From NCBI GenBank assembly GCA_030530785.1, contig JAUMUJ010000010.1, positions 1 through 59,896 on the forward strand: 59,896 bases of DNA, given 5' to 3'. Source of the stretch: Moraxella sp. GTDB lineage: Bacteria > Pseudomonadota > Gammaproteobacteria > Pseudomonadales > Moraxellaceae. Shown here piece by piece: positions 1-59,896 of this stretch. A model generated the notes under the pieces. That model made no database searches, was not told the origin of the DNA, and was given only the letters and a program-made list of their open reading frames with translations. The position numbers and the translations under genes are program-made. Numbering within the stretch: position 1 is the stretch's first letter; each line of letters begins with the position of its first letter.

Positions 1-55
1 AGGACATCGCCCTTTCACGGCGGTAACAGGGGTTCGAATCCCCTATGGAGTGCCA
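1..55 (+). tRNA. tRNA-Glu (anticodon TTC), 5' end outside the window
   Basis: The first 55 bases hold the end of the D arm, an anticodon arm with loop CTTTCAC (anticodon TTC), a T arm with GGTTCGAATCC and an encoded CCA at 53-55. This matches bacterial tRNA-Glu. The 5' acceptor strand and most of the D arm lie outside the window. A hairpin with a T-run follows at 62-90. Confidence 0.93.
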
Positions 56-61
56 AATTTT

Positions 62-90
62 AAAAACCACGTCTTAGGGCGTGGTTTTTT
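62..90 (+). terminator. Rho-independent terminator of the tRNA-Glu unit
   Basis: An inverted repeat AACCACG / CGTGGTT around an 8-base loop is followed by six Ts, directly downstream of the tRNA CCA end. Confidence 0.85.
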
Positions 91-139
91 CGTTTTTGGG
101 CATATTTTGTGCTACAATGGCAGATTTGTTGGATGAATT

Positions 140-826
140 ATGGCTAATTTTCGTACGCATTTAACGGTGGGTGCGTCCATCAGTTTGGCGGTGGCGGTGA
201 TGGGGCTTGGGGCAGGTCTTTATGGGTTAAGCACGGCGGTGTTTGGGGCGGTGATTGGCACGATAGGCAGTTTGTTGCCCGACATTGACCTAAGAACGTC
301 CCGACCTGCCAAAAAAGGCTTTGCCTTTGCGGGGGTATTTTTGGCGACATTGACGGCGATTTTATATGCGTCCCATCATGTCGGCACAGACGCTGTGGTG
401 AATGCGTTGGGTGTATGGGCGGTGGCATATGTGTTGTTAAAGTACGTCATTTTTGAGACCTTTCATCGGGTAACGGTGCATCGGGGCATGTTGCATTCTG
501 TGCCGTATATGGCGGTTTTTGGGTTGTTGGTGGTGTATGGTTCGTACTATGGTCTAAAATTAACCGCATTGGTCAGTTGGTTGTTTGGCTTATTTTTGTT
601 CATCGGAGCGTTGGTGCATTTGCTGTTGGACGAGTGGTACAGCGTGAATTTTTGGGGATTTAAGCTCAAAAAATCATCAGGAACAGCCTTTAAATTTTTT
701 GAAAGTAACAAACTTACCCAATATGCCGTCTTGTATGCCATTTTGGGACTGCTTTGGGTGTTTGCCCCCGAACATGAAACAGCTTGGTTAAAGATTAAAC
801 AGTCTGTGATGAGTTTGATAAATTAA
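140..826 (+). CDS. YdjM-like membrane-bound metal-dependent hydrolase (LexA-binding family, DUF457)
   Basis: A 228-residue integral membrane protein. An N-terminal ANFRTH segment is followed by several hydrophobic helices, the acidic motif LLPDID after the first helix pair, HRGMLHS near residue 117 and HLLLDEW near residue 160. These His/Asp clusters in a multi-helix frame are typical of the PF04307 family of putative inner-membrane metal-dependent hydrolases (E. coli YdjM). The substrate is unknown. A -10-like TACAAT lies near 112-117, so the gene seems to have its own promoter after the tRNA terminator. It is not obviously coupled to lpxC, which begins about 90 bases downstream. Confidence 0.8.
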   Translation: MANFRTHLTVGASISLAVAVMGLGAGLYGLSTAVFGAVIGTIGSLLPDIDLRTSRPAKKGFAFAGVFLATLTAILYASHHVGTDAVVNALGVWAVAYVLLKYVIFETFHRVTVHRGMLHSVPYMAVFGLLVVYGSYYGLKLTALVSWLFGLFLFIGALVHLLLDEWYSVNFWGFKLKKSSGTAFKFFESNKLTQYAVLYAILGLLWVFAPEHETAWLKIKQSVMSLIN

Positions 827-916
827 CCATTTTGTTTAAACCAACCAAGTGGCAGATGACAAAATGCCCATCTGGTGTTAAAATACACGCCGTTTTGTAA
901 TAAATTAAAACAAACA

Positions 917-1861
917 ATGCCCATGCCAAAATCTCCAACCCCTCTTTATCAACGCACCCTAGCCACATCCATCACCGCCACAGGCACAGGGTTGCACAGT
1001 GGCAAAGACGTAACTTTAACCCTAAACCCCGCCCCTGCCGATACGGGCATTATTTTTGTGCGGACGGATTTGGATAATGCCCAAATCCCCATGTCGGCTC
1101 ATGGGGTGCAAGACACCATGATGTCGTCTAATTTGGTGGCGGGGGATGCTCGGATAGGGACGGTGGAGCATTTGCTATCAGCGGTGTCAGCGTGCGGGCT
1201 GGATAATCTTTATATTCATGTCAATGCTCCTGAAATTCCCATCATGGATGGCTCAGCACGGGTATTTTTGGACGTGATAAATCAAGCGGGCATCACAGAG
1301 CAATCTGCCCCAAAAAAATTCATCAAAATCACCAAGCCCATACAAGTAACCGATGGCGACAAATGGGCAAAACTTGAACCGTATGATGATGGGTTTTTGA
1401 TGGATTTTGAGATTGATTTTGACCATGTTGCCATCAAAAGTACGCCACAGACTGCTCATCTGGATTTTAATACCGCCAATTTTACCAATGACATCGCCCC
1501 TGCCCGCACGTTTGGCTTTTTAAAGGATTTGGCATATTTGCGTCAAAATCATCTGGCACTCGGGGCAAGTCTTGATAATGCGGTGGTGCTAGATGACACC
1601 AAAGTGGTTAATGACGGCGGGTTAAGATTTGCCAATGAGTTTGCTCGCCATAAACTGCTGGACGCTGTGGGTGATTTGTACGTCATCGGTCATGCCCTGC
1701 TTGGGAAGTTTTCGGCTTACAAATCTGGTCATGCTTTGAACAATTTTTTGATTAGAGCAGTTTTAGCAGATGCGTCATGCCATAAAATTGTAACATTTTA
1801 TGACAAGCATGATTGCCCAATTGCTTATAATTTAGACAAAATTACGCATAATAAAGAATGA
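917..1861 (+). CDS. lpxC: UDP-3-O-acyl-N-acetylglucosamine deacetylase
   Basis: LpxC catalyses the committed step of lipid A synthesis, a zinc-dependent deacetylation in the cytoplasm. The sequence shows the family hallmarks: ATGTGLHSGK near the N-terminus, the zinc histidine in VEHLLSA, a second zinc site in HKLLDAVGD (His and Asp) and the catalytic His in SGHALNN. About 314 residues from the ATG at 917; an ATG at 923 fits equally well. An upstream extension to 875 was rejected because the family begins just before the QRTL segment. No clear Shine-Dalgarno site is visible. In Pseudomonas, lpxC is also followed by a dciA gene; here that neighbour lies on the opposite strand. Confidence 0.96.
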   Translation: MPMPKSPTPLYQRTLATSITATGTGLHSGKDVTLTLNPAPADTGIIFVRTDLDNAQIPMSAHGVQDTMMSSNLVAGDARIGTVEHLLSAVSACGLDNLYIHVNAPEIPIMDGSARVFLDVINQAGITEQSAPKKFIKITKPIQVTDGDKWAKLEPYDDGFLMDFEIDFDHVAIKSTPQTAHLDFNTANFTNDIAPARTFGFLKDLAYLRQNHLALGASLDNAVVLDDTKVVNDGGLRFANEFARHKLLDAVGDLYVIGHALLGKFSAYKSGHALNNFLIRAVLADASCHKIVTFYDKHDCPIAYNLDKITHNKE

Positions 1862-1961
1862 TTGTTATTATCTTTTTTAATTTTTCAAAAAAAGTGGCGT
1901 GAAAATTGCAATAAAACAGCAAAAAACGTTTCTTAAAAATTATTCAGTATTGCCCAGTCAT

Positions 1962-1991
1962 AAAAGCCAATCCATTAATGGATTGGCTTTT
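1962..1991. terminator. Long perfect hairpin, probable bidirectional terminator
   Basis: AAAAGCCAATCCATT is followed at once by its complement AATGGATTGGCTTTT, a perfect 30-base palindrome with A and T runs at its ends. It lies between lpxC (+) and the convergent dciA-like gene (-), so it can end transcripts from both sides. The rest of 1862-2104 shows no gene. Confidence 0.75.
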
Positions 1992-2104
1992 ATTATTAAG
2001 GCATTGCTTATTAAAAGTTTTTTTAATGATTAGATGAGAACAATGTGGCTTTGAGAGTTTTCATTACATAAAGTAACATATTTCAAAAAATCTCCACAAA
2101 AATA

Positions 2105-2588
2105 TTAGGGGTTTTTATCGGAAGTTGGCACGCTTTGTGCTAGGTTTAAGAGTGATTGACGCAAAGGCTCATGACGGATGACAACGTTTGTGTACTGTGT
2201 TATAGTATGCCTTGTGTTTTCGCTCAATGGTTTTTTTGAGTTATTTTGTGATTGCGTGTGTTGTTTTTTAGAATTTGGGATAAATCTAATTTCTTGATAT
2301 TGACATAACATAGGCGGTGATTGATGGCAAGGCAAGGGTTAGCCTCGTTTCAGTTGCAAACACCACTTGACAAGACTCAGACAGCTCATCTGTGATGACG
2401 CTACGAAGCTCTTGTTGTACCAATTCGGTTAAGTGTTGTAGTCGTGCCACCTGTTTGGCAAGCGAAGTCGGTAGCTTAGCTCCCGCCGCCGCCTGTTTTT
2501 CTAGGCGTGTGGCAAGATGATTTGGGGGGGTTTTTTTAACTTTCTTATCATCAAAGTTATCATCAGGAGTAAAATCAAGGAAAGACAT
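2105..2588 (-). pseudogene. dciA: DUF721/DciA-like replicative helicase loader, frameshifted
   Basis: The first 100 codons (2588 down to 2286) carry a DUF721-type region: an amphipathic helix with QHLTELVQQ, the DELSESCQVV segment and the strand TRLTLALPSITA. The frame then ends at a TAG. The next reading frame (to 2105) continues with QYQEIRF and a lysine-rich tail, which looks like the usual continuation of the domain (family members have an L-R-Y-Q segment here). A +1 shift near 2310-2318 would join them into about 160 residues. DciA loads the DnaB helicase in many bacteria lacking DnaC, and its gene is next to lpxC in Pseudomonas. The 5' part contains an A7-C7 run (2524-2537 on the plus strand). 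A sequencing error, a real lesion or recoding cannot be told apart here. Confidence 0.6.
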
Positions 2589-2636
2589 GGCGACTTCTCC
2601 AAATACTCAAAAAAGTAAAGCAGATTAGTTTATCAT

Positions 2637-2682
2637 GTATCACCCAAAAAGTGGTAGGTTTTATCATATTTGTGGGTGATAC
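2637..2682. promoter_or_regulatory. Inverted repeat upstream of the secreted amidase gene
   Basis: GTATCACCCA (2637-2646) and TGGGTGATAC (2673-2682) form perfect 10-base arms around 26 bases, ending 44 bases before the ATG at 2727. It could be an operator or a leader hairpin. No family is recognised. Confidence 0.4.
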
Positions 2683-2726
2683 TAAGATAATCAATCTGAT
2701 GTTCACAAACTTTTAAGGTTGTTTTT

Positions 2727-3464
2727 ATGAAAAAGATTTTTTGGTTGGCATCAGCCATCGGTTTGACGGTCAGTGGTGCAAACGCCCAAAGTGGCACAAT
2801 CAGTATCAGCTCTGAAAATGGCAGAAAGGTGTTTGTTGTCGCAAAAAGCAAGCCAGAGACTAAGGTGTTAAGCGATGCTGAGCTAAACCGAGCCATTGAT
2901 GGTTTGATGGCAAGCAACCAAAACCGCTTGACGGGCATCACAGCAGGTGATAATAGCCACTTAGAAGAGTCTATCAATGCAGGCTATGATGAAGGCTATC
3001 GTGAAACCCAATTGGCATTTAATAACCACAATTCCATTACCGCCACCTTGAACAGTGATGCACCACGCATTGCTGCCCGTGCTGCATCTCGTGCGGCACA
3101 TAGCAAGAGTGTGGGTCGCTGTGCATTATACGTTCGTAAGGCGTTGCAGTCAGCAGGCTATCGTTTCACGCCACAACCATCTGCCTATATGTATGCCAGC
3201 AAAGGCATCCTAGCGGGGGCAGGTTTTACCAAACTTAGCAATCATAACTACACTCCCCAAGTTGGTGATGTGGCAGTATTTAATCGTAGCAGTAAGCACC
3301 CTCACGGTCATATTCAAATCTATGATGGCTATCAGTGGGTATCAGATTTTCGCCAAAATAAATTTAGCCCTTACAGTCAGCATAATGGCTATACCGTATG
3401 GCGTGATACTCGCAATGTGGACGCATCTAACAGCATTAACGTACATTTGGCATTTAATGACTGA
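2727..3464 (+). CDS. Secreted CHAP/NlpC-P60-like peptidoglycan amidase
   Basis: 245 residues with a signal peptide (MKKIFWLASAIGLTVSGANA, cleavage after ANA). After a linker of about 90 residues, the C-terminal half carries a cysteine-histidine hydrolase layout: VGRCALYVRKAL (candidate catalytic Cys near residue 132) and GDVAVF followed by HPHGHIQIY (candidate catalytic His), then an aromatic strand ending in YTVWR. This is the order seen in CHAP and NlpC/P60 amidases that cut peptide stems of peptidoglycan, so a periplasmic or exported cell-wall hydrolase is likely. No immunity-type gene sits beside it; the next gene is convergent. An inverted repeat lies in its upstream region. Confidence 0.65.
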   Translation: MKKIFWLASAIGLTVSGANAQSGTISISSENGRKVFVVAKSKPETKVLSDAELNRAIDGLMASNQNRLTGITAGDNSHLEESINAGYDEGYRETQLAFNNHNSITATLNSDAPRIAARAASRAAHSKSVGRCALYVRKALQSAGYRFTPQPSAYMYASKGILAGAGFTKLSNHNYTPQVGDVAVFNRSSKHPHGHIQIYDGYQWVSDFRQNKFSPYSQHNGYTVWRDTRNVDASNSINVHLAFND

Positions 3465-3473
3465 TGTACCAAG

Positions 3474-3505
3474 AAAAACCGACTGTTTAGGTCGGTTTTA
3501 TTTTT
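3474..3505. terminator. Hairpin terminator after the amidase gene
   Basis: AAAAACCGAC and GTCGGTTTT arms around a short loop, followed by a T-run. It overlaps the stop end of the convergent DOMON-like gene at 3487, so it may serve both genes. Confidence 0.8.
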
Positions 3506-4071
3506 TGCCAAAAAGTTTTGTCATGAAAATCAGGTGGGCTTTTGTGTTGTACGGCATAAAAAATCGGCTCGCCGTGTTCGTACAAAATGGCGGTGGGATT
3601 GATTTTATGGACATTCATGATGGGTGTATTGTCTGATTTTATGCTCAGATGATAAGTATAAAAATTATCCAAAACCACACCGTCCACCATAAATACCAAA
3701 CCATCTGCCCAAACTGGGGGTAGGGCATTTGGGGTGCGATAATCATCAAAGTGGTATAAATTATACTCACCTTGTGGGGTAAAATTCATCTCTATATAAT
3801 CTGACTGCCCAACATCAAAAAAACACTCCAAGCACGTCTTTTGCCACAAAAAATCTGCCCGTATTGGGGTAATAAACTCATCAAGCACCAAGCCGTGCTT
3901 GCTGATAAAATAGCTAAGCTGTAAAGTGTCGCCTTGAATGCTTATCGCCACATCAATGGTTGGGTTGTTGCCGTTTGGCACGGGTGTTGGCACAAGAGAA
4001 AAATGCCAAGTGCCAGATGTTCTAAAATTACCCCAAAAAGTGCGATTATGACTGTCAATAAAACGGTTCAT
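3487..4071 (-). CDS. DOMON-like domain protein
   Basis: 194 residues without signal peptide or membrane helix. The sequence is rich in beta strands and aromatic residues, with TCLECFFD, YIEMNFTP, YNLYHFDDYR and a tail containing YAVQH. It resembles the bacterial DOMON-like domain family, a beta-sandwich often linked to heme or sugar binding. No enzymatic motif is visible. Its ATG overlaps the stop codon of yhbY by one base (TAATG type), so the two genes are translationally coupled. The functional link between them is unknown. Confidence 0.6.
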   Translation of the reverse strand: MNRFIDSHNRTFWGNFRTSGTWHFSLVPTPVPNGNNPTIDVAISIQGDTLQLSYFISKHGLVLDEFITPIRADFLWQKTCLECFFDVGQSDYIEMNFTPQGEYNLYHFDDYRTPNALPPVWADGLVFMVDGVVLDNFYTYHLSIKSDNTPIMNVHKINPTAILYEHGEPIFYAVQHKSPPDFHDKTFWQKIKPT

Positions 4072-4391
4072 TAAAAACCAAAACGCACAAGATTGGACAG
4101 TTTTTCGTTGGGTTCGTCATTTTTGCGAAACAACAACACCATGCGTCCGATGTGATGAACGACTGTGCTGTCGGTGGCAGTCGCTAGGGCGATGGCACAT
4201 TCTTTGCGTTCATCTGATGAGCCTGCGGGGATTTTAACTTTGATGAGTTCATGGTCGGTTAAAGCTCGGGCGGCCTCTTCAATGAGTGTGGGGGTGAGAC
4301 CATTTGCTCCGACCGTGATGATGGGGCTTAGGTGATGACCGATGCCCCGAAGCTCTTTGATGAGTTCACGGTTTGATGATTTTTTTGACAT
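4071..4391 (-). CDS. yhbY: YhbY-family ribosome-associated RNA-binding protein (CRM domain)
   Basis: A protein of about 106 residues made of one CRM domain: KELRGIGHHLSPIITVGANG at the start and a HELIKVKI strand in the middle, ending with GRMVLLFRKN. YhbY binds the pre-50S particle and takes part in large-subunit assembly. The ATG at 4391 (MSKKSSN) is preferred; ten more residues upstream are possible. It lies divergent to rlmE, another 50S-maturation gene, with about 100 bases between them. In many gamma-proteobacteria yhbY, rlmE and ftsH are neighbours in this order, which supports all three calls. Confidence 0.92.
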   Translation of the reverse strand: MSKKSSNRELIKELRGIGHHLSPIITVGANGLTPTLIEEAARALTDHELIKVKIPAGSSDERKECAIALATATDSTVVHHIGRMVLLFRKNDEPNEKLSNLVRFGF

Positions 4392-4498
4392 AAACTTTTC
4401 CAAATGTAAAATTTTAGCCATTATAGCAGAAAATTTGCCAATTTTTGTATTATTAGTGGTAAACTAAGCAATCTGATTGACAAAAGTAAAAATCCCAA

Positions 4499-5131
4499 AT
4501 GGCAACTCGCATCACCAACAAAAAATTCTCCAAATCATCAAAAGCGTGGATGAAAGAACACATTGATGATTATTATGTTCAACAAGCCCAAAAAGACGGC
4601 TATCGTGCCAGAGCGGCGTATAAACTTTTAGAGATTAACGAAAAGACCGCTCTCATCAAAAAAGGCATGACGGTGGTGGATTTGGGGTCAGCACCTGGCA
4701 GTTGGTCGCAGGTGGCAGGACGGCTTGTGGGTGATGGCGGTACGCTGATTGCGTCTGACATTTTGCCGATGGATACTTTGGAGAATGTAACCTTTATTCA
4801 GGGTGATTTTAGAGAGCAAGAGATTTTTGATAAAATCATGGCGGAAGTTGGCACACGGCGGGTGGATGTGGTGTTATCCGACATGGCACCGAACACATCG
4901 GGTATGTCGGCGGTGGATATGCCACGCATGATGTATCTGTGTGAGCTGGCGGTGGATTTTGCCTTAAAGGTGTTGCCTGATGGCGGGGCGTTAATCATGA
5001 AAGTCTTTCAGGGCGAAGGGTCGGCAGAACTTCGGGCGGATATGCAAAAAAGTTTTCGTAAAATTAAAAGCATTAAGCCAAAGGCAAGCCGACCACGTTC
5101 TAAGGAAATGTTTTGGGTGGCAATTAAATAA
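4499..5131 (+). CDS. rlmE: 23S rRNA (uridine-2552-2'-O)-methyltransferase
   Basis: 210 residues, the usual length for RlmE/RrmJ/FtsJ. It has the SAM-binding loop LGSAPGSWSQV, the acidic VVLSDMAPN and the IMKVFQGEG strand; together with an N-terminal Lys and a C-terminal Glu these give the K-D-K-E tetrad. It methylates the 2'-OH of U2552 in the A loop of 23S rRNA during late 50S assembly. It is followed by ftsH in the conserved rlmE-ftsH arrangement, about 80 bases apart. Confidence 0.96.
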   Translation: MATRITNKKFSKSSKAWMKEHIDDYYVQQAQKDGYRARAAYKLLEINEKTALIKKGMTVVDLGSAPGSWSQVAGRLVGDGGTLIASDILPMDTLENVTFIQGDFREQEIFDKIMAEVGTRRVDVVLSDMAPNTSGMSAVDMPRMMYLCELAVDFALKVLPDGGALIMKVFQGEGSAELRADMQKSFRKIKSIKPKASRPRSKEMFWVAIK

Positions 5132-5212
5132 ACGGCTTGATTTTATTTAAAAAACCCCTATATCAGTTCGTTGAAATTATTTTTTAAGTTAAATGCTAAA
5201 CAGGAAGCGTTT

Positions 5213-7105
5213 GTGAGTGATATGGTAAAAAGTATCTTATTATGGCTTGTGATTATTGCTGTGGTGGTCATGGTATTTAGCAGTCTTGACCGCTCATCAA
5301 ATAAAGCAGATGTGATGAATTATTCTGCATTTGTAACGGCGGTATCCGAAGGCGAGATTAAAAAAGTAGAGATTGATGGTCAAGAGATTGTCGGCACAAA
5401 GGTAAATGGTTCAGATTTTGAGACCGTGCGTCCTGCCATTGCTGATAATGAACTGATGCCCCTACTTCGTCAGCACAATGTAGAGGTGCAAGGCACAATC
5501 CCCGAGCGTCAAGGCGTGGGGACGCAACTTTTGATTGCGGCGTTTCCAATTTTGCTCATCATCGGACTATTTTGGTTGTTCACTCGTGGTATGGGTGGCG
5601 GTGCTGGTGGTGGCATGGGTGGACGTAACCCCATGAGTTTTGGTAAATCCAAAGCCAAAATGCTCTCTGAGGACCAAATCAAAGTTACCTTTGCTGATGT
5701 GGCAGGCTGTGAAGAATCCAAACAAGAAGTGGTGGAAGTGGTGGACTTTTTAAAAGACCCTGCCAAATTTACCAAACTTGGGGCAACCATTCCTCGTGGC
5801 GTGCTGATGGTAGGTCCACCTGGTACAGGTAAAACCCTACTTGCCAAGGCTATCGCAGGCGAAGCCAAAGTGCCATTTTTTAGCATCTCAGGCTCGGATT
5901 TTGTGGAGATGTTTGTCGGGGTGGGTGCCAGCCGTGTTCGTGATATGTTTGAACAGGCCAAAAAGAACGCCCCATGTATCATCTTTATTGATGAGATTGA
6001 TGCGGTCGGTCGTCATCGTGGCAGTGGCATGGGTGGTGGTCATGATGAGCGTGAGCAGACATTAAACCAGCTTTTGGTAGAGATGGACGGTTTTGAAGGT
6101 AATGATGGGGTGATTGTCATTGCTGCCACCAACCGTGTGGATGTGTTGGATAAAGCCTTGCTCCGTCCTGGTCGTTTTGACCGTCAAGTGTCGGTCGGTC
6201 TGCCCGACATTAAAGGTCGTGAGCAAATCCTGAATGTCCATCTTAAAAAACTCCCCCAAACCATCGGAGTAGATGTCAATGCTTTGGCTCGTGGTACGCC
6301 GGGATTTAGTGGAGCTCAGCTTGCCAATTTGGTCAATGAAGCCGCCTTGTTTGCCGCTCGCCGTAACAAGCACAGCGTGGATATGAACGACTTTGAAGAT
6401 GCCAAAGATAAGCTGTATATGGGGCCTGAACGTAAATCTATGGTGTTGCGTGAAGAAGAACGGCGAGCCACCGCTTATCACGAAGCAGGTCATGCCTTAG
6501 TTGCCCAGCTGTTACCAAACACCGACCCTGTCCATAAAGTAACCATCATGCCTCGTGGTTGGGCGTTGGGGGTAACGTGGCAGTTGCCCGAACAAGACAC
6601 GGTCAGCAGTTATAGCGATAAAATGCTAAATGACATTGCCATCTTGTTTGGTGGACGCATTGCCGAAGAGATTTTTATTCATCGTAAGTCCACAGGGGCA
6701 TCTAACGATTTTGAGCGAGCAACTAAAATGGCTCGTGCGATGGTTACCAAATATGGCATGAGCGACAAACTGGGCGTGATGGTCTATGAAGATGAAGAGC
6801 AGGCAGGCTATTTTGGTGGGTCAAGTCGCACCATCAGTGAAGCAACCCAACAAAAGGTAGATGAAGAGATTCGCCGTATCTTAGAAGAGCAATATGATGT
6901 GGCATATCAGCTTATCAACGACAACCATGACAAAATGCACGCCATGGTGGACGCTTTGATGAAGTGGGAAACCATTGACCGTGAGCAGTTTTTACAAATC
7001 ATGAATGGCGAAACCCCACGAGAGCCAAAAGAGTATCAGCACGAAGTACCAACGGTAAACATCGTCAAATCAGATGAATTGCCACCCCCGCTACCGACCG
7101 CTTGA
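5213..7105 (+). CDS. ftsH: ATP-dependent zinc metalloprotease FtsH
   Basis: A membrane-anchored AAA+ protease that degrades short-lived membrane and cytoplasmic proteins such as LpxC in E. coli. The order of parts is an N-terminal membrane helix, a periplasmic domain, a second helix, a Gly-rich linker, Walker A GPPGTGKT (about residue 201), Walker B IIFIDE, SRH region and the zinc site HEAGH (about residue 423). The frame is open from a TTG at 5171, but an AGGAAG site at 5202-5207 stands five bases before GTG 5213. That start gives MSDMVKS, aligning with the E. coli N-terminus, and 630 residues. A strong terminator follows at 7109-7138. Confidence 0.95.
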
Positions 7106-7108
7106 TAT

Positions 7109-7138
7109 AAAAAACACCGCACTGGGCGGTGTTTTTTA
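7109..7138 (+). terminator. Rho-independent terminator after ftsH
   Basis: AAAACACCGC / GCGGTGTTTT arms with a five-base loop and a T-run, directly after the ftsH stop codon. The convergent gene at 7139 ends against it. Confidence 0.9.
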
Positions 7139-7525
7139 TTATTGGGAAGTGGATACATCAATGTGTGTGCTATATACGTCCACCGAAATCCAAACATTAC
7201 CTTGTACGATTTGCCTGATGGTGCTGGCGGAGATACTGCCACGATTGAGCATGGCGGGGATTTTCATGCGGTTGGTTTTTTTGTTAAAATAGCAATCAGC
7301 GTCATCATTTTCATCGGCACTGTCTCGCCAATCTTGATAAAAATCGGCACGGTCTTGCTGAATGATGGCGGCGGCACTGGCTTTGGTGTTACCCCGAGCA
7401 AGAGATTTTCCTTCGGAATTGACGGTATTGTTTTGGCTGATGTAGGTTTCGTAGCTACACAGGTATTTGGCATGAGCAAAACCGCTCACAAGTAAGACAG
7501 ACAGCAATAAGGCTTTTAGTTTCAT
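7139..7525 (-). CDS. Secreted small protein of unknown function
   Basis: 128 residues with a clear signal peptide (MKLKALLLSVLLVSGFAHA). The mature part is about 109 residues and carries two cysteines (LCSYE and DADCYF) that could form a disulfide. There is a polar, Asp-rich middle and a C-terminal strand NVWISVDVYSTHIDV. No known family was recognised. It begins about 10 bases after the stop of the M15 peptidase gene and probably shares its transcript. Confidence 0.65.
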   Translation of the reverse strand: MKLKALLLSVLLVSGFAHAKYLCSYETYISQNNTVNSEGKSLARGNTKASAAAIIQQDRADFYQDWRDSADENDDADCYFNKKTNRMKIPAMLNRGSISASTIRQIVQGNVWISVDVYSTHIDVSTSQ

Positions 7526-7534
7526 AAAAACTCC

Positions 7535-8329
7535 TTAGGTGAATGAACGACACGCTCTAATGAGCAACTCGGGACGGTATTCAAAATGGGGGCTGTCATA
7601 GCTTGTCCATTTACCACCCCAGATAAACCCATGTTTTTCAAAGATTTTTACCACTTGTTGTAATTTTGGGTCGCCAAGCAGGGCTTTGGGGTAGGGGCAA
7701 ACCTTATCTTCGCTGGTACAGCCGTCCCATCGCCAGTATTTGTGCAAATGCTTGGGCAGATGAAAGTCCACCGCCACCCCAAAACTGTGACTGCTTAGGC
7801 GGTTTGTGCCTGCGATGACCCGCCAGTTGAGCGTGCCAAGCGACTTAGAGACATAGGCGGACAGCTCTTTGTTTTTGGCAATCTCATCGCCGACTTTTTG
7901 AAGCTGAATGCTGGCGTTGTTGCGTTTATTAAACAATAAAGTCTTACCCGATGGTCGCCACACCACCTGTGTCATGTTGGCTCGGACTTCTTTTTCGTTC
8001 GCTCCATATAACGCCTTAAAAAAAGCGTCATTTCTAAGTCTGCCTGCGTCTTGGTATTGTTTTGGGACAACAAAATCCAAAGGGTAGGTCTGTGATAGTT
8101 GGTCGGCGATACTGGCGTTATTTAGGCGGGTGGTGAATGAGGTGGTAGAGACCGTTCCCAAAGGTAGGGTTTTGCCGTTTTTAAACTTTACCTGACCGTC
8201 TGATACAGATGTGATGTCAGGATAGGCATGGGTTAGGCAGTTGGCGACACCAGCAAAACCTGCCGTGCTTGCCATTAAGCCCATCATAAGACCAGAGCGT
8301 ATGGTGGTGGTTATCATGTATTTACCCAT
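7535..8329 (-). CDS. Secreted M15-family peptidase (D-Ala-D-Ala or L-Ala-D-Glu type)
   Basis: 264 residues with an N-terminal signal segment. The zinc peptidase motifs of family M15 are visible: SSHSFGVAVDFH (His and Asp ligands), followed by GFIWGGKW and the final DSPHFEYRPE with the third ligand His. Such enzymes cut D-Ala-D-Ala ends or L-Ala-D-Glu bonds in peptidoglycan. The FIWGGKW-HFEYRP end resembles the endolysin-like M15C group more than DacA-type enzymes. It lies first in a two-gene unit with the small secreted protein at 7139. No immunity gene is seen. Confidence 0.8.
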   Translation of the reverse strand: MGKYMITTTIRSGLMMGLMASTAGFAGVANCLTHAYPDITSVSDGQVKFKNGKTLPLGTVSTTSFTTRLNNASIADQLSQTYPLDFVVPKQYQDAGRLRNDAFFKALYGANEKEVRANMTQVVWRPSGKTLLFNKRNNASIQLQKVGDEIAKNKELSAYVSKSLGTLNWRVIAGTNRLSSHSFGVAVDFHLPKHLHKYWRWDGCTSEDKVCPYPKALLGDPKLQQVVKIFEKHGFIWGGKWTSYDSPHFEYRPELLIRACRSFT

Positions 8330-8487
8330 AAAATGTAGGGACTTTTAGTATCATGACACAGGTTTTATGAGAATGCAAGAGGATTTACCAATCTTAACAA
8401 TGTGTGAAAAAACAGACGTACACCAAAATTACTTGCAATTTTAGCCAAAGTTTTATAGCATACACTTTTTAATTATATGACAGATTT

Positions 8488-9261
8488 ATGGCGAACTTTT
8501 TAACAACTCAGCTAAACCGCACAAAAAAACTCATCAACATGGGTAATACGCTCATTGGTGGGTTTGCCACCGCACGGCGTATCGGAGCGTTTGACGAACC
8601 GCCCAGAGACATTTTACCAAAATACATACAGATATTTTGCCGAAAAATGGCAGGCTCTTTTGGTGTAGAAGTCGTGCAAGCAGAACCTGTTCCCCAGACG
8701 CACGGGCTTTGGGTATCCAATCATGTCTCATGGTTGGACATTCCTGTGGTGGGGTCGGTTGCCCCTGTATTTTTTTTGTCAAAGGCAGAGATTGGCGAAT
8801 GGTTTATTTTTGGTCGCCTTGCCAAAGCGGGTGGGACGCTGTTCATTAAGCGTGGCTCGGGGGATGCTGATGGGGTATCAAACCAAATTGCCAACTTTTT
8901 AAAAAGTGGCTCATCGGTGGTGTTTTTTCCCGAAGCGACCACCACAGACGGCAGACAGATTAAAAAGATTCATGGCAAACTGTTGCAAGCAAGCATGGAC
9001 ACGGGTCTGCCCATCTGTCCTGTGGTCATCGCTTATGTCAATCGTGATGGCGTGCTGTCAGATGAGTGTGCCTATTATGGTAAACGCACGATGGCAGACA
9101 GCCTAAGACGGGTGGCAGACAGTTCTGGGGTCAAGGCTTATGTGTTACCGCTTGACCCGATTTATCCTGATGACAAGACCCGTAGCGAGCTGACCGAGCT
9201 GTTACAAAAAGCGATGGAAGATGGCTTGGCACAGCTACACAAGCGAGTGTTAAAGGCGTGA
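8488..9261 (+). CDS. 1-acyl-glycerol-3-phosphate acyltransferase-like protein (PlsC family)
   Basis: 257 residues with the acyltransferase block I NHVSWLDIP (the NHxxxxD catalytic pair) and block III FFPEATTTDGR. It transfers acyl chains to a lysolipid at the inner membrane face. Length and motifs fit PlsC/OlsA-like proteins. The exact acceptor (lysophosphatidate, lyso-ornithine lipid or other) cannot be read from sequence. It stands alone and convergent with fkpB, with 5 bases between the stop codons. A run of eight Ts at 8770-8777 lies inside the gene without breaking it. Confidence 0.82.
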   Translation: MANFLTTQLNRTKKLINMGNTLIGGFATARRIGAFDEPPRDILPKYIQIFCRKMAGSFGVEVVQAEPVPQTHGLWVSNHVSWLDIPVVGSVAPVFFLSKAEIGEWFIFGRLAKAGGTLFIKRGSGDADGVSNQIANFLKSGSSVVFFPEATTTDGRQIKKIHGKLLQASMDTGLPICPVVIAYVNRDGVLSDECAYYGKRTMADSLRRVADSSGVKAYVLPLDPIYPDDKTRSELTELLQKAMEDGLAQLHKRVLKA

Positions 9262-9266
9262 GCCAA

Positions 9267-9752
9267 TCACACGAATTTTAACTCGCTTTCGCCTTTTGGG
9301 GTAACTTTAAAAATCTGTACCTTAAACAGCACATCTTGTCCTGCCAGCGGGTGATTAAAATCCACCTTGACTTCATCGTCATCAACATGACAAATCACGC
9401 CAGCGAGCGTGTTTTGTCCTTTGTCGGCAAACTCCATCATCATGCCCACCACAGGATTTGGCTCTGATAGGCTAAATTTGGCTTTGGGGAAAGTCTGTAC
9501 ATTGTCAGCATTCCACAACCCAAAGGCGTCCTCAGGCGGTAGATGGGCGGTGCGGGTGTCGCCTGCTTTTAGGTTGATGAGTACATTTTCAAAGCCAGCA
9601 AGCAAACTGCCATCGCCAATAACAAGGCTAACAGGTTCATCACGCCCAAAGGTTGAGTCAATGACCTCGCCAGTTGGTAGACTTACTTCAAAATGCAGGC
9701 TAACGGTACTGCCATCTGTGATGCGAATCTCTTCGCTGGGTAAAATATTCAT
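9267..9752 (-). CDS. fkpB: FKBP-type peptidyl-prolyl isomerase, SlpA/FkpB-like
   Basis: 161 residues forming one FKBP domain with an inserted IF loop. The parts are VSLHFEVSLPTGEVIDSTF, the VIGDGSLLAGFE core, PPEDAFG and HPLAGQDVLFKV near the end, the typical SlpA layout. It isomerises prolyl bonds and may act as a chaperone in the cytoplasm. In E. coli fkpB follows ileS-lspA. Here it is on the same strand and downstream of lspA but separated by two genes on the other strand, so the old cluster has been opened by about 1.1 kb. Confidence 0.9.
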   Translation of the reverse strand: MNILPSEEIRITDGSTVSLHFEVSLPTGEVIDSTFGRDEPVSLVIGDGSLLAGFENVLINLKAGDTRTAHLPPEDAFGLWNADNVQTFPKAKFSLSEPNPVVGMMMEFADKGQNTLAGVICHVDDDEVKVDFNHPLAGQDVLFKVQIFKVTPKGESELKFV

Positions 9753-9868
9753 GGGGTTTTTCCAATTAAAATAAGGGGCAAGTTTACCATAAGCTCTTGT
9801 TATAGTAAAATGAGTGTAGTATTCTGGCTAAAATTGTGCCGTCAGAGTGATGTCTTTTAAGGAACATT

Positions 9869-10357
9869 ATGAAAAAGCTATTTATGTTGTTTACCGCCTT
9901 GTGGTTGAGCTTGGTTTCATCTCATGCTTTGGCAAATGATGTGTGGGTGAAAAAACCAAATTTGAGTAATCTTGAATTTGATAAAATTCAGTTGTGTTAT
10001 GACATTAAAATGGCGTATTTTAATGATTGTGAAGCTTTTATTCATATAGAGGCGGTATTGCACATAAATAAAAGGGGTAAAATTACCCATGTTGAAGGTG
10101 TGAATACGGGTGATGAAGTACTGGATTGGCACATTGTTAGGGCATTAAAAAAGGCTCGGATGAAGCCTGTGATAAAAGATGGTGTGGCACTCGAAGGTAC
10201 AGCAATAATGCCAATTCGCTTACGTATCGCAGAAAGACCGCATAAAATTAAGGTGGATAATAGCAATGTGGCAAATTTGCTACGCAGAATTTGTGCCAAT
10301 GACGACAAATGCGACCAAGATGAGTTGGAGATGGCTTTAAAACAAAAGAGGTGGTAG
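9869..10357 (+). CDS. Periplasmic protein with TonB C-terminal-like domain
   Basis: 162 residues with a signal peptide ending SHALA. The middle has the TonB_C pattern: a strand with INKRGKITHVEGVNTG, a helix VLDWHIVRALKKA, then KPVIKDGVALEGTAIMPIRL. Unlike true TonB it has a cleaved signal instead of a membrane anchor and no Pro-rich spacer, so it is unlikely to transduce energy itself. Four cysteines could form disulfides. A related lipoprotein follows at 10490. Function unknown. Confidence 0.6.
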   Translation: MKKLFMLFTALWLSLVSSHALANDVWVKKPNLSNLEFDKIQLCYDIKMAYFNDCEAFIHIEAVLHINKRGKITHVEGVNTGDEVLDWHIVRALKKARMKPVIKDGVALEGTAIMPIRLRIAERPHKIKVDNSNVANLLRRICANDDKCDQDELEMALKQKRW

Positions 10358-10489
10358 GCTTAATATTGTGTTATCTTTTGTTAATAAAATCATACAATCT
10401 GCAATTGGTCGCATAAAAAGGCACATTTATCTGATTGAAAGTTAAATCAAGTTGCGTTATGATGGGCGGGTGTTTTTTAGGAGTGTCGT

Positions 10490-10870
10490 ATGAAGCCCCA
10501 TATTTTGTTGTCGGTGGTGGGTGCAAGTGCCTTAATAGCGTGTACCACCACCACGCCTAGCCCCCAACAGCAAGCCCACATTGCCATTACTTTGCCTTCG
10601 GTGGTTCAACCTCCTGATTTTCGTCATTTATCCACCAAAAGCTGTAAAAATGGCGAATACATCCATACCCCTGCGGTCTTGGCGTTAAATAAACAAGGTC
10701 AGGTTACGGCGGTGTCGGGCTTGACCGTCAAAGACAAACAGCTTGCCCACCAAATCAGTGAGCAATTTAAAAAATCCAAATACACCCCGTATCTTAGAGA
10801 TGGTAAGCCATTTGCTCACAAATTAGACGTTGCTGTCAGCTTAAAATGCCCCAGAAAAAACAAACGATAA
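10490..10870 (+). CDS. Small lipoprotein with TonB C-terminal-like domain
   Basis: 126 residues. A lipobox LIAC makes Cys18 the likely lipidated residue. The mature part shows the same plan as the preceding protein: LALNKQGQVTAVSGL, then a helix AHQISEQFKKSKYTP and LRDGKPFAHKLDVAVSLKC. An AGGAG Shine-Dalgarno site precedes the ATG. The pair looks like a divergent duplication lodged between lspA-ileS and fkpB. Confidence 0.6.
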   Translation: MKPHILLSVVGASALIACTTTTPSPQQQAHIAITLPSVVQPPDFRHLSTKSCKNGEYIHTPAVLALNKQGQVTAVSGLTVKDKQLAHQISEQFKKSKYTPYLRDGKPFAHKLDVAVSLKCPRKNKR

Positions 10871-10903
10871 AAATAAAAAAGGGCAAGTGATTTGTCTCTT
10901 GTG

Positions 10904-11410
10904 TTAGGTTTTTCGCTTTTTTTCTAAAAACAACATATCCCATACCACGCACGTCATGCCCACACAAATGCCGATGTCGGCGATGTTAAACACAGGATAG
11001 TGCCACACATCAGCATAATGAACATGAATAAAATCAATGACATAACCATGTAAAAAGCGGTCAATGACATTGCCAACCGCCCCACCCAATACCAAAGCCA
11101 AGCCCCAAGCCAACAGCGTGGCAGACTTTGGGATTTGGCGTAAATATTGCATGATAAATGCTGACACCGCCAAACCAAGTACGGCAAAAAACCACTTTTG
11201 CCAGCCTCCTGCATTTGCCAAAAAGCTAAATGCTGCTCCGTGATTATAAGCCAATGTCCAGTTTAGGACAGGTGGTATCACATCCATGCTGTCATACAGC
11301 TCAAAGGCGGTGTTAAAATAATATTTGGTCGCTTGGTCAAGGATAAAAACGATAAGGGCAACCAAATAAAACTTGGTCGCCTTGTTGCCATTGGGGGTTG
11401 CATTAGGCAT
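10904..11410 (-). CDS. lspA: Lipoprotein signal peptidase (signal peptidase II)
   Basis: 168 residues with four hydrophobic helices and both catalytic aspartates, in GNVIDRF and FNIADIGI. It removes signal peptides from diacylglyceryl-prolipoproteins in the inner membrane. Several lipoproteins are encoded in this window. The ATG at 11410 overlaps the ileS stop codon by eight bases, so the two genes are coupled, as in the conserved ileS-lspA order. A longer open frame upstream to 11551 lies inside ileS and is ignored. Confidence 0.95.
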
Positions 11411-14171
11411 AATGACGCACTTCCCCTTGACCGTCCACATTAGACACACAGCGTCCGCACAGCTCGGGGTGGTCAGCGTGTGTGCCCACGTCTGTGCGAA
11501 TGTGCCAGCAACGGATACATTTTTGACCGTCCGCAGGGGTGATGATGACACCGTTTTCGCCTTGTGTCAGACTGATGTCGCTGGTGATAAAGACAAAACG
11601 TGCTTCATCACCCAGTTTTGATAAGGCGTTAAAGGTCGTCTCATCGGCTGATATCGTGGCTTTGGCGGTTAGGTTGGCACTGATGATTTTGGCAGTACGA
11701 GCATCGTCCATTGCCTTGTTTGCGTCATCTTTGATTGCTAAAATCACTTGCCAATCATCGGGAGTGATGTCTGTCATGGCAGGGGTGGGCAGGTCGTACC
11801 ACTCATCGGCAAAGATGTATTTGTGGGTATGGTCAGCACGGATAAAGCCCCACGCTTCTTGGGCGGTAAAGGGCAAAATCGGAGTAATCCAACGCACCAC
11901 AGCTTGGGCGATGTGGTATAGAGCGGTCTGGGCGGAGCGTCTTGGTTTGCCGTCTGCTTTGGTGGTGTAAGTGCGGTCTTTGATGATGTCCAGATAAAAT
12001 CCACCCAGACTTTGTGAGCAAAACATGGACACCGCTTGGACAACTTGATGAAAATCCATGTCGTTATAAGAACGAATAATCGTCTCTTGGGTGTCTTTGG
12101 CAAGATGTAGGATAAATTTATCAAGGCTGACCAGCTCGTCCAACGCCACGCTGTCTATGGCTGGGTTAAAGTCGCTGGTATTGGCAAGCAAAAACCGCAC
12201 GGTGTTGCGGATACGGCGATAGTTATCCACCGCCCCTGCAAAGACCTTTTGTCCTGCACTCATCTCATAGCGATAGTCGCTAGATGCAATCCATAGGCGG
12301 AGCATATCTGCCCCTGTTTTATCAATCTCTTTTTGGGGCTCAATGATGTTGCCCAGAGATTTGCTCATTTTATGCCCTTTTTCGTCCACCACAAAGCCAT
12401 GTGTTAGGACTTGTTTAAAGGGGGCTCGCCCATAGATAGCTTCACTGGTCAAAAGCGATGTCTGAAACCAACCCCGATGTTGGTCGCTACCTTCTAGGTA
12501 CATATCGGCAGGGTTGGTTAGATTTTCGTCTTGGTCAAGCACGGCAAAATGTGTCGTCCCTGAGTCAAACCACACGTCTAGCGTGTCGGTAACTTTGTTG
12601 TACTTGTCCGCTTCATCACCCAAAAAGTCGCTGATGTCAGCGTCAAACCACGCTTCAATCCCGCCTTTTTCAATGACTTTGGCAACTTGTTCAATCAGTT
12701 CAGACGTGCGTGGGTGCAATTCGTCTGTTTCTTTGTGGGTAAAAAAGGCAATCGGTACGCCCCATGTGCGTTGGCGTGAGATACACCAGTCAGGACGACC
12801 TTCCACCATCGCTTCAATGCGGTTTTGACCCCATGACGGTGTCCATGTTACGTTTTTGATGTCGGCTAGGGCTTTTTGGCGAAGCCCGCCTTGCTCCATT
12901 GAGATAAACCATTGGGGTGTGGCACGAAAGATGATGGGCGTTTTGTGTCGCCAGCAATGCGGATAGCTGTGGCGGATTTTTTTGTGGTCAAGAAGATGTC
13001 CGCTTGTTTGTAGGGCTTCAATGATTTTGGGTTGTGCTTTATAGATGTGTTCGCCGACAAACACTTTGGCGTTGTCCAGATATACGCCCGTATCGCTGAC
13101 GGGATTTTCAATGGGTAGATTGTATTTATTGCCCATGATATAGTCATCCACCCCGTGAGCAGGGGCGGTGTGTACCAGTCCTGTACCGCTATCGGCAGTA
13201 ACGTGGTCGCCTGTGATGATGGGGACGATACGCTCGCTGATAAGCGGGTGCTGGGCTTTTAATTGGGCCAGCTCATCGCCTTTGATGGTTGTGATGACTT
13301 CAATATTTTCTAAATTGACATTTTTGGCAAAATCTTCAACCAGCTCGTTTGCCACGATAAAATGTCCTTTATCGCTTTTGATGATGGCGTACTCAAAGTC
13401 GGCGTGAGCGGAGATTGCTTGATTGGCAGGCAGTGTCCAAGGGGTCGTTGTCCAGATGACTGCTTGGAGCGTGCCGTCCACATTGGCGATGGCAGATAGA
13501 CTTTCACGGTTTGTGATGTCAAAACCGACATAAATGGCATCAGATGTCTTGTCTTGATATTCCACTTCGGCTTCGGCAAGGGCAGAGCCACAGTCCAAGC
13601 ACCAGTTTACAGGCTTCATGCCACGCATGATATGACCGTTATCATAAATCCGTCCCAACGCTCGCACGATGTTGGCTTCTTGGCGGTGGTTCATGGTCAA
13701 ATAAGGATTGTCCCAATCGCCAAGCACACCCAACCGCTTAAAATCCGCCATTTGTAGCTGGATTTGGCTGTTGGCGTATTCACGGCAGAGTTTGCGAAAC
13801 TCGGTGGCGTTTACTTTTTGACCGACTTTGCCGACTTTTTGTTCTACTTTTTGCTCAATGGGCAGACCATGACAGTCCCAACCAGGTACATAAACCGCAT
13901 CAAAGCCTGATAGGTTTTTGGATTTGGTGATGATGTCTTTTAGGACTTTATTGACCGCATGACCTAAGTGAATCTGACCGTTGGCATAAGGAGGGCCGTC
14001 ATGCAAGATATATTTGGGCAGACCTTGTTTGGCTTGGCGGACTTGCTGATATAATTCGTCTTTTTCCCATTCATCAAGCCATTTTGGTTCACGGCGGGCA
14101 AGGTCGGCACGCATGGGAAAGGGGGTATCGGCAAGATTTAGGGTGTTTTTGTAGTCTTTTAGGTCAGTCAT
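11403..14171 (-). CDS. ileS: Isoleucyl-tRNA synthetase
   Basis: 922 residues, a class I synthetase. The HIGH-type motif is in QIHLGHA near residue 66, the editing domain is in the middle, the KMSKS motif is in [10 protein letters not shown], and a C-terminal zinc ribbon is made by CIRCWH and CGRC. It charges tRNA-Ile and edits valine. The start is ATG 14171. It is the first gene of the ileS-lspA unit and is divergent to the cytochrome lipoprotein gene, with about 190 bases between them. Confidence 0.97.
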
Positions 14172-14359
14172 GGTGCAGGCTCAAATTTGTTAAAACGGTT
14201 AATTATAGCCTAAAATGCTGTTTTTATAAAGGTTGGTTGAAGAGAAATTGACTTTGTTTATTGGTATCACTATTAAAAGCCTGACAAACAAAACGGGTAT
14301 TTGACGGATTGGTAAAAATTCGGTATATTGACAGACACATTTTAAACTGCAAGGTATGT

Positions 14360-14905
14360 ATGAAAATTCCCAGCAAAACTTATGCCTTACTTTTTTCGGC
14401 ACTGTTTGCCATGAGCTTGACGGCGTGTGGTGGCGATGATAAGCCTGCCCCAAAAGCACAAACTGCCGAACCTGCCAAAGCTGACATCAAAACTGACACG
14501 CCAGCCGAGCCAACATCCACCCCAAGTGAGCCAACTGCCAAACCGTCAGAACAGCCACCCAAAACGGACGATAAACCCACTGATAAGCCTGACGAAAAAC
14601 TTGCCGATAAGGCTGATGAACCTGCCACCCCCAGCCAAGACGCACCACCAGTTAAGGCATTGTCTGTGGCGGAGGGTAAAGCCCGCTACGAAAAAACCTG
14701 CAAGGTCTGTCATGAGCAAGGTTTGCTTAATGCCCCTAAGCTCACGGCTAAGGCTGATTGGGCAAAACGCCTAGAAAAGGGTGTAGATATATTGCACAGA
14801 CACTCTGCCAAAGGTTTTGGTAAAATGCCCGCCCAAGTAACTGCCGATATCTCCGAAGCCGAAGTGTATGCGGCGGTGGATTATATGATTAGTCAGGTCA
14901 AATAA
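14360..14905 (+). CDS. Lipoprotein c-type cytochrome (cytochrome c5-like)
   Basis: 181 residues from the ATG at 14360. A lipobox LTAC gives the lipidated Cys23. A linker of about 75 residues, rich in Pro, Lys, Asp and Thr, leads to one class I cytochrome domain with heme motif CKVCH (about residues 114-118) and the likely Met ligand in GKMPAQ. The C-terminal helix EVYAAVDYMISQ is typical of cytochrome c5. A membrane-tethered electron carrier in the periplasm, for example to an oxidase, is likely. An upstream start at 14309 would spoil the signal sequence and was rejected. Confidence 0.85.
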   Translation: MKIPSKTYALLFSALFAMSLTACGGDDKPAPKAQTAEPAKADIKTDTPAEPTSTPSEPTAKPSEQPPKTDDKPTDKPDEKLADKADEPATPSQDAPPVKALSVAEGKARYEKTCKVCHEQGLLNAPKLTAKADWAKRLEKGVDILHRHSAKGFGKMPAQVTADISEAEVYAAVDYMISQVK

Positions 14906-14915
14906 GCGATTTTAT

Positions 14916-14943
14916 TTGTCAAATAGCCATTATTCGCTATAAT
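14916..14943 (+). promoter_or_regulatory. Promoter-like pair before the decayed phosphoesterase
   Basis: TTGTCA and TATAAT are spaced by 16 bases, just after the cytochrome stop codon and 28 bases before the ATG at 14971. Confidence 0.5.
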
Positions 14944-14970
14944 GCTGATGATGGTTTTTGTTTAGATGCC

Positions 14971-15697
14971 ATGAAAATGCAACTGATCATCGACACCCGC
15001 AACCACCTAAATTGCTTCTGTCCCACCTTGACGCTGACATCATCGTCCATGTAGGCGACTTTGTGCGGTTGCACCGTGATAACGCCACCAAGCAGATTAA
15101 AAAGTTTACTCATCTGTGTGAACAGGCGGGCAAACCTTATGTGCTGGTGCTGGGCAATCATGATTATTATGATAAACCGATGGGGTTGATTATCCCAAAG
15201 AGCTATCAAGTCGGGGCATCAATGTCCTATATCGTGGCAAGAAATTTGTCTTTGGTGGCATGACCTTTGTGGGTGATGTGCTGTGGAGCGATTTTGACCT
15301 ATGGGGCGAGCCGTCTTTGGTGGATTTGGGACTGATTTATCGGGGGATTTTGGATTTTTCGTCCATTTTGGCAGACGGCGGGCTTGATTTTGAGCGTATC
15401 ATAAGCGATTGATTTTTTTGGTAAAATATCGCCATCGTGATGACGTTTGTGGTTACGCATTTTCCCCTTTGTGTGGCGATGATACAGGATAAATATAAAG
15501 ACAGCCCATTTAATCCTTATTTTATCAATAACTTAGATATGACGGGTTTTCGCCATTGGGCGTGTGGTCATGTGCATTATACAGGCAGACGCACCCAAGA
15601 TGGCTGTCAGCTTTATATCAATGCGTCAGGCTATCAGTCGTCTGATGGTCGTGTAGAATGCCCAGATTTTGACCCATATTTTTTAATTGAGTGCTAA
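14971..15697 (+). pseudogene. Metallophosphoesterase, broken by frameshifts and stops
   Basis: Pieces of one calcineurin-like phosphoesterase lie in different frames. The start reads MKMQLIIDTRNH (family form D-T-H-x-H). After a shift near 15010 comes DADIIVHVGDF and LVLGNHDYY (GD and GNHD metal motifs). After a second shift near 15220 comes GMTFVGDVLWSDFDLWG, then in-frame stops near 15410. Last comes VVTHFPL and WACGHVHY (final GHxH motif) up to the stop at 15697. Every metal-binding block is present but no single frame holds them, so the gene is inactive as read. The spacer between the third and fourth piece seems shortened. The next gene overlaps its stop (TAATG). Confidence 0.8.
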
Positions 15698-16521
15698 TGA
15701 TGCTTGCCAAATCTTTTTTATTTGTCCCTGCCGACCGTCCCGAGCGTCTGTCCAAAGCAGTTGCCACAGGGGTGGGGGCGGTCATCATTGATCTAGAAGA
15801 CGCTGTGGCAGGGAGTAATAAAGCAGGCGTGCGTGGCGGTCTTGATGGTGTGCTAAGCAAGTGGGATTGGCAGGCGTTTGGGCAAATTTGGGTACGGGTT
15901 AATGGAGCGGACAGTCCTGAGTTTGGGGCGGACATGGCGTGGCTAAAAGGCGTGCCAAACATCGCAGGGGTGTTTTTACCAAAGGTACAAAGCAAAGATG
16001 ACGTACAGGCACTGACCACCCACACGGACAAACCCATCATCGCCATGATAGAAAGTCCCAAAGGACTGCTCAATCTGCCCACCATCGCCCAAGTCAAAGG
16101 ACTGTCCGCCCTAAGTTATGGGGTGCTGGATTTTTTGTTGCCGATGGGGGTGCAGGTGGATAGCCTAGCAGGGGTAATCATCAAGGACAAAATCCGCACC
16201 GAGCTGATACTCTGTTCATCTGCCTATGGGCTGTCTGCCCCTATTGAGAGTATTTATCCTGATTTTCGTGATGAAGCGGGGCTTGTGGCGTACATTCGTC
16301 ATTGGCAGGGTTTTGGCTTTGGCGGACAGCTTTTTATCCACCCCAAGCAAGTGGCGACTTTTTTGGCGGTCCAACAGGACGCACAACGACTTGCCTTTGC
16401 CAAAAAAGTGCTAGACCACCATCACGCCACAGGGCAGGCGGTGTTTGCCATAGATGGGCAGATGGTGGATTTGCCTGTGATTGAATGGGCGAGGGGGTTA
16501 TTGGCTCACGCTTATGAGTGA
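15697..16521 (+). CDS. HpcH/HpaI aldolase / citrate lyase beta-like protein (CitE family)
   Basis: About 274 residues with a TIM-barrel CitE layout: AKSFLFVPADRPERL at the N-terminus, IIDLEDAV (metal site), IWVRVN, PIIAMIESPKGL (catalytic-site Glu) and the late FIHPKQV. Such proteins cleave or form acyl-CoA thioesters such as citryl-, malyl- or citramalyl-CoA. No citrate lyase alpha or gamma genes are nearby, so a stand-alone CitE-like lyase is more likely than a true citrate lyase subunit. The ATG at 15697 overlaps the stop of the decayed phosphoesterase, an ancestral operon. A GTG six bases upstream is possible. Confidence 0.8.
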   Translation: MMLAKSFLFVPADRPERLSKAVATGVGAVIIDLEDAVAGSNKAGVRGGLDGVLSKWDWQAFGQIWVRVNGADSPEFGADMAWLKGVPNIAGVFLPKVQSKDDVQALTTHTDKPIIAMIESPKGLLNLPTIAQVKGLSALSYGVLDFLLPMGVQVDSLAGVIIKDKIRTELILCSSAYGLSAPIESIYPDFRDEAGLVAYIRHWQGFGFGGQLFIHPKQVATFLAVQQDAQRLAFAKKVLDHHHATGQAVFAIDGQMVDLPVIEWARGLLAHAYE

Positions 16522-17046
16522 TTGGGCGGTAGTGCTGTCCAACTGCGTCTCAATCTTTTGCCAATTCTTTAAATAGTACTCTAAATGCTCTATATGGATA
16601 CTTTTATGCAATAAACACATCATATAATAACCATCAACAATAATGGCATAAAACTGCCTATTGTCATCAAATACCACATACGCCCCATTTTGCATTTGCA
16701 TAAAAGATACAGAGACTTTTTGCAACATAGAGGCTTGATTTGGGGTCTTGGCAATCATCGGTGGGTCAAATTCATTAAATAAATAAGGGTTGTCCCCACC
16801 AAAAACAAACCACGTCAGAGTATCGCTATTAAGACAATGGCAGATTTTTTCAAAGAGTTCAAACTGGCATTTTGCATGAATATTGGCAAAATCTAATAAG
16901 TGATGATAATCATCATTGATGGGTGCTTTAAAGATGGGGGCATTGTCAATTAGGTCATTGATGATGGCACAAACCATCTTAACGTCATGATGATTTGTGT
17001 GATAATAAGGCATGAGTTTATCGTCATGAATATAAGGTTTGGGCAT
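16498..17046 (-). CDS. Hypothetical protein
   Basis: About 182 residues, soluble, no signal peptide. It is rich in His, Tyr and Asp, with segments such as WFVFGGDNPYLF and YAIIVDGYYMMCLLHKS. No family was recognised. The start at 17046 (MPKPYIHDD) is chosen because the nine upstream codons lie inside the terminator hairpin of the gene before it. Its 3' end overlaps the convergent CitE-like gene by 24 bases. It stands at the border of the toxin/immunity-rich stretch, but nothing in it proves that role. Confidence 0.55.
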   Translation of the reverse strand: MPKPYIHDDKLMPYYHTNHHDVKMVCAIINDLIDNAPIFKAPINDDYHHLLDFANIHAKCQFELFEKICHCLNSDTLTWFVFGGDNPYLFNEFDPPMIAKTPNQASMLQKVSVSFMQMQNGAYVVFDDNRQFYAIIVDGYYMMCLLHKSIHIEHLEYYLKNWQKIETQLDSTTAQSLISVSQ

Positions 17047-17053
17047 ATTTAAT

Positions 17054-17080
17054 AAAAAAGGTGCAAATTGCACCTTTTTA
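17054..17080 (-). terminator. Rho-independent terminator after the Sel1 gene
   Basis: AAAAAGGTGCAA and TTGCACCTTTTT form a nearly perfect palindrome with A/T runs on both sides, 12 bases past the Sel1 stop codon. Confidence 0.8.
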
Positions 17081-17091
17081 TGTGTCTTTTT

Positions 17092-17664
17092 TTATTTGAT
17101 GGTAAACCAATCATCGGCACTGGTTTTGGCTTTTTCAATGTCGCTTGATGATAGGTTTAGGGCAAGCTGACTGATTTTGGCTTGGGCTTTGCTTTTAATA
17201 TTGTTGTCTAACATACCATCACGGCTGGATAAGTCGTACCATTTGTATGCATCTACCAGACGTTTTTGTCGCTCATCAATCATTGCTAGGGCGTAACTGG
17301 CACGGTTATCGCCAAGATGGGCGGCTTTTTCTAGCCATTTGCGACCTGTTGCCATGTCTGCTTTGACACCTTCGCCACGCAGATACATGATACCAAGATT
17401 AAGCTGGGCAGGGGCGATGTCTTTTTCGGCGGCACGGGTGTACCAATAGACGGCACGAGCTGGGTCTTTGGCAACGCCTTCACCCTTTTGTAGGCGTTTG
17501 GCTAAGAAAAATTGGGCGTGGTGGTTGTCATTGCTGGCTTGTTTGGTCAGATTTGCGATGTCCATCGTCTCAAAACTTGAACCAAGATGAGTGCCTGTCA
17601 GCTCAGCATGAGCCACGCCTGTACCCATCAGTACGGTTGCTAAAAATAAATGGTGTAGTTTCAT
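17092..17664 (-). CDS. Secreted Sel1-repeat protein
   Basis: 190 residues. A signal peptide (MKLHHLFLATVLMGTGVAHA) is followed by Sel1-like repeats: AQFFLAKRLQKGEGV, then AQLNLGIMYLRGEGV and ASYALAMIDERQ with DAYKWYDLSS. Sel1 repeats are helical protein-protein interaction units, often in periplasmic or host-facing proteins. A GGAGTG site precedes ATG 17664. The partner is unknown. The gene lies downstream of the toxin/immunity remnants on the same strand and ends at a strong terminator. Confidence 0.85.
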   Translation of the reverse strand: MKLHHLFLATVLMGTGVAHAELTGTHLGSSFETMDIANLTKQASNDNHHAQFFLAKRLQKGEGVAKDPARAVYWYTRAAEKDIAPAQLNLGIMYLRGEGVKADMATGRKWLEKAAHLGDNRASYALAMIDERQKRLVDAYKWYDLSSRDGMLDNNIKSKAQAKISQLALNLSSSDIEKAKTSADDWFTIK

Positions 17665-17691
17665 AAAACACTCCGATAGTAACAATAAAAA

Positions 17692-18036
17692 TCACAACCA
17701 ACAAACAGGTGGTGCGATTTCATAAAAATATAAATTCACGTCCATATCCAGCTCATCGGTGGCGTGCTTGGGAAAGCCGTCTTGTAAATATGCCATGATG
17801 GTGGCGTTATCAGCATCCCAAAAACCCGTTTTACCCGCATATTGTTCTAGGGGTGGGTAATCAAATTTGATTTTGCCATCATTAAGCCACTCTTCCACCA
17901 ACTTAAAGAATATTTGTTTATGTTCACTAAAAGTGATATTAGGTATAAAACTGGGTATGGCACTAAACAATCCTGATAACCAAGAGCCGTGTGAGATGTC
18001 AAATATTTTTTTCTTTGCATTTTTATCAATATGCAT
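17692..18036 (-). CDS. DUF596-like probable immunity protein
   Basis: 114 residues, soluble, acidic. The segment FFKLVEEWLNDGKIKF followed by GFWDADNATIMAYLQDGFP resembles the DUF596 family, found in Haemophilus and Neisseria beside toxin C-termini. The family call is by eye only. Its ATG is five bases after the stop codon of a toxin C-terminal fragment (18042), the classic toxin-then-immunity spacing. The toxin is broken, so this may be an orphan immunity gene kept for protection against siblings. Confidence 0.6.
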   Translation of the reverse strand: MHIDKNAKKKIFDISHGSWLSGLFSAIPSFIPNITFSEHKQIFFKLVEEWLNDGKIKFDYPPLEQYAGKTGFWDADNATIMAYLQDGFPKHATDELDMDVNLYFYEIAPPVCWL

Positions 18037-18041
18037 TATGT

Positions 18042-18444
18042 TTACCTTTTAAATTTAATTTCAGCGTTTTTTACCGTCTTGCTAAAAGATTTTGGAATAT
18101 CAATAGTCCAAACCGAGCCAGTACTATCTACTGAGCTTGAAAATTCTCTTAAATTAAAATTACCATCTATTGTTGGAGTAATATACATTTGACCCTTATT
18201 TGGTATCACTCTTGGTGTTGGTAGTGGCTTGCCAGTCAGTTTTGTAAAATAGACTTTTGTGTCGGCTTCGCTTGCACCTGTAAAAACTTTGGTTACACCC
18301 CTGCCAGATGTTTGGTGGAGAATTTTACCATTTACTGTTATGCTGGTCCTAGGGTGGAAGCATCAAACAATTCTATCACTTCCTGTTGTGGTGTCAAAGC
18401 CACAGTGGGGTTTGTATCGTTAATGATTTTAACAACGATTATAT
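18042..18444 (-). pseudogene. Orphan C-terminal fragment of a polymorphic toxin, frameshifted
   Basis: There is no start codon. Reading from the stop of the preceding gene, one frame gives NPTVALTPQQEVIELFDAST and then stops. After a -1 shift near 18345 the frame runs RTSITVNGKILHQTSGRG, VTKVFTGASEADTKVYFTKL, GQMYITPTIDGNFNLREF and VWTIDIPKSFSKTV, ending in AEIKFKR at 18042. The layout of linker, variable beta-rich domain, stop and close immunity gene is that of a displaced CT module from a large exoprotein (CDI/FhaB or MafB type). The toxic activity is not recognised. The shift and missing start mean it is not made as read. Confidence 0.65.
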
Positions 18445-18921
18445 TTATTTGCTATCAGGACAAAACTCATAATATTCACGTTCGCTATCATGTTTATCTG
18501 ACAAACAGGCTTCTCTAAAACTTAATAATTCTTGATGTTCAAAGTCTTTTAAGGTTTGCCAAATGGGTTGATAATCTGTATCTTTGGGTATGTGTATGGC
18601 AAAATAATCCGGACTAAAATATTTAAATTCTATGTTAAATTTCAGCAGTGCATTTTTTATGGTTTGTCTGGTGCCATCTGTGGGATTTAATAACACAACC
18701 TGTAAAGTGCTATTACCTGAGAACTCCGAAAAATCATCAAATGAAATAACGCCATTGTCATTAGTGATGGTAATAATATCTTTCTTTGCTAAATTATAGG
18801 CAAATAAGGGAATGTCATCAATTTGACAGCGATTGTCATCAAGAAAAATTACCCGTAATGTTTCTTGGTCAAGATTATCTTCAAGGTTTTTAAAGTATAC
18901 GGTAATATAATCATGTACCAC
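18445..18921 (-). CDS. DUF4265-like probable immunity protein
   Basis: 158 residues, acidic, soluble. CQIDDIPLFAYNLAKKDII, then TLQVVLLN and the late YFAIHIPKDTDYQPIWQTL fit the DUF4265 family, whose members often sit beside polymorphic toxins. It ends directly at the toxin fragment and probably belonged to a different toxin, because the DUF596-like gene holds the immunity position for that fragment. The base composition is clearly more AT-rich than that of metXW next to it, which suggests transfer. Confidence 0.6.
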   Translation of the reverse strand: MVHDYITVYFKNLEDNLDQETLRVIFLDDNRCQIDDIPLFAYNLAKKDIITITNDNGVISFDDFSEFSGNSTLQVVLLNPTDGTRQTIKNALLKFNIEFKYFSPDYFAIHIPKDTDYQPIWQTLKDFEHQELLSFREACLSDKHDSEREYYEFCPDSK

Positions 18922-19073
18922 TTAACTTATCGCTCTTCTTATATGCTATACTGTATTTTTTGCATAAAACTTGACCGCAAATCAATCCAAAATTTAGCCT
19001 ATACTGAAAAGTCTATCACTATTTGTATAAAAATTCAACCACCCACCACAAAAATCCGCCATTTATCCCAAAG

Positions 19074-19691
19074 TTACATTTTAGCAATGCGATAAATCGC
19101 CACATCTGCCAAAAGGTTGGGGGCTTTTTTGATGGCTTTATTCATCAGGCGGGTGGGGATTTTGGGGTTTGGGTGGTCGCTGATGGCAACGCTATCTAAG
19201 ATGGCAATGTCATTGTCATGGCACAGCCGTTCAAAATCCTTAAAGGTGCAAAGATGAATGTTGGGTGTGTCATACCACTGATGGGGCAATGTATCGCTCA
19301 TTGGCATGATGCCCTTAATGCCAAGATAGACACGGTTTTGCCAGTAGGCGAAGTTGGGAAAAGTTACGATGCCCTCTTTGGCGACACGAAGCATATCAAG
19401 AAGCAGATTTTTGGGGTGTTTGACCGCTTGTAAGGCACGAGCCATCACCACCGTATCAAAGCTGTTATCGGCAAAGCGAGCCAGACCATCGTTTAGGTCT
19501 TGTTCTATGATATTTAGTCCTTTGGCGATACCTTGATTGATTTTATCGGGGTCAATTTCAAGCCCATAGCCTGACACGCCCAAATGTGTCTGCAAATGAG
19601 CCAAAAGTGTACCATCGCCACAGCCCAAATCTAGGACTTTGGCGTGGGGCTTTATCCATTTTTCGGCAAGTTGGTGGTCTATGTTGTTCAT
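19074..19691 (-). CDS. metW: MetW-like methionine biosynthesis methyltransferase
   Basis: About 205 residues of class I SAM-methyltransferase fold. The glycine-rich motif VLDLGCGDGTLL is near the N-terminus, and family-specific NFAYWQNR and TLPHQWYDTPNIHLCT follow. MetW acts with MetX in making O-acyl-homoserine for methionine synthesis. It starts a few bases after the metX stop codon, the usual metX-metW pair. An ATG at 19703, four codons earlier, is also possible. The last codons lie close to the toxin-remnant region. Confidence 0.92.
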   Translation of the reverse strand: MNNIDHQLAEKWIKPHAKVLDLGCGDGTLLAHLQTHLGVSGYGLEIDPDKINQGIAKGLNIIEQDLNDGLARFADNSFDTVVMARALQAVKHPKNLLLDMLRVAKEGIVTFPNFAYWQNRVYLGIKGIMPMSDTLPHQWYDTPNIHLCTFKDFERLCHDNDIAILDSVAISDHPNPKIPTRLMNKAIKKAPNLLADVAIYRIAKM

Positions 19692-19706
19692 ATTTTTTCT
19701 CATTTT

Positions 19707-20933
19707 CTACTGCCTTGCCAATTTTGAAATCTCTTGGGGTGTGATGTCGTCTTGTGTGGTGGTCTGCTTTAAGACGGGGGCTGTTAAAAAGCTCTTGATG
19801 GCACTTGTGTAGCGAGGAATGTCAAACAAAAATGAGTCATGCCCGTGTGGTGCATCCACATTGACAAAGCTCACTCGTTTGTCGTTTGCCATGAGTGCGT
19901 CCACAATCTCCACCGATCGCTCGGGAGAAAAACGCCAATCGGTGCTAAAAGAGACGATTAAAAATTGACATTGGGTGCGGGCAAGTGTCTGTTTTAGGGC
20001 TTCTTTTTCGTCCAAGCCGTCAGGCGTGTGGTCTCGTGTTGGGTCAAAATAATCCAGAGCCTTTGTCATTAAAAGATAAGTGTTGGCATCAAAGTTTTTG
20101 CTAAATCGCTCGCCTTGATAACGCAAATAGCTTTCTACTTGAAATTCTACATCAAAGCCGTACATGAATTTGCCCGATTTTAAATCCCGCCCAAATTTGG
20201 CTTTCATGGCATCTTCGGTAATGTACGTGATATGCCCGACCATGCGAGCGAGTATCAGCCCACGTCTGGGATAAGTGCCGTGTTTAAGATACCAGCCGTC
20301 ATGAAAATCAGGGTCAGATAGGATAGACTGGCGAGCCACTTCATTAAAGGCGATGTTTTGGGCGGACAGCTTAGGGGTGCTGGCGATGATGATGGCACGT
20401 TCTAGTCGGTCAGGATAATCCACCGACCATTGTAAGGCTTGCATACCGCCCATGCTCCCACCGACAATGGCGTGCCACTTAGTGATGCCTAAGCGGTCTG
20501 ATAGCATGACTTGGGTTTTTACCCAGTCTTTTATCGTGATGAGCGGAAAATCCGCCCCCCAAATCTCGCCTGTGGCAGGGTTGATGGTCGTAGGACCTGT
20601 TGAACCATGACATGAGCCGATGTTGTTAAGACACACCACAAAAAATCGGCTGGTGTCTATCGCCTTGCCATTGCCTATCAAATTATCCCACCAACCTGCT
20701 TTGGTGTCATGCTCACTGTGGTAGCCTGCGGCGTGGTGCGAGCCTGATAGGGCGTGGCAGATTAAAATGGCGTTGGTTTTATCGCTGTTTAGTGTGCCAT
20801 AAGTTTCTATCACCAAATCAAATTTGGACAAAACTCGCTGACACTCTAAGGTTAATGGCTCGTCAAAATGCAAGACTTGGGGGGTTACTATCCCCACCGA
20901 TGTCGGGTCTAAATAGGGGGGCGTTGTGTTCAC
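19707..20933 (-). CDS. metX: Homoserine O-acyltransferase (MetX)
   Basis: 408 residues of alpha/beta hydrolase fold. Landmarks are [11 protein letters not shown], the nucleophile Ser in [13 protein letters not shown], and the late His in [10 protein letters not shown]. It acylates homoserine at the first step of methionine synthesis. Whether acetyl- or succinyl-CoA is used cannot be decided here. It is upstream of metW on the same strand. The pair is flanked on both sides by immunity-type genes on the same strand. Confidence 0.93.
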
Positions 20934-21004
20934 AAAAATGCTCTTATTATTCTAAAAAGCATATTTTAAGGGCAAATGGCAGGATTGGCAAGGCATGAAA
21001 AAAT

Positions 21005-21030
21005 AAAAAAGGCGAACATATCGCCTTTTT
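21005..21030 (-). terminator. Terminator of the second (distal) immunity-like unit
   Basis: AAAAAGGCGA and TCGCCTTTTT arms around four bases, one base past the stop of the 150-residue gene. A near copy stands at 22036-22062 after the first unit. Confidence 0.85.
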
Positions 21031-21031
21031 A

Positions 21032-21484
21032 TCAGTCATCACACAGCTCATCAGAATAACTGTCTTTACCTGATACAATGATGGTGATGATTTTGCCTTG
21101 TTTTTCCCAAACCTGAGCTCCAATACTTTCAAATTCATAAACACTTTGGGGATAGCCATCATCTTCAAAATCCAACACATCAACATCACCCACATAATCC
21201 GCTCCCGTAACGGATTTAAACTCATCAATGGTCAAGCCAATAAGATTTGTGCCTTGATAAATGAGCGTTTCATAACAAAAAATGCTCTGAATTTTTTGTT
21301 GTTTATTGACCGATACGATGCGATAGTCATCAAGGTGATAATGCTCTGTACTATACTCATCTTTGGGTTCAAATCTCCATTGGGCAAGCTCGGTTTGGTA
21401 CTTAACAATATCATCATCAAATTTAAAGATGCCAACTGATTGCCAGGGTGCAAACTCTAATACATTATCTACCACGTCTGCCAT
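21032..21484 (-). CDS. Putative immunity-type protein, copy 2 of the 150-residue family
   Basis: 150 residues, very acidic, soluble. It has FAPWQSVGIFKFDDDIV at the start, the stretch NLIGLTIDEFKSVTGADYV, and an end VWEKQGKIITIIVSGKDSYS that is identical to the copy at 22062 (about 75% identity overall by eye). No family could be named. Small acidic proteins in tandem divergent copies beside toxin remnants are typical of immunity genes; this is inference. It lies last in the unit and ends at its own terminator. Confidence 0.55.
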   Translation of the reverse strand: MADVVDNVLEFAPWQSVGIFKFDDDIVKYQTELAQWRFEPKDEYSTEHYHLDDYRIVSVNKQQKIQSIFCYETLIYQGTNLIGLTIDEFKSVTGADYVGDVDVLDFEDDGYPQSVYEFESIGAQVWEKQGKIITIIVSGKDSYSDELCDD

Positions 21485-21546
21485 GCTCTTCCCCTTTTGC
21501 CTTTTTTTTGGGCGGTTTCTTTAATTTTGGTTTCAATACTTTCTAT

Positions 21547-22017
21547 CTAATAGTCATTATAAATTTTTAAGTTCTCAACTTCTTTGGGTGGTTTTGCCCA
21601 CGTAAATGGTTTGTCATTCTTATCAAATTCACCAGTTGGAACCATGCCAATATCATCGCTATGCTTCTCAAAAATGGTATAGTAAACAATTTCACCACGA
21701 CCATCATAAACGGTAGATTTTACTTTTTGTTCGGGAATAAGCCATTGGGATTTTTCAGAGCGAACCAAAACCAACCCATTACCAACTTTACGATAATCTT
21801 TATAACCATCATCAGTATATTCACGTTTACCAATGATGGTAACATGGTCAGCCCCAAAAATGATTGTGGCGACACGCTTACCATCTATATATTCATCAAT
21901 TTCGTCTTGAATGGTGTTGCCATTTTTATCTAGTACCAAGATACGTTGTGCTTCTTCATTGGCATTGCGATATAGGATTTTATCATATGTGTCGTATTCT
22001 AAGATTTCTGGGTGCAT
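21547..22017 (-). CDS. Putative immunity-type protein, copy 2 of the 156-residue family
   Basis: 156 residues. It starts MHPEILEYD and carries ILVLDKNGNTIQDEIDEYID and VTIIGKREYTDDGYKDYRKV, shared almost exactly with the copy at 22609. The C-terminal third (GMVPTGEFDKNDKPFTW) is clearly diverged. No signal peptide, no helix and no named family. It precedes the 150-residue gene in the same unit, with about 60 bases between them. Confidence 0.55.
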   Translation of the reverse strand: MHPEILEYDTYDKILYRNANEEAQRILVLDKNGNTIQDEIDEYIDGKRVATIIFGADHVTIIGKREYTDDGYKDYRKVGNGLVLVRSEKSQWLIPEQKVKSTVYDGRGEIVYYTIFEKHSDDIGMVPTGEFDKNDKPFTWAKPPKEVENLKIYNDY

Positions 22018-22035
22018 TTTAATCCTAAGGTTAGA

Positions 22036-22062
22036 TAAAAAGGCGAACAGTTCGCCTTTTAT
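22036..22062 (-). terminator. Terminator of the first (proximal) immunity-like unit
   Basis: AAAAGGCGAA and TTCGCCTTTT arms around three bases, directly past the stop of the 150-residue gene at 22062. It matches the hairpin at 21005-21030, so the duplicated block includes the terminator. Confidence 0.85.
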
Positions 22063-22514
22063 TAATCATCACATGGTTCATCAGAATAACTGTCTTTACC
22101 TGATACAATGATGGTTATGATTTTGCCTTGTTTTTCCCACACCTGAGCCCCAATACTTTCAAATTCATAAACACTTTGGGGATAGCCGTCATCTTCAAAA
22201 TCCAACACATCAAAATCGTCCACATAATCTGCTCCCGTAATGGCTTTAAATTCATCAATGGTCAGTCCAATCAGATTAACACCTTGATAGATGAGTGTTT
22301 CATAACAAAAGATACTGCCAATTTTTCCATCACGAATGCTTATCATGCGAGTATCATCATTAAGATGATAGTGTTCCACACCGTATTCATTTTTTGGTTC
22401 AAGCCACCAATCGGTCAATTTGTCTTGATAATTAACGATGTCATCATCAAATTTAAAAATGCCAACCGATTGCCAAGGGATAAATTCTAAAACATTATCT
22501 GCCACGTCTGCCAT
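22062..22514 (-). CDS. Putative immunity-type protein, copy 1 of the 150-residue family
   Basis: 150 residues, paralog of the gene at 21032. The N-terminal (FIPWQSVGIFKFDDDIV) and C-terminal regions are conserved, while the middle differs (RMISIRDGKIGSIFCYET against the other copy). It sits between the two 156/157-residue genes in the duplicated array. If these are immunity proteins, the variable middle is where toxin specificity would be expected; this is speculation. Confidence 0.55.
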   Translation of the reverse strand: MADVADNVLEFIPWQSVGIFKFDDDIVNYQDKLTDWWLEPKNEYGVEHYHLNDDTRMISIRDGKIGSIFCYETLIYQGVNLIGLTIDEFKAITGADYVDDFDVLDFEDDGYPQSVYEFESIGAQVWEKQGKIITIIVSGKDSYSDEPCDD

Positions 22515-22608
22515 GTTCTTCTCCTTTTGCTTTTTTTGGTGTGGGAATTTTTCTTTGATGATGTGATTTGCTTGTTATTGATGACACATCGGTTTTAAGG
22601 CTTGATGC

Positions 22609-23082
22609 CTAATAATCGCTATAAGCTTGTAAATTTTTGGCTTCATCGGGAGGGTTGTCCCAACCAAATTCATGACCATTTTTATCAAAATTCCCCATGC
22701 TGACCATACCAATATTAGGGTCTGGGTCTTTTTCAATGAGAATATAAAATGCCAATTCTCCCTGTGCGTTATAAAAACTTGATTTGGCTTTTTCGCCGAC
22801 AGTAAGCCATTTATCTTGCATGGTTCTTACCAAAACCAAATCATCACCAACTTTGCGATAGTCTTTATAACCATTATCAGTATATTCACGTTTACCAATG
22901 ATGGTAACATGGTCAGCCCCAAAGACAACATTGGCAACGTGCTTACCATCTATATATTCACAAATCTCATCTTGAATGGTGTTGCCATTTTTGTCTAGCA
23001 CTAAGATACGTTGTGTTTCATCATCGCTGTTGCGGTAATAAATTTGGGTGTGATTGTCGTACTCTAAGATTTCTGGGTACAT
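22609..23082 (-). CDS. Putative immunity-type protein, copy 1 of the 157-residue family
   Basis: 157 residues, paralog of the gene at 21547. It begins MYPEILEYDNHTQIYYR. The block VLDKNGNTIQDEICEYIDGK is almost the same as in copy 2, while the last 50 residues (IEKDPDPNIGMVSMGNF) have diverged. It is 23 bases downstream of the stop of the secreted 138-residue protein, so it is likely on its transcript and in the place expected for an immunity gene. Confidence 0.55.
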   Translation of the reverse strand: MYPEILEYDNHTQIYYRNSDDETQRILVLDKNGNTIQDEICEYIDGKHVANVVFGADHVTIIGKREYTDNGYKDYRKVGDDLVLVRTMQDKWLTVGEKAKSSFYNAQGELAFYILIEKDPDPNIGMVSMGNFDKNGHEFGWDNPPDEAKNLQAYSDY

Positions 23083-23105
23083 TTATTAATCCTTCTTTAA
23101 ATTGT

Positions 23106-23522
23106 TTACTTTGGTTTATTGGGTTTAAGAGGAGCTGGCGTTTGAGACCATTTATCAGCTTCGGCAGATACATATTTTCTGCAACCATTTAATAAAGCAT
23201 CTGTAATATACTGGTTTAGGAAACGTCTTTGCTCTTCATATTTTACCCTATGTCCTTGATAAGAACCACTATCAATATGTTTGCTTTTCTTACTGTTATA
23301 ACTATGATAAAGACCTAATGGGTCGTTAATTAAATCATTATAACGTTTTTTAACAATGGTAACTTGATAATCAATCTTATCAGTATAAATTTTACATTGT
23401 TGTGCGGTTTTTTCTTTATTGTTCTTTTTGGTATTAGCATCTGCTGGTAGCACACCAGCCAAGCTGACAACCATAGCCATTGCCAGACAGGTAAAAGTCC
23501 GACCAAGATTGAATGATGTCAT
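23106..23522 (-). CDS. Small secreted protein, possible free-standing toxin domain
   Basis: 138 residues with a signal peptide (AMAMVVSLAGVLPADA). The mature part is basic: CKIYTDKIDYQVTIVKKRYN, NDPLGLYH, then SYQGHRVKYEEQRRFLNQYI and a tail NGCRKY ending in PAPLKPNKPK. The pattern G-H-x3-Y-x3-Q-x2-L followed by a C and a Pro-rich end recalls a tail domain found at the C-terminus of some Rhs and other polymorphic toxins; this comes from memory and was not searched. It stands at the head of the duplicated two-gene array, the position of a toxin before its immunity genes. Confidence 0.55.
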   Translation of the reverse strand: MTSFNLGRTFTCLAMAMVVSLAGVLPADANTKKNNKEKTAQQCKIYTDKIDYQVTIVKKRYNDLINDPLGLYHSYNSKKSKHIDSGSYQGHRVKYEEQRRFLNQYITDALLNGCRKYVSAEADKWSQTPAPLKPNKPK

Positions 23523-23624
23523 ACATTACTTCAACATTGTTGAGTGAAAATTATCCATATCATAAAATACCTTGATGTCATAGTTAAGCATATTTTTTAA
23601 TCATTTTAAAAAAAAATCAACTTG

Positions 23625-25052
23625 TCAAGCCCGATACTCCGCCAAATCCACCACCGTATCACAATAATGCTGTGTCAAATCATGGTCGTGGCTGACCATC
23701 ACCAGTGTGCAGTTTTGGGTGCGACAGGCGTGTGTCAGTAGGTCAAGGGTGGTTTTTTGGGTGATGGGGTCTAGGCGGTTGGTTACTTCATCGGCAAACA
23801 GTAGCACGGGTTTTATCATCAATGCTCGCATGATGGCAATGCGTTGCAACTCGCCCCCAGAGACGCTGTCGCTGGTGCGGTTTAGTAAATCAGGGCAAAG
23901 CTGTAACGCTTCCATGAGTGGGGTAATTTGTGCGTTATCAAGATTGTGGCGTTTGATGACATCGTTGATGAGTGTGCCAAGTTTGATATTTTGAGCAAAG
24001 GCGGACGGTGGGTCTTGATAGAGTTTAAGCACCTGATGGCGGGCAGGCTTGCTGTGCCACGTCATAACGCCTTTGGACGGGGTGATAAGACCACAGATGG
24101 CGTCCCCCAGAGAGCTTTTGCCGATACCGCTGTCGCCGATAAGTCCCACCGCTTGCCCTTTGTGCAGTGTGATGTTTAACCCAGAAAACAGCTCTTTGTT
24201 GCCACGACTGATTGCCACGTCTTTTAATGTCAAAAGGGGCTTATCGGCAGGTGTGATGTCCGCCTTTGTCCATGTGGCAGGGTTGGCACTCATCAGCTCT
24301 TTGGCGTAGTCGGACGTGGGGTTTTGTAGGACATGGGTGGCTTGTCCTTGCTCTAAGAGTTTGCCTTTTTTCATGACCATCAGCAGGTCGCCATCGCCAC
24401 TTAGACGACTTGCGACTGCTATGTCGTGCGTGATGGTCAAAAGACAACCGCCATGTTTGGCAACTTGGGCGAGCATATCCACCACGATGAGTTTGTTGGT
24501 GTGGTCAAGCCCTTTGGTGGGTTCGTCAGCGATGACGATGTTTGCCCCGCTCACGGTGGCACACGCAAATGAGACACGCTGTGCCATACCGCCTGACAGC
24601 TCATGCGGATAGTGGTTTTTGGCGTGTGATAGGGTCAGCTCATCTAGGGTTTGGCTTGCTGTGGCGTGCGATGTCTGTTTGTCTAGCCCTTTGACAAAAT
24701 ATAGGCTCTCTGCCACTTGGTTTTGGGCGGTCATGGTGGGGTCAAGCGAGCGTACTGGTTCTTGGGGGAGCATGGCAAGCGTCCGCCCCCACAGTTTGTT
24801 GAATTTGGTGCTGTCAAGTCTGCCTTGACCATCATGGAGCATTTCGCCGTTTATGAAAATTTGTCCTTTGACCATCAAATCTTTGGGTAATGCTCCCATG
24901 ATTGCTTGGGCAAGCAGGCTTTTGCCTGAGCCTGTTTCGCCTAAAATGGTTAAATTTTGACCTTTTTTAATGCTCAGACTGATGGGTTCTACCAAAGTTG
25001 CACCGTCTTTGGTATGTACGGATAAGTTATTGATTTGGATAAGGTTTGTCAT
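23625..25052 (-). CDS. ABC transporter ATPase with two fused nucleotide-binding domains (peptide/nickel/metallophore class)
   Basis: 475 residues. Two complete ABC cassettes lie in one chain: Walker A GETGSGKS with signature LSGGMAQRV, and Walker A GDSGIGKS with signature VSGGELQRI. In Dpp/Nik/Cnt systems these are usually two proteins (DF type). It powers import through the two permeases encoded just upstream (25065 and 25867) on the same strand. The fused form is complete, and both halves keep the catalytic motifs. The substrate must be inferred from the solute-binding gene at 30122. Confidence 0.88.
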   Translation of the reverse strand: MTNLIQINNLSVHTKDGATLVEPISLSIKKGQNLTILGETGSGKSLLAQAIMGALPKDLMVKGQIFINGEMLHDGQGRLDSTKFNKLWGRTLAMLPQEPVRSLDPTMTAQNQVAESLYFVKGLDKQTSHATASQTLDELTLSHAKNHYPHELSGGMAQRVSFACATVSGANIVIADEPTKGLDHTNKLIVVDMLAQVAKHGGCLLTITHDIAVASRLSGDGDLLMVMKKGKLLEQGQATHVLQNPTSDYAKELMSANPATWTKADITPADKPLLTLKDVAISRGNKELFSGLNITLHKGQAVGLIGDSGIGKSSLGDAICGLITPSKGVMTWHSKPARHQVLKLYQDPPSAFAQNIKLGTLINDVIKRHNLDNAQITPLMEALQLCPDLLNRTSDSVSGGELQRIAIMRALMIKPVLLFADEVTNRLDPITQKTTLDLLTHACRTQNCTLVMVSHDHDLTQHYCDTVVDLAEYRA

Positions 25053-25064
25053 TATTTTTTTCCT

Positions 25065-25856
25065 TTAATTTTCTTGTTTGCCTGACAATAATTGAAAGCT
25101 CAATACCAACAAAAACACGGTAACAATCGGCAAAAAGAACACCAAAGGGGCTTCATAATAATAAGGAAACAGTTCGGTCATCATCAGACCCAGCTCGGCG
25201 GTGGGTGGTCGTAGCCCGACATTGACAAAACCAAGCGTGGCAAGAGCTAGCACCGCATTGCCCGCTCCAAAGGCGGTCAGTGTCCACATCACAGGGGCAA
25301 GGCGTGGCAAGTAATGCCGTCTGATGACGTACCACAGACCCATATCCATGAGCGTGCTGGCTTGTACTTCGGGGGCGTGGCGTAGGTTTAGGCTCATCGC
25401 ACGGGTCATCTTAAAAAATTCTACCCACATGACAAGCGACACTCCAAGATACAGCGACCAAAAACTGTTTGGGGCGATGGACGCAAACAGTAGGATAAAC
25501 AAAAGACCGGGCAGAGCCATGATACAATCGCAAACAAAGCCCAAGATTTTATCCAAAATCCCGCCAAAAATTCCCGCCAGTAACCCAAAAACCAAACCAA
25601 AGGTCAGCGACACGCTCACCGACATGATGATAAGGCTGAATGACAAACGAATGGCAGAAGCAAGACGAGCGAGCATATCCCGCCCTAGATGGTCAGTGCC
25701 AAAGGGGTGCTGGCTGTTTGGGGTAATAAGCACGGCATCAAGGTTTTGCAGTGCCATGTCATAAGGGCGGATAATGGGGCTTAGGTAGGCAAAACTAAGT
25801 AAGATGACAAGGGTAGTTATGCCGATTTTTTGTCCAAGTGTTAGATTTTTTAACAC
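25065..25856 (-). CDS. ABC transporter permease, DppC/NikC type
   Basis: About 263 residues with an N-terminal helix, the motif FGTDHLGRDMLAR and five or six further helices, the standard plan of the C-type permease in peptide/nickel ABC importers. The start is placed at GTG 25856 because AAGGAG stands six bases before it. The open frame from 25889 overlaps the preceding permease and lacks a site. It lies 11 bases after the other permease gene and 12 before the ATPase, forming one operon. Confidence 0.86.
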   Translation of the reverse strand: MLKNLTLGQKIGITTLVILLSFAYLSPIIRPYDMALQNLDAVLITPNSQHPFGTDHLGRDMLARLASAIRLSFSLIIMSVSVSLTFGLVFGLLAGIFGGILDKILGFVCDCIMALPGLLFILLFASIAPNSFWSLYLGVSLVMWVEFFKMTRAMSLNLRHAPEVQASTLMDMGLWYVIRRHYLPRLAPVMWTLTAFGAGNAVLALATLGFVNVGLRPPTAELGLMMTELFPYYYEAPLVFFLPIVTVFLLVLSFQLLSGKQEN

Positions 25857-25866
25857 GGTTAGCTCC

Positions 25867-26799
25867 TTAAATGTCATATCGTGGGTCAATTAGGCGGTTT
25901 AGCACGTCCACCACGCCATTTAGCACCACAAATAACGCCCCCATGACCAAAGCTGAGCCTTGTATCATGGGAATGTCCCTTGCGATGATGGCGTGTACTA
26001 ACGCATGACCGATACCAGGCCAAGCAAAAACGCTCTCCACGATGACCACCCCTTCAATGAGATAGATGAGCTGTACACCATGATAGGCAACTATCGGAAT
26101 GGCGATGTTGCGAATGCCGTGCTGATAAAAGGCTTGGGCAGGAGATAATCCCTTTAAGCGGGCAAATTCATAAAAATGTGAACCAAGTGCCGATATGGTT
26201 GCATTACGAGCCACCCGCACAGACACGGCAGACAGTGCCAAAGCCAGTGTTAAGGCGGGCAGGACATAGTGAGATGGCTTACCATAACCTGCCACAGGAA
26301 GCCATCTAAGCTCCACCGCAAACAGCGTCATCAGCACTATCCCGATGATAAAGGTGGGGGCAGAACGAAGCAAGGTGGCAAAAGTTAGGGTCATTTTGTC
26401 AAATATACCATCAGGTCGCAGGGCGGATAAAACCCCAAATGGTACACCGATAAACAGCGACATGATAAGGGCGACCACCGCAAGCCAAAAGGTATGCCCA
26501 AACTGATGAGCAATCTCACGCCACACGCTCGCCCCGCTTACCAAAGAGTTGCCCAAGTCTAAGCGGAGTAGGTCATAAAACCATGCTAAATACTGCTCAT
26601 ACCACGGCAAATCTAGCCCAAGTTCGGCTCGCACTTGGTCGGCAGAGCTTGCGGTTACTTGGTCGTAGCCATAGCGGGAGCTTGCGATGCGATACGCCAT
26701 GTCGCCAGGCAGACTTCGCATGAGAATAAAGGTCAATGTCCCGACCGACCAGATGACCAGTAACAGCTGAACAAATCGTGAAAAGATGAGTTTTGGCAT
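25867..26799 (-). CDS. ABC transporter permease, DppB/NikB type
   Basis: About 310 residues with LLLVIWSVGTLTFILMRSLP at the N-terminus, then helices and a C-terminal VFNPLID-type end (here LNRLIDPRYDI). This is the B-type permease of peptide/nickel importers. ATG 26799 is chosen because the longer frame (to 26871) would run through the promoter read at 26827-26855. It is the first gene of the permease-permease-ATPase operon. Fur-like hexamers cover its start codon, and a Zur-like half site overlaps the -35 box. Confidence 0.86.
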   Translation of the reverse strand: MPKLIFSRFVQLLLVIWSVGTLTFILMRSLPGDMAYRIASSRYGYDQVTASSADQVRAELGLDLPWYEQYLAWFYDLLRLDLGNSLVSGASVWREIAHQFGHTFWLAVVALIMSLFIGVPFGVLSALRPDGIFDKMTLTFATLLRSAPTFIIGIVLMTLFAVELRWLPVAGYGKPSHYVLPALTLALALSAVSVRVARNATISALGSHFYEFARLKGLSPAQAFYQHGIRNIAIPIVAYHGVQLIYLIEGVVIVESVFAWPGIGHALVHAIIARDIPMIQGSALVMGALFVVLNGVVDVLNRLIDPRYDI

Positions 26800-26814
26800 A
26801 ATGATAATGATAAG
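26797..26814 (-). promoter_or_regulatory. Fur-box-like GATAAT hexamer array at the permease start
   Basis: Plus-strand CATAAT-GATAAT-GATAAG, three hexamers in tandem, covers the start codon and the region just after the predicted transcript start. The Fur consensus can be read as arrays of GATAAT hexamers. A match by eye, no score. Confidence 0.45.
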
Positions 26815-26826
26815 CAAAATTGAGCT

Positions 26827-26867
26827 ATTATAAAATTTTTTAAGTATAAAATCAAATGTAATAACAT
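26827..26867 (-). promoter_or_regulatory. Permease operon promoter with Zur-like operator
   Basis: On the minus strand TTGATT (26850-26855) and TATAAT (26827-26832) are spaced by 17 bases. ATGTTATTACATTTGA (26852-26867) overlaps the -35 box. Its left half TGTTAT matches the operator before the solute-binding gene at 31685-31699; the right half is weak. Confidence 0.5.
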
Positions 26868-26936
26868 ACATTTAAAACACCAACTTTGTCATTTTTGCCA
26901 TTAAAAAACCATCAAATCCGATAAGGATTTATTGTA

Positions 26937-26966
26937 TTGATTATTTTTTTGGTCTTGTGGTATAAA
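26937..26966 (+). promoter_or_regulatory. Promoter of the deaminase-toxin gene
   Basis: TTGATT and TATAAA with an 18-base spacer. AAGGG at 26985-26989 stands nine bases before ATG 26999, so transcription and translation signals both point to 26999 as the original start. Confidence 0.5.
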
Positions 26967-26998
26967 TATGATTATTTTTAGTACAAGGGTGTTAATTC

Positions 26999-27668
26999 AT
27001 GAGCAAGCCATTGATCTTTGTTTGGGTGGTCATCAGTATGGTGGCGTTATCTTTGCTGTCGCCTGCGGTGGCAAACAGTAAAATCTACCATTAAACAGTC
27101 ATCATCTCAAACCATAACTTCGTATCAGGGCGTTAAATATGGTAATAATGTTTTTGATGAAAGTTTTAGAACGCCAGAAGCAGACAGAGTGGGTCAGAAA
27201 GTAATTGGTTTGTTAGATGGCATCATATCAAAAGATGATGCTAGGATGGTTAGTGTCATGCTTCATGCAAATAGAACGGTTAGCGTTGGGATTTCGGGAG
27301 ACTTAAACTCTTCAAGAACACAGCAACGTATACAAATAGCTCAAAAAGCTTTGGATAAGAGCAGTGTTGGTGCATACACAATCGGTACTGGCACTTTGGA
27401 TGGGTCGCATGGTCTTATTAAAGTGGATACAGGAAACAGGGTTGGTGTATGTGCAGAGCCTAAATGTGCTTTTGTGGCTAAAAATAATCCCAGTCCTGTG
27501 ATTGGCTTTGCAATTTTATGGTGTGGTAGAGGTGTAAATCCTTATCCGCTCAGTCAAAAGGAGCTGAGTGGCAGAAATCTTAGCTCAAACCAAATGTATA
27601 TGTGCGACACCTGTCAAGCAAGTAGGTTGGCTTATGAGCGATATATCAATAACGCAAATAAAAAATAA
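26999..27668 (+). CDS. Secreted toxin with a cytidine-deaminase-like fold, frame broken after the signal peptide
   Basis: ATG 26999 opens a signal peptide (MSKPLIFVWVVISMVALSLL, ending SPAVA) that stops at 27094. The next frame, open from 27018, carries the main domain. A one-base shift near 27080 would join them. In the 27018 frame a hairpin MVSVMLHANRTVSVGISG is followed by CAE (about residue 145) and CDTC (about 196-199). These are the zinc-site C-x-E and C-x2-C motifs of the deaminase superfamily, which includes many polymorphic toxins that edit nucleic acids. An SMI1/KNR4 immunity gene follows after 9 bases. The deaminase part is intact; whether it is expressed depends on the shift or an internal start. 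Confidence 0.65.
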
Positions 27669-27677
27669 GGAGTTAAT

Positions 27678-28202
27678 ATGACCATTTTATCTCAAATGAT
27701 TAACTTAATGCTCCAAAAAGTAAAAATCAAACCTGTTCCCAAGCAGGAGCTTGATGAATTTTTATCACAAAATCATATTAACATCTGTGATGATTATTAT
27801 CAGTTTTTACTTAATTACGGTTATGGTGATTTTTTAAAATATGGTTATGCTGACTTAACATTTGATGATGTTAAGTTATATTATTTAGATGATGAAATAT
27901 TTGATGATGCAAAATTGCCACCAAATTGTGATTATATTGGCGGTGATTTAAGTACAGAGCCATTATGTATTGACAAATTTAATAAAAATATTTATATCTT
28001 TGCTGACGGAGAGAGAGACTTTTGGTATTACGGTGGATTAAGAGAAATATTATTTTATTATTTGTTTGGTTATATTAAAAGTTTATATTTATTTGATAGT
28101 ATTAAGACAAATATTAAAATAAACGATGTTGATAAATTTAAAAGCGAATATATGAATTATGAGATAAAAGATATACATTTTGGTAAAAAGTACTTTTTTT
28201 AA
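27678..28202 (+). CDS. SMI1/KNR4 (SUKH) family immunity protein
   Basis: 174 residues. It has the SUKH plan: LDEFLSQNHINICDDYYQFL (the 'P-x-D-Y-x-x-F-L'-like helix), LNYGYGDFL with a glycine turn, and a central YIGGDLSTEPLCID and YIFADGERDFWYYGG. SUKH proteins neutralise many kinds of toxins, including nucleases and deaminases. The gene is strikingly AT-rich against its surroundings, which suggests transfer. It starts nine bases after the toxin stop with an AAGGAG-like site, forming a toxin-immunity pair. Confidence 0.78.
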   Translation: MTILSQMINLMLQKVKIKPVPKQELDEFLSQNHINICDDYYQFLLNYGYGDFLKYGYADLTFDDVKLYYLDDEIFDDAKLPPNCDYIGGDLSTEPLCIDKFNKNIYIFADGERDFWYYGGLREILFYYLFGYIKSLYLFDSIKTNIKINDVDKFKSEYMNYEIKDIHFGKKYFF

Positions 28203-28283
28203 AGATGGCAGTCTTATTATTTGTAATGATTTATTTTATAGCTATAATATTTATCAAGGTGGTATCTTAAATCATGTGATATG

Positions 28284-28311
28284 ACAAACCCACGCAGTAG
28301 CATGGGTTTGT
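28284..28311. terminator. Hairpin between the SUKH gene and the zinc-ribbon gene
   Basis: ACAAACCCA and TGGGTTTGT arms around ten bases. It lies between convergent genes and can serve both. Confidence 0.6.
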
Positions 28312-28321
28312 GTGTTGTTAC

Positions 28322-29449
28322 TTAGGGTAAATGCTGTGTCATATTGAGATGGTCTGCCCCTTGACTTGCCAATCCACATTTAAAGCAATAGTGATTAAAG
28401 GTGCTTTTGCGAGTGGTGCAGTTTGGACAATATTCAAACAAATGTATCCCGCAATGCGGACAAAAATCCAAATCAGCATTATTAAAATCAAGCGACCGCT
28501 CACAGCTAGGACAGATGCCTTTGGTGATTTTGACATGAGCGTCATCATAGTTCATTTGTTGTTGGCGTTCACTGCTGGATAGAGCTTCTTCTAATCGTTT
28601 GCGTTCTAGGTAGGCGTTCATGGTTTCAATGGCATATTTGCCCACCACGACCGTTACGATAATTCCCACCGCATAGCGAACATAACCGCCATAATCGGGC
28701 AAATACGGCACAAGCTCCACAAAAAACGCAAACAGGGCAAAAAACACAAAACCCCACACAAACGGCCATGCATTGGTATGCCGATAGCGTTTAAACAGAT
28801 AGCCTGCCAACAGTAGTAGGGGGAGTGTGATGAGTAGCCGATAGATAAAAATCTGCAATTCGGTGCGTCTTTGGTGCTTATGATAACCGTCTTCGGCAGA
28901 TGTCTCCATGCTGGTGATTTGGCTTTGAATGGTCTCTACCGCCTGTCGTCTGTCAAGTTGGCGTTTTTCTATGGCGGACAGCTCGCTTTGTAGGGCTTGT
29001 TCTTGGGCTTTTAGTTTGTCAAGCTCGCTTGTGCGTTTGATGACTTCGGGGTTTTGGCTTGATTGCTCGGTAACAGAACGGGTGGCAAGCCAATTTTCAA
29101 AAGTCTCACGAGCGTTCATGGTTTCACTTTGTTTTTGGGTCAGCTCATGGTTTTTTTGTTCCCATTCATGGTTGATGTCTTGCTCTTTTTGCTCGGCTTG
29201 GGTCAGCTCGTCTTTTAGTTGGTCATAGGCGGGGCGGTCGGCGACAAAGTCGGCAATGGTGGTCTCATCGGTGCTAATCAAGGGCAAATCAGCGACAATT
29301 TTACTGCCCAGCCCGATTAAAAACACCCCAAAAATAAACGCCACTATCCACAAAAACCCCCGAAACCATTTTTCAGGTTGTCGCCCTGCACTTTTGGCTT
29401 TGGGGGTGGGGGTGAATTTGGGTTTGATTTTGACTTTGTTGCCCATCAT
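28322..29449 (-). CDS. Membrane protein with coiled coil and C-terminal zinc ribbons
   Basis: 375 residues. Parts in order are a basic Pro-rich N-terminus, a first membrane helix (FLWIVAFIFGVFLIGLG), a long Glu/Gln-rich coiled coil of about 130 residues, three more hydrophobic segments, and a C-terminus with four CxxC pairs (CPSC, CPHC, CPNC, CFKC) making two zinc ribbons. The coiled coil would face one side and the ribbons the cytoplasm. No enzyme motif and no named family were recognised. It lies between the toxin/immunity pair and the ArsR gene. Confidence 0.7.
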   Translation of the reverse strand: MMGNKVKIKPKFTPTPKAKSAGRQPEKWFRGFLWIVAFIFGVFLIGLGSKIVADLPLISTDETTIADFVADRPAYDQLKDELTQAEQKEQDINHEWEQKNHELTQKQSETMNARETFENWLATRSVTEQSSQNPEVIKRTSELDKLKAQEQALQSELSAIEKRQLDRRQAVETIQSQITSMETSAEDGYHKHQRRTELQIFIYRLLITLPLLLLAGYLFKRYRHTNAWPFVWGFVFFALFAFFVELVPYLPDYGGYVRYAVGIIVTVVVGKYAIETMNAYLERKRLEEALSSSERQQQMNYDDAHVKITKGICPSCERSLDFNNADLDFCPHCGIHLFEYCPNCTTRKSTFNHYCFKCGLASQGADHLNMTQHLP

Positions 29450-29793
29450 ATTCTCCTGATGATAATGTATGATGTTAATGTAGCATGGATTGGCAGGGTT
29501 TTCAAAACAGTATTGTGTGAAAAGTGTGTTAAAAACGCCTTAAAATTAAGCAAATAAAAAACTCTTCCAATTTAAAGACGACTTTTTATGGTGGGTGTGG
29601 CTAAGTTGAGTTGGCAGGCATCGCCCCATCGGTTTTAATCATGAAAAATGTTCTGTTTAACCGTGAACGATATTGGCAGGTTTTGTAACCGACATCATGG
29701 CAAAGTATGAATAAGGAATGTCGCTGTATTTGATTGAATTTTGTTAAGGATTTTTTTAAAATGTTTATCAACGTTTTTTGTTGTAGGATAACG
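29450..29793. other. 344-base intergenic region without a supported gene
   Basis: It separates the zinc-ribbon gene (-) from the ArsR gene (+). The left part has AT-rich divergent promoter-like stretches. Nearer the ArsR gene, AGGA stands before ATG 29794 and a small CAAC/GTTG inverted repeat is at about 29768-29783. A minus-strand open frame across it is only a shadow of the ArsR gene. No RNA gene was recognised. Confidence 0.5.
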
Positions 29794-30105
29794 ATGAACG
29801 AGATATTTAAAAAAGCCCATGAAGCCAGTGATTTTTTAAAACTGCTGGCAAACCCGAACCGTTTGGCGATTTTGTGCTGTCTGCTAGAAAAAGAGTGTAA
29901 TGTCAGCGAATTGCACCAAGCCATCGGTATGTCGCAGGCAGGCACATCTAACCAGCTGGCGATGCTTAGGCGGGCGGGTCTTATTGTTGCCGAAGTCAAG
30001 CACAGACAGCGAGTGTATCGGATAGTGGACGAAAAAACAAGGGCGGTGCTGGGCGTACTGCATGGGTTTTATTGTGCCGTTCCAGAGAATAAAAACCGCC
30101 CCTAA
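29794..30105 (+). CDS. ArsR-family regulator with persulfide-sensor-like cysteines
   Basis: 103 residues with a winged helix: LLANPNRLAILCCLLEKE, then VSELHQAIGMSQAGTSNQLA as recognition helix and RQRVYRIV as wing. The classical metal motif of ArsR (ELCVCDL) is missing. Instead a Cys lies at the start of helix 2 (ILCCL) and another near the C-terminus (GFYCAV), the two positions of the redox pair in BigR/SqrR/YgaV-type persulfide sensors. That class is inferred. AGGA stands six bases before ATG 29794. It converges on the solute-binding gene; its target is unknown. Confidence 0.75.
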   Translation: MNEIFKKAHEASDFLKLLANPNRLAILCCLLEKECNVSELHQAIGMSQAGTSNQLAMLRRAGLIVAEVKHRQRVYRIVDEKTRAVLGVLHGFYCAVPENKNRP

Positions 30106-30117
30106 GGACGGTTTTTG
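30091..30117. terminator. Bidirectional terminator between arsR-type gene and solute-binding gene
   Basis: AAAAACCG and CGGTTTTT arms around ten bases, overlapping the last codons of the regulator and placed just before the stop of the convergent gene. Confidence 0.8.
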
Positions 30118-30121
30118 TGTT

Positions 30122-31657
30122 TTACCACTTTAATAAATGCAAATGATAGTTACGCTCAAAAGGGTCAAGGGTCAAGCCTTGTAGCGACTGATGAGCGGAC
30201 ACACTTTGTTGGTAGTACACGACAGGGATAAGTGGGCGTTCGTCCACGAGAATCTGAGCGACTTGCTGTTTAAGTTCGCTTTTTTTGGTCTCATCGGCGG
30301 TGATGGCGATGTCGTTTAAGGCTTGGGTTAGGGCAGGGTTTTGATAATTCATCACGCCCCAGTCGCTCCCTTTGGGATTTAAATCTTCGGTCAAAGCAAG
30401 CAAGGGGTCTGGGGTCATGCCGTAGTTACGGGCATACAGAGCCATTTGTAGTGAGCCGTCTTGGTGGGCTTTGGGTATCTCTGAGGCGTTGGTGATATTG
30501 ACCTTTAAATCCACACCGATTTTACGCCATTGGTCTTGTAAGGCGGTGGCGATGAGTGGCAACTCTGGGCGGTCAGAGAAAGTGATGAGCGACACGCTAA
30601 ACGGTTTACCGTCTTTTTGTAAAATGCCGTCCGCCCCTTCGGTAAAGCCATTGGCAAGCAGTTTGGCTTTGATGGCGTTGTGGTCGGGCTTGGTATTGGG
30701 TGTGCCAATTTGCCAACCGCCAAACATCGGGGGCAACAGCTCATTTGCCCCAGCATCCCCAATGCGTAACACCGATTGGGCGATGGCTTCACGGTCTATG
30801 GCATCAGATAGAGCTTGACGGGTGGTTTTGTCGGCAAACAGCGGGTTGGCGATGTTCATCTTAATGGCGATGGTGCGAGCCAATGTTTGGGTTAAAACTT
30901 GCAAGTTAGGATTGTTTTGTAGGCGTCTTAGGCTGGCACTGTCTAGTGTATAAATCAGATGGTCATCATTACCTTCGGACAATAGGGTGCGGGTCTCGCT
31001 ACGAGAGTTGGCAAGATAGCTGATGTGGCTGATGTGGGCTTTTTGACCCCAGTAGTCGCCATAGGCGGACTGTTCTAGTTTTTGGGGTGGTTCTATCTTG
31101 TCAGCCTTGTATGCTCCTGTGGCGATGATGGTGGTGGCTTGACCCTGATTGTCAAAGGAGTTAGGGGCTAAGATGATGGCGGTAGAATGCGCCAAAAACG
31201 CAGGCAAGGTCAGCACAGGCTCATCAAGATAAAACTCTACCGTATGGTTATCTGAGGCTTTGATGGTGCGGATTTTGGCGTTTTCTAGGGCGGTGGGTTT
31301 GCTCAGAGCGATGTTTAGGCTGTTTGCCACTTCTTTGGCGGTCATGGGTGTGCCATCGTGGAATTTGACATCATCACGCAAGGTAAAAACCCACGTTTTG
31401 CCGTTGTCGTGCGTTTCCCACTTTTGGGCTAGAGCAGGAATAAGCGTGCCTGTATCGTCCACGTCCACGAGCGTCTCACCGATGCCCAGACGTTGATAGA
31501 TAAATCCTGACGTGCTGGGGTCGGCATTGGTAATCTCCCAAGGCGTAACGACCGTTAAGGTCTTATCAGTGGGTGTGTCGGTCTTTGTCGGTGGGTTATT
31601 GCCACAGGCGGTTAAACCGAGCATGGTCAAGCTAAGGGCGGTTAGGGGGAGTTTCAT
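30122..31657 (-). CDS. ABC transporter solute-binding lipoprotein, family 5 (peptide/nickel/metallophore)
   Basis: 511 residues. Lipobox LTAC makes Cys18 the likely anchor. The SBP family 5 plan is visible: VVTPWEITNADPS, LAQKWETHDNGKTWVFTLR with VKFHDGTPMTAKEV, and a late DPLLALTEDLNP. Such proteins bring peptides, nickel chelates or nicotianamine-like metallophores to Dpp/Nik/Cnt importers. The matching permeases and ATPase are at 23625-26799 on the same strand, separated by about 3.3 kb of unrelated genes. Its promoter carries a perfect 15-base TGTTAT-N3-ATAACA operator, which points to metal control. Confidence 0.85.
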   Translation of the reverse strand: MKLPLTALSLTMLGLTACGNNPPTKTDTPTDKTLTVVTPWEITNADPSTSGFIYQRLGIGETLVDVDDTGTLIPALAQKWETHDNGKTWVFTLRDDVKFHDGTPMTAKEVANSLNIALSKPTALENAKIRTIKASDNHTVEFYLDEPVLTLPAFLAHSTAIILAPNSFDNQGQATTIIATGAYKADKIEPPQKLEQSAYGDYWGQKAHISHISYLANSRSETRTLLSEGNDDHLIYTLDSASLRRLQNNPNLQVLTQTLARTIAIKMNIANPLFADKTTRQALSDAIDREAIAQSVLRIGDAGANELLPPMFGGWQIGTPNTKPDHNAIKAKLLANGFTEGADGILQKDGKPFSVSLITFSDRPELPLIATALQDQWRKIGVDLKVNITNASEIPKAHQDGSLQMALYARNYGMTPDPLLALTEDLNPKGSDWGVMNYQNPALTQALNDIAITADETKKSELKQQVAQILVDERPLIPVVYYQQSVSAHQSLQGLTLDPFERNYHLHLLKW

Positions 31658-31684
31658 GGGATTTTCCAGTTAAAATTTCGTTTA

Positions 31685-31699
31685 TGTTATTGCATAACA
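31685..31699 (-). promoter_or_regulatory. Zur-box-like palindrome before the solute-binding gene
   Basis: TGTTAT-TGC-ATAACA, perfect six-base arms, 28 bases before the ATG. As remembered, the Neisseria Zur element has the form TGTTAT-N3-ATAACA. On the minus strand a TTGATT / TAACAT promoter pair with a 17-base spacer overlaps it. Confidence 0.55.
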
Positions 31700-31826
31700 A
31701 AAATAAAATCAAGAGAAATTCAGCCATGTCCATCGTTATGATAAAAATTTATGGAAAAAAGTCTGTCATTTATATCAAAAAGTGCTACACTAAGCCAAAT
31801 TTTTAAATAAGACACATTCAAATAAC

Positions 31827-32789
31827 ATGAAAACTGCTGTTTTACTTGTCAATCTGGGCACACCTGATGAGCCGACCGTGCAAGGGGTGCGCCGTTATTT
31901 GCGTGAATTTTTATCAGACACTCGGGTGATTGAGATTCCGCCTTTGATTTGGCAAATCATTTTAAACGTATTTGTGCTGACCACCCGTCCTAAGCGTGTT
32001 GCTCATGCTTATCAGAGTGTGTGGACACCTGATGGCTCACCGCTGTTGGCGATTTTAAAAAAACAAGCGACCTTGTTGCAAGACCGTCTTATCCAAAATG
32101 ACAAAAGCACCCCTGTGTTTTTTGCCACCACTTATGGCAATCCTAACATCAAAGATGTGATGAAAGACTTACAAGATAAGGGCTATGATGATTTTGTGGT
32201 GTTGCCTTTGTATCCGCAGTATTCGGCAACCACCACAGGGGCGGTATTTGATAAGGTGGCAAAGTATTGCATGGGCGTGCGTGATGTGCCTGCGGTGCAG
32301 TTTGTTCGTGAATATCATGACCACCCTTTGTACATACAGGCGTTGGTGGCAAGCATTCGCAAGTTTTGGGCAGAGCATGGGCGAGCGGACAGATTGCTTA
32401 TGAGTTTTCATGGTATCCCTAAGCCCTATGCCGATAAGGGCGACCCCTATGCCGAACAATGTCGTAAAACGGCCGTATTGGTGGCAAGCGAGCTTGGGCT
32501 TGGGGTGCATGAGTGGGCGGTGAGTTTTCAGTCTCGCTTTGGGGCTCAGGAATGGCTAAAACCCTATACCGATGAGCTACTGACCGAATGGGGCAATCAA
32601 GGCGTGTCAGTACAAGCCCTAAGCCCTGCATTCAGTGCCGACTGCTTGGAGACCTTAGAGGAGCTGGCGATGGAAAATCGTGATAATTTTATGAATGCAG
32701 GGGGTAAATCGTATCAATATATCCCCGCCCTAAATACCGATGAGACGCACATCGCATTGATGGCAGATTTGGTGGGGCGGTATTTCTAA
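31827..32789 (+). CDS. hemH: Ferrochelatase
   Basis: 320 residues, usual length. It has AVLLVNLGTPDEP at the start, a YPQYS segment, LLMSFHGIPKPYADKGDPY (with the catalytic-site His) and SPAFSADCLETLEEL (Glu-rich site), all family signatures. It inserts iron into protoporphyrin IX at the inner membrane. It stands alone between the solute-binding gene and zipA, with about 170 bases of AT-rich promoter region before it. Confidence 0.96.
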   Translation: MKTAVLLVNLGTPDEPTVQGVRRYLREFLSDTRVIEIPPLIWQIILNVFVLTTRPKRVAHAYQSVWTPDGSPLLAILKKQATLLQDRLIQNDKSTPVFFATTYGNPNIKDVMKDLQDKGYDDFVVLPLYPQYSATTTGAVFDKVAKYCMGVRDVPAVQFVREYHDHPLYIQALVASIRKFWAEHGRADRLLMSFHGIPKPYADKGDPYAEQCRKTAVLVASELGLGVHEWAVSFQSRFGAQEWLKPYTDELLTEWGNQGVSVQALSPAFSADCLETLEELAMENRDNFMNAGGKSYQYIPALNTDETHIALMADLVGRYF

Positions 32790-32905
32790 AAACCTACCAA
32801 ATTGTAAATGATGTTATTAAACCCAATGCGTTGTTAATTGACAGATGACGAAATGAATGAGTCATGATACACTATAAGCATTTTTTTAACGAACAGGTTT
32901 TGGGC

Positions 32906-33730
32906 ATGATAGATACGTTGATTATTATCCTAATCATACTGGTGATGGCGGTGGGTATGTTTTTTGTCATACAAATGCTTCGCTCTAAATCATACAAAGG
33001 CGATGATAAGTCATTGGAATATAAAGATGATTTGCCGATTTTGCCCAGAGAGCAACGAGTGGTTCAAGACCTGCCCATCAGTGCAGACCAGACGGGTCAG
33101 CCCACCGAAGAGCAAGATGCTTTGTCCAGTTTGGCGATGGCAATCAGCAAAACGGCGGTGGACACCCCAAAAGACGATACTGATACGGATAAACCCGTCT
33201 CCTCAAATGAAAGCAATGTCCACATCAAAAACGAATTTAACAAAAGCTCTCCTGTGCTTGACCGCCACATGGATAAACAAAAGGATTTTGACCAAAATAA
33301 CGACCCCTTGCTGGAAGCCAAAGACACCGTAACCATCATCATCACGCCCCGCAACCACTCTGTTGGCTTGTCAGGCAAAGAAGTGTTAAACATCGCTCGT
33401 GTTTATGGCTTAAAATATGGCGTGATGAACATGTATCATCGCTATGAGTACGAAGACGGCTCAGGCGGGCTGTGGTTTAGTATGCTTGGGGTGGGTCGTC
33501 ATGGCGTGCAGACTTTTGATTTAAATACCCTAACTGACCAAAGATTTATCGGGCTGTCGCTGTTTTTATCGCTACCGCACCCGCACGCTTTGCGTGGTTT
33601 TGACAGCATGATTTCTACCGCTCGCATGATTGCCAAAGATCTAAATGCCGACATTCATGACGAAGAAAGCTACATCATTGATGACGCTTATTGTGAAAAA
33701 CTGCGTTTGCAGGTTGCCAATTATCAATGA
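32906..33730 (+). CDS. zipA: Cell division protein ZipA
   Basis: About 274 residues. A short N-terminal membrane helix (LIIILIILVMAVGMFFVIQM) is followed by a charged, Pro- and Asp-rich linker of about 110 residues and a C-terminal FtsZ-binding domain with TVTIIITPR, GLKYGVMNMYHR, LWFSMLG and IGLSLFLSLPHP. It anchors FtsZ to the inner membrane. ATG 32906 is chosen because upstream residues would precede the N-out helix. ligA follows, the order known from Acinetobacter and Pseudomonas. Confidence 0.9.
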   Translation: MIDTLIIILIILVMAVGMFFVIQMLRSKSYKGDDKSLEYKDDLPILPREQRVVQDLPISADQTGQPTEEQDALSSLAMAISKTAVDTPKDDTDTDKPVSSNESNVHIKNEFNKSSPVLDRHMDKQKDFDQNNDPLLEAKDTVTIIITPRNHSVGLSGKEVLNIARVYGLKYGVMNMYHRYEYEDGSGGLWFSMLGVGRHGVQTFDLNTLTDQRFIGLSLFLSLPHPHALRGFDSMISTARMIAKDLNADIHDEESYIIDDAYCEKLRLQVANYQ

Positions 33731-33744
33731 TTATCCATCATGAT

Positions 33745-33772
33745 AAAAACCGTCATTTAGGCGGTTTTTTTT
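33745..33772 (+). terminator. Rho-independent terminator after zipA
   Basis: AAAACCG / CGGTTTT arms and a run of eight Ts, between zipA and ligA. Read-through or a new promoter is needed for ligA. Confidence 0.8.
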
Positions 33773-33783
33773 ACTCATTTTAA

Positions 33784-35828
<2,045 letters not shown>

Positions 35829-35829
<1 letters not shown>

Positions 35830-36146
35830 TGAGTGATAAGCAGTCATTGATTGATGAATTTGCCCGTTGTGCTTTGGCTCTTAGGGAATTGGCGGATAAG
35901 TTGGGTCATGCTAACTTTGCCAAAATGATGAATGATACGTTGTCTTGTTTGTGTGATGATGGGCTTGATGACAAACAAAAGCTGTTACAGGCTTATGAAC
36001 GTTCTCGTGTTTTTGGGGGTATGGGGTCATGGGTAGACAGTCCGTTTTGTACAGCTCATGAGCTGGGATTGAGTGATGAGTATGATAAAATTACCGATGA
36101 GTTTTGGCAAATTCGCCAAAAAGCTCGGAAAAATGCCCGATGGTAA
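35829..36146 (+). CDS. Small protein of unknown function coupled to ligA
   Basis: 105 residues, helical, soluble. LIDEFARCALALRELADKL at the start and SRVFGGMGSWVDSPF in the middle. The Gly-Met-Gly-Ser-Trp piece looks conserved-type, but no family name is given. The ATG at 35829 shares bases with the ligA stop (TGATG), so its translation is coupled. The next gene starts 24 bases after its stop. Confidence 0.6.
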
Positions 36147-36170
36147 CGGTGTTATTTTTAAGGAATAATC

Positions 36171-37064
36171 ATGACCACCACTCATCATTCTCAAAACCTA
36201 TTTTCCATGATGGGCTTGGTGGTGGGTTGTGTGCTGTTTGGGCTTGGCAGTTTGATTGTTGCCCATGTGGACAGCATGGGGGCGTATGCGATGGCGTTTT
36301 GGCGACTTAGCGTGTCGGCTGTGATTTTTTTATCGCTTGCCGTGATATTTCGCCAGCCCTTTCCAAGCTCACGCCATGCACTTGTTTTGGCACTCATCTC
36401 AGGCGGTGCGTTGGGGCTTGATTTGGGGCTGTGGCATGAGAGCATTTATGCGGTGGGTGTGGGAATTTCTACGTTATTAAACGGCTTGCAGATTTTCTTT
36501 TTGGCGTTCATCGCCTTTATGTGGTTTGGTGAAAAACAGACCAAATTACAACTGTTTAGCCTGGTACTTGCGTCTATTGGTGTGGCATTTATCGCAAGTC
36601 CTGAGTTTGCCCACAACTCGTCCGCCTTGTGGGGTTTTGTGTCGGGAATTTTGTCAGGGGTGTTTTTAGCGGTGTCCATGTCCTTTGTCAGACGCACGCA
36701 CGAAGTGGCAGATGTGGCGATTTTCCCCATGATGACCTTGGTGGGCGTGGGTGGTGCGTTGGCGTTGTTGCCACTCATGCTGATTTTTAATATGGGTAAA
36801 ATCATGCCGACCACATGGTCTGAATGGGGCTGGGTATTCGTCTATGGGGCGGTCATGCAGTGTATGGCGTGGGGGCTGATTGCGTATTCTATCCCAAAAA
36901 TCGCTTTGTCTTTGACGGGACTTTTGCTCTTAACTGAACCTATTGCCACGCTCATCATTGATTATTTTTGGTTGGGTAAACCGATTAACGCCATGCAATG
37001 GGGTGGGGCGTTTTTGGTGATGTTTGCCATTTATTTGGGGTCGCTTAGGGCAAAGGGTCGCTAG
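36171..37064 (+). CDS. DMT-superfamily (EamA) permease
   Basis: 297 residues with ten predicted hydrophobic helices in two EamA repeats of five. Each repeat has the usual layout (LGLDLGLWHESIYAVGVG in the first; LTGLLLLTEPIATLIIDYFW in the second, with the typical EP-x2-A). Inner-membrane drug/metabolite exporter or importer; substrate unknown. An AGGAAT site precedes ATG 36171. Confidence 0.85.
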   Translation: MTTTHHSQNLFSMMGLVVGCVLFGLGSLIVAHVDSMGAYAMAFWRLSVSAVIFLSLAVIFRQPFPSSRHALVLALISGGALGLDLGLWHESIYAVGVGISTLLNGLQIFFLAFIAFMWFGEKQTKLQLFSLVLASIGVAFIASPEFAHNSSALWGFVSGILSGVFLAVSMSFVRRTHEVADVAIFPMMTLVGVGGALALLPLMLIFNMGKIMPTTWSEWGWVFVYGAVMQCMAWGLIAYSIPKIALSLTGLLLLTEPIATLIIDYFWLGKPINAMQWGGAFLVMFAIYLGSLRAKGR

Positions 37065-37114
37065 GGTTTAATGCTGTAAAATGACCGAAAATTTTATGTC
37101 ATACAAAAAAATGC

Positions 37115-37142
37115 TTGCAAAGTTTAAAAATATGTATATAAT
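37115..37142 (+). promoter_or_regulatory. Promoter of tRNA-Trp and secE-nusG
   Basis: TTGCAA (37115-37120) and TATAAT (37137-37142) with a 16-base spacer, 21 bases before the tRNA 5' end. Confidence 0.75.
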
Positions 37143-37163
37143 AGCAGTCCTTAACGACCTTTA

Positions 37164-37239
37164 AGGCGACTGGCTCAATTGGTAGAGCAGCGGACTCCAA
37201 ATCCGCAGGTTGGGGGTTCGAGTCCCTCGTCGCCTGCCA
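37164..37239 (+). tRNA. tRNA-Trp (anticodon CCA)
   Basis: 76 bases. The acceptor stem AGGCGAC pairs with GTCGCCT, the D arm contains GGTAGAGC, the anticodon loop ACTCCAAAT holds CCA, the T arm has GGTTCGAGTCC, and CCA is encoded at 37237-37239. A tRNA-Trp before secE is common in gamma-proteobacteria. Confidence 0.96.
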
Positions 37240-37309
37240 TCTCTTTCATTTCCATATCATTCATTATTTTTAATTGATAGCCGATTGATTATTGCAAGGC
37301 GTTTTTTGC

Positions 37310-37807
37310 ATGAGCGACAATAAAACCCCACAACAAGACAACCTAGAAACCAAACTGGCGGACGCTAAGGCGGTCGCCCAAAGTATGCTAGAAAAGCGTC
37401 AAGCGGTTGTTGTGTCCGAAGAAAATATTGTTGAAGTTGCCAAAACCCGCTCTGTCAAAGGCATGATACTGTGGCTGATTGCCATCGTGGCACTCATCAG
37501 CTCCACACTGATTACGCAATATTTGCCAAAATATTGGGCTCCTGCCAATGATGTCATTACGCAAGCGGTGATTACTGTTGCTTTGGTGTTGCTGGCGTTG
37601 GTGTGTTTGGCATTTACCAGCCAAGGACGTGCCTTTAAAACCCTGTTAAAAGATGCAGGCATTGAACTTCATCGTGTAACATGGCCAACCAAAGATGAGA
37701 CCTTTCGTTATACTTGGCAGGTCATCGTCATGATGATTATTGTGGGAATTTTTATTTGGTTGGTTGATACTTTCTTTAACTATTTGCTTGGTTTTATTTT
37801 ACATTGA
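37310..37807 (+). CDS. secE: Preprotein translocase subunit SecE
   Basis: About 165 residues: a charged N-terminal region, two extra helices and the essential C-terminal part ELHRVTWPTKDET followed by the last helix. The long, three-helix form is normal for gamma-proteobacteria. Part of SecYEG. ATG 37310 (MSDNKTPQQ) is chosen; the six upstream codons lack a site. It lies between tRNA-Trp and nusG. Confidence 0.93.
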   Translation: MSDNKTPQQDNLETKLADAKAVAQSMLEKRQAVVVSEENIVEVAKTRSVKGMILWLIAIVALISSTLITQYLPKYWAPANDVITQAVITVALVLLALVCLAFTSQGRAFKTLLKDAGIELHRVTWPTKDETFRYTWQVIVMMIIVGIFIWLVDTFFNYLLGFILH

Positions 37808-37822
37808 TTTATAGGAATTATG

Positions 37823-38356
37823 ATGCGTTGGTATATCATTCAGGCATTTTCAGGTTACGAAAAACAGGTACAACGTGCGTTGATTGAACGCATTAAGCGT
37901 AGTGAGCTGACCGAATTTTTTGGCGATGTGCTTGTGCCGACCGAAGAAGTGGTTGAGATGCGTGATGGTAAAAAACGTACCATTGAGCATAAACTATTTC
38001 CTGGTTATGTGCTGATTGAGATGGAAATGCGTGAAGACACGTGGCACGTTGTTAAAGATTGCCCAAACATTTCAGGTTTTATCGGCGGCACAAAAGACCA
38101 ACCTGCTCCCATTACCCAAGTGGAAGCAGACCGTATTTTAAACCGCATTAACAAAAAAGGCACAGAGGCACCACGTCCTAAGACCATGTTTGAACCAGGT
38201 GAAGAAGTGTTGATTATTGATGGTCCATTTACTGACTTTAAAGGCGAAGTCAAAAAAGTGGATTATGACAAATCCAAGCTGACCTTAACTGTGAGTGTGT
38301 TTAGTCGCCCCACCGAAGTGGAGCTTGAATTTAATAAGGTTGAAAAAACCATTTAA
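37823..38356 (+). CDS. nusG: Transcription termination/antitermination protein NusG
   Basis: About 177 residues. The NGN domain starts MRWYIIQAFSGYEKQVQRAL, LFPGYVLIEM is in the middle, and the KOW domain has EEVLIIDGPFTDFKGEV. It binds RNA polymerase and links it to Rho or ribosomes. Two ATGs are adjacent; 37823 stands five bases behind AGGAA and is preferred over 37820. A separate promoter for rplK overlaps its 3' end. Confidence 0.96.
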   Translation: MRWYIIQAFSGYEKQVQRALIERIKRSELTEFFGDVLVPTEEVVEMRDGKKRTIEHKLFPGYVLIEMEMREDTWHVVKDCPNISGFIGGTKDQPAPITQVEADRILNRINKKGTEAPRPKTMFEPGEEVLIIDGPFTDFKGEVKKVDYDKSKLTLTVSVFSRPTEVELEFNKVEKTI

Positions 38357-38368
38357 ATCATATATAAT
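38340..38368 (+). promoter_or_regulatory. Promoter of rplK-rplA
   Basis: TTGAAA (38340-38345) and TATAAT (38363-38368), 17-base spacer, overlapping the end of nusG. Confidence 0.75.
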
Positions 38369-38379
38369 GTCGCCTTTTT

Positions 38380-38455
38380 AGTTCTAGGGTTGCTAGAACT
38401 TTCTTGGTAAATTCATCGGGGAGCTGTTAAGCGTTATTACCCATTTTTGGAGATT
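38380..38455 (+). promoter_or_regulatory. rplK leader with hairpin, possible L1 autoregulation site
   Basis: A 21-base hairpin, AGTTCTA and TAGAACT around seven bases (38380-38400), stands at the expected transcript start. A GGGGAG segment follows at 38418-38423. Ribosomal L1 represses the L11 operon through the leader in E. coli; a direct structural match was not tested. Confidence 0.4.
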
Positions 38456-38459
38456 TTTC

Positions 38460-38891
38460 ATGGCAAAGAAGATTGATGGCTACATCAAGCTACAAGTGCC
38501 TGCTGGCAAAGCAAACCCTTCACCACCCATCGGTCCTGCATTGGGTCAAAAAGGGGTGAACATCATGGCGTTTTGTAAAGAATTTAACGCCGCATCCGCC
38601 AACTTAGAGCCAGGTTTGCCTGTGCCTGTGGTAATTACGGTATTTAATGATAAGTCATTCACATTTGTCATGAAATCGCCACCTGCGGCGGTACTGTTGC
38701 GTAAAGCTGCTGGCATTACCAAAGGTTCAGCCGTGCCAAACAAAGACAAAGTGGGTACAGTAACCCGTGCTCAGTTAGAAGAGATTGTCAAAACCAAAGA
38801 AGCAGATTTGACCGCTGCTGACCTAGAATCTGCCGTACGCACCATTGCTGGTACTGCTCGTTCTATGGGTATTAACGTGGAGGGTGTGTAA
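38460..38891 (+). CDS. rplK: 50S ribosomal protein L11
   Basis: 143 residues. It has the N-terminal [35 protein letters not shown], and the C-terminal rRNA-binding part ending [10 protein letters not shown]. Part of the GTPase-associated centre. The rplA start overlaps its stop by one base (TAATG), giving translational coupling. Confidence 0.97.
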
Positions 38892-39592
38892 TGGCTAAGC
38901 TAACTAAGCGTCAAAAGCTCATCAATGAAAAAATTGATAACAGCAAACTATACACCATTGAAGAAGCGGTAGAAATCCTAAACAGCCTACCTCCTGCAAA
39001 ATTCAAAGAGTCTATTGATATTGCCATCAATCTGGGTGTTGATCCTCGTAAGTCTGACCAAGTTGTTCGTGGTGCAACCAACCTACCAGCAGGTACTGGT
39101 AAAACCAAACGTGTAGCAGTCTTTGCTCAGGGTGCAGTGGCTGATGCTGCCAAAGAAGCAGGTGCTGATGTGGTTGGTTTTGAAGACCTAGCCGAGAGCA
39201 TTAAAGCAGGCAATCTTGATTTTGACGTGGTCATCGCATCGCCTGATGCCATGCGTGTGGTGGGGCAGTTGGGTACAATTTTAGGACCTCGTGGTTTGAT
39301 GCCAAACCCAAAAGTTGGCACGGTAACGGCTGATGTTGCCACTGCGGTCAAAAATACCAAAGCAGGTCAGGCTCAGTACCGTGTGGATAAAGCAGGTATC
39401 ATTCATGCGTCTATCGGTCAAGTAGGCTTTACTGGTGAACAAATTGAACAAAACGCCACTGCTTTGCTTAACGACCTAAAACGTGCTAAGCCAGCAACTT
39501 CTAAGGGTGTTTACATCAAGAAGATTACGCTGTCTAGCACCATGGGTCCTGGCATTGTGATTGACCCTGTGCCACATCGTGCTAACAAGTAA
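38891..39592 (+). CDS. rplA: 50S ribosomal protein L1
   Basis: 233 residues with [36 protein letters not shown] (the L1 signature) and a C-terminal [13 protein letters not shown]. It forms the L1 stalk at the E site and represses its own operon in E. coli. Confidence 0.97.
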
Positions 39593-39620
39593 TCCTTGAT
39601 AGATTTTGGTGAAAAATCAC

Positions 39621-39648
39621 TTGATTTTTGGGATTTTTCGCTTATAAT
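39621..39648 (+). promoter_or_regulatory. Promoter of rplJ-rplL
   Basis: TTGATT (39621-39626) and TATAAT (39643-39648), 16-base spacer, in the 298-base gap between rplA and rplJ. Confidence 0.65.
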
Positions 39649-39699
39649 GGCACAATTTTGTGATAAGTTACCCGCACTGCTTATCTTAAACACTTGAAT

Positions 39700-39888
39700 T
39701 TCAAATTTTAGTTCAGCACAACGGGTTGTGCTGTCTAAGACCGTAGGTGTCAGTGATTATTCTTAAACACTGATTTAATAAATGGGTAAAATCATTTGCC
39801 TACGCAGACGGCGGAAACTTTGCCGTATTTTGGTGTAAATCATCAGATTTACAAATTTAAATCACTTAGTGATGAATATGGAGACAAC
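39700..39888 (+). promoter_or_regulatory. Ribosomal protein L10 mRNA leader
   Basis: The leader before rplJ holds a perfect hairpin AGCACAAC-GG-GTTGTGCT (39715-39732). CGTAGG shortly after it can pair with CCTACG about 60 bases further on, followed by GCAGACGG. This long-range pairing with a GCAGACGG-type element is what is expected of the L10-L12 binding leader that controls rplJ-rplL translation. No covariance search was possible. Confidence 0.65.
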
Positions 39889-39890
39889 CC

Positions 39891-40394
39891 ATGGCACTAA
39901 ATCTTCAAGACAAACAAGCAATTGTTGCTGAGGTAAATGAAGTTGCCAAAGTTGCCCTGTCTGCTGTGGTTGCCGATTCTCGTGGCGTTACAGTAGCTAA
40001 GATGACCGAACTTCGTAAACAAGCTCGTGTGGCGGGTGTTGAAATGCGTATCGTGCGTAATACTTTGTTACGCCGTGCGTTGGCAGATACCGATTTTGCT
40101 TGCATGAACGATGTTTTTGTTGGACCTACTTTGATTGCTTTCTCAAATGAACATCCAGGTGCGGCAGCACGCTTGTTCAAAGAGTTTGCCAAAGCCAACG
40201 ATAAGTTTGAAATCAAAGGTGCAGCTTTTGAAGGCGAATTTATTGACGCAAAATCTATTGATAGACTTGCAACCTTACCTACTTATGACGAAGCCATTGC
40301 ACGTCTGATGGGCACCATGAAAGAAGCAGCAGCGGGCAAATTGGCTCGTACGTTGGCTGCACTTCGTGATAAATTGCAAGCAGAAGCAGCATAA
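39891..40394 (+). CDS. rplJ: 50S ribosomal protein L10
   Basis: 167 residues: [20 protein letters not shown] at the start, [28 protein letters not shown], and the C-terminal L12-binding helix. It forms the base of the L12 stalk and, with L12, represses its own leader. GGAG stands before ATG 39891. Confidence 0.97.
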
Positions 40395-40436
40395 TTTGCT
40401 GAATATTTTTAACATTTTATTTCACAGGAAATTGCT

Positions 40437-40811
40437 ATGTCATTGACTAACGAACAAATCTTAGATGCTATCGCTGAAAAATCAGTCATGGAAATCGTTG
40501 AGCTTATCTCTGCGATGGAAGAAAAATTTGGCGTGTCTGCCGCCGCTCTTGCTGCAGCTCCTGCAGCTGGTGGCGATGCTGGTGCTGGTGCAGAAGAAAA
40601 AGACGACTTCAACGTTGTTCTGACTTCTGGTGGCGACAAGAAAGTAGCTGTTATTAAGGTGGTGCGTGAAGTAACTGGTCTTGGTCTTAAAGAAGCCAAA
40701 GACTTGGTTGAAGGTGCACCACAAACCATCAAAGAAGGCGTTGCCAAAGCCGAAGCCGAAGAGCTTAAAAAGAAACTTGAAGAAGCTGGAGCTTCTGTTG
40801 AGCTTAAATAA
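40437..40811 (+). CDS. rplL: 50S ribosomal protein L7/L12
   Basis: 124 residues. An N-terminal dimerisation helix ([20 protein letters not shown]), an Ala/Gly hinge and the factor-binding domain with [20 protein letters not shown]. Binds elongation factors on the stalk. ACAGGA site before the ATG. A perfect palindrome and a terminator-like hairpin follow, then the rpoB promoter region. Confidence 0.97.
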
Positions 40812-40816
40812 TTTAA

Positions 40817-40890
40817 ATCAAGCAATTGCTTGATGATGGATTATTTACAAAAAACCCAATAGTGTTGTTGCATTGTTGGGTTTTTTTTTA
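40817..40890 (+). terminator. Attenuator region after rplL (palindrome plus terminator-like hairpin)
   Basis: First an 18-base perfect palindrome ATCAAGCAATTGCTTGAT (40817-40834). Then AACCCAA and TTGGGTT arms (40853-40882) followed by a T-run. In E. coli the rplL-rpoB gap holds a partial terminator and an RNase III site; a similar job is inferred. Confidence 0.65.
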
Positions 40891-40903
40891 TATAATGTGA
40901 TAT

Positions 40904-40966
40904 TTGACATTTTGTGTGCTGTGGCTTAATATCAAGCCACAGAATGCAATCTACATGAATTCATGT
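40904..40966 (+). promoter_or_regulatory. Promoter-like region and palindromes before rpoB
   Basis: TTGACA (40904-40909) and TAATAT (40927-40932) with a 17-base spacer. The -10 lies in the loop of a perfect inverted repeat GTGGCTT / AAGCCAC (40921-40940). A second perfect palindrome ACATGAATTCATGT is at 40953-40966. The rest of the gap up to 41125 shows only the rpoB AAGGA site; no gene is seen in 40967-41125. Confidence 0.6.
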
Positions 40967-41125
40967 GTCTTATGCAAAGATTTCATCACTAAGCAATACA
41001 TAATGGCTAAATGCTCTGGTAGTATTTGGCGATTTTTTGTCTTTGATGGTTTTTGCAAGGCAAACGCACCCTTATTATCGGTCTCTACTTGGTAGAGTAT
41101 TTTTGTTGTTACCTAAGGAATCCCA

Positions 41126-44100
41126 ATGGCATATTCTTATACTGAAAAGAAACGCATTCGTAAAAGTTTTTCTAGACTGCCAGATGTTATGGAAGTACCC
41201 TATTTGCTCGCCATTCAAGTGGATTCTTACGAGCAATTTTTACAAGAATACAAAAAGCCCAAAGCTCGTGCCAATGTTGGGCTGCAGGCGGCATTTTCGT
41301 CCATTTTTCCCATTACCAGCCATTCAGGTAATGCTGAACTGCAATTTGTAGAATATTATCTGGGCAAACCTGAATTTGATGAGCGTGAATGTATCATGCG
41401 TGGCTCAACTTTTGCAGCCCCTTTGCGTGTTAAAATCCGCCTGGTCATCAAAGACAAAGACAATAAAACCACCATCAAAGACGTGCGTGAAGATGAAGTG
41501 TACATGGGTGAAATTCCGCTCATGACCAATAACGGCACATTCATCATCAATGGCACAGAGCGGGTCATTGTCTCACAACTTCATCGTTCTCCTGGTGTAT
41601 TTTTTGATCATGACAAGGGTCGTTCACATTCTAGTGGCAAAGTGCTTTATAATGCTCGTATCATTCCTTATCGTGGTTCGTGGCTTGATTTTGAATTTGA
41701 TGTGAAAGACTTAGTCTATGCCCGTATTGACCGCCGCCGTAAGCTACTTGCTACCATCATCTTGCGTGCCATCGGCATGACCACAGCAGACATCTTAAAG
41801 ACATTTTTTGAGACCACGCCTGTTTATAAGGGCAGTGAGTCTTTTGAGATTGAATTGGTTGCCGAGCGTTTGCAAGGCGAGATGGCTCAATTTGACATCG
41901 TGTCGCCCGATGGTAAGGTCATTGTAGAGCAAGGTCAGCGTATCAATGCTCGCCGTATCAAAGAAATCAAAGCCACAGGCATGACAAAATTGGCTGTGCC
42001 TGATGAGTATTTGTATGAGCGTGTGTTGGCAGAAGACATCGTCATTCATGACGAAGTTATCGCTCGTGCCAACTCATTGATTGATCATGAGTTATTGGTT
42101 AAATTAAGCGAAAAAGACATTTCGTCTTTTAACATTTTGTTTACCAACGACATTGACCAAGGTACTTACATTGCAGACACACTTCGTGCTGACGTGGTAA
42201 CCACTCGTGAAGAAGCACTGATTGAGATTTATAAGGTCATGCGTCCAGGCGAGCCACCCACGCTAGAAACGGCAGAAAAGCTGTTTGAGCAGATGTTTTT
42301 TAGTCATGAGCGTTATGATTTGTCCAATGTTGGTCGCATGAAATTTAATCGCCGTTTGGGTCGAGAGTTTGTACTATCTGATGACATTGATGTACAACGT
42401 GAGCAAGGCGTATTGTCCAATCAAGACATCATTGATGTGGTCAAGGAGCTGATTGAGATTCGCAATGGTCGTGGTGAAGTTGATGATATTGACCATTTGG
42501 GTAACCGCCGTATCCGCTCGGTGGGTGAGATGACCGAAAATCAGTTCCGTATCGGCTTGGCTCGTGTGGAGCGTGCGGTAAAAGAACGCCTGTCTTTGGC
42601 GGATGCGGATAATTTGCGTCCACAAGATTTAATTAACTCAAAACCCATTGTTGCGTCCATTAAAGAATTTTTTGGGGCAAGTCAGTTGTCGCAATTTATG
42701 GACCAAAACAACCCCTTGTCAGAGATTACTCACAAACGCCGTGTGTCTGCCTTAGGTCCTGGTGGTTTGACCCGTGAGCGAGCCGGCTTTGAGGTGCGAG
42801 ACGTACATACCACGCATTATGGCCGTGTCTGTCCGATTGAGACACCCGAAGGTCCAAACATCGGCTTGATTAACTCACTGGCAGTATTTGCTAAGACAAA
42901 TAACTTTGGCTTTTTAGAAACGCCGTATCGCCGTGTCATTGATGGTAAGGTAACGGACGAGATTGAGTATATGTCCGCCATTGAAGAGGTGGGTGCGGTG
43001 ATTGCACAGGCTGATTCACCGATGAATGATAAAGGTGAGTTGACCGAAGAGATGGTCATGGTGCGTTATCATGGCGAGTCGGTACGCATGAGTCCTGAAA
43101 AAGTAACGCACATGGACGTATCGCCCCGCCAAGTGGTGTCGGTGGCAGCAAGTCTCATTCCGTTTTTGGAGCATGATGATGCTAACCGTGCTTTGATGGG
43201 GTCAAATATGCAACGCCAAGCTGTGCCCACCTTGCGTTCGGACAAACCGCTTGTCGGTACAGGTATGGAGCGTCATGTAGCTCGCGATAGCGGTGTGTGC
43301 GTGGTTGCCAAGCGTGGTGGTGTGATTGAAGAGGTGGATGCCAGCCGTATCATTGTGCGTGTCAATGAAGACGAGATGACCGCAGGGGAGGCAGGCATTG
43401 ATATTTATAATCTTATCAAATACACCCGCTCCAACCAAAACACCTGTATCAACCAACGGGTGATTGTCAGCACAGGTGATGTCATTGCTCGTGGCGACAT
43501 TTTGGCGGACGGTCCTTCTACTGATTTGGGTGAGTTGGCACTGGGTCAAAATATGCGTGTGGCGTTCATGACTTGGAATGGTTATAACTTTGAAGATTCC
43601 ATTTTATTGTCTGAGCGTGTGGTTCAAGAAGACCGTTTTACCACCATTCACATTCAAGAGCTCACTTGTGTGGCTCGTGATACCAAGTTAGGTCCAGAAG
43701 AGATTACGGGCGACATTCCTAATGTGGGTGAGGCAGCTCTTGCCAATCTTGATGAGGCGGGCATCGTCTATATTGGAGCAGAGGTGGATGCAGGCGATAT
43801 TTTGGTGGGTAAAGTAACCCCCAAAGGCGAAAGTCAGCTGACCCCCGAAGAAAAACTGCTTCGTGCCATCTTTGGCGAAAAAGCGGCCGATGTCAAAGAC
43901 ACATCTTTGCGTGTGCCATCATCTACCAAAGGCACGGTTATCGATGTGCAAGTCTTTACCCGTGATGGCTTAGAAAAAGACAGTCGTGCCAAAGCCATTG
44001 AAAAAAATATGCTGGATAACTACCGCAAAGACTTAAAAGAAGAGTTGGTCATCTTTGAGGCGGCGGCTCGTGGTCGTGTGATTGCTCTTTTGTCGGGTCA

Positions 44101-45217
44101 TCAGGTCAGTGGTGGTGCAGGATTTAAGGCAGGAACGGTATTGAGTGAAGCTGACCTTGAAAGCTTGCCGTTGGAGACTTTGTTTGATATTCAGCCTGCC
44201 GAAGAAGAGATTTCTGAGCGTTTAACACAAATTGCGGACTTTTTGGCGGATAAACAAACAGAAATTGATGAAAAATTTGCTGACAAAAAACGTAAATTGA
44301 CCGCAGGCGATGACTTGCCACATGGTGTACAAAAAGTAGTCAAGGTGTATTTGGCGGTAAAACGCCGTATCCAACCAGGTGATAAAATGGCAGGTCGTCA
44401 TGGTAATAAAGGGGTGGTCTCTCGCATCATGCCTGTGGAGGATATGCCTTATGATGAGCATGGTAACCCTGTTGATGTGGTTTTAAACCCACTTGGTGTG
44501 CCGTCTCGTATGAACATCGGTCAGGTGCTAGAAACCCATCTGGGCATGGCAGCTCGTGGTCTTGGTGATAAGATTGATGCCATGTTAAAGGCACAAGTGG
44601 CCATCTCTGAGCTTCGTGAGTTTTTAGATAAGATTTATAATCAAGTCGGTGGCGAACAGGTGGATTTAGACAGTTTGTCCGATGAAGATTTATTGGCGAT
44701 GGCTCAAAATTTGCGTGCAGGTGTGCCAATGGGTACGGCGGTATTTGATGGGGCAAAAGAAACCCAAATCAAAGAATTGCTAAAATTGGCAGGTCTTAAC
44801 CAATCAGGTCAGCAAACTTTGTATGACGGTCGTACGGGTAAGAAATTTGACCGCCCTGTAACGGTGGGCTATATGTATATGCTCAAATTGAACCACTTGG
44901 TTGATGACAAGATGCACGCCCGTTCCACAGGTTCGTACAGCCTTGTAACCCAACAACCACTGGGTGGTAAGGCTCAGTTTGGTGGTCAGCGTTTTGGTGA
45001 AATGGAAGTGTGGGCATTAGAAGCCTATGGAGCAACCTACACCTTACAAGAGATGCTGACCGTCAAATCGGACGATGTGGAAGGTCGTACTCGTATGTAC
45101 AAAAACATCGTAGATGGTGAGCAGTACATGAATCCTGGTATGCCTGAGTCGTTTAATGTTCTGACCAAAGAGATTCGCTCTTTGGGGATTAACATTGACC
45201 TAAAAGACAAAAAGTAG
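41126..45217 (+). CDS. rpoB: DNA-directed RNA polymerase beta subunit
   Basis: 1363 residues, usual length. The rifampicin region reads [20 protein letters not shown], and [18 protein letters not shown] follows. The active-site side has [13 protein letters not shown], and the C-terminus [26 protein letters not shown] before ATG 41126. The typical rifampicin-sensitive residues (D, H, S) are seen in the cluster, so no resistance change is obvious. Confidence 0.98.
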
Positions 45218-45280
45218 TGCTGTTAAATCATTGATTTAACTTTTCAATTCAAAGACTTATGAATTAAACGGAGAAATCCT

Positions 45281-48200
45281 TTGAAAGATTTATTAGACAT
45301 CATGAAAGCTCCTGCCGACAATGGCATCAAAGAATTTGACAGCATTCAGATTTCGCTTGCCAGTCCTGATGTGATTAAATCATGGTCGCACGGCGAAGTC
45401 AAAAAGCCCGAAACCATCAACTATCGCACCTTTAAGCCTGAGCGTGATGGTCTGTTTTGTGCCAAAATCTTTGGACCTGTCAAGGATTTTGAGTGTTTGT
45501 GCGGTAAATACAAACGCCGTAAATTTCAGGGCATCATTTGTGAAAAATGTGGTGTAGAAGTTACCGCTGCCAAAGTTCGCCGTGAGCGTATGGGGCATAT
45601 TGAGCTTGCTTCTCCTGTGGCTCATATTTGGTTTTTAAAGTCTTTGCCAAGCCGTATCGGTCTTTTGCTTGACATCACTTTGCGTGATATTGAGCGGGTG
45701 CTTTATTTTGAAAGCTATATCGTAACTGACCCAGGCATGACCAGCCTTGAAAAATACCAACTGCTTGATGATGAGCAATATTTTAATGCCCTTGAACAGT
45801 ATGGCGATGAATTTATCGCAAAAATGGGAGCAGAGGCGGTTCAAGACCTATTAAAAGACATTGACGTTGATGGCGAGATTGATGATTTGCGAGCTCAAAT
45901 CCCGCAAACGAACTCAGAAACCAAACTTAAAAAAATGTCAAAACGCTTAAAGCTGTTAGAGTCTTTTAGAGATTCGGGCAATAAACCTGAATGGATGGTG
46001 ATGACAGTATTGCCCGTGTTGCCACCTGACTTGCGTCCGCTTGTTCCGCTTGAAGGGGGCCGTTTTGCCACGTCTGATTTGAATGATTTGTATCGCCGTG
46101 TCATTAACCGCAACAACCGCTTAAAACGCCTATTGGAGTTAAATGCTCCTGACATCATTGTGCGTAACGAAAAGCGTATGCTCCAAGAAGCGGTAGATGC
46201 TCTGCTAGATAATGGCAGACGGGGGCGAGCCATCACAGGCTCTAACAAACGCCCGCTGAAATCTTTGGCGGATATGATTAAGGGTAAACAAGGTCGTTTC
46301 CGTCAAAACCTGTTGGGTAAACGTGTGGACTATTCGGGGCGTTCGGTCATCGTGGTGGGGCCAACATTGCGTTTGCACCAATGTGGTTTGCCCAAAAAGA
46401 TGGCGTTAGAGCTGTTTAAGCCCTTTACTTATGCCAAGCTGTTACAAAATAACATCGCTCAAACCATTAAAGCTGCCAAAAAAATGGTAGAACGTGAAGA
46501 GCCTGTGGTTTGGGATATGCTTGCCAGCGTCATTCGTGAACATCCTGTGTTGCTAAACCGTGCTCCAACCCTTCACCGTTTGGGTCTGCAAGCCTTTGAA
46601 CCTGTGATGATTGAAGGTAAAGCCATTCAGTTACATCCGCTTGTGTGTGCGGCGTTTAACGCTGACTTTGACGGCGACCAAATGGCGGTACACGTGCCTT
46701 TAACCTTAGAAGCTCAGCTTGAAGCTCGTGCTTTGATGATGTCCACCAATAACATCTTGTCGCCTGCCAATGGCGAGCCGATTATTGTGCCATCACAAGA
46801 TGTGGTGCTTGGTTTGTACTACATTAGCCGTAGCCATATTGGTGCCAAAGGTGAGGGCATGATTTTTAGTACCGTCAATGAAGCCTTGCGTGCCATCGGT
46901 TCGGAAGATTTATCGGTCAATGCTAAAATCAAAGTGCGTGTTAAAGAGACCATCATTAATGATGAAACAGGCGAAAAATCTGTCAATACCACCATTTATG
47001 ATACGGTGGCGGGTCGTCTGCTGATTTGGGACATCATGCCAGAGGGTATGCTGTTTGAAGAGTGCAACAAAGAGATGACCAAAAAGAACATCTCTAAGCT
47101 GTTAAACTCATGTTATCGCAAGTTGGGCGTTAAAGAGTCTGTGCTTTTTGCCGACCACCTGATGTACTTAGGTTTTGCCCAAGCGACTTTGTCGGGCATT
47201 TCTATCGGTATCGAAGACATGGAAATTCCGCCAAACAAAAAGCAAATCATGGACGTTGCTGATGCTGAGGCGCGTGATATTGAACAGCAGTTTGAAAAAG
47301 GCTTTGTTACCGCAGGTGAACGTTATAACAAAGTGGTGGATATTTGGTCTCGTACGTCCGATAAAATCGCCAACGCAATGATGGAACATTTATCCATCGA
47401 TGATGTAACAAATGCCAAAGGCGAAATTGAAAAAGAAAAATCATTCAACTCCATCTATATGATGGCAGACTCAGGAGCTCGTGGTAGTGCCACGCAGATT
47501 CGTCAGCTGGCTGGTATGCGTGGGCTGATGGCAAAACCTGATGGGTCTATTATTGAAACCCCAATTAAAGCGAACTTCCGTGAGGGCTTGTCGGTATTGC
47601 AGTACTTTATCTCAACGCACGGTGCTCGTAAAGGTCTTGCTGATACCGCCCTAAAAACTGCCAACTCAGGTTATCTAACTCGCCGTTTGGTGGATGTGGC
47701 TCAGGATTTGGTCATCACGCATGATGACTGTGGCACGACCGCAGGACAGCTCATGACACCTGTCATTAATGGTGGTGAGATTGTGGAGCGTCTGGGCGAC
47801 CGTGTGCTTGGGCGTGTTACCGCCAAAGATGTGCTGAATGCTCAAGGTAATGTGGTCATTCCTGCCAATACTTTGATTAATGAGCGTTTGGTTGAGCTAT
47901 TAGACAACAACGCTGTTGATGAGGTGTATGTGCGTTCGGTCATTACCTGTGAGTCTCATCATGGAGTGTGTGCCAAATGCTATGGTCGTGATTTGGCTCG
48001 TGGTCATTTGGTAAACATCGGCGAATCGGTGGGTGTCATGGCAGCCCAGTCCATCGGTGAGCCTGGCACACAGCTTACCATGCGTACTTTCCACGTGGGT
48101 GGTGCGGCCAGCTCAGCCAGTGTGGCCAACAGTGTGTCGGTCAGTAATGCAGGTACAGTGCGTTTTCGCAACATGAAAACGGTGCATCATGTTGATGGTC

Positions 48201-49492
48201 ATTTGGTGGTGGTGTCTCGTTCGGCGGAGATTGGTATTATTGATGCCCAAGGACGTGAACGTGAACGCTATAAAGTGCCTTACGGCTCAAACGTATTGGT
48301 GGCTGATGAAGCACCCGTGAATGCAGGCGACGTGGTTGCTAAGTGGGATCCGCACACCCACCCAATCATCACTGAGTTTGCAGGTACAGCACGTTTTAGC
48401 GACATCACCGATGGCATGACAGCAACGGTTAAGATTGACGAGACCACAGGCATGAGTTCGTTTGAGATTTTGGCAAGTAAAGACCGACCTGGTATTGCCA
48501 AAGATGCACGTCCTGCCATTATTTTGGATACTGATGAAGGCAAAGAAGTGGTATACTTTTTACCTGCCGAAACAGTCATTCGTGTGTCAGAAGGCGAACA
48601 GGTAACCGCAGGTTCGGTGTTGGGTCGTGTGCCACAAGCCACCTCAGGCACAAAAGACATCACGGGTGGTTTGCCACGAGTTGCCGATTTGTTTGAAGCT
48701 CGTAAGCCAAAAGACCATGCCATCATGGCAGAGATGAGCGGTGTGGTCAGTTTTGGTAAAGAAACCAAAGGCAAAAACCGCTTTATCATCACTGATGAAG
48801 ATGGTAACACGCACGAAGAATTGATTCCAAAATGGCGACAAATCAACGTCTTTGAGGGTGAAACCGTTGAGCGTGGTGAAGTGGTGTCTGATGGACCACA
48901 AAACCCACATGACATTCTACGCTTAAAAGGCGAAACTGCCCTTGCCAACTATGTGGTGAATGAAGTTCAAGAAGTATACCGCTTACAAGGTGTTAAGATT
49001 AACGATAAACACATTGAAGTTATCTTGCGTCAAATGCTCCGCAAAGTGGAGATTACTGATGGTGGTGATTCTAGCTACTTTAAGGGCGACCAAGCGGAGT
49101 TTAATAAAATCCGTGAAGTCAATGCCAAACTTATCGCTGAAAACAAATTCCCCGTACAGTTTGAGCGTCAGCTTCTGGGCATTACCAAAGCGTCTTTGGC
49201 AACAGAGTCGTTTATCTCAGCTGCGTCATTCCAAGAGACCACTCGTGTACTCACGGCGGCAGCAGTGATGGGTAAAGTAGATGATTTGACGGGTCTGAAA
49301 GAAAACGTGGTGGTGGGTCGTCTAATCCCTGCGGGTACGGGTCTGGCTTATCATCAAAACCGTCAACGTAAGGCAGAACAAGCCCAAACTGAAACGGTCA
49401 GCGATGATTTGGTGTCTGGCACTCCCGCCACGCAAAGCTCTGATGATTTTGCCAAAGCATTTGCTGATGAACTGGGTCAAAGCGGGCTTTAA
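45281..49492 (+). CDS. rpoC: DNA-directed RNA polymerase beta' subunit
   Basis: 1403 residues. The zinc finger is [20 protein letters not shown] near residue 70, the catalytic NADFDGDQM is near residue 460, then bridge helix and trigger loop, and a second zinc site with [13 protein letters not shown]. The start codon is TTG 45281 with GGAG seven bases before; it gives [11 protein letters not shown], matching the E. coli N-terminus, and no ATG fits better. Two hairpins close the operon. Confidence 0.98.
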
Positions 49493-49498
49493 TAGCCC

Positions 49499-49559
49499 AA
49501 AAAGCTCACTTCGGTGGGCTTTTTGCTCATAAAAAACCGCTCCATCAGGGGCGGTTTTT
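49499..49559 (+). terminator. Two consecutive terminator hairpins after rpoC
   Basis: First AAAAAGCTCAC-TTCG-GTGGGCTTTTT (49499-49526). Then AAAAAACCGC and GCGGTTTTT (49531-49559). The double hairpin ends the rplJL-rpoBC transcript. Confidence 0.9.
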
Positions 49560-49647
49560 GTTGGATTGTTTGATTTTCCACAAACAAAAGCTGGCAAGAC
49601 CAAATAAAATAATGCTCAATAATAAACCCATGCCAATAAAGATGGGT

Positions 49648-50940
49648 TCACCGAACCACCCTCCGAATGATTTTGATGTTGGAATTGCTGGTGGGCTGAA
49701 TGACGGTATTTGATGAGTTGCTTGATGAGCTAGCAGGAGTATTCATGATAAGCTGATAGAATTTTTGTCCTGCTCGTCCATCAGGAGTTACGCCCATTTT
49801 GCGTTGGTAATCCATAATCGCACGGCGTGTGCCGTCTCCGATGATGCCATCCACCGCCCCGATGTCGTAACCATGATTGATGAGCGCTTGCTGTATTTCT
49901 TTGGCTTCACGTCTGCCAATGCCAGCATCGTCAGTTGGCCAAGCGGTGGCAAAATTGGTGTTGGTGTCGTTATTTTCAATGAGTGTGGATAGGTGAGCGA
50001 TGGCTAAGGCATAGCTTTCGGACGCATTATAGCTGTAAAAGGTGTCAAAGTTTTTGCCCACCAAAAATGCAGGTCCTTGTCGTCCTGCAGGTAGTAATAG
50101 CCCCGCACTTGCCATGTTGTTCGGTAATGGTCTGCCATCAGGTAGAGTTAGCCCCATATTTCGCCAATGGCTGATAGAGTGCTTGTTTTTGCGACCACTT
50201 GAGCCGCTGTACCCGTTGAGCTTAACTTCATAACCCCACGGCTCACCAGTACGGTAGCCACTCTTGACTAAGAAATTGGCAGTACTGGCAAGTGCATCTG
50301 CCTTAGAATTAACCAAATCCTTGCGACCATCGCCATCAAAATCCACCGCCAATCTTAAAAAAGTACTCGGCATGAACTGTGTCTGCCCAAACGCCCCTGC
50401 CCATGAGCCTGTCATGTCAGATGGGCGAATGTCGCCATTTTGGACGATTTTTAGGGCGGCGGCATATTCACTGCGAAAATAGGCTTGACGGCGACCAAAG
50501 CATGATAATGTGGCAAGACTGCTAAACAGGTCTTTTTTGCCCAAAGTTTGCCCAAAGTTGCTCTCCACGCCCCACACGCCCAACACGTGTTCTGCCTTGA
50601 CACCGTAACGACTTTCTACACGTCTGAGTACGTCTGCCATCTCAGCTTTGGCACGAATGCCGTCCGCCACTCGTTCATCATCAACCAAAGACGCATGATA
50701 ATCCCATGGGGCTTTTTTAAATTCAGGTTGGTAGTTGAGTGAGCGAATGACGGTTGGGTCAGGCTGGCTTGGGCGATACTGCTCCAAGGTGTGAGATACG
50801 CCACGAAAGGTGGTCGTGCTTTTTAGGTTGGTCAGACAAGACTGAAAATGACTGTTGGATAGGTTGGGCAGTTCATTGGCAAAGGCATGGCTTGATGCCA
50901 CCGCCAACAAAGATAGACTGAAAATTTTTAAAGATTTCAT
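49648..50940 (-). CDS. Lytic murein transglycosylase (MltB-like, SLT_2) with peptidoglycan-binding domain
   Basis: 430 residues. Signal peptide ending SSHAFA. The catalytic domain has HVLGVWGVESNFG (catalytic Glu) and FGQTQFMPSTFLRLAVDFDG. A PG_binding_1 domain near the C-terminus has EIQQALINHGYDIGAVDGI and GDGTRRAIMDYQRK. It cleaves the glycan strand in the periplasm to 1,6-anhydro ends. No lipobox, so it appears soluble. Convergent with rpoC, with the double terminator between them. Confidence 0.9.
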   Translation of the reverse strand: MKSLKIFSLSLLAVASSHAFANELPNLSNSHFQSCLTNLKSTTTFRGVSHTLEQYRPSQPDPTVIRSLNYQPEFKKAPWDYHASLVDDERVADGIRAKAEMADVLRRVESRYGVKAEHVLGVWGVESNFGQTLGKKDLFSSLATLSCFGRRQAYFRSEYAAALKIVQNGDIRPSDMTGSWAGAFGQTQFMPSTFLRLAVDFDGDGRKDLVNSKADALASTANFLVKSGYRTGEPWGYEVKLNGYSGSSGRKNKHSISHWRNMGLTLPDGRPLPNNMASAGLLLPAGRQGPAFLVGKNFDTFYSYNASESYALAIAHLSTLIENNDTNTNFATAWPTDDAGIGRREAKEIQQALINHGYDIGAVDGIIGDGTRRAIMDYQRKMGVTPDGRAGQKFYQLIMNTPASSSSNSSNTVIQPTSNSNIKIIRRVVR

Positions 50941-51070
50941 AAAAAACTCTGATGGATAAATCTACTATCTTATACAACTTTTGAGCAAATCAAAAGCACG
51001 GTTGCCAAAAATAAAGGTTGGGTAAGAATAAGGAAAGATTTTTTGACCGTGAGCAAAAGTCATCTGATGG

Positions 51071-51589
51071 TTATTTTAAAAACTTGCCAAATTTAGTATG
51101 CAACTTAGCCAGCTTTGGTGGTATGGTAACATAACAATAGCCCTGCGTGGGATTTTTAGCAAAAAAGTTCTGATGATAATCTTCTGCCGCATAAAAAGGT
51201 GGGGCTTTTTCTACCCGAGTAACCACAGCGATGCCATCGGACGTTAATTGGTTGATTTTATGGTTGATGATGGCAAGGTCGTCATCGTTTTCATAAAAAA
51301 TCACAGACGCATACTGTGTGCCGACATCGTTGCCTTGTTGGTTTGGGGTGGTGGGGTCATGCGTGGCAAAGAAAATGTCCAAAATCGTTGATAAATCAAT
51401 GATATTTTCATCATAGACCACCTTGATGACTTCCACATGATCTGTATTGCCTGTGCAAACTGTCTCATAGTCTGCCGTATCAGATGTCCCGCCAGCATAA
51501 CCGCTGACGACAGTTACCACGCCACGCACTGCCAAAAATACCGCTTCGGTACACCAAAAACAGCCACCACCTAAGATAATCTGTTTCAT
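51071..51589 (-). CDS. msrA: Peptide methionine sulfoxide reductase MsrA
   Basis: About 172 residues. The catalytic GGGCFWCTEAVF is at the N-terminus, GYAGGTSDTADYETVCTGNTDH follows in two pieces, and DPTTPNQQGNDVGTQYASV completes the family signature. It reduces the S-epimer of methionine sulfoxide. ATG 51589 is used; a GTG six bases upstream is also possible. Divergent to cmoA with about 60 bases between. Confidence 0.95.
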   Translation of the reverse strand: MKQIILGGGCFWCTEAVFLAVRGVVTVVSGYAGGTSDTADYETVCTGNTDHVEVIKVVYDENIIDLSTILDIFFATHDPTTPNQQGNDVGTQYASVIFYENDDDLAIINHKINQLTSDGIAVVTRVEKAPPFYAAEDYHQNFFAKNPTQGYCYVTIPPKLAKLHTKFGKFLK

Positions 51590-51651
51590 AACCACCTTTT
51601 TGAAATCCCAAGAAAATGGTAGAATAGCACATTTTAAACCCTAAAACCACC

Positions 51652-52410
51652 ATGAGCCACGATACTTTATTTACCACGCCCCTTGATAAAAATGCCCGTT
51701 TTAGTTTTGATGAGAAAGTGGTGGCGTGCTTTCCTGACATGATACGCCGTAGCGTGCCAGGCTATGGACAAATGCTTGCCATGCTTCCTATCATTGCCAA
51801 ACGTCATTTGGCATACCGCCAGATTCATGACGGCAAAAAGGTCAGCCGTGTCTATGATTTGGGCTGTTCGCTAGGAGCGGTGTCGTTTGCGTTGGCGGAT
51901 AAATTTGCCCCAACCGATTTGCACATTGTGGCGGTGGACATCTCCGCTCCCATGATAGATAAAGCCCGTGCAGTGATGAGTGAGCATTATCCCAATCATC
52001 AGATTGATTTTGTGTTAGATGATATAAATCGCATCAATTTTAAAAAATGCGACATGATAGTGCTGAATTTGACCTTGCAGTTTTTAAATCCTGATGACCG
52101 CCTGTCTTTATTAAAAAAATGCCATGATGCCTTAGATGACGGCGGGATTTTGATATTAACCGAAAAAACGCATTTGACGGACGAGCAAGATGATGCTTGG
52201 CGGGTAGAGCGGTATTATGATTTTAAGCGTGCCAATGGGTACAGTGAGTTGGAGATTAGCACCAAGCGAGATGCCTTAGAAGACGTGCTGATGACCGACA
52301 CCATAGAGACCCATCATCAGCGGTTAAAACAGGCAGGTTTTCATCGGACGCTGACGTGGTTTATGTTTTTAAATTTTGTGTCGGTGGTGGCATTTAAGGT
52401 GGAGCTGTGA
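51652..52410 (+). CDS. cmoA: Carboxy-S-adenosyl-L-methionine synthase
   Basis: 252 residues. It has [20 protein letters not shown] at the start, the SAM loop [24 protein letters not shown] and [14 protein letters not shown] near the end, all close to E. coli CmoA. It makes carboxy-SAM from SAM and prephenate for wobble-uridine modification. Its stop overlaps the cmoB start by four bases (ATGA). Confidence 0.96.
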
Positions 52411-53402
52411 TGACAATTTTTGACAACGAACAAGCATTATATGTGTATCTGTTGGGGCTTGCCAAGCACAATCCCAAAGCCCAAGAGTGGCTGTCTTTGT
52501 TGCCGTCTTGGCTGTCCGCCATCAAAAATAAAGAGCGTTATGCCCATGCCTCGTATTATCAGTCATGTGTCAATAAACTGCCCAACTTGACAGGTGATGT
52601 GGATTTGACGGCGGACTGTGTTACGGTGCGGGTGGATTTTGACTCAGCAGAACACAAAAAAACCAAAGCACTACTAAAACAGCTCATGCCATGGCGAAAG
52701 GGCGGTTTTTATTTGGGGGGCGATGACGGCATACACATAGACACCGAATGGCGGTCGGATTTAAAATGGAATCGGGTATCGCCTTATGTGAATCTGGTGG
52801 GCAAGAGAGTGCTGGACGTGGGCGGTGGCTCGGGCTATCATGGTTTTAGAATGCTGGGGGCGGGTGCGTCATCAGTGGTGGTCATAGACCCGTCTTGTTT
52901 GTTTTATCATCAGTTTATGGCAATCAAGCATTTTGCCCGTGCCTTGCCTGTGCATTTTATCCCTGTGGGATTGGAAGCCTTGCCCAAAGACAGCCAATTG
53001 TTTGATGTGGTGTTTAGCATGGGGGTCTTATACCATCGTCCATCGCCGTTTGACCATTTGTTTGAATTAAAAGGTCAGCTTAAACAAGGCGGAACGTTGG
53101 TGTTAGAGACGTTGGTCATTGATGGCGATGAAACAGACGTGCTTGTCCCACAAGACCGCTATGCGATGATGAATAATGTTTATTTTTTACCAAGCGTGCC
53201 TGCCCTGACACTGTGGCTACAAAAGGCAGGATTTAAAAATGTTCGCTGTGTGGACGTTGGCATCACAACGACTGATGAACAGCGAGCCACCGAATGGATG
53301 ACCTATCATTCTTTGGCACAATTCTTGCAACCCAATGACAGCAGTAAAACCATTGAGGGCTATCCTTGCCCTAAGCGAGCAGTATTGATGGCTACAAAAT
53401 GA
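52407..53402 (+). CDS. cmoB: tRNA U34 carboxymethyltransferase
   Basis: 331 residues. It has [13 protein letters not shown] with [13 protein letters not shown], then the SAM loop [16 protein letters not shown] and [17 protein letters not shown], the signature of CmoB. It transfers the carboxymethyl group from carboxy-SAM to 5-hydroxyuridine at tRNA position 34. Overlaps cmoA by four bases, so the two steps are coupled in one operon. Confidence 0.96.
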
Positions 53403-53634
53403 ATTTTTCTAGGACAACTTCAATCACCAGTTTTGCCAAAAAACCGACAAAGCCTGCACCCAGTGCCACAAAAATCCAAAACGTGCCTGCTTTGCCCGCT
53501 TGGCTTTTTTTGGAGATGTCCCACATGATAAAAAACAAAAACCCAATAAAAACGGGCAATAATCCATAAAGACCCAATTTAACGATAACGCCTTCGGAGA
53601 TGGCAACTAACATGATAACCCCAATTTGTTTCAT
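53392..53634 (-). CDS. Small membrane protein, DUF2788-like
   Basis: 80 residues with two hydrophobic helices. The connecting piece FFIMWDISKKSQAGKAGTFW recalls DUF2788 proteins (D-x2-K-x-S-x-A-G-K). Inner membrane, function unknown. Its 3' end overlaps the end of cmoB by 11 bases on the other strand. Confidence 0.7.
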   Translation of the reverse strand: MKQIGVIMLVAISEGVIVKLGLYGLLPVFIGFLFFIMWDISKKSQAGKAGTFWIFVALGAGFVGFLAKLVIEVVLEKFIL

Positions 53635-53848
53635 TGATTGGGCTTATTATAACAAAAACACGGCGTATTTTTTAGTAAAATTCTAAAATTGTCAAAGTGT
53701 TTAAAACTTGTTAAAATGGGAAAAACTTTTGATGATTGCCGATTTTAAAAAAAACAATCTAAATAAATAATAACCCCATCGTTGATGGTTGAGTTAAGAT
53801 GGTGTGATGGGGTGCAGGTTTGCCACCCCTAAAATAACTGGGGGAGAG

Positions 53849-54583
53849 ATGAAACCTTATCACAAAGAGCCTGTCAGTCGTGAAACCCAAGCCCGCACTC
53901 GTTTGGGTTTGTTAAGTTTGTTGTGGATGTTTGTGGGGGCGATTATTGCTGTCATGATTGGGGTGTTTTTATATTTATCCCCATTATTTGATGGTTTTAG
54001 AAAAGACGTTGATGTCAATCCAGAGGTAACCATCACACCATTGCCACAAGCCCCAAATAAGCCCAGCGAATATGAGTTTTATGAAATTTTGCCCGAAAGG
54101 GATTTTAAAACCAGTCAGTCGGGTCTGGGGGAAGCTCCCAGCGTGAGTAACGATGAAGCCACCCAAGACGACACACCCACCACGCAAACAAAAGCACAAA
54201 CACGAGCGGTAGATGTGGTGGTCAGTGCCAAAGCTGATGACGCTCAAATCACGGTCGTAGAAGAAGACGACACCTATGATGAGCCAACAGCAAATACCAC
54301 TGCCCAAAAAATTGACGAAATCCAAATCAGTTCCGCCCAAAATGCCACCACTTATATTTTACAGGTGCGTAGCTATGATAATGCCGAAGAAGCTGACAAA
54401 AAACGTAGTGAGGTTATCATGGCGGGTGTGGATGCAAAGGTGGTGCATCGCATAGACCCATCGGGTGTGTCGCTGTATCAGGTGGTGTCCATGCCGTTTC
54501 ATAGCCGAGTGTCTGCCATAGAAGCTGAACAAAAGCTCAGCAATAACGGCATTGACTCGTTACTGATAGAACAAAGACATTAA
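53849..54583 (+). CDS. SPOR-domain membrane protein (FtsN-like layout)
   Basis: About 244 residues. A basic N-terminus, one membrane helix (LSLLWMFVGAIIAVMIGVFL), a disordered acidic/Thr-rich stretch, and a C-terminal SPOR domain (TYILQVRSYDNAEEADKKRS and YQVVSMPFHSRVSAIEAEQK). SPOR domains bind denuded glycan at the division septum. The layout is that of FtsN, but no argS neighbour confirms it. A GGGGAGAG site stands before ATG 53849; the upstream frame to 53804 has none. Confidence 0.82.
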   Translation: MKPYHKEPVSRETQARTRLGLLSLLWMFVGAIIAVMIGVFLYLSPLFDGFRKDVDVNPEVTITPLPQAPNKPSEYEFYEILPERDFKTSQSGLGEAPSVSNDEATQDDTPTTQTKAQTRAVDVVVSAKADDAQITVVEEDDTYDEPTANTTAQKIDEIQISSAQNATTYILQVRSYDNAEEADKKRSEVIMAGVDAKVVHRIDPSGVSLYQVVSMPFHSRVSAIEAEQKLSNNGIDSLLIEQRH

Positions 54584-54584
54584 T

Positions 54585-54612
54585 AAAATACCGCCGATGG
54601 GCGGTATTTTGT
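54585..54612 (+). terminator. Terminator after the SPOR gene
   Basis: AAAATACCGCC and GGCGGTATTTT arms with a tiny loop, directly after the stop and before the convergent lipoprotein gene. Confidence 0.85.
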
Positions 54613-54624
54613 GAGAATAAATGC

Positions 54625-54999
54625 TTATTGAACGGGGGTTTCTTCTGTTTTGGTGGGCTCTTCGGTGGTGGCTGTGTCAGTTGCCACTTCTGCCTCTTTG
54701 TTGGCATCAGCAGGTGCTTGTGCTTCGGTGGTGGCAGTGGCGGTGGCTTCGTTGCTTGGGGTTTGTGCGGTGTCGGTGGCGGTTGGGGCAACCACAATAC
54801 CTTTGGTACCACCCACACCACCTACTGTTTCTGCACCGTGATCGTCAAACTTCACCTCTTCGGCTTTGGGGGCTTTTTCTAGGGCTTGTTTTTGAGCTTC
54901 TTCTACCTTGTCCACAGCGTGAACTTTTTCATGACTGCCACTGCAAGCGGTCAGTAGGGCGGTGGTGGCGATGATGGCTAGGGAAAGTTTGGCTTTCAT
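54625..54999 (-). CDS. Small Ala/Thr/Glu-rich lipoprotein
   Basis: 124 residues. Lipobox LTAC makes Cys19 the lipid anchor. The rest is low complexity, rich in Ala, Thr, Glu and Pro with a Gly-rich piece (AETVGGVGGTKGI). No domain. It probably spans from the membrane as a flexible chain. Convergent with the SPOR gene. Confidence 0.72.
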   Translation of the reverse strand: MKAKLSLAIIATTALLTACSGSHEKVHAVDKVEEAQKQALEKAPKAEEVKFDDHGAETVGGVGGTKGIVVAPTATDTAQTPSNEATATATTEAQAPADANKEAEVATDTATTEEPTKTEETPVQ

Positions 55000-55086
55000 A
55001 CTGTCTCCAATTGTTGTAAAAAGTGAGCATATTATGCCACAATTTTTAAGGATTTGACAATTTGTATCTGTCAGGTATTGGGTTTT

Positions 55087-55686
55087 TTAAAAAATGCCAT
55101 CGTCTTTTCTAAGCCATGTGGCGATAGAAAAACGTGTGCGATGGGTAATCTCCACTTGGTGTAACAGATTGCTATCAAACACCACAAGGCGGTTTTGCTG
55201 TGGCAAAAGCTGTATGGTGTTGTCCGTTTTGTCCACCACCGTTATCGCTCCGCCATCGTTCGCCGTCCAGTTGTCATTAAGATAAAACACCGCAGAGATG
55301 ACCCGCTCATCTCGCCCTTTGGGGTTGTCCGAATGCCATTGGTAGCCAAAGCCTGATGGGTAGCAAGCATAATGAGCTTCTGATGAGCGAATGCCTGTGT
55401 ACAGCATGGCGTTAAGATATCGCCCAAACTCATCAATCGCCCCAAGATATGCCAAACCCGCAGGGCAGGACTCATCAATCCAGCGAATGCTGTCGCCACG
55501 AATGGTGGTTTCTCGCTCGCCGTGTGTCAAATGAGCTTGGCGATATTCTATCAATCCGCTCTCATGTTGCAAGGTGGTCAAGTCGTCTGTATTAAAAACA
55601 TCATCAAGCACCATCGTACCTGTGGCGATAAAATCATCAAGTTTGGGATTTATTAGGGTGTGCCAATCAATGTAAAAAGAAGTCAT
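55087..55686 (-). CDS. 2-oxoglutarate/Fe(II)-dependent oxygenase (prolyl hydroxylase-like)
   Basis: About 199 residues. The iron site is given by YQWHSDNP (HxD) and the distal His in SNLLHQVEI, followed by RTRFSIATWLRKD with the Arg that binds 2-oxoglutarate. It resembles 2OG-FeII_Oxy_3 proteins; the substrate is unknown. ATG 55686 (MTSFYIDW) is preferred; the 16 residues before it look like chance hydrophobic coding inside the promoter region shared with rlmJ. Confidence 0.8.
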   Translation of the reverse strand: MTSFYIDWHTLINPKLDDFIATGTMVLDDVFNTDDLTTLQHESGLIEYRQAHLTHGERETTIRGDSIRWIDESCPAGLAYLGAIDEFGRYLNAMLYTGIRSSEAHYACYPSGFGYQWHSDNPKGRDERVISAVFYLNDNWTANDGGAITVVDKTDNTIQLLPQQNRLVVFDSNLLHQVEITHRTRFSIATWLRKDDGIF

Positions 55687-55756
55687 CACAAATAAAAATA
55701 GCCAAAAACCACCAACTATGCTACCATAAGTCATTTAAAATAACACGCATTTTTCC

Positions 55757-56635
55757 ATGAATTATAAACACGCCTATCATGCAGGCAACTTTGCTGATGT
55801 TGCCAAGCACATTTTATTACTCCAACTGCTTGCCCAATTTAGTGCCAAAGCCAAGCCTTTTTATGTGCTTGATGCTTATGGTGGGCGGGGCTTGTATTCG
55901 CTTGATAGTGATGAAGCGACCAAGACGGGCGAAGCAGATAAAGGCATTCGTGCCTTAGAGCGTGCCAATCTTAGCACACCGCCCAAAGCCATAGCCCAGT
56001 ATCTGCTTGACCTTGATGTTGCTCGTAAGACCTACGATAAGCACGTCTATCCAGGGTCGCCTTGGTGGATTGCTAATCATGCCTTAAATCACAGCCAAAA
56101 CGCTCCCTTGCGTGCCGAAGCCTTTGAAGCGGTGGCGGACGAGTATGACGCACTTAATTATCAGCTGTATCAGCTTCCCATTGGCATTCATCATCGCAAT
56201 GCTTTTGAGGGCGTGCCTGCCGTACTGCCACCTAAGGAAAAGCGTGGCATTATCCTGCTTGACCCACCTTTTGAGCAAGAGCATAAGGATTTTAGTCGTT
56301 TGGTGGATTTGTTGGTGTCAAGCCACAAAAAATTTGCCACAGGGACATTTGTGCTGTGGTATCCCATCAAAAATAAAGAAGCGGTGGAGCTGTTTTATAA
56401 AAAAATGAAACGCACCACAATCCGCCGTCAGCTTGTCTGTGAGCTAAATTTATACCCCAATGACGTGGCGGTTGGCATGAATGGTACGGGGCTACATATC
56501 ATTAACCTCCCTTGGCAATTTGACCAGCACGCCAAAGACATCTTGCAAACGCTCGCCCCAATCTTAAAACCGCAGGACGCTCCTACCATGAGCATGGGCG
56601 ACATGGTGGTGGTTAAATGGTTGGTTGGAGAGTGA
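55757..56635 (+). CDS. rlmJ: 23S rRNA (adenine-2030-N6)-methyltransferase
   Basis: 292 residues. It has the N-terminal MNYKHAYHAGNFADVAKHIL typical of RlmJ (YhiR), LDAYGGRGLYSL, YPGSPWWIA, and the catalytic DPPFE in GIILLDPPFE with ALWYP-like FVLWYPIK. It methylates A2030 of 23S rRNA. It stands divergent to the oxygenase gene. Confidence 0.95.
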   Translation: MNYKHAYHAGNFADVAKHILLLQLLAQFSAKAKPFYVLDAYGGRGLYSLDSDEATKTGEADKGIRALERANLSTPPKAIAQYLLDLDVARKTYDKHVYPGSPWWIANHALNHSQNAPLRAEAFEAVADEYDALNYQLYQLPIGIHHRNAFEGVPAVLPPKEKRGIILLDPPFEQEHKDFSRLVDLLVSSHKKFATGTFVLWYPIKNKEAVELFYKKMKRTTIRRQLVCELNLYPNDVAVGMNGTGLHIINLPWQFDQHAKDILQTLAPILKPQDAPTMSMGDMVVVKWLVGE

Positions 56636-56661
56636 TGTTTTAAAAAAATAAAGACCAGACC

Positions 56662-57156
56662 ATGAAAAAATTTGCCTTACCATTGACTGTTTTGATGGTT
56701 TTAACGGCGTGTCAGTCCGCTTACCAAACAAAACACCCATCAGTACAATCTGCCTCATCTGATATTGCACAAAAATTGTCCGATGATGTTTTGGATTTTG
56801 CTGTGGGTGTGACACAAGGCGACTCACAGCGTCCATTAAATCCCGTCTTTGCAGATTGTGTGAAACAACCGTATCCCAACCTACAAAACACCATACAAGG
56901 GTTAATCGATCAATCGTTGAGCCAAGATGACATTGTGTTGCTTGGTGAGACCTTTGTTTATTTAAAGAGCGATAAAATGCCCGCTGACCCCACATTGCAG
57001 ACCAACATTCAACAAGCCAAGTCACTTATGACATCGCCATCGGTGCAAAAGACGATGATGACCTTGATGGGCATGGGGGGCGACCGACAAGTCAGTGATG
57101 ATATTCATGCTTATATTCACGCTCGCCTAAGTGCTTGTGCCCAACATTCCCAATAA
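56662..57156 (+). CDS. Lipoprotein of unknown function
   Basis: 164 residues. Lipobox LTAC (Cys17). The mature part is helical, with DCVKQPYPNLQNTIQGLIDQ and TFVYLKSDKMPADPTLQ; a Cys near the C-terminus may pair with the one in ADCVKQP. No family recognised. It lies between rlmJ and pssA on the same strand, with 26 and 9 bases around it, so it is likely in the pssA transcript. Confidence 0.65.
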   Translation: MKKFALPLTVLMVLTACQSAYQTKHPSVQSASSDIAQKLSDDVLDFAVGVTQGDSQRPLNPVFADCVKQPYPNLQNTIQGLIDQSLSQDDIVLLGETFVYLKSDKMPADPTLQTNIQQAKSLMTSPSVQKTMMTLMGMGGDRQVSDDIHAYIHARLSACAQHSQ

Positions 57157-57165
57157 GTGAGCACC

Positions 57166-57966
57166 ATGACAATCCAAATCCCCCACTCTCCCAAAGACCC
57201 AAACAACCATGACGGCATTACTTTTGAAGTTGTTGAATCTGAACAGCTCGGCGACCAAAAAAAAGTCAGTCGTGGTGTATATCTTGTGCCGAATTTGTTT
57301 ACAACAGCGTCCATGTTGTCGGCATTTTTCGCCATCATTGCCAGCAGTGAAGGTCGGTTTGATAAGGCGTGTCTTGCCATTTTTTTATCTGCCATTTTAG
57401 ACGGCATGGACGGACGGGCTGCCCGAATGTTAAACGCCCAAAGCCCCTTTGGGGAGCAGTTAGATAGCCTTGCCGATTGTATCGCCTTTGGGCTTGCCCC
57501 TGCTGTTTTGATTTACCATTTTGCCCTGCATGAGCTTGGGCGGATTGGGCTGGCATCTGCCTTTGTGTTCTCGGCGTGTGCAGCATTTCGCTTGGCAAGA
57601 TTTAATGTGCAAATCGGCACGGTGGACAAAAAATACTTCATCGGGGTGGCAAGCCCACTGGCGGCAATTCTTATCACATCCAGCGTCCTAGTTGCCAAAG
57701 ACCATGCTCATCTTGCGCCCCAAATGCTTGCCATCGTCTGTGCGGTATGGACGGTCATCTGCGGGCTTTTGATGGTGAGTAATGTCAAATATTACAGTTT
57801 TAAAGAGTTTGACCGCCAAAAAGTTCCCTTTGTTGGGCTGATTATTGGCGTGTTTGTCATGGGCATTGTGTTGTATGACATTCCTGTGGGTGTGCTTGCC
57901 ATTGGTGTGATTTATGCTTTATCGGGATTTTGGACAACTTTTATAACAAAAAGAAAAACTTCTTAA
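57166..57966 (+). CDS. pssA: CDP-diacylglycerol-serine O-phosphatidyltransferase
   Basis: About 266 residues with several helices. The CDP-alcohol phosphatidyltransferase motif D-G-x2-A-R-x8-G-x3-D-x3-D is complete in DGRAARMLNAQSPFGEQLDS followed by LAD. It makes phosphatidylserine, precursor of phosphatidylethanolamine. ATG 57166 is chosen over GTG 57157, which follows the lipoprotein stop directly. Confidence 0.92.
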   Translation: MTIQIPHSPKDPNNHDGITFEVVESEQLGDQKKVSRGVYLVPNLFTTASMLSAFFAIIASSEGRFDKACLAIFLSAILDGMDGRAARMLNAQSPFGEQLDSLADCIAFGLAPAVLIYHFALHELGRIGLASAFVFSACAAFRLARFNVQIGTVDKKYFIGVASPLAAILITSSVLVAKDHAHLAPQMLAIVCAVWTVICGLLMVSNVKYYSFKEFDRQKVPFVGLIIGVFVMGIVLYDIPVGVLAIGVIYALSGFWTTFITKRKTS

Positions 57967-57982
57967 TATCAGTACACACACC

Positions 57983-58909
57983 ATGCTTAATACTGCCCAT
58001 CAAGCCACCGTTCGCCAGTTTATTCTTGCCACTCGTCCACGCACCTATCCCATTGCCATCATGAGTCTTGGGATGGGACAAAGCTTGGCATATCGTGTGC
58101 TTGGTGGGTTTGGAGCGGACAACTGGGTGCTGTGTGGTCTGATTATTTATACTGCTTTGTCCTTGCAAATTTTATCCAACCTTGCTAATGATTTGGGTGA
58201 TGGCATTCGTGGCACTGACCACGACCGTCATAGAGACAGCCCAACCCGTCTTGTCGGCAGTGGGGCGGTGTCGGCAGACAGATTTTGGGTGTGGGTTTTT
58301 GGCTGGCTTATTCAGACCATGATGGCAGGGTCGGTATTGATTTGGCTTAGTCCTTTGAGTGCTTACCAAATTGTACTGTTTTTTGGACTAGGAGGGGTGT
58401 CTATTTTGGGAGCGTTGGGCTACACCATGGGTAAAAAACCCTATGGTTATCATGCACTTGGTGAGTTTGCCGTGCTGATTTTTTTTGGGTATGTGGCGGT
58501 GATTGGTGGTTATTATCTACAAACGGGTAGGGCGGACATCGTCCAAAATTTGCCCATCGCCACAGGAGTGGGACTGTTGTCAGCGTGTGTGCTGTATGTT
58601 AATAATTTGCGAGACACCGACACCGACCCTGTAAGTGGCAAGATGACATTGGCAGTTGTGCTTGATAGGTATAAGATTGTTGGTTATATGACGTTACTGT
58701 TTTTGGCGGTGGTGTGCTATATTTATCATGCTACCATCTTTGGTGATAGGGTGTGGGTGTTGGCATTGTGTTTGCCCCTGCTTATCAAACATACTCACGC
58801 TGTCATCACACACCGCCATAATCCTGCTCGTTTGGGCAAGGAGCTTGGGGTGATAGTGGGATTGGTGATTGTGATGAATGTTGTGATGATAGGTCTGGTT
58901 GGGGTTTGA
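57983..58909 (+). CDS. MenA-like prenyltransferase (UbiA family)
   Basis: 308 residues with about eight helices. The first Asp-rich site is in NLANDLGDGIRGTDHDRHR, the second in NNLRDTDTDPVSGK, the standard pair for MenA (1,4-dihydroxy-2-naphthoate prenyltransferase). It would attach a polyprenyl chain in the inner membrane. Moraxella and relatives are known mainly for ubiquinone, and no other men gene is in the window, so the true acceptor is open. It lies 16 bases behind pssA. Confidence 0.8.
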   Translation: MLNTAHQATVRQFILATRPRTYPIAIMSLGMGQSLAYRVLGGFGADNWVLCGLIIYTALSLQILSNLANDLGDGIRGTDHDRHRDSPTRLVGSGAVSADRFWVWVFGWLIQTMMAGSVLIWLSPLSAYQIVLFFGLGGVSILGALGYTMGKKPYGYHALGEFAVLIFFGYVAVIGGYYLQTGRADIVQNLPIATGVGLLSACVLYVNNLRDTDTDPVSGKMTLAVVLDRYKIVGYMTLLFLAVVCYIYHATIFGDRVWVLALCLPLLIKHTHAVITHRHNPARLGKELGVIVGLVIVMNVVMIGLVGV

Positions 58910-58961
58910 TATGAAATTTGAAAAATGATTGCACACTTTGAGCAACAGCTGACTAAAACAA

Positions 58962-58990
58962 CAAAACCGACCATCAAAGTCGGTTTTGCT
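58962..58990. terminator. Terminator between menA-like and autotransporter genes
   Basis: CAAAACCGAC and GTCGGTTTTG arms around seven bases, between convergent genes. Confidence 0.85.
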
Positions 58991-59003
58991 TCTCTTGATA
59001 TCA

Positions 59004-59896
59004 CTAAAAGGTGGTTTCTATACGGAACACAGCTCCGCCCCCATGCTCACCATTGGTATTCTTATTGACATAAGGCATGACTTCAATGCGGGTTTGTGGG
59101 ACGACTTCATAGCTGATACCTGTGGCGACATAGCCTTGGGTTTTGGCAGGCGTGCTGGTGTGGCTAAATTCATATTTCTCCACCCCTGTTAGGCTTGCGG
59201 TATAGACAGGGTCATCGCCTGATAGGTGGCGTTCTGCTTGCATATCATAAACCCATGACAGCTTGTCAGTCAAAGCAATATTGGTGCTTGCTCCTACGAT
59301 CAAAGAGGTGTTTTTGTAGGACATTTCGCCATAGCTGACAGGAAAAGCTGTTTGCTCGTTTTCGGTATAAGCCCCACGACTGATATCACGGTGTTTGACC
59401 CCGACATAGGCACGATGTTTGTTTTGATTACCAAAGTTTTTGCCAACTTTTAGCCCATAAGCCGTTCCTTTTATGTCAGTGTCATTGACCCCAATCTCGG
59501 TATTGGTAAGGGTAGGTCGGGTTATGGTGGCGGTGTATTTGTTATATGCACCAGAGATTTCACCAAAATAACCATTGGGCGACTGGTAACGCACCACAGC
59601 CCCTACGCCCACATTATCATCGTTATGACGATAGCTGTTGGGTAGTTTACGGCTACTTGAATGGTCAAGCGATACCCCAGCCAACAGCCCATTACCAAAG
59701 CCATAGCCGACATTAATCCCCATTGCCACATCACGGTGTTTGTGGCTTTCTTTGTCTTTGGCTAGGCTGACATCCTGTTGCACACTAAAACAGATGCCAT
59801 CATAATTGATACAACTATATTGTAAGCGGTCAAGGGCGTGTGATTGCATGCTCATCAAGGTAAAGCTGTCTTGCCCTAGCTTATTGACGGTTTGGG
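59004..59896 (-). CDS. Autotransporter C-terminal beta-barrel (gene runs past the right edge)
   Basis: The frame is open to the window end, so the gene is partial; only the C-terminal 297 residues or so are seen. Alternating polar/hydrophobic strands such as VAMGINVGYGFGNGLLAGVS and HRAYVGVKHRDISRG end in a last strand with C-terminal Phe (FRIETTF), the signature of the autotransporter outer-membrane barrel. The passenger (adhesin, protease or esterase) lies outside. A Cys pair in QYSCINYDGICF sits at the start of the barrel. Confidence 0.88.
   Translation of the reverse strand, partial: QTVNKLGQDSFTLMSMQSHALDRLQYSCINYDGICFSVQQDVSLAKDKESHKHRDVAMGINVGYGFGNGLLAGVSLDHSSSRKLPNSYRHNDDNVGVGAVVRYQSPNGYFGEISGAYNKYTATITRPTLTNTEIGVNDTDIKGTAYGLKVGKNFGNQNKHRAYVGVKHRDISRGAYTENEQTAFPVSYGEMSYKNTSLIVGASTNIALTDKLSWVYDMQAERHLSGDDPVYTASLTGVEKYEFSHTSTPAKTQGYVATGISYEVVPQTRIEVMPYVNKNTNGEHGGGAVFRIETTF

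What the first reader, a model, noticed from the sequence alone, without database searches (positions are those of the whole stretch)
26937..28202. Deaminase-fold toxin followed by SUKH immunity gene
The 27018-27668 frame has the zinc-site pair of deaminases (CAE about residue 145, CDTC about 196-199) after a beta hairpin in the right place. A very AT-rich SMI1/KNR4-type gene follows nine bases later. Deaminases are known warheads of polymorphic toxins and SUKH proteins are known immunity proteins (established). A version led by its own signal peptide and promoter, rather than by a giant exoprotein, would be an unusual free-standing nucleic-acid- or nucleotide-editing toxin. Its target is unknown.
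Basis: partly seen in the sequence, partly recalled or inferred. Interest (0 to 1): 0.8.

Follow-up and report, generated by a model that had tools for sequence, protein, structure and literature searches.

The report
Decayed deaminase-like toxin and immunity cassette
This stretch holds a worn-out copy of a rare bacterial weapon gene, probably a base-altering (deaminase-like) toxin next to its antidote gene; its export signal is no longer in the same reading frame as the toxin, so it looks like a relic here, although the enzyme part is conserved in distant bacteria.

Summary
The motifs are real: ORF 27018-27668 has CAE at residues 145-147 and CDTC at 196-199, and a GC-poor SMI1/KNR4-like ORF starts nine bases later. 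The "own signal peptide" is half right: a good signal sequence (26999-27094) exists but lies in another frame; the TTG-started N-terminus is its out-of-frame reading. A second copy in the same genome is also interrupted just after its signal peptide and again between the motifs. The window's immunity ORF loses about 27 residues at a frame change.

Relatives: an orphan cassette after a PT-VENN (CDI-type) pretoxin, the C-terminus of a Burkholderia arboris Rhs protein (hhalign E 1.3e-10), and two Burkholderiaceae proteins outside such loci. CAEP (8 of 8 rows) and both CxxC cysteines (7 of 7) are invariant. No Pfam or NCBIfam model reaches its cut-off for the domain, and no convincing PDB match was found. 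All seven C-termini end 7-27 residues after the last cysteine, too short for the last strands of a standard deaminase.

Verdict: remnant of a new variant of deaminase-like polymorphic toxin with SUKH-like immunity. Deaminase-SUKH pairing is already in print. Target unknown.

The parts
26999..27094 (+). Signal-peptide frame (ATG to TAA), not in frame with the toxin body
   Evidence: Three-frame reading, stop position, hydropathy 2.75; homologous signal region before the second copy, 61 of 94 bases identical
27018..27668 (+). Mechanical TTG ORF holding the toxin body; residues 1-25 are the signal DNA out of frame
27120..27665 (+). Toxin body with homology to relatives (from SYQG, residue 35)
   Evidence: dN/dS about 0.19 against the second copy over 118 codons
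27450..27461 (+). CAEP motif, proposed zinc ligand C145 and catalytic E147
   Evidence: Invariant in 8 of 8 rows
27603..27614 (+). CDTC motif, proposed zinc ligands C196 and C199
   Evidence: Both cysteines invariant in 7 of 7 rows
27678..28202 (+). SUKH-like (SMI1/KNR4) immunity ORF, 174 aa, shorter than its relative
   Evidence: PF09346 E 0.019, below cut-off; 52% identical to a 203-aa ORF in G011
28201..28284 (+). Out-of-frame continuation matching the end of the intact immunity relative
   Evidence: 27 codons, 18 of 27 identical to L033; frame change at a T-run

Best explanation
This is the remnant of a small Sec-exported interbacterial toxin and its immunity gene. The toxin body belongs to a rare deaminase-like family that no searched library models. 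If the fold is right, C145, C196 and C199 hold a zinc ion and E147 shuttles protons while water replaces an amino group, so the toxin would deaminate bases in nucleic acid or nucleotides in a competitor's cytoplasm, and the SUKH-like protein would block it in the producer. In this copy the signal-peptide frame and toxin frame are out of register and the immunity frame ends early, so as written no exported toxin is made. Shown: gene order, motifs and their conservation, the frame breaks, past purifying selection on the toxin frame, relatives in CDI-type and Rhs settings. Inferred: deaminase fold, zinc, target, immunity action, and decay rather than regulated switching.
For: Motifs invariant in 8 of 8 and 7 of 7 rows. 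Real homology to the Rhs C-terminus: hhalign E 1.3e-10 over 156 columns, 0 of 100 shuffles as good. Same toxin-then-SUKH-like order in the window, the second copy, G289, B. arboris and G1344. [HCD]xE plus CxxC is the printed signature of toxin deaminases and SUKH their printed immunity (PMC3482391, passages). One relative (G289) touches PF00383, cytidine deaminase zinc region, at E 0.011-0.039, below cut-off. dN/dS about 0.19 (118 toxin codons) and 0.20 (68 immunity codons) between copies. Decay: breaks in both copies' toxin and immunity genes while long neighbouring ORFs of 644 to 1403 aa are open.
Against: No deaminase model reaches cut-off; no PDB match better than E 0.28, both weak ones unrelated. 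hhalign to TadA and RibD gave no support. The chains end 7-27 residues after the last cysteine, against 65-80 in three TadA loci, and E-to-C spacing is 45-60 against 28, so the last strands of a standard deaminase are missing. SUKH identity is weak: 3 of 6 relatives hit PF09346, best E 0.0024, below cut-off; hhalign to a clear SUKH-1 protein, and between the Burkholderia and Moraxella-type immunity proteins, is not significant. The two distant Burkholderiaceae rows were found with a motif-bearing profile, so their motif conservation is partly by selection.
Confidence: 0.62

Rival explanations
1. The domain is a zinc protein of another fold and chemistry; CxE and CxxC arose apart from deaminases.
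For: Missing C-terminal strands and long motif spacing; no deaminase profile match.
Against: The order helix, hairpin (VSVMLH..TVSVGISG), CAE, strand, CxxC fits a deaminase core by my reading; G289 relative touches PF00383; toxin plus SUKH-like setting.
Confidence: 0.2
2. A silent cassette kept as a donor for recombination into larger CDI- or Rhs-type toxin genes rather than plain decay.
For: The G289 relative is an orphan cassette after a PT-VENN segment; silent cassettes without a start codon are known for MafB (PMC4287609, passages).
Against: No large recipient toxin gene is near either copy in the stretches read; the copies carry their own signal peptide, which a donor cassette does not need.
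Confidence: 0.1
3. A cytosolic toxin-antitoxin-like pair started at TTG 27018 or an internal start, without export.
For: The body frame is open for 217 codons; relatives without an Rhs or CDI body exist in Burkholderiaceae.
Against: No ribosome-binding-like sequence seen by eye before TTG 27018, while one (AAGGG) precedes ATG 26999; the first 34 residues have no counterpart in relatives.
Confidence: 0.07
4. Regulated switching: signal and toxin are brought into one frame in some cells by slippage or recoding.
For: Both copies are interrupted at nearly the same place, just after the signal peptide; low dN/dS.
Against: The two interruptions differ in kind (frame change, in-frame TGA), no long repeat lies at either junction, and the second copy has a further break between its motifs.
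Confidence: 0.05

Closest known systems
Toxin deaminases of polymorphic toxin systems (sce3516-like, YwqJ, BURPS668_1122, XOO2897, DddA/SCP1.201 groups; PMC3482391, PMC7901873, passages)
   Same: C/HxE and CxxC signature, C-terminal toxin position in Rhs and CDI-type loci, SUKH immunity printed for several of them
   Different: No match to a toxin-deaminase Pfam model in the rows scanned; CAEP rather than the HAE usual in sce3516-like; no room for a C-terminal hairpin after the last helix
MafB toxins and mafB-CT cassettes of Neisseria (PMC4287609, passages)
   Same: Sec signal peptide, variable toxin end, immunity gene, silent cassettes
   Different: No room for a MafB N-terminal domain: the toxin body starts within about 15 residues of the signal peptide; no maf gene noticed nearby
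SitA lipoprotein toxins of Myxococcus (PMC5562445, passages)
   Same: Exported polymorphic toxin without a giant exoprotein; SitA1 has a SUKH-family immunity protein
   Different: SitA has a lipobox and needs outer-membrane exchange, and SitA1 carries a nuclease domain; none seen here
Sec-exported alarmone synthetases (PMC12691689, passages)
   Same: A nucleotide-acting toxic enzyme led only by a Sec signal peptide
   Different: Those lack immunity genes and are another enzyme family

Membership tests
Deaminase superfamily | [HCD]xE and CxxC active-site residues | tested here: met
   CAE 8 of 8 rows, CxxC 7 of 7 rows
Deaminase superfamily | Core fold with strands 4 and 5 after the CxxC helix | tested here: inconclusive
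   Structure prediction off; only 7-27 residues follow the last cysteine in 7 of 7 C-termini, too few for both strands
Deaminase superfamily | Profile match to a known deaminase family | tested here: not met
   Only PF00383 below cut-off for the G289 member, E 0.011; hhalign to TadA and RibD not significant
Deaminase superfamily | Zinc binding and base deamination | not testable with these tools
   Needs protein
PF14424, PF14428, PF14431 and PF14437 toxin deaminases | Match to the Pfam model | tested here: not met
   None listed for 8 of 9 rows (E limit 10, or 1 for the L043 row); L094, near-identical to L043, not scanned
SUKH (SMI1/KNR4) immunity proteins | Match to a SUKH model above cut-off | tested here: not met
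   PF09346 E 0.019 for the window ORF; 3 of 6 relatives, best E 0.0024, below cut-off; hhalign to a clear SUKH-1 not significant
SUKH (SMI1/KNR4) immunity proteins | Gene directly downstream of a polymorphic toxin | tested here: met
   Window, second copy, G289, B. arboris, G1344
Free-standing Sec-exported toxin | Signal peptide and toxin in one open frame | tested here: not met
   Different frames in the window; in-frame TGA in the second copy

The most novel reading that the evidence does not exclude
A previously unmodelled family of zinc 'short deaminases' (CAEP ... CxxC, without the usual last two strands) that serves as a warhead in at least three settings (Sec-only, CDI-type, Rhs) and also occurs in Burkholderiaceae proteins without an immunity gene noticed beside them: a minimal deaminase architecture with an unknown nucleic-acid or nucleotide substrate.
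Probability: 0.4. Interest if true: 0.6.

Novelty: new variant of a known kind. Interest (0 to 1): 0.4.

Why it matters
Deaminase toxins can mutate surviving target cells, and DddA has been made into base editors (PMC7901873 abstract and passages; PMC10442228 abstract). A family that keeps the catalytic residues but lacks the usual C-terminal strands would show how little of the fold is enough and might have a new substrate. The copies in this genome look like relics, so the value lies in the family, best studied from the open Rhs and Burkholderiaceae relatives.

Tried and rejected
Family models: Pfam, NCBIfam and PADLOC gave no model above cut-off for the toxin or its relatives' toxin domain. 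PF23145 (E 0.0043-0.011), PF00816, PF10764 and PF17167 are short or below cut-off; I take them as chance.

Collections: the genome contigs protein scan matched patterns in 23 stretches, none a relative; a degenerate motif pattern found 0 in genome contigs and 0 in viral contigs. Three viral contigs protein scans found no relative. Plasmids and phages: no match for the window toxin at E 1e-5, for the G289 cassette at 0.01, for the immunity protein in plasmids at 0.001, for the Rhs domain in phages at 10 or, besides itself, in plasmids at 0.001. The Burkholderia relative appeared only at a plasmid E-value limit of 10 (1 of 15 records) and was then confirmed by hhalign. The other 14 records were not opened; the single record was opened and shows acyltransferase and recombinase genes.

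False hits dropped: G050 reads as a repeat protein; G514 lies opposite a fabF-like ORF; the 16 weak hits beyond the own genome show no open frame with both motifs; G1233 has neither motif.

Fold link: against TadA, column-shuffled profiles scored as well in 9 of 100, 2 of 60, and 0 of 50 and 1 of 50, but the alignments cover 7 columns in the wrong place. Against RibD: 16 of 100, 25 of 60, 14 of 50 and 7 of 50. One shuffle scored about 131 against RibD and (whole alignment) 106, which I cannot explain. Searches read minus-strand loci on the wrong strand; both were redone. PF14431 (YwqJ) was found in 0 of 249 sampled genomes, so I had none to compare; my impression that YwqJ is nearest is recall.

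The upstream DNA gave only short matches elsewhere (22-40 bases, 6 of 22 genomes, own included); the own-genome one overlaps the end of a hemE-like ORF; the other five were not opened. Papers: searches list no title or abstract naming this family; most subscription journals are not held.

Full report
What is there. The ORF is not what its start suggests. The DNA before 27094 encodes a clear signal peptide from ATG 26999, ending at TAA 27092, in a different frame. Homology to relatives starts near residue 35 of the TTG ORF (27120). The signal is present but does not lead the toxin in this copy.

The second copy. The same genome (G000) holds a paralogue on another contig (L008) in the same order: signal peptide from L008:5967, toxin body, SUKH-like gene. 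There signal and body share a frame, but a TGA lies just after the signal peptide, the body frame ends right after CAEPKC and homology continues in another frame, and the SUKH-like gene is in two frames. The two signal regions share 61 of 94 bases. Counted in separate pieces, dN/dS between the copies is about 0.19 over 118 toxin codons (dS 1.9, near saturation), not computable over a further 63 (dN 0.28, dS saturated), and 0.20 over 68 immunity codons; the window immunity ORF against its G011 relative gives 0.34 over 174 codons. The frames were long under selection as proteins, and the breaks are probably younger than that divergence.

The immunity ORF. It also stops early: the next 27 codons in another frame match the end of an intact 203-aa relative in G011 (18 of 27 identical), and the change falls at a run of T. 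Long neighbouring ORFs (644 to 1403 aa; ftsH-, ileS-, ligA-, rpoB- and rpoC-like by my reading) are open, which speaks against poor sequence, so I read this as decay. Why both copies are interrupted just after the signal peptide is unexplained.

Where relatives are. In the genus, 2 of 22 genomes matched: this one and G013, which holds a broken fragment. At family level 4 of 348 matched: G289 is new and G050 is a false hit. At order level 2 of 390 matched at E 0.01, the own genome and one false hit. In a phylum sample 17 of 398 matched at E 0.1, of which only the own genome holds up. In a Burkholderiaceae sample 4 of 299 matched at E 0.01; G1344, G1325 and G1194 carry both motifs, G1233 does not. 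These samples overlap, so the counts must not be added.

CDI-type and Rhs relatives. The G289 locus has a PT-VENN pretoxin segment (E 2.2e-12), then the cassette with CAEP...PCLTC, then two SUKH-like ORFs, the second shorter. Against the window, BLASTP gives E 2e-20 for the toxin and 2e-9 for the first SUKH-like protein, each for a single comparison. In Burkholderia arboris a 1463-aa Rhs ORF (Rhs core domain E 5.8e-22) ends in a domain that aligns over 156 columns at E 1.3e-10, with 0 of 100 shuffles as good; a SUKH-like ORF overlaps its end. G1344 holds a nearly identical copy.

Other relatives. G1325 (L095) and G1194 (L096) are proteins outside such loci (hhalign E 8.7e-9 and 1.1e-6 over the motif region). 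Their downstream ORFs in the roughly 1.5 kb held do not look SUKH-like by eye; they were not scanned.

What the domain is. Across nine rows, C145-A146-E147-P148 (8 of 8), C196, C199, G163 and M193 (7 of 7 each) and T52 and T87 (6 of 6) are invariant. Two rows (L043, L094) are nearly identical, and the two most distant rows were found with a motif-bearing profile, so the independent count is smaller. This is the signature printed for toxin deaminases, [HCD]xE and CxxC (PMC3482391, passages). One member, the G289 cassette, touches PF00383 below cut-off.

Against a deaminase. No toxin-deaminase model was listed; no PDB match is better than E 0.28; TadA and RibD profiles do not align sensibly. The proteins end 7-27 residues after the last cysteine and space the motifs by 45-60 residues, against 65-80 and 28 in three TadA loci. 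That leaves no room for the last two strands. I put deaminase-type chemistry at about 0.75, and the whole explanation with export and decay at 0.62.

The neighbour. The SUKH label rests on weak but repeated matches (PF09346 for 3 of 6 relatives, best E 0.0024, below cut-off; also weak for the B. arboris neighbour) and on position after the toxin. hhalign to a clear SUKH-1 protein of the G289 locus fails, as does comparison with the B. arboris neighbour. An open 203-aa relative stands without a toxin in G011, and another lies among small ORFs after a VENN-bearing fragment in G008 (motif by eye).

How it would work. In working relatives the toxin domain would be carried into a competitor by a CDI-type or Rhs vehicle, or exported by Sec alone in the ancestor of the window copy. 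The zinc site would deaminate a base in the target cytoplasm, and the SUKH-like protein would protect the producer. None of this is shown here. Sec-only export is a recognised class among polymorphic toxins (Table 1 of PMC3482391, passage). How such a protein would cross the outer membrane and enter a target is unknown.

Known or new. Deaminase plus SUKH is established (PMC3482391, passages; its Deaminases section read). Not covered by the libraries searched is this CAEP...CxxC family with a short tail, hence 'new variant of a known kind'.

Noticed in passing
window 21032-23522 (- strand): A 138-aa protein with a signal-like start (23106-23522) followed by four small ORFs that are two alternating look-alike pairs, an immunity-array-like layout. 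Relatives in the own genome include an open signal-led ORF with two look-alike ORFs after it (G000:C43, L040:3480-5196), a broken copy on C33 and one in G020. Small signal-led toxin-like genes may be a habit of this genome.
   Followed up: partly
L009 (G013:C1:1706000-1718500), 6243-6401 (- strand): Broken toxin fragment lying directly beside ORFs that read as drug-resistance genes; described only.
   Followed up: no
L033:6814-7425 (G011): Open 203-aa SUKH-like immunity relative without a toxin gene beside it.
   Followed up: partly
L095:121-1692 (G1325): A relative whose frame carries CxxC zinc-ribbon-like pairs and a P/Y-rich stretch before the deaminase-like end.
   Followed up: no
window 2727-3464 (+) and 18445-18921 (-): A CHAP-domain protein with a signal-like start (PF05257, E 1.1e-6) and a DUF4265 protein (PF14085, E 7.3e-21).
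   Followed up: no
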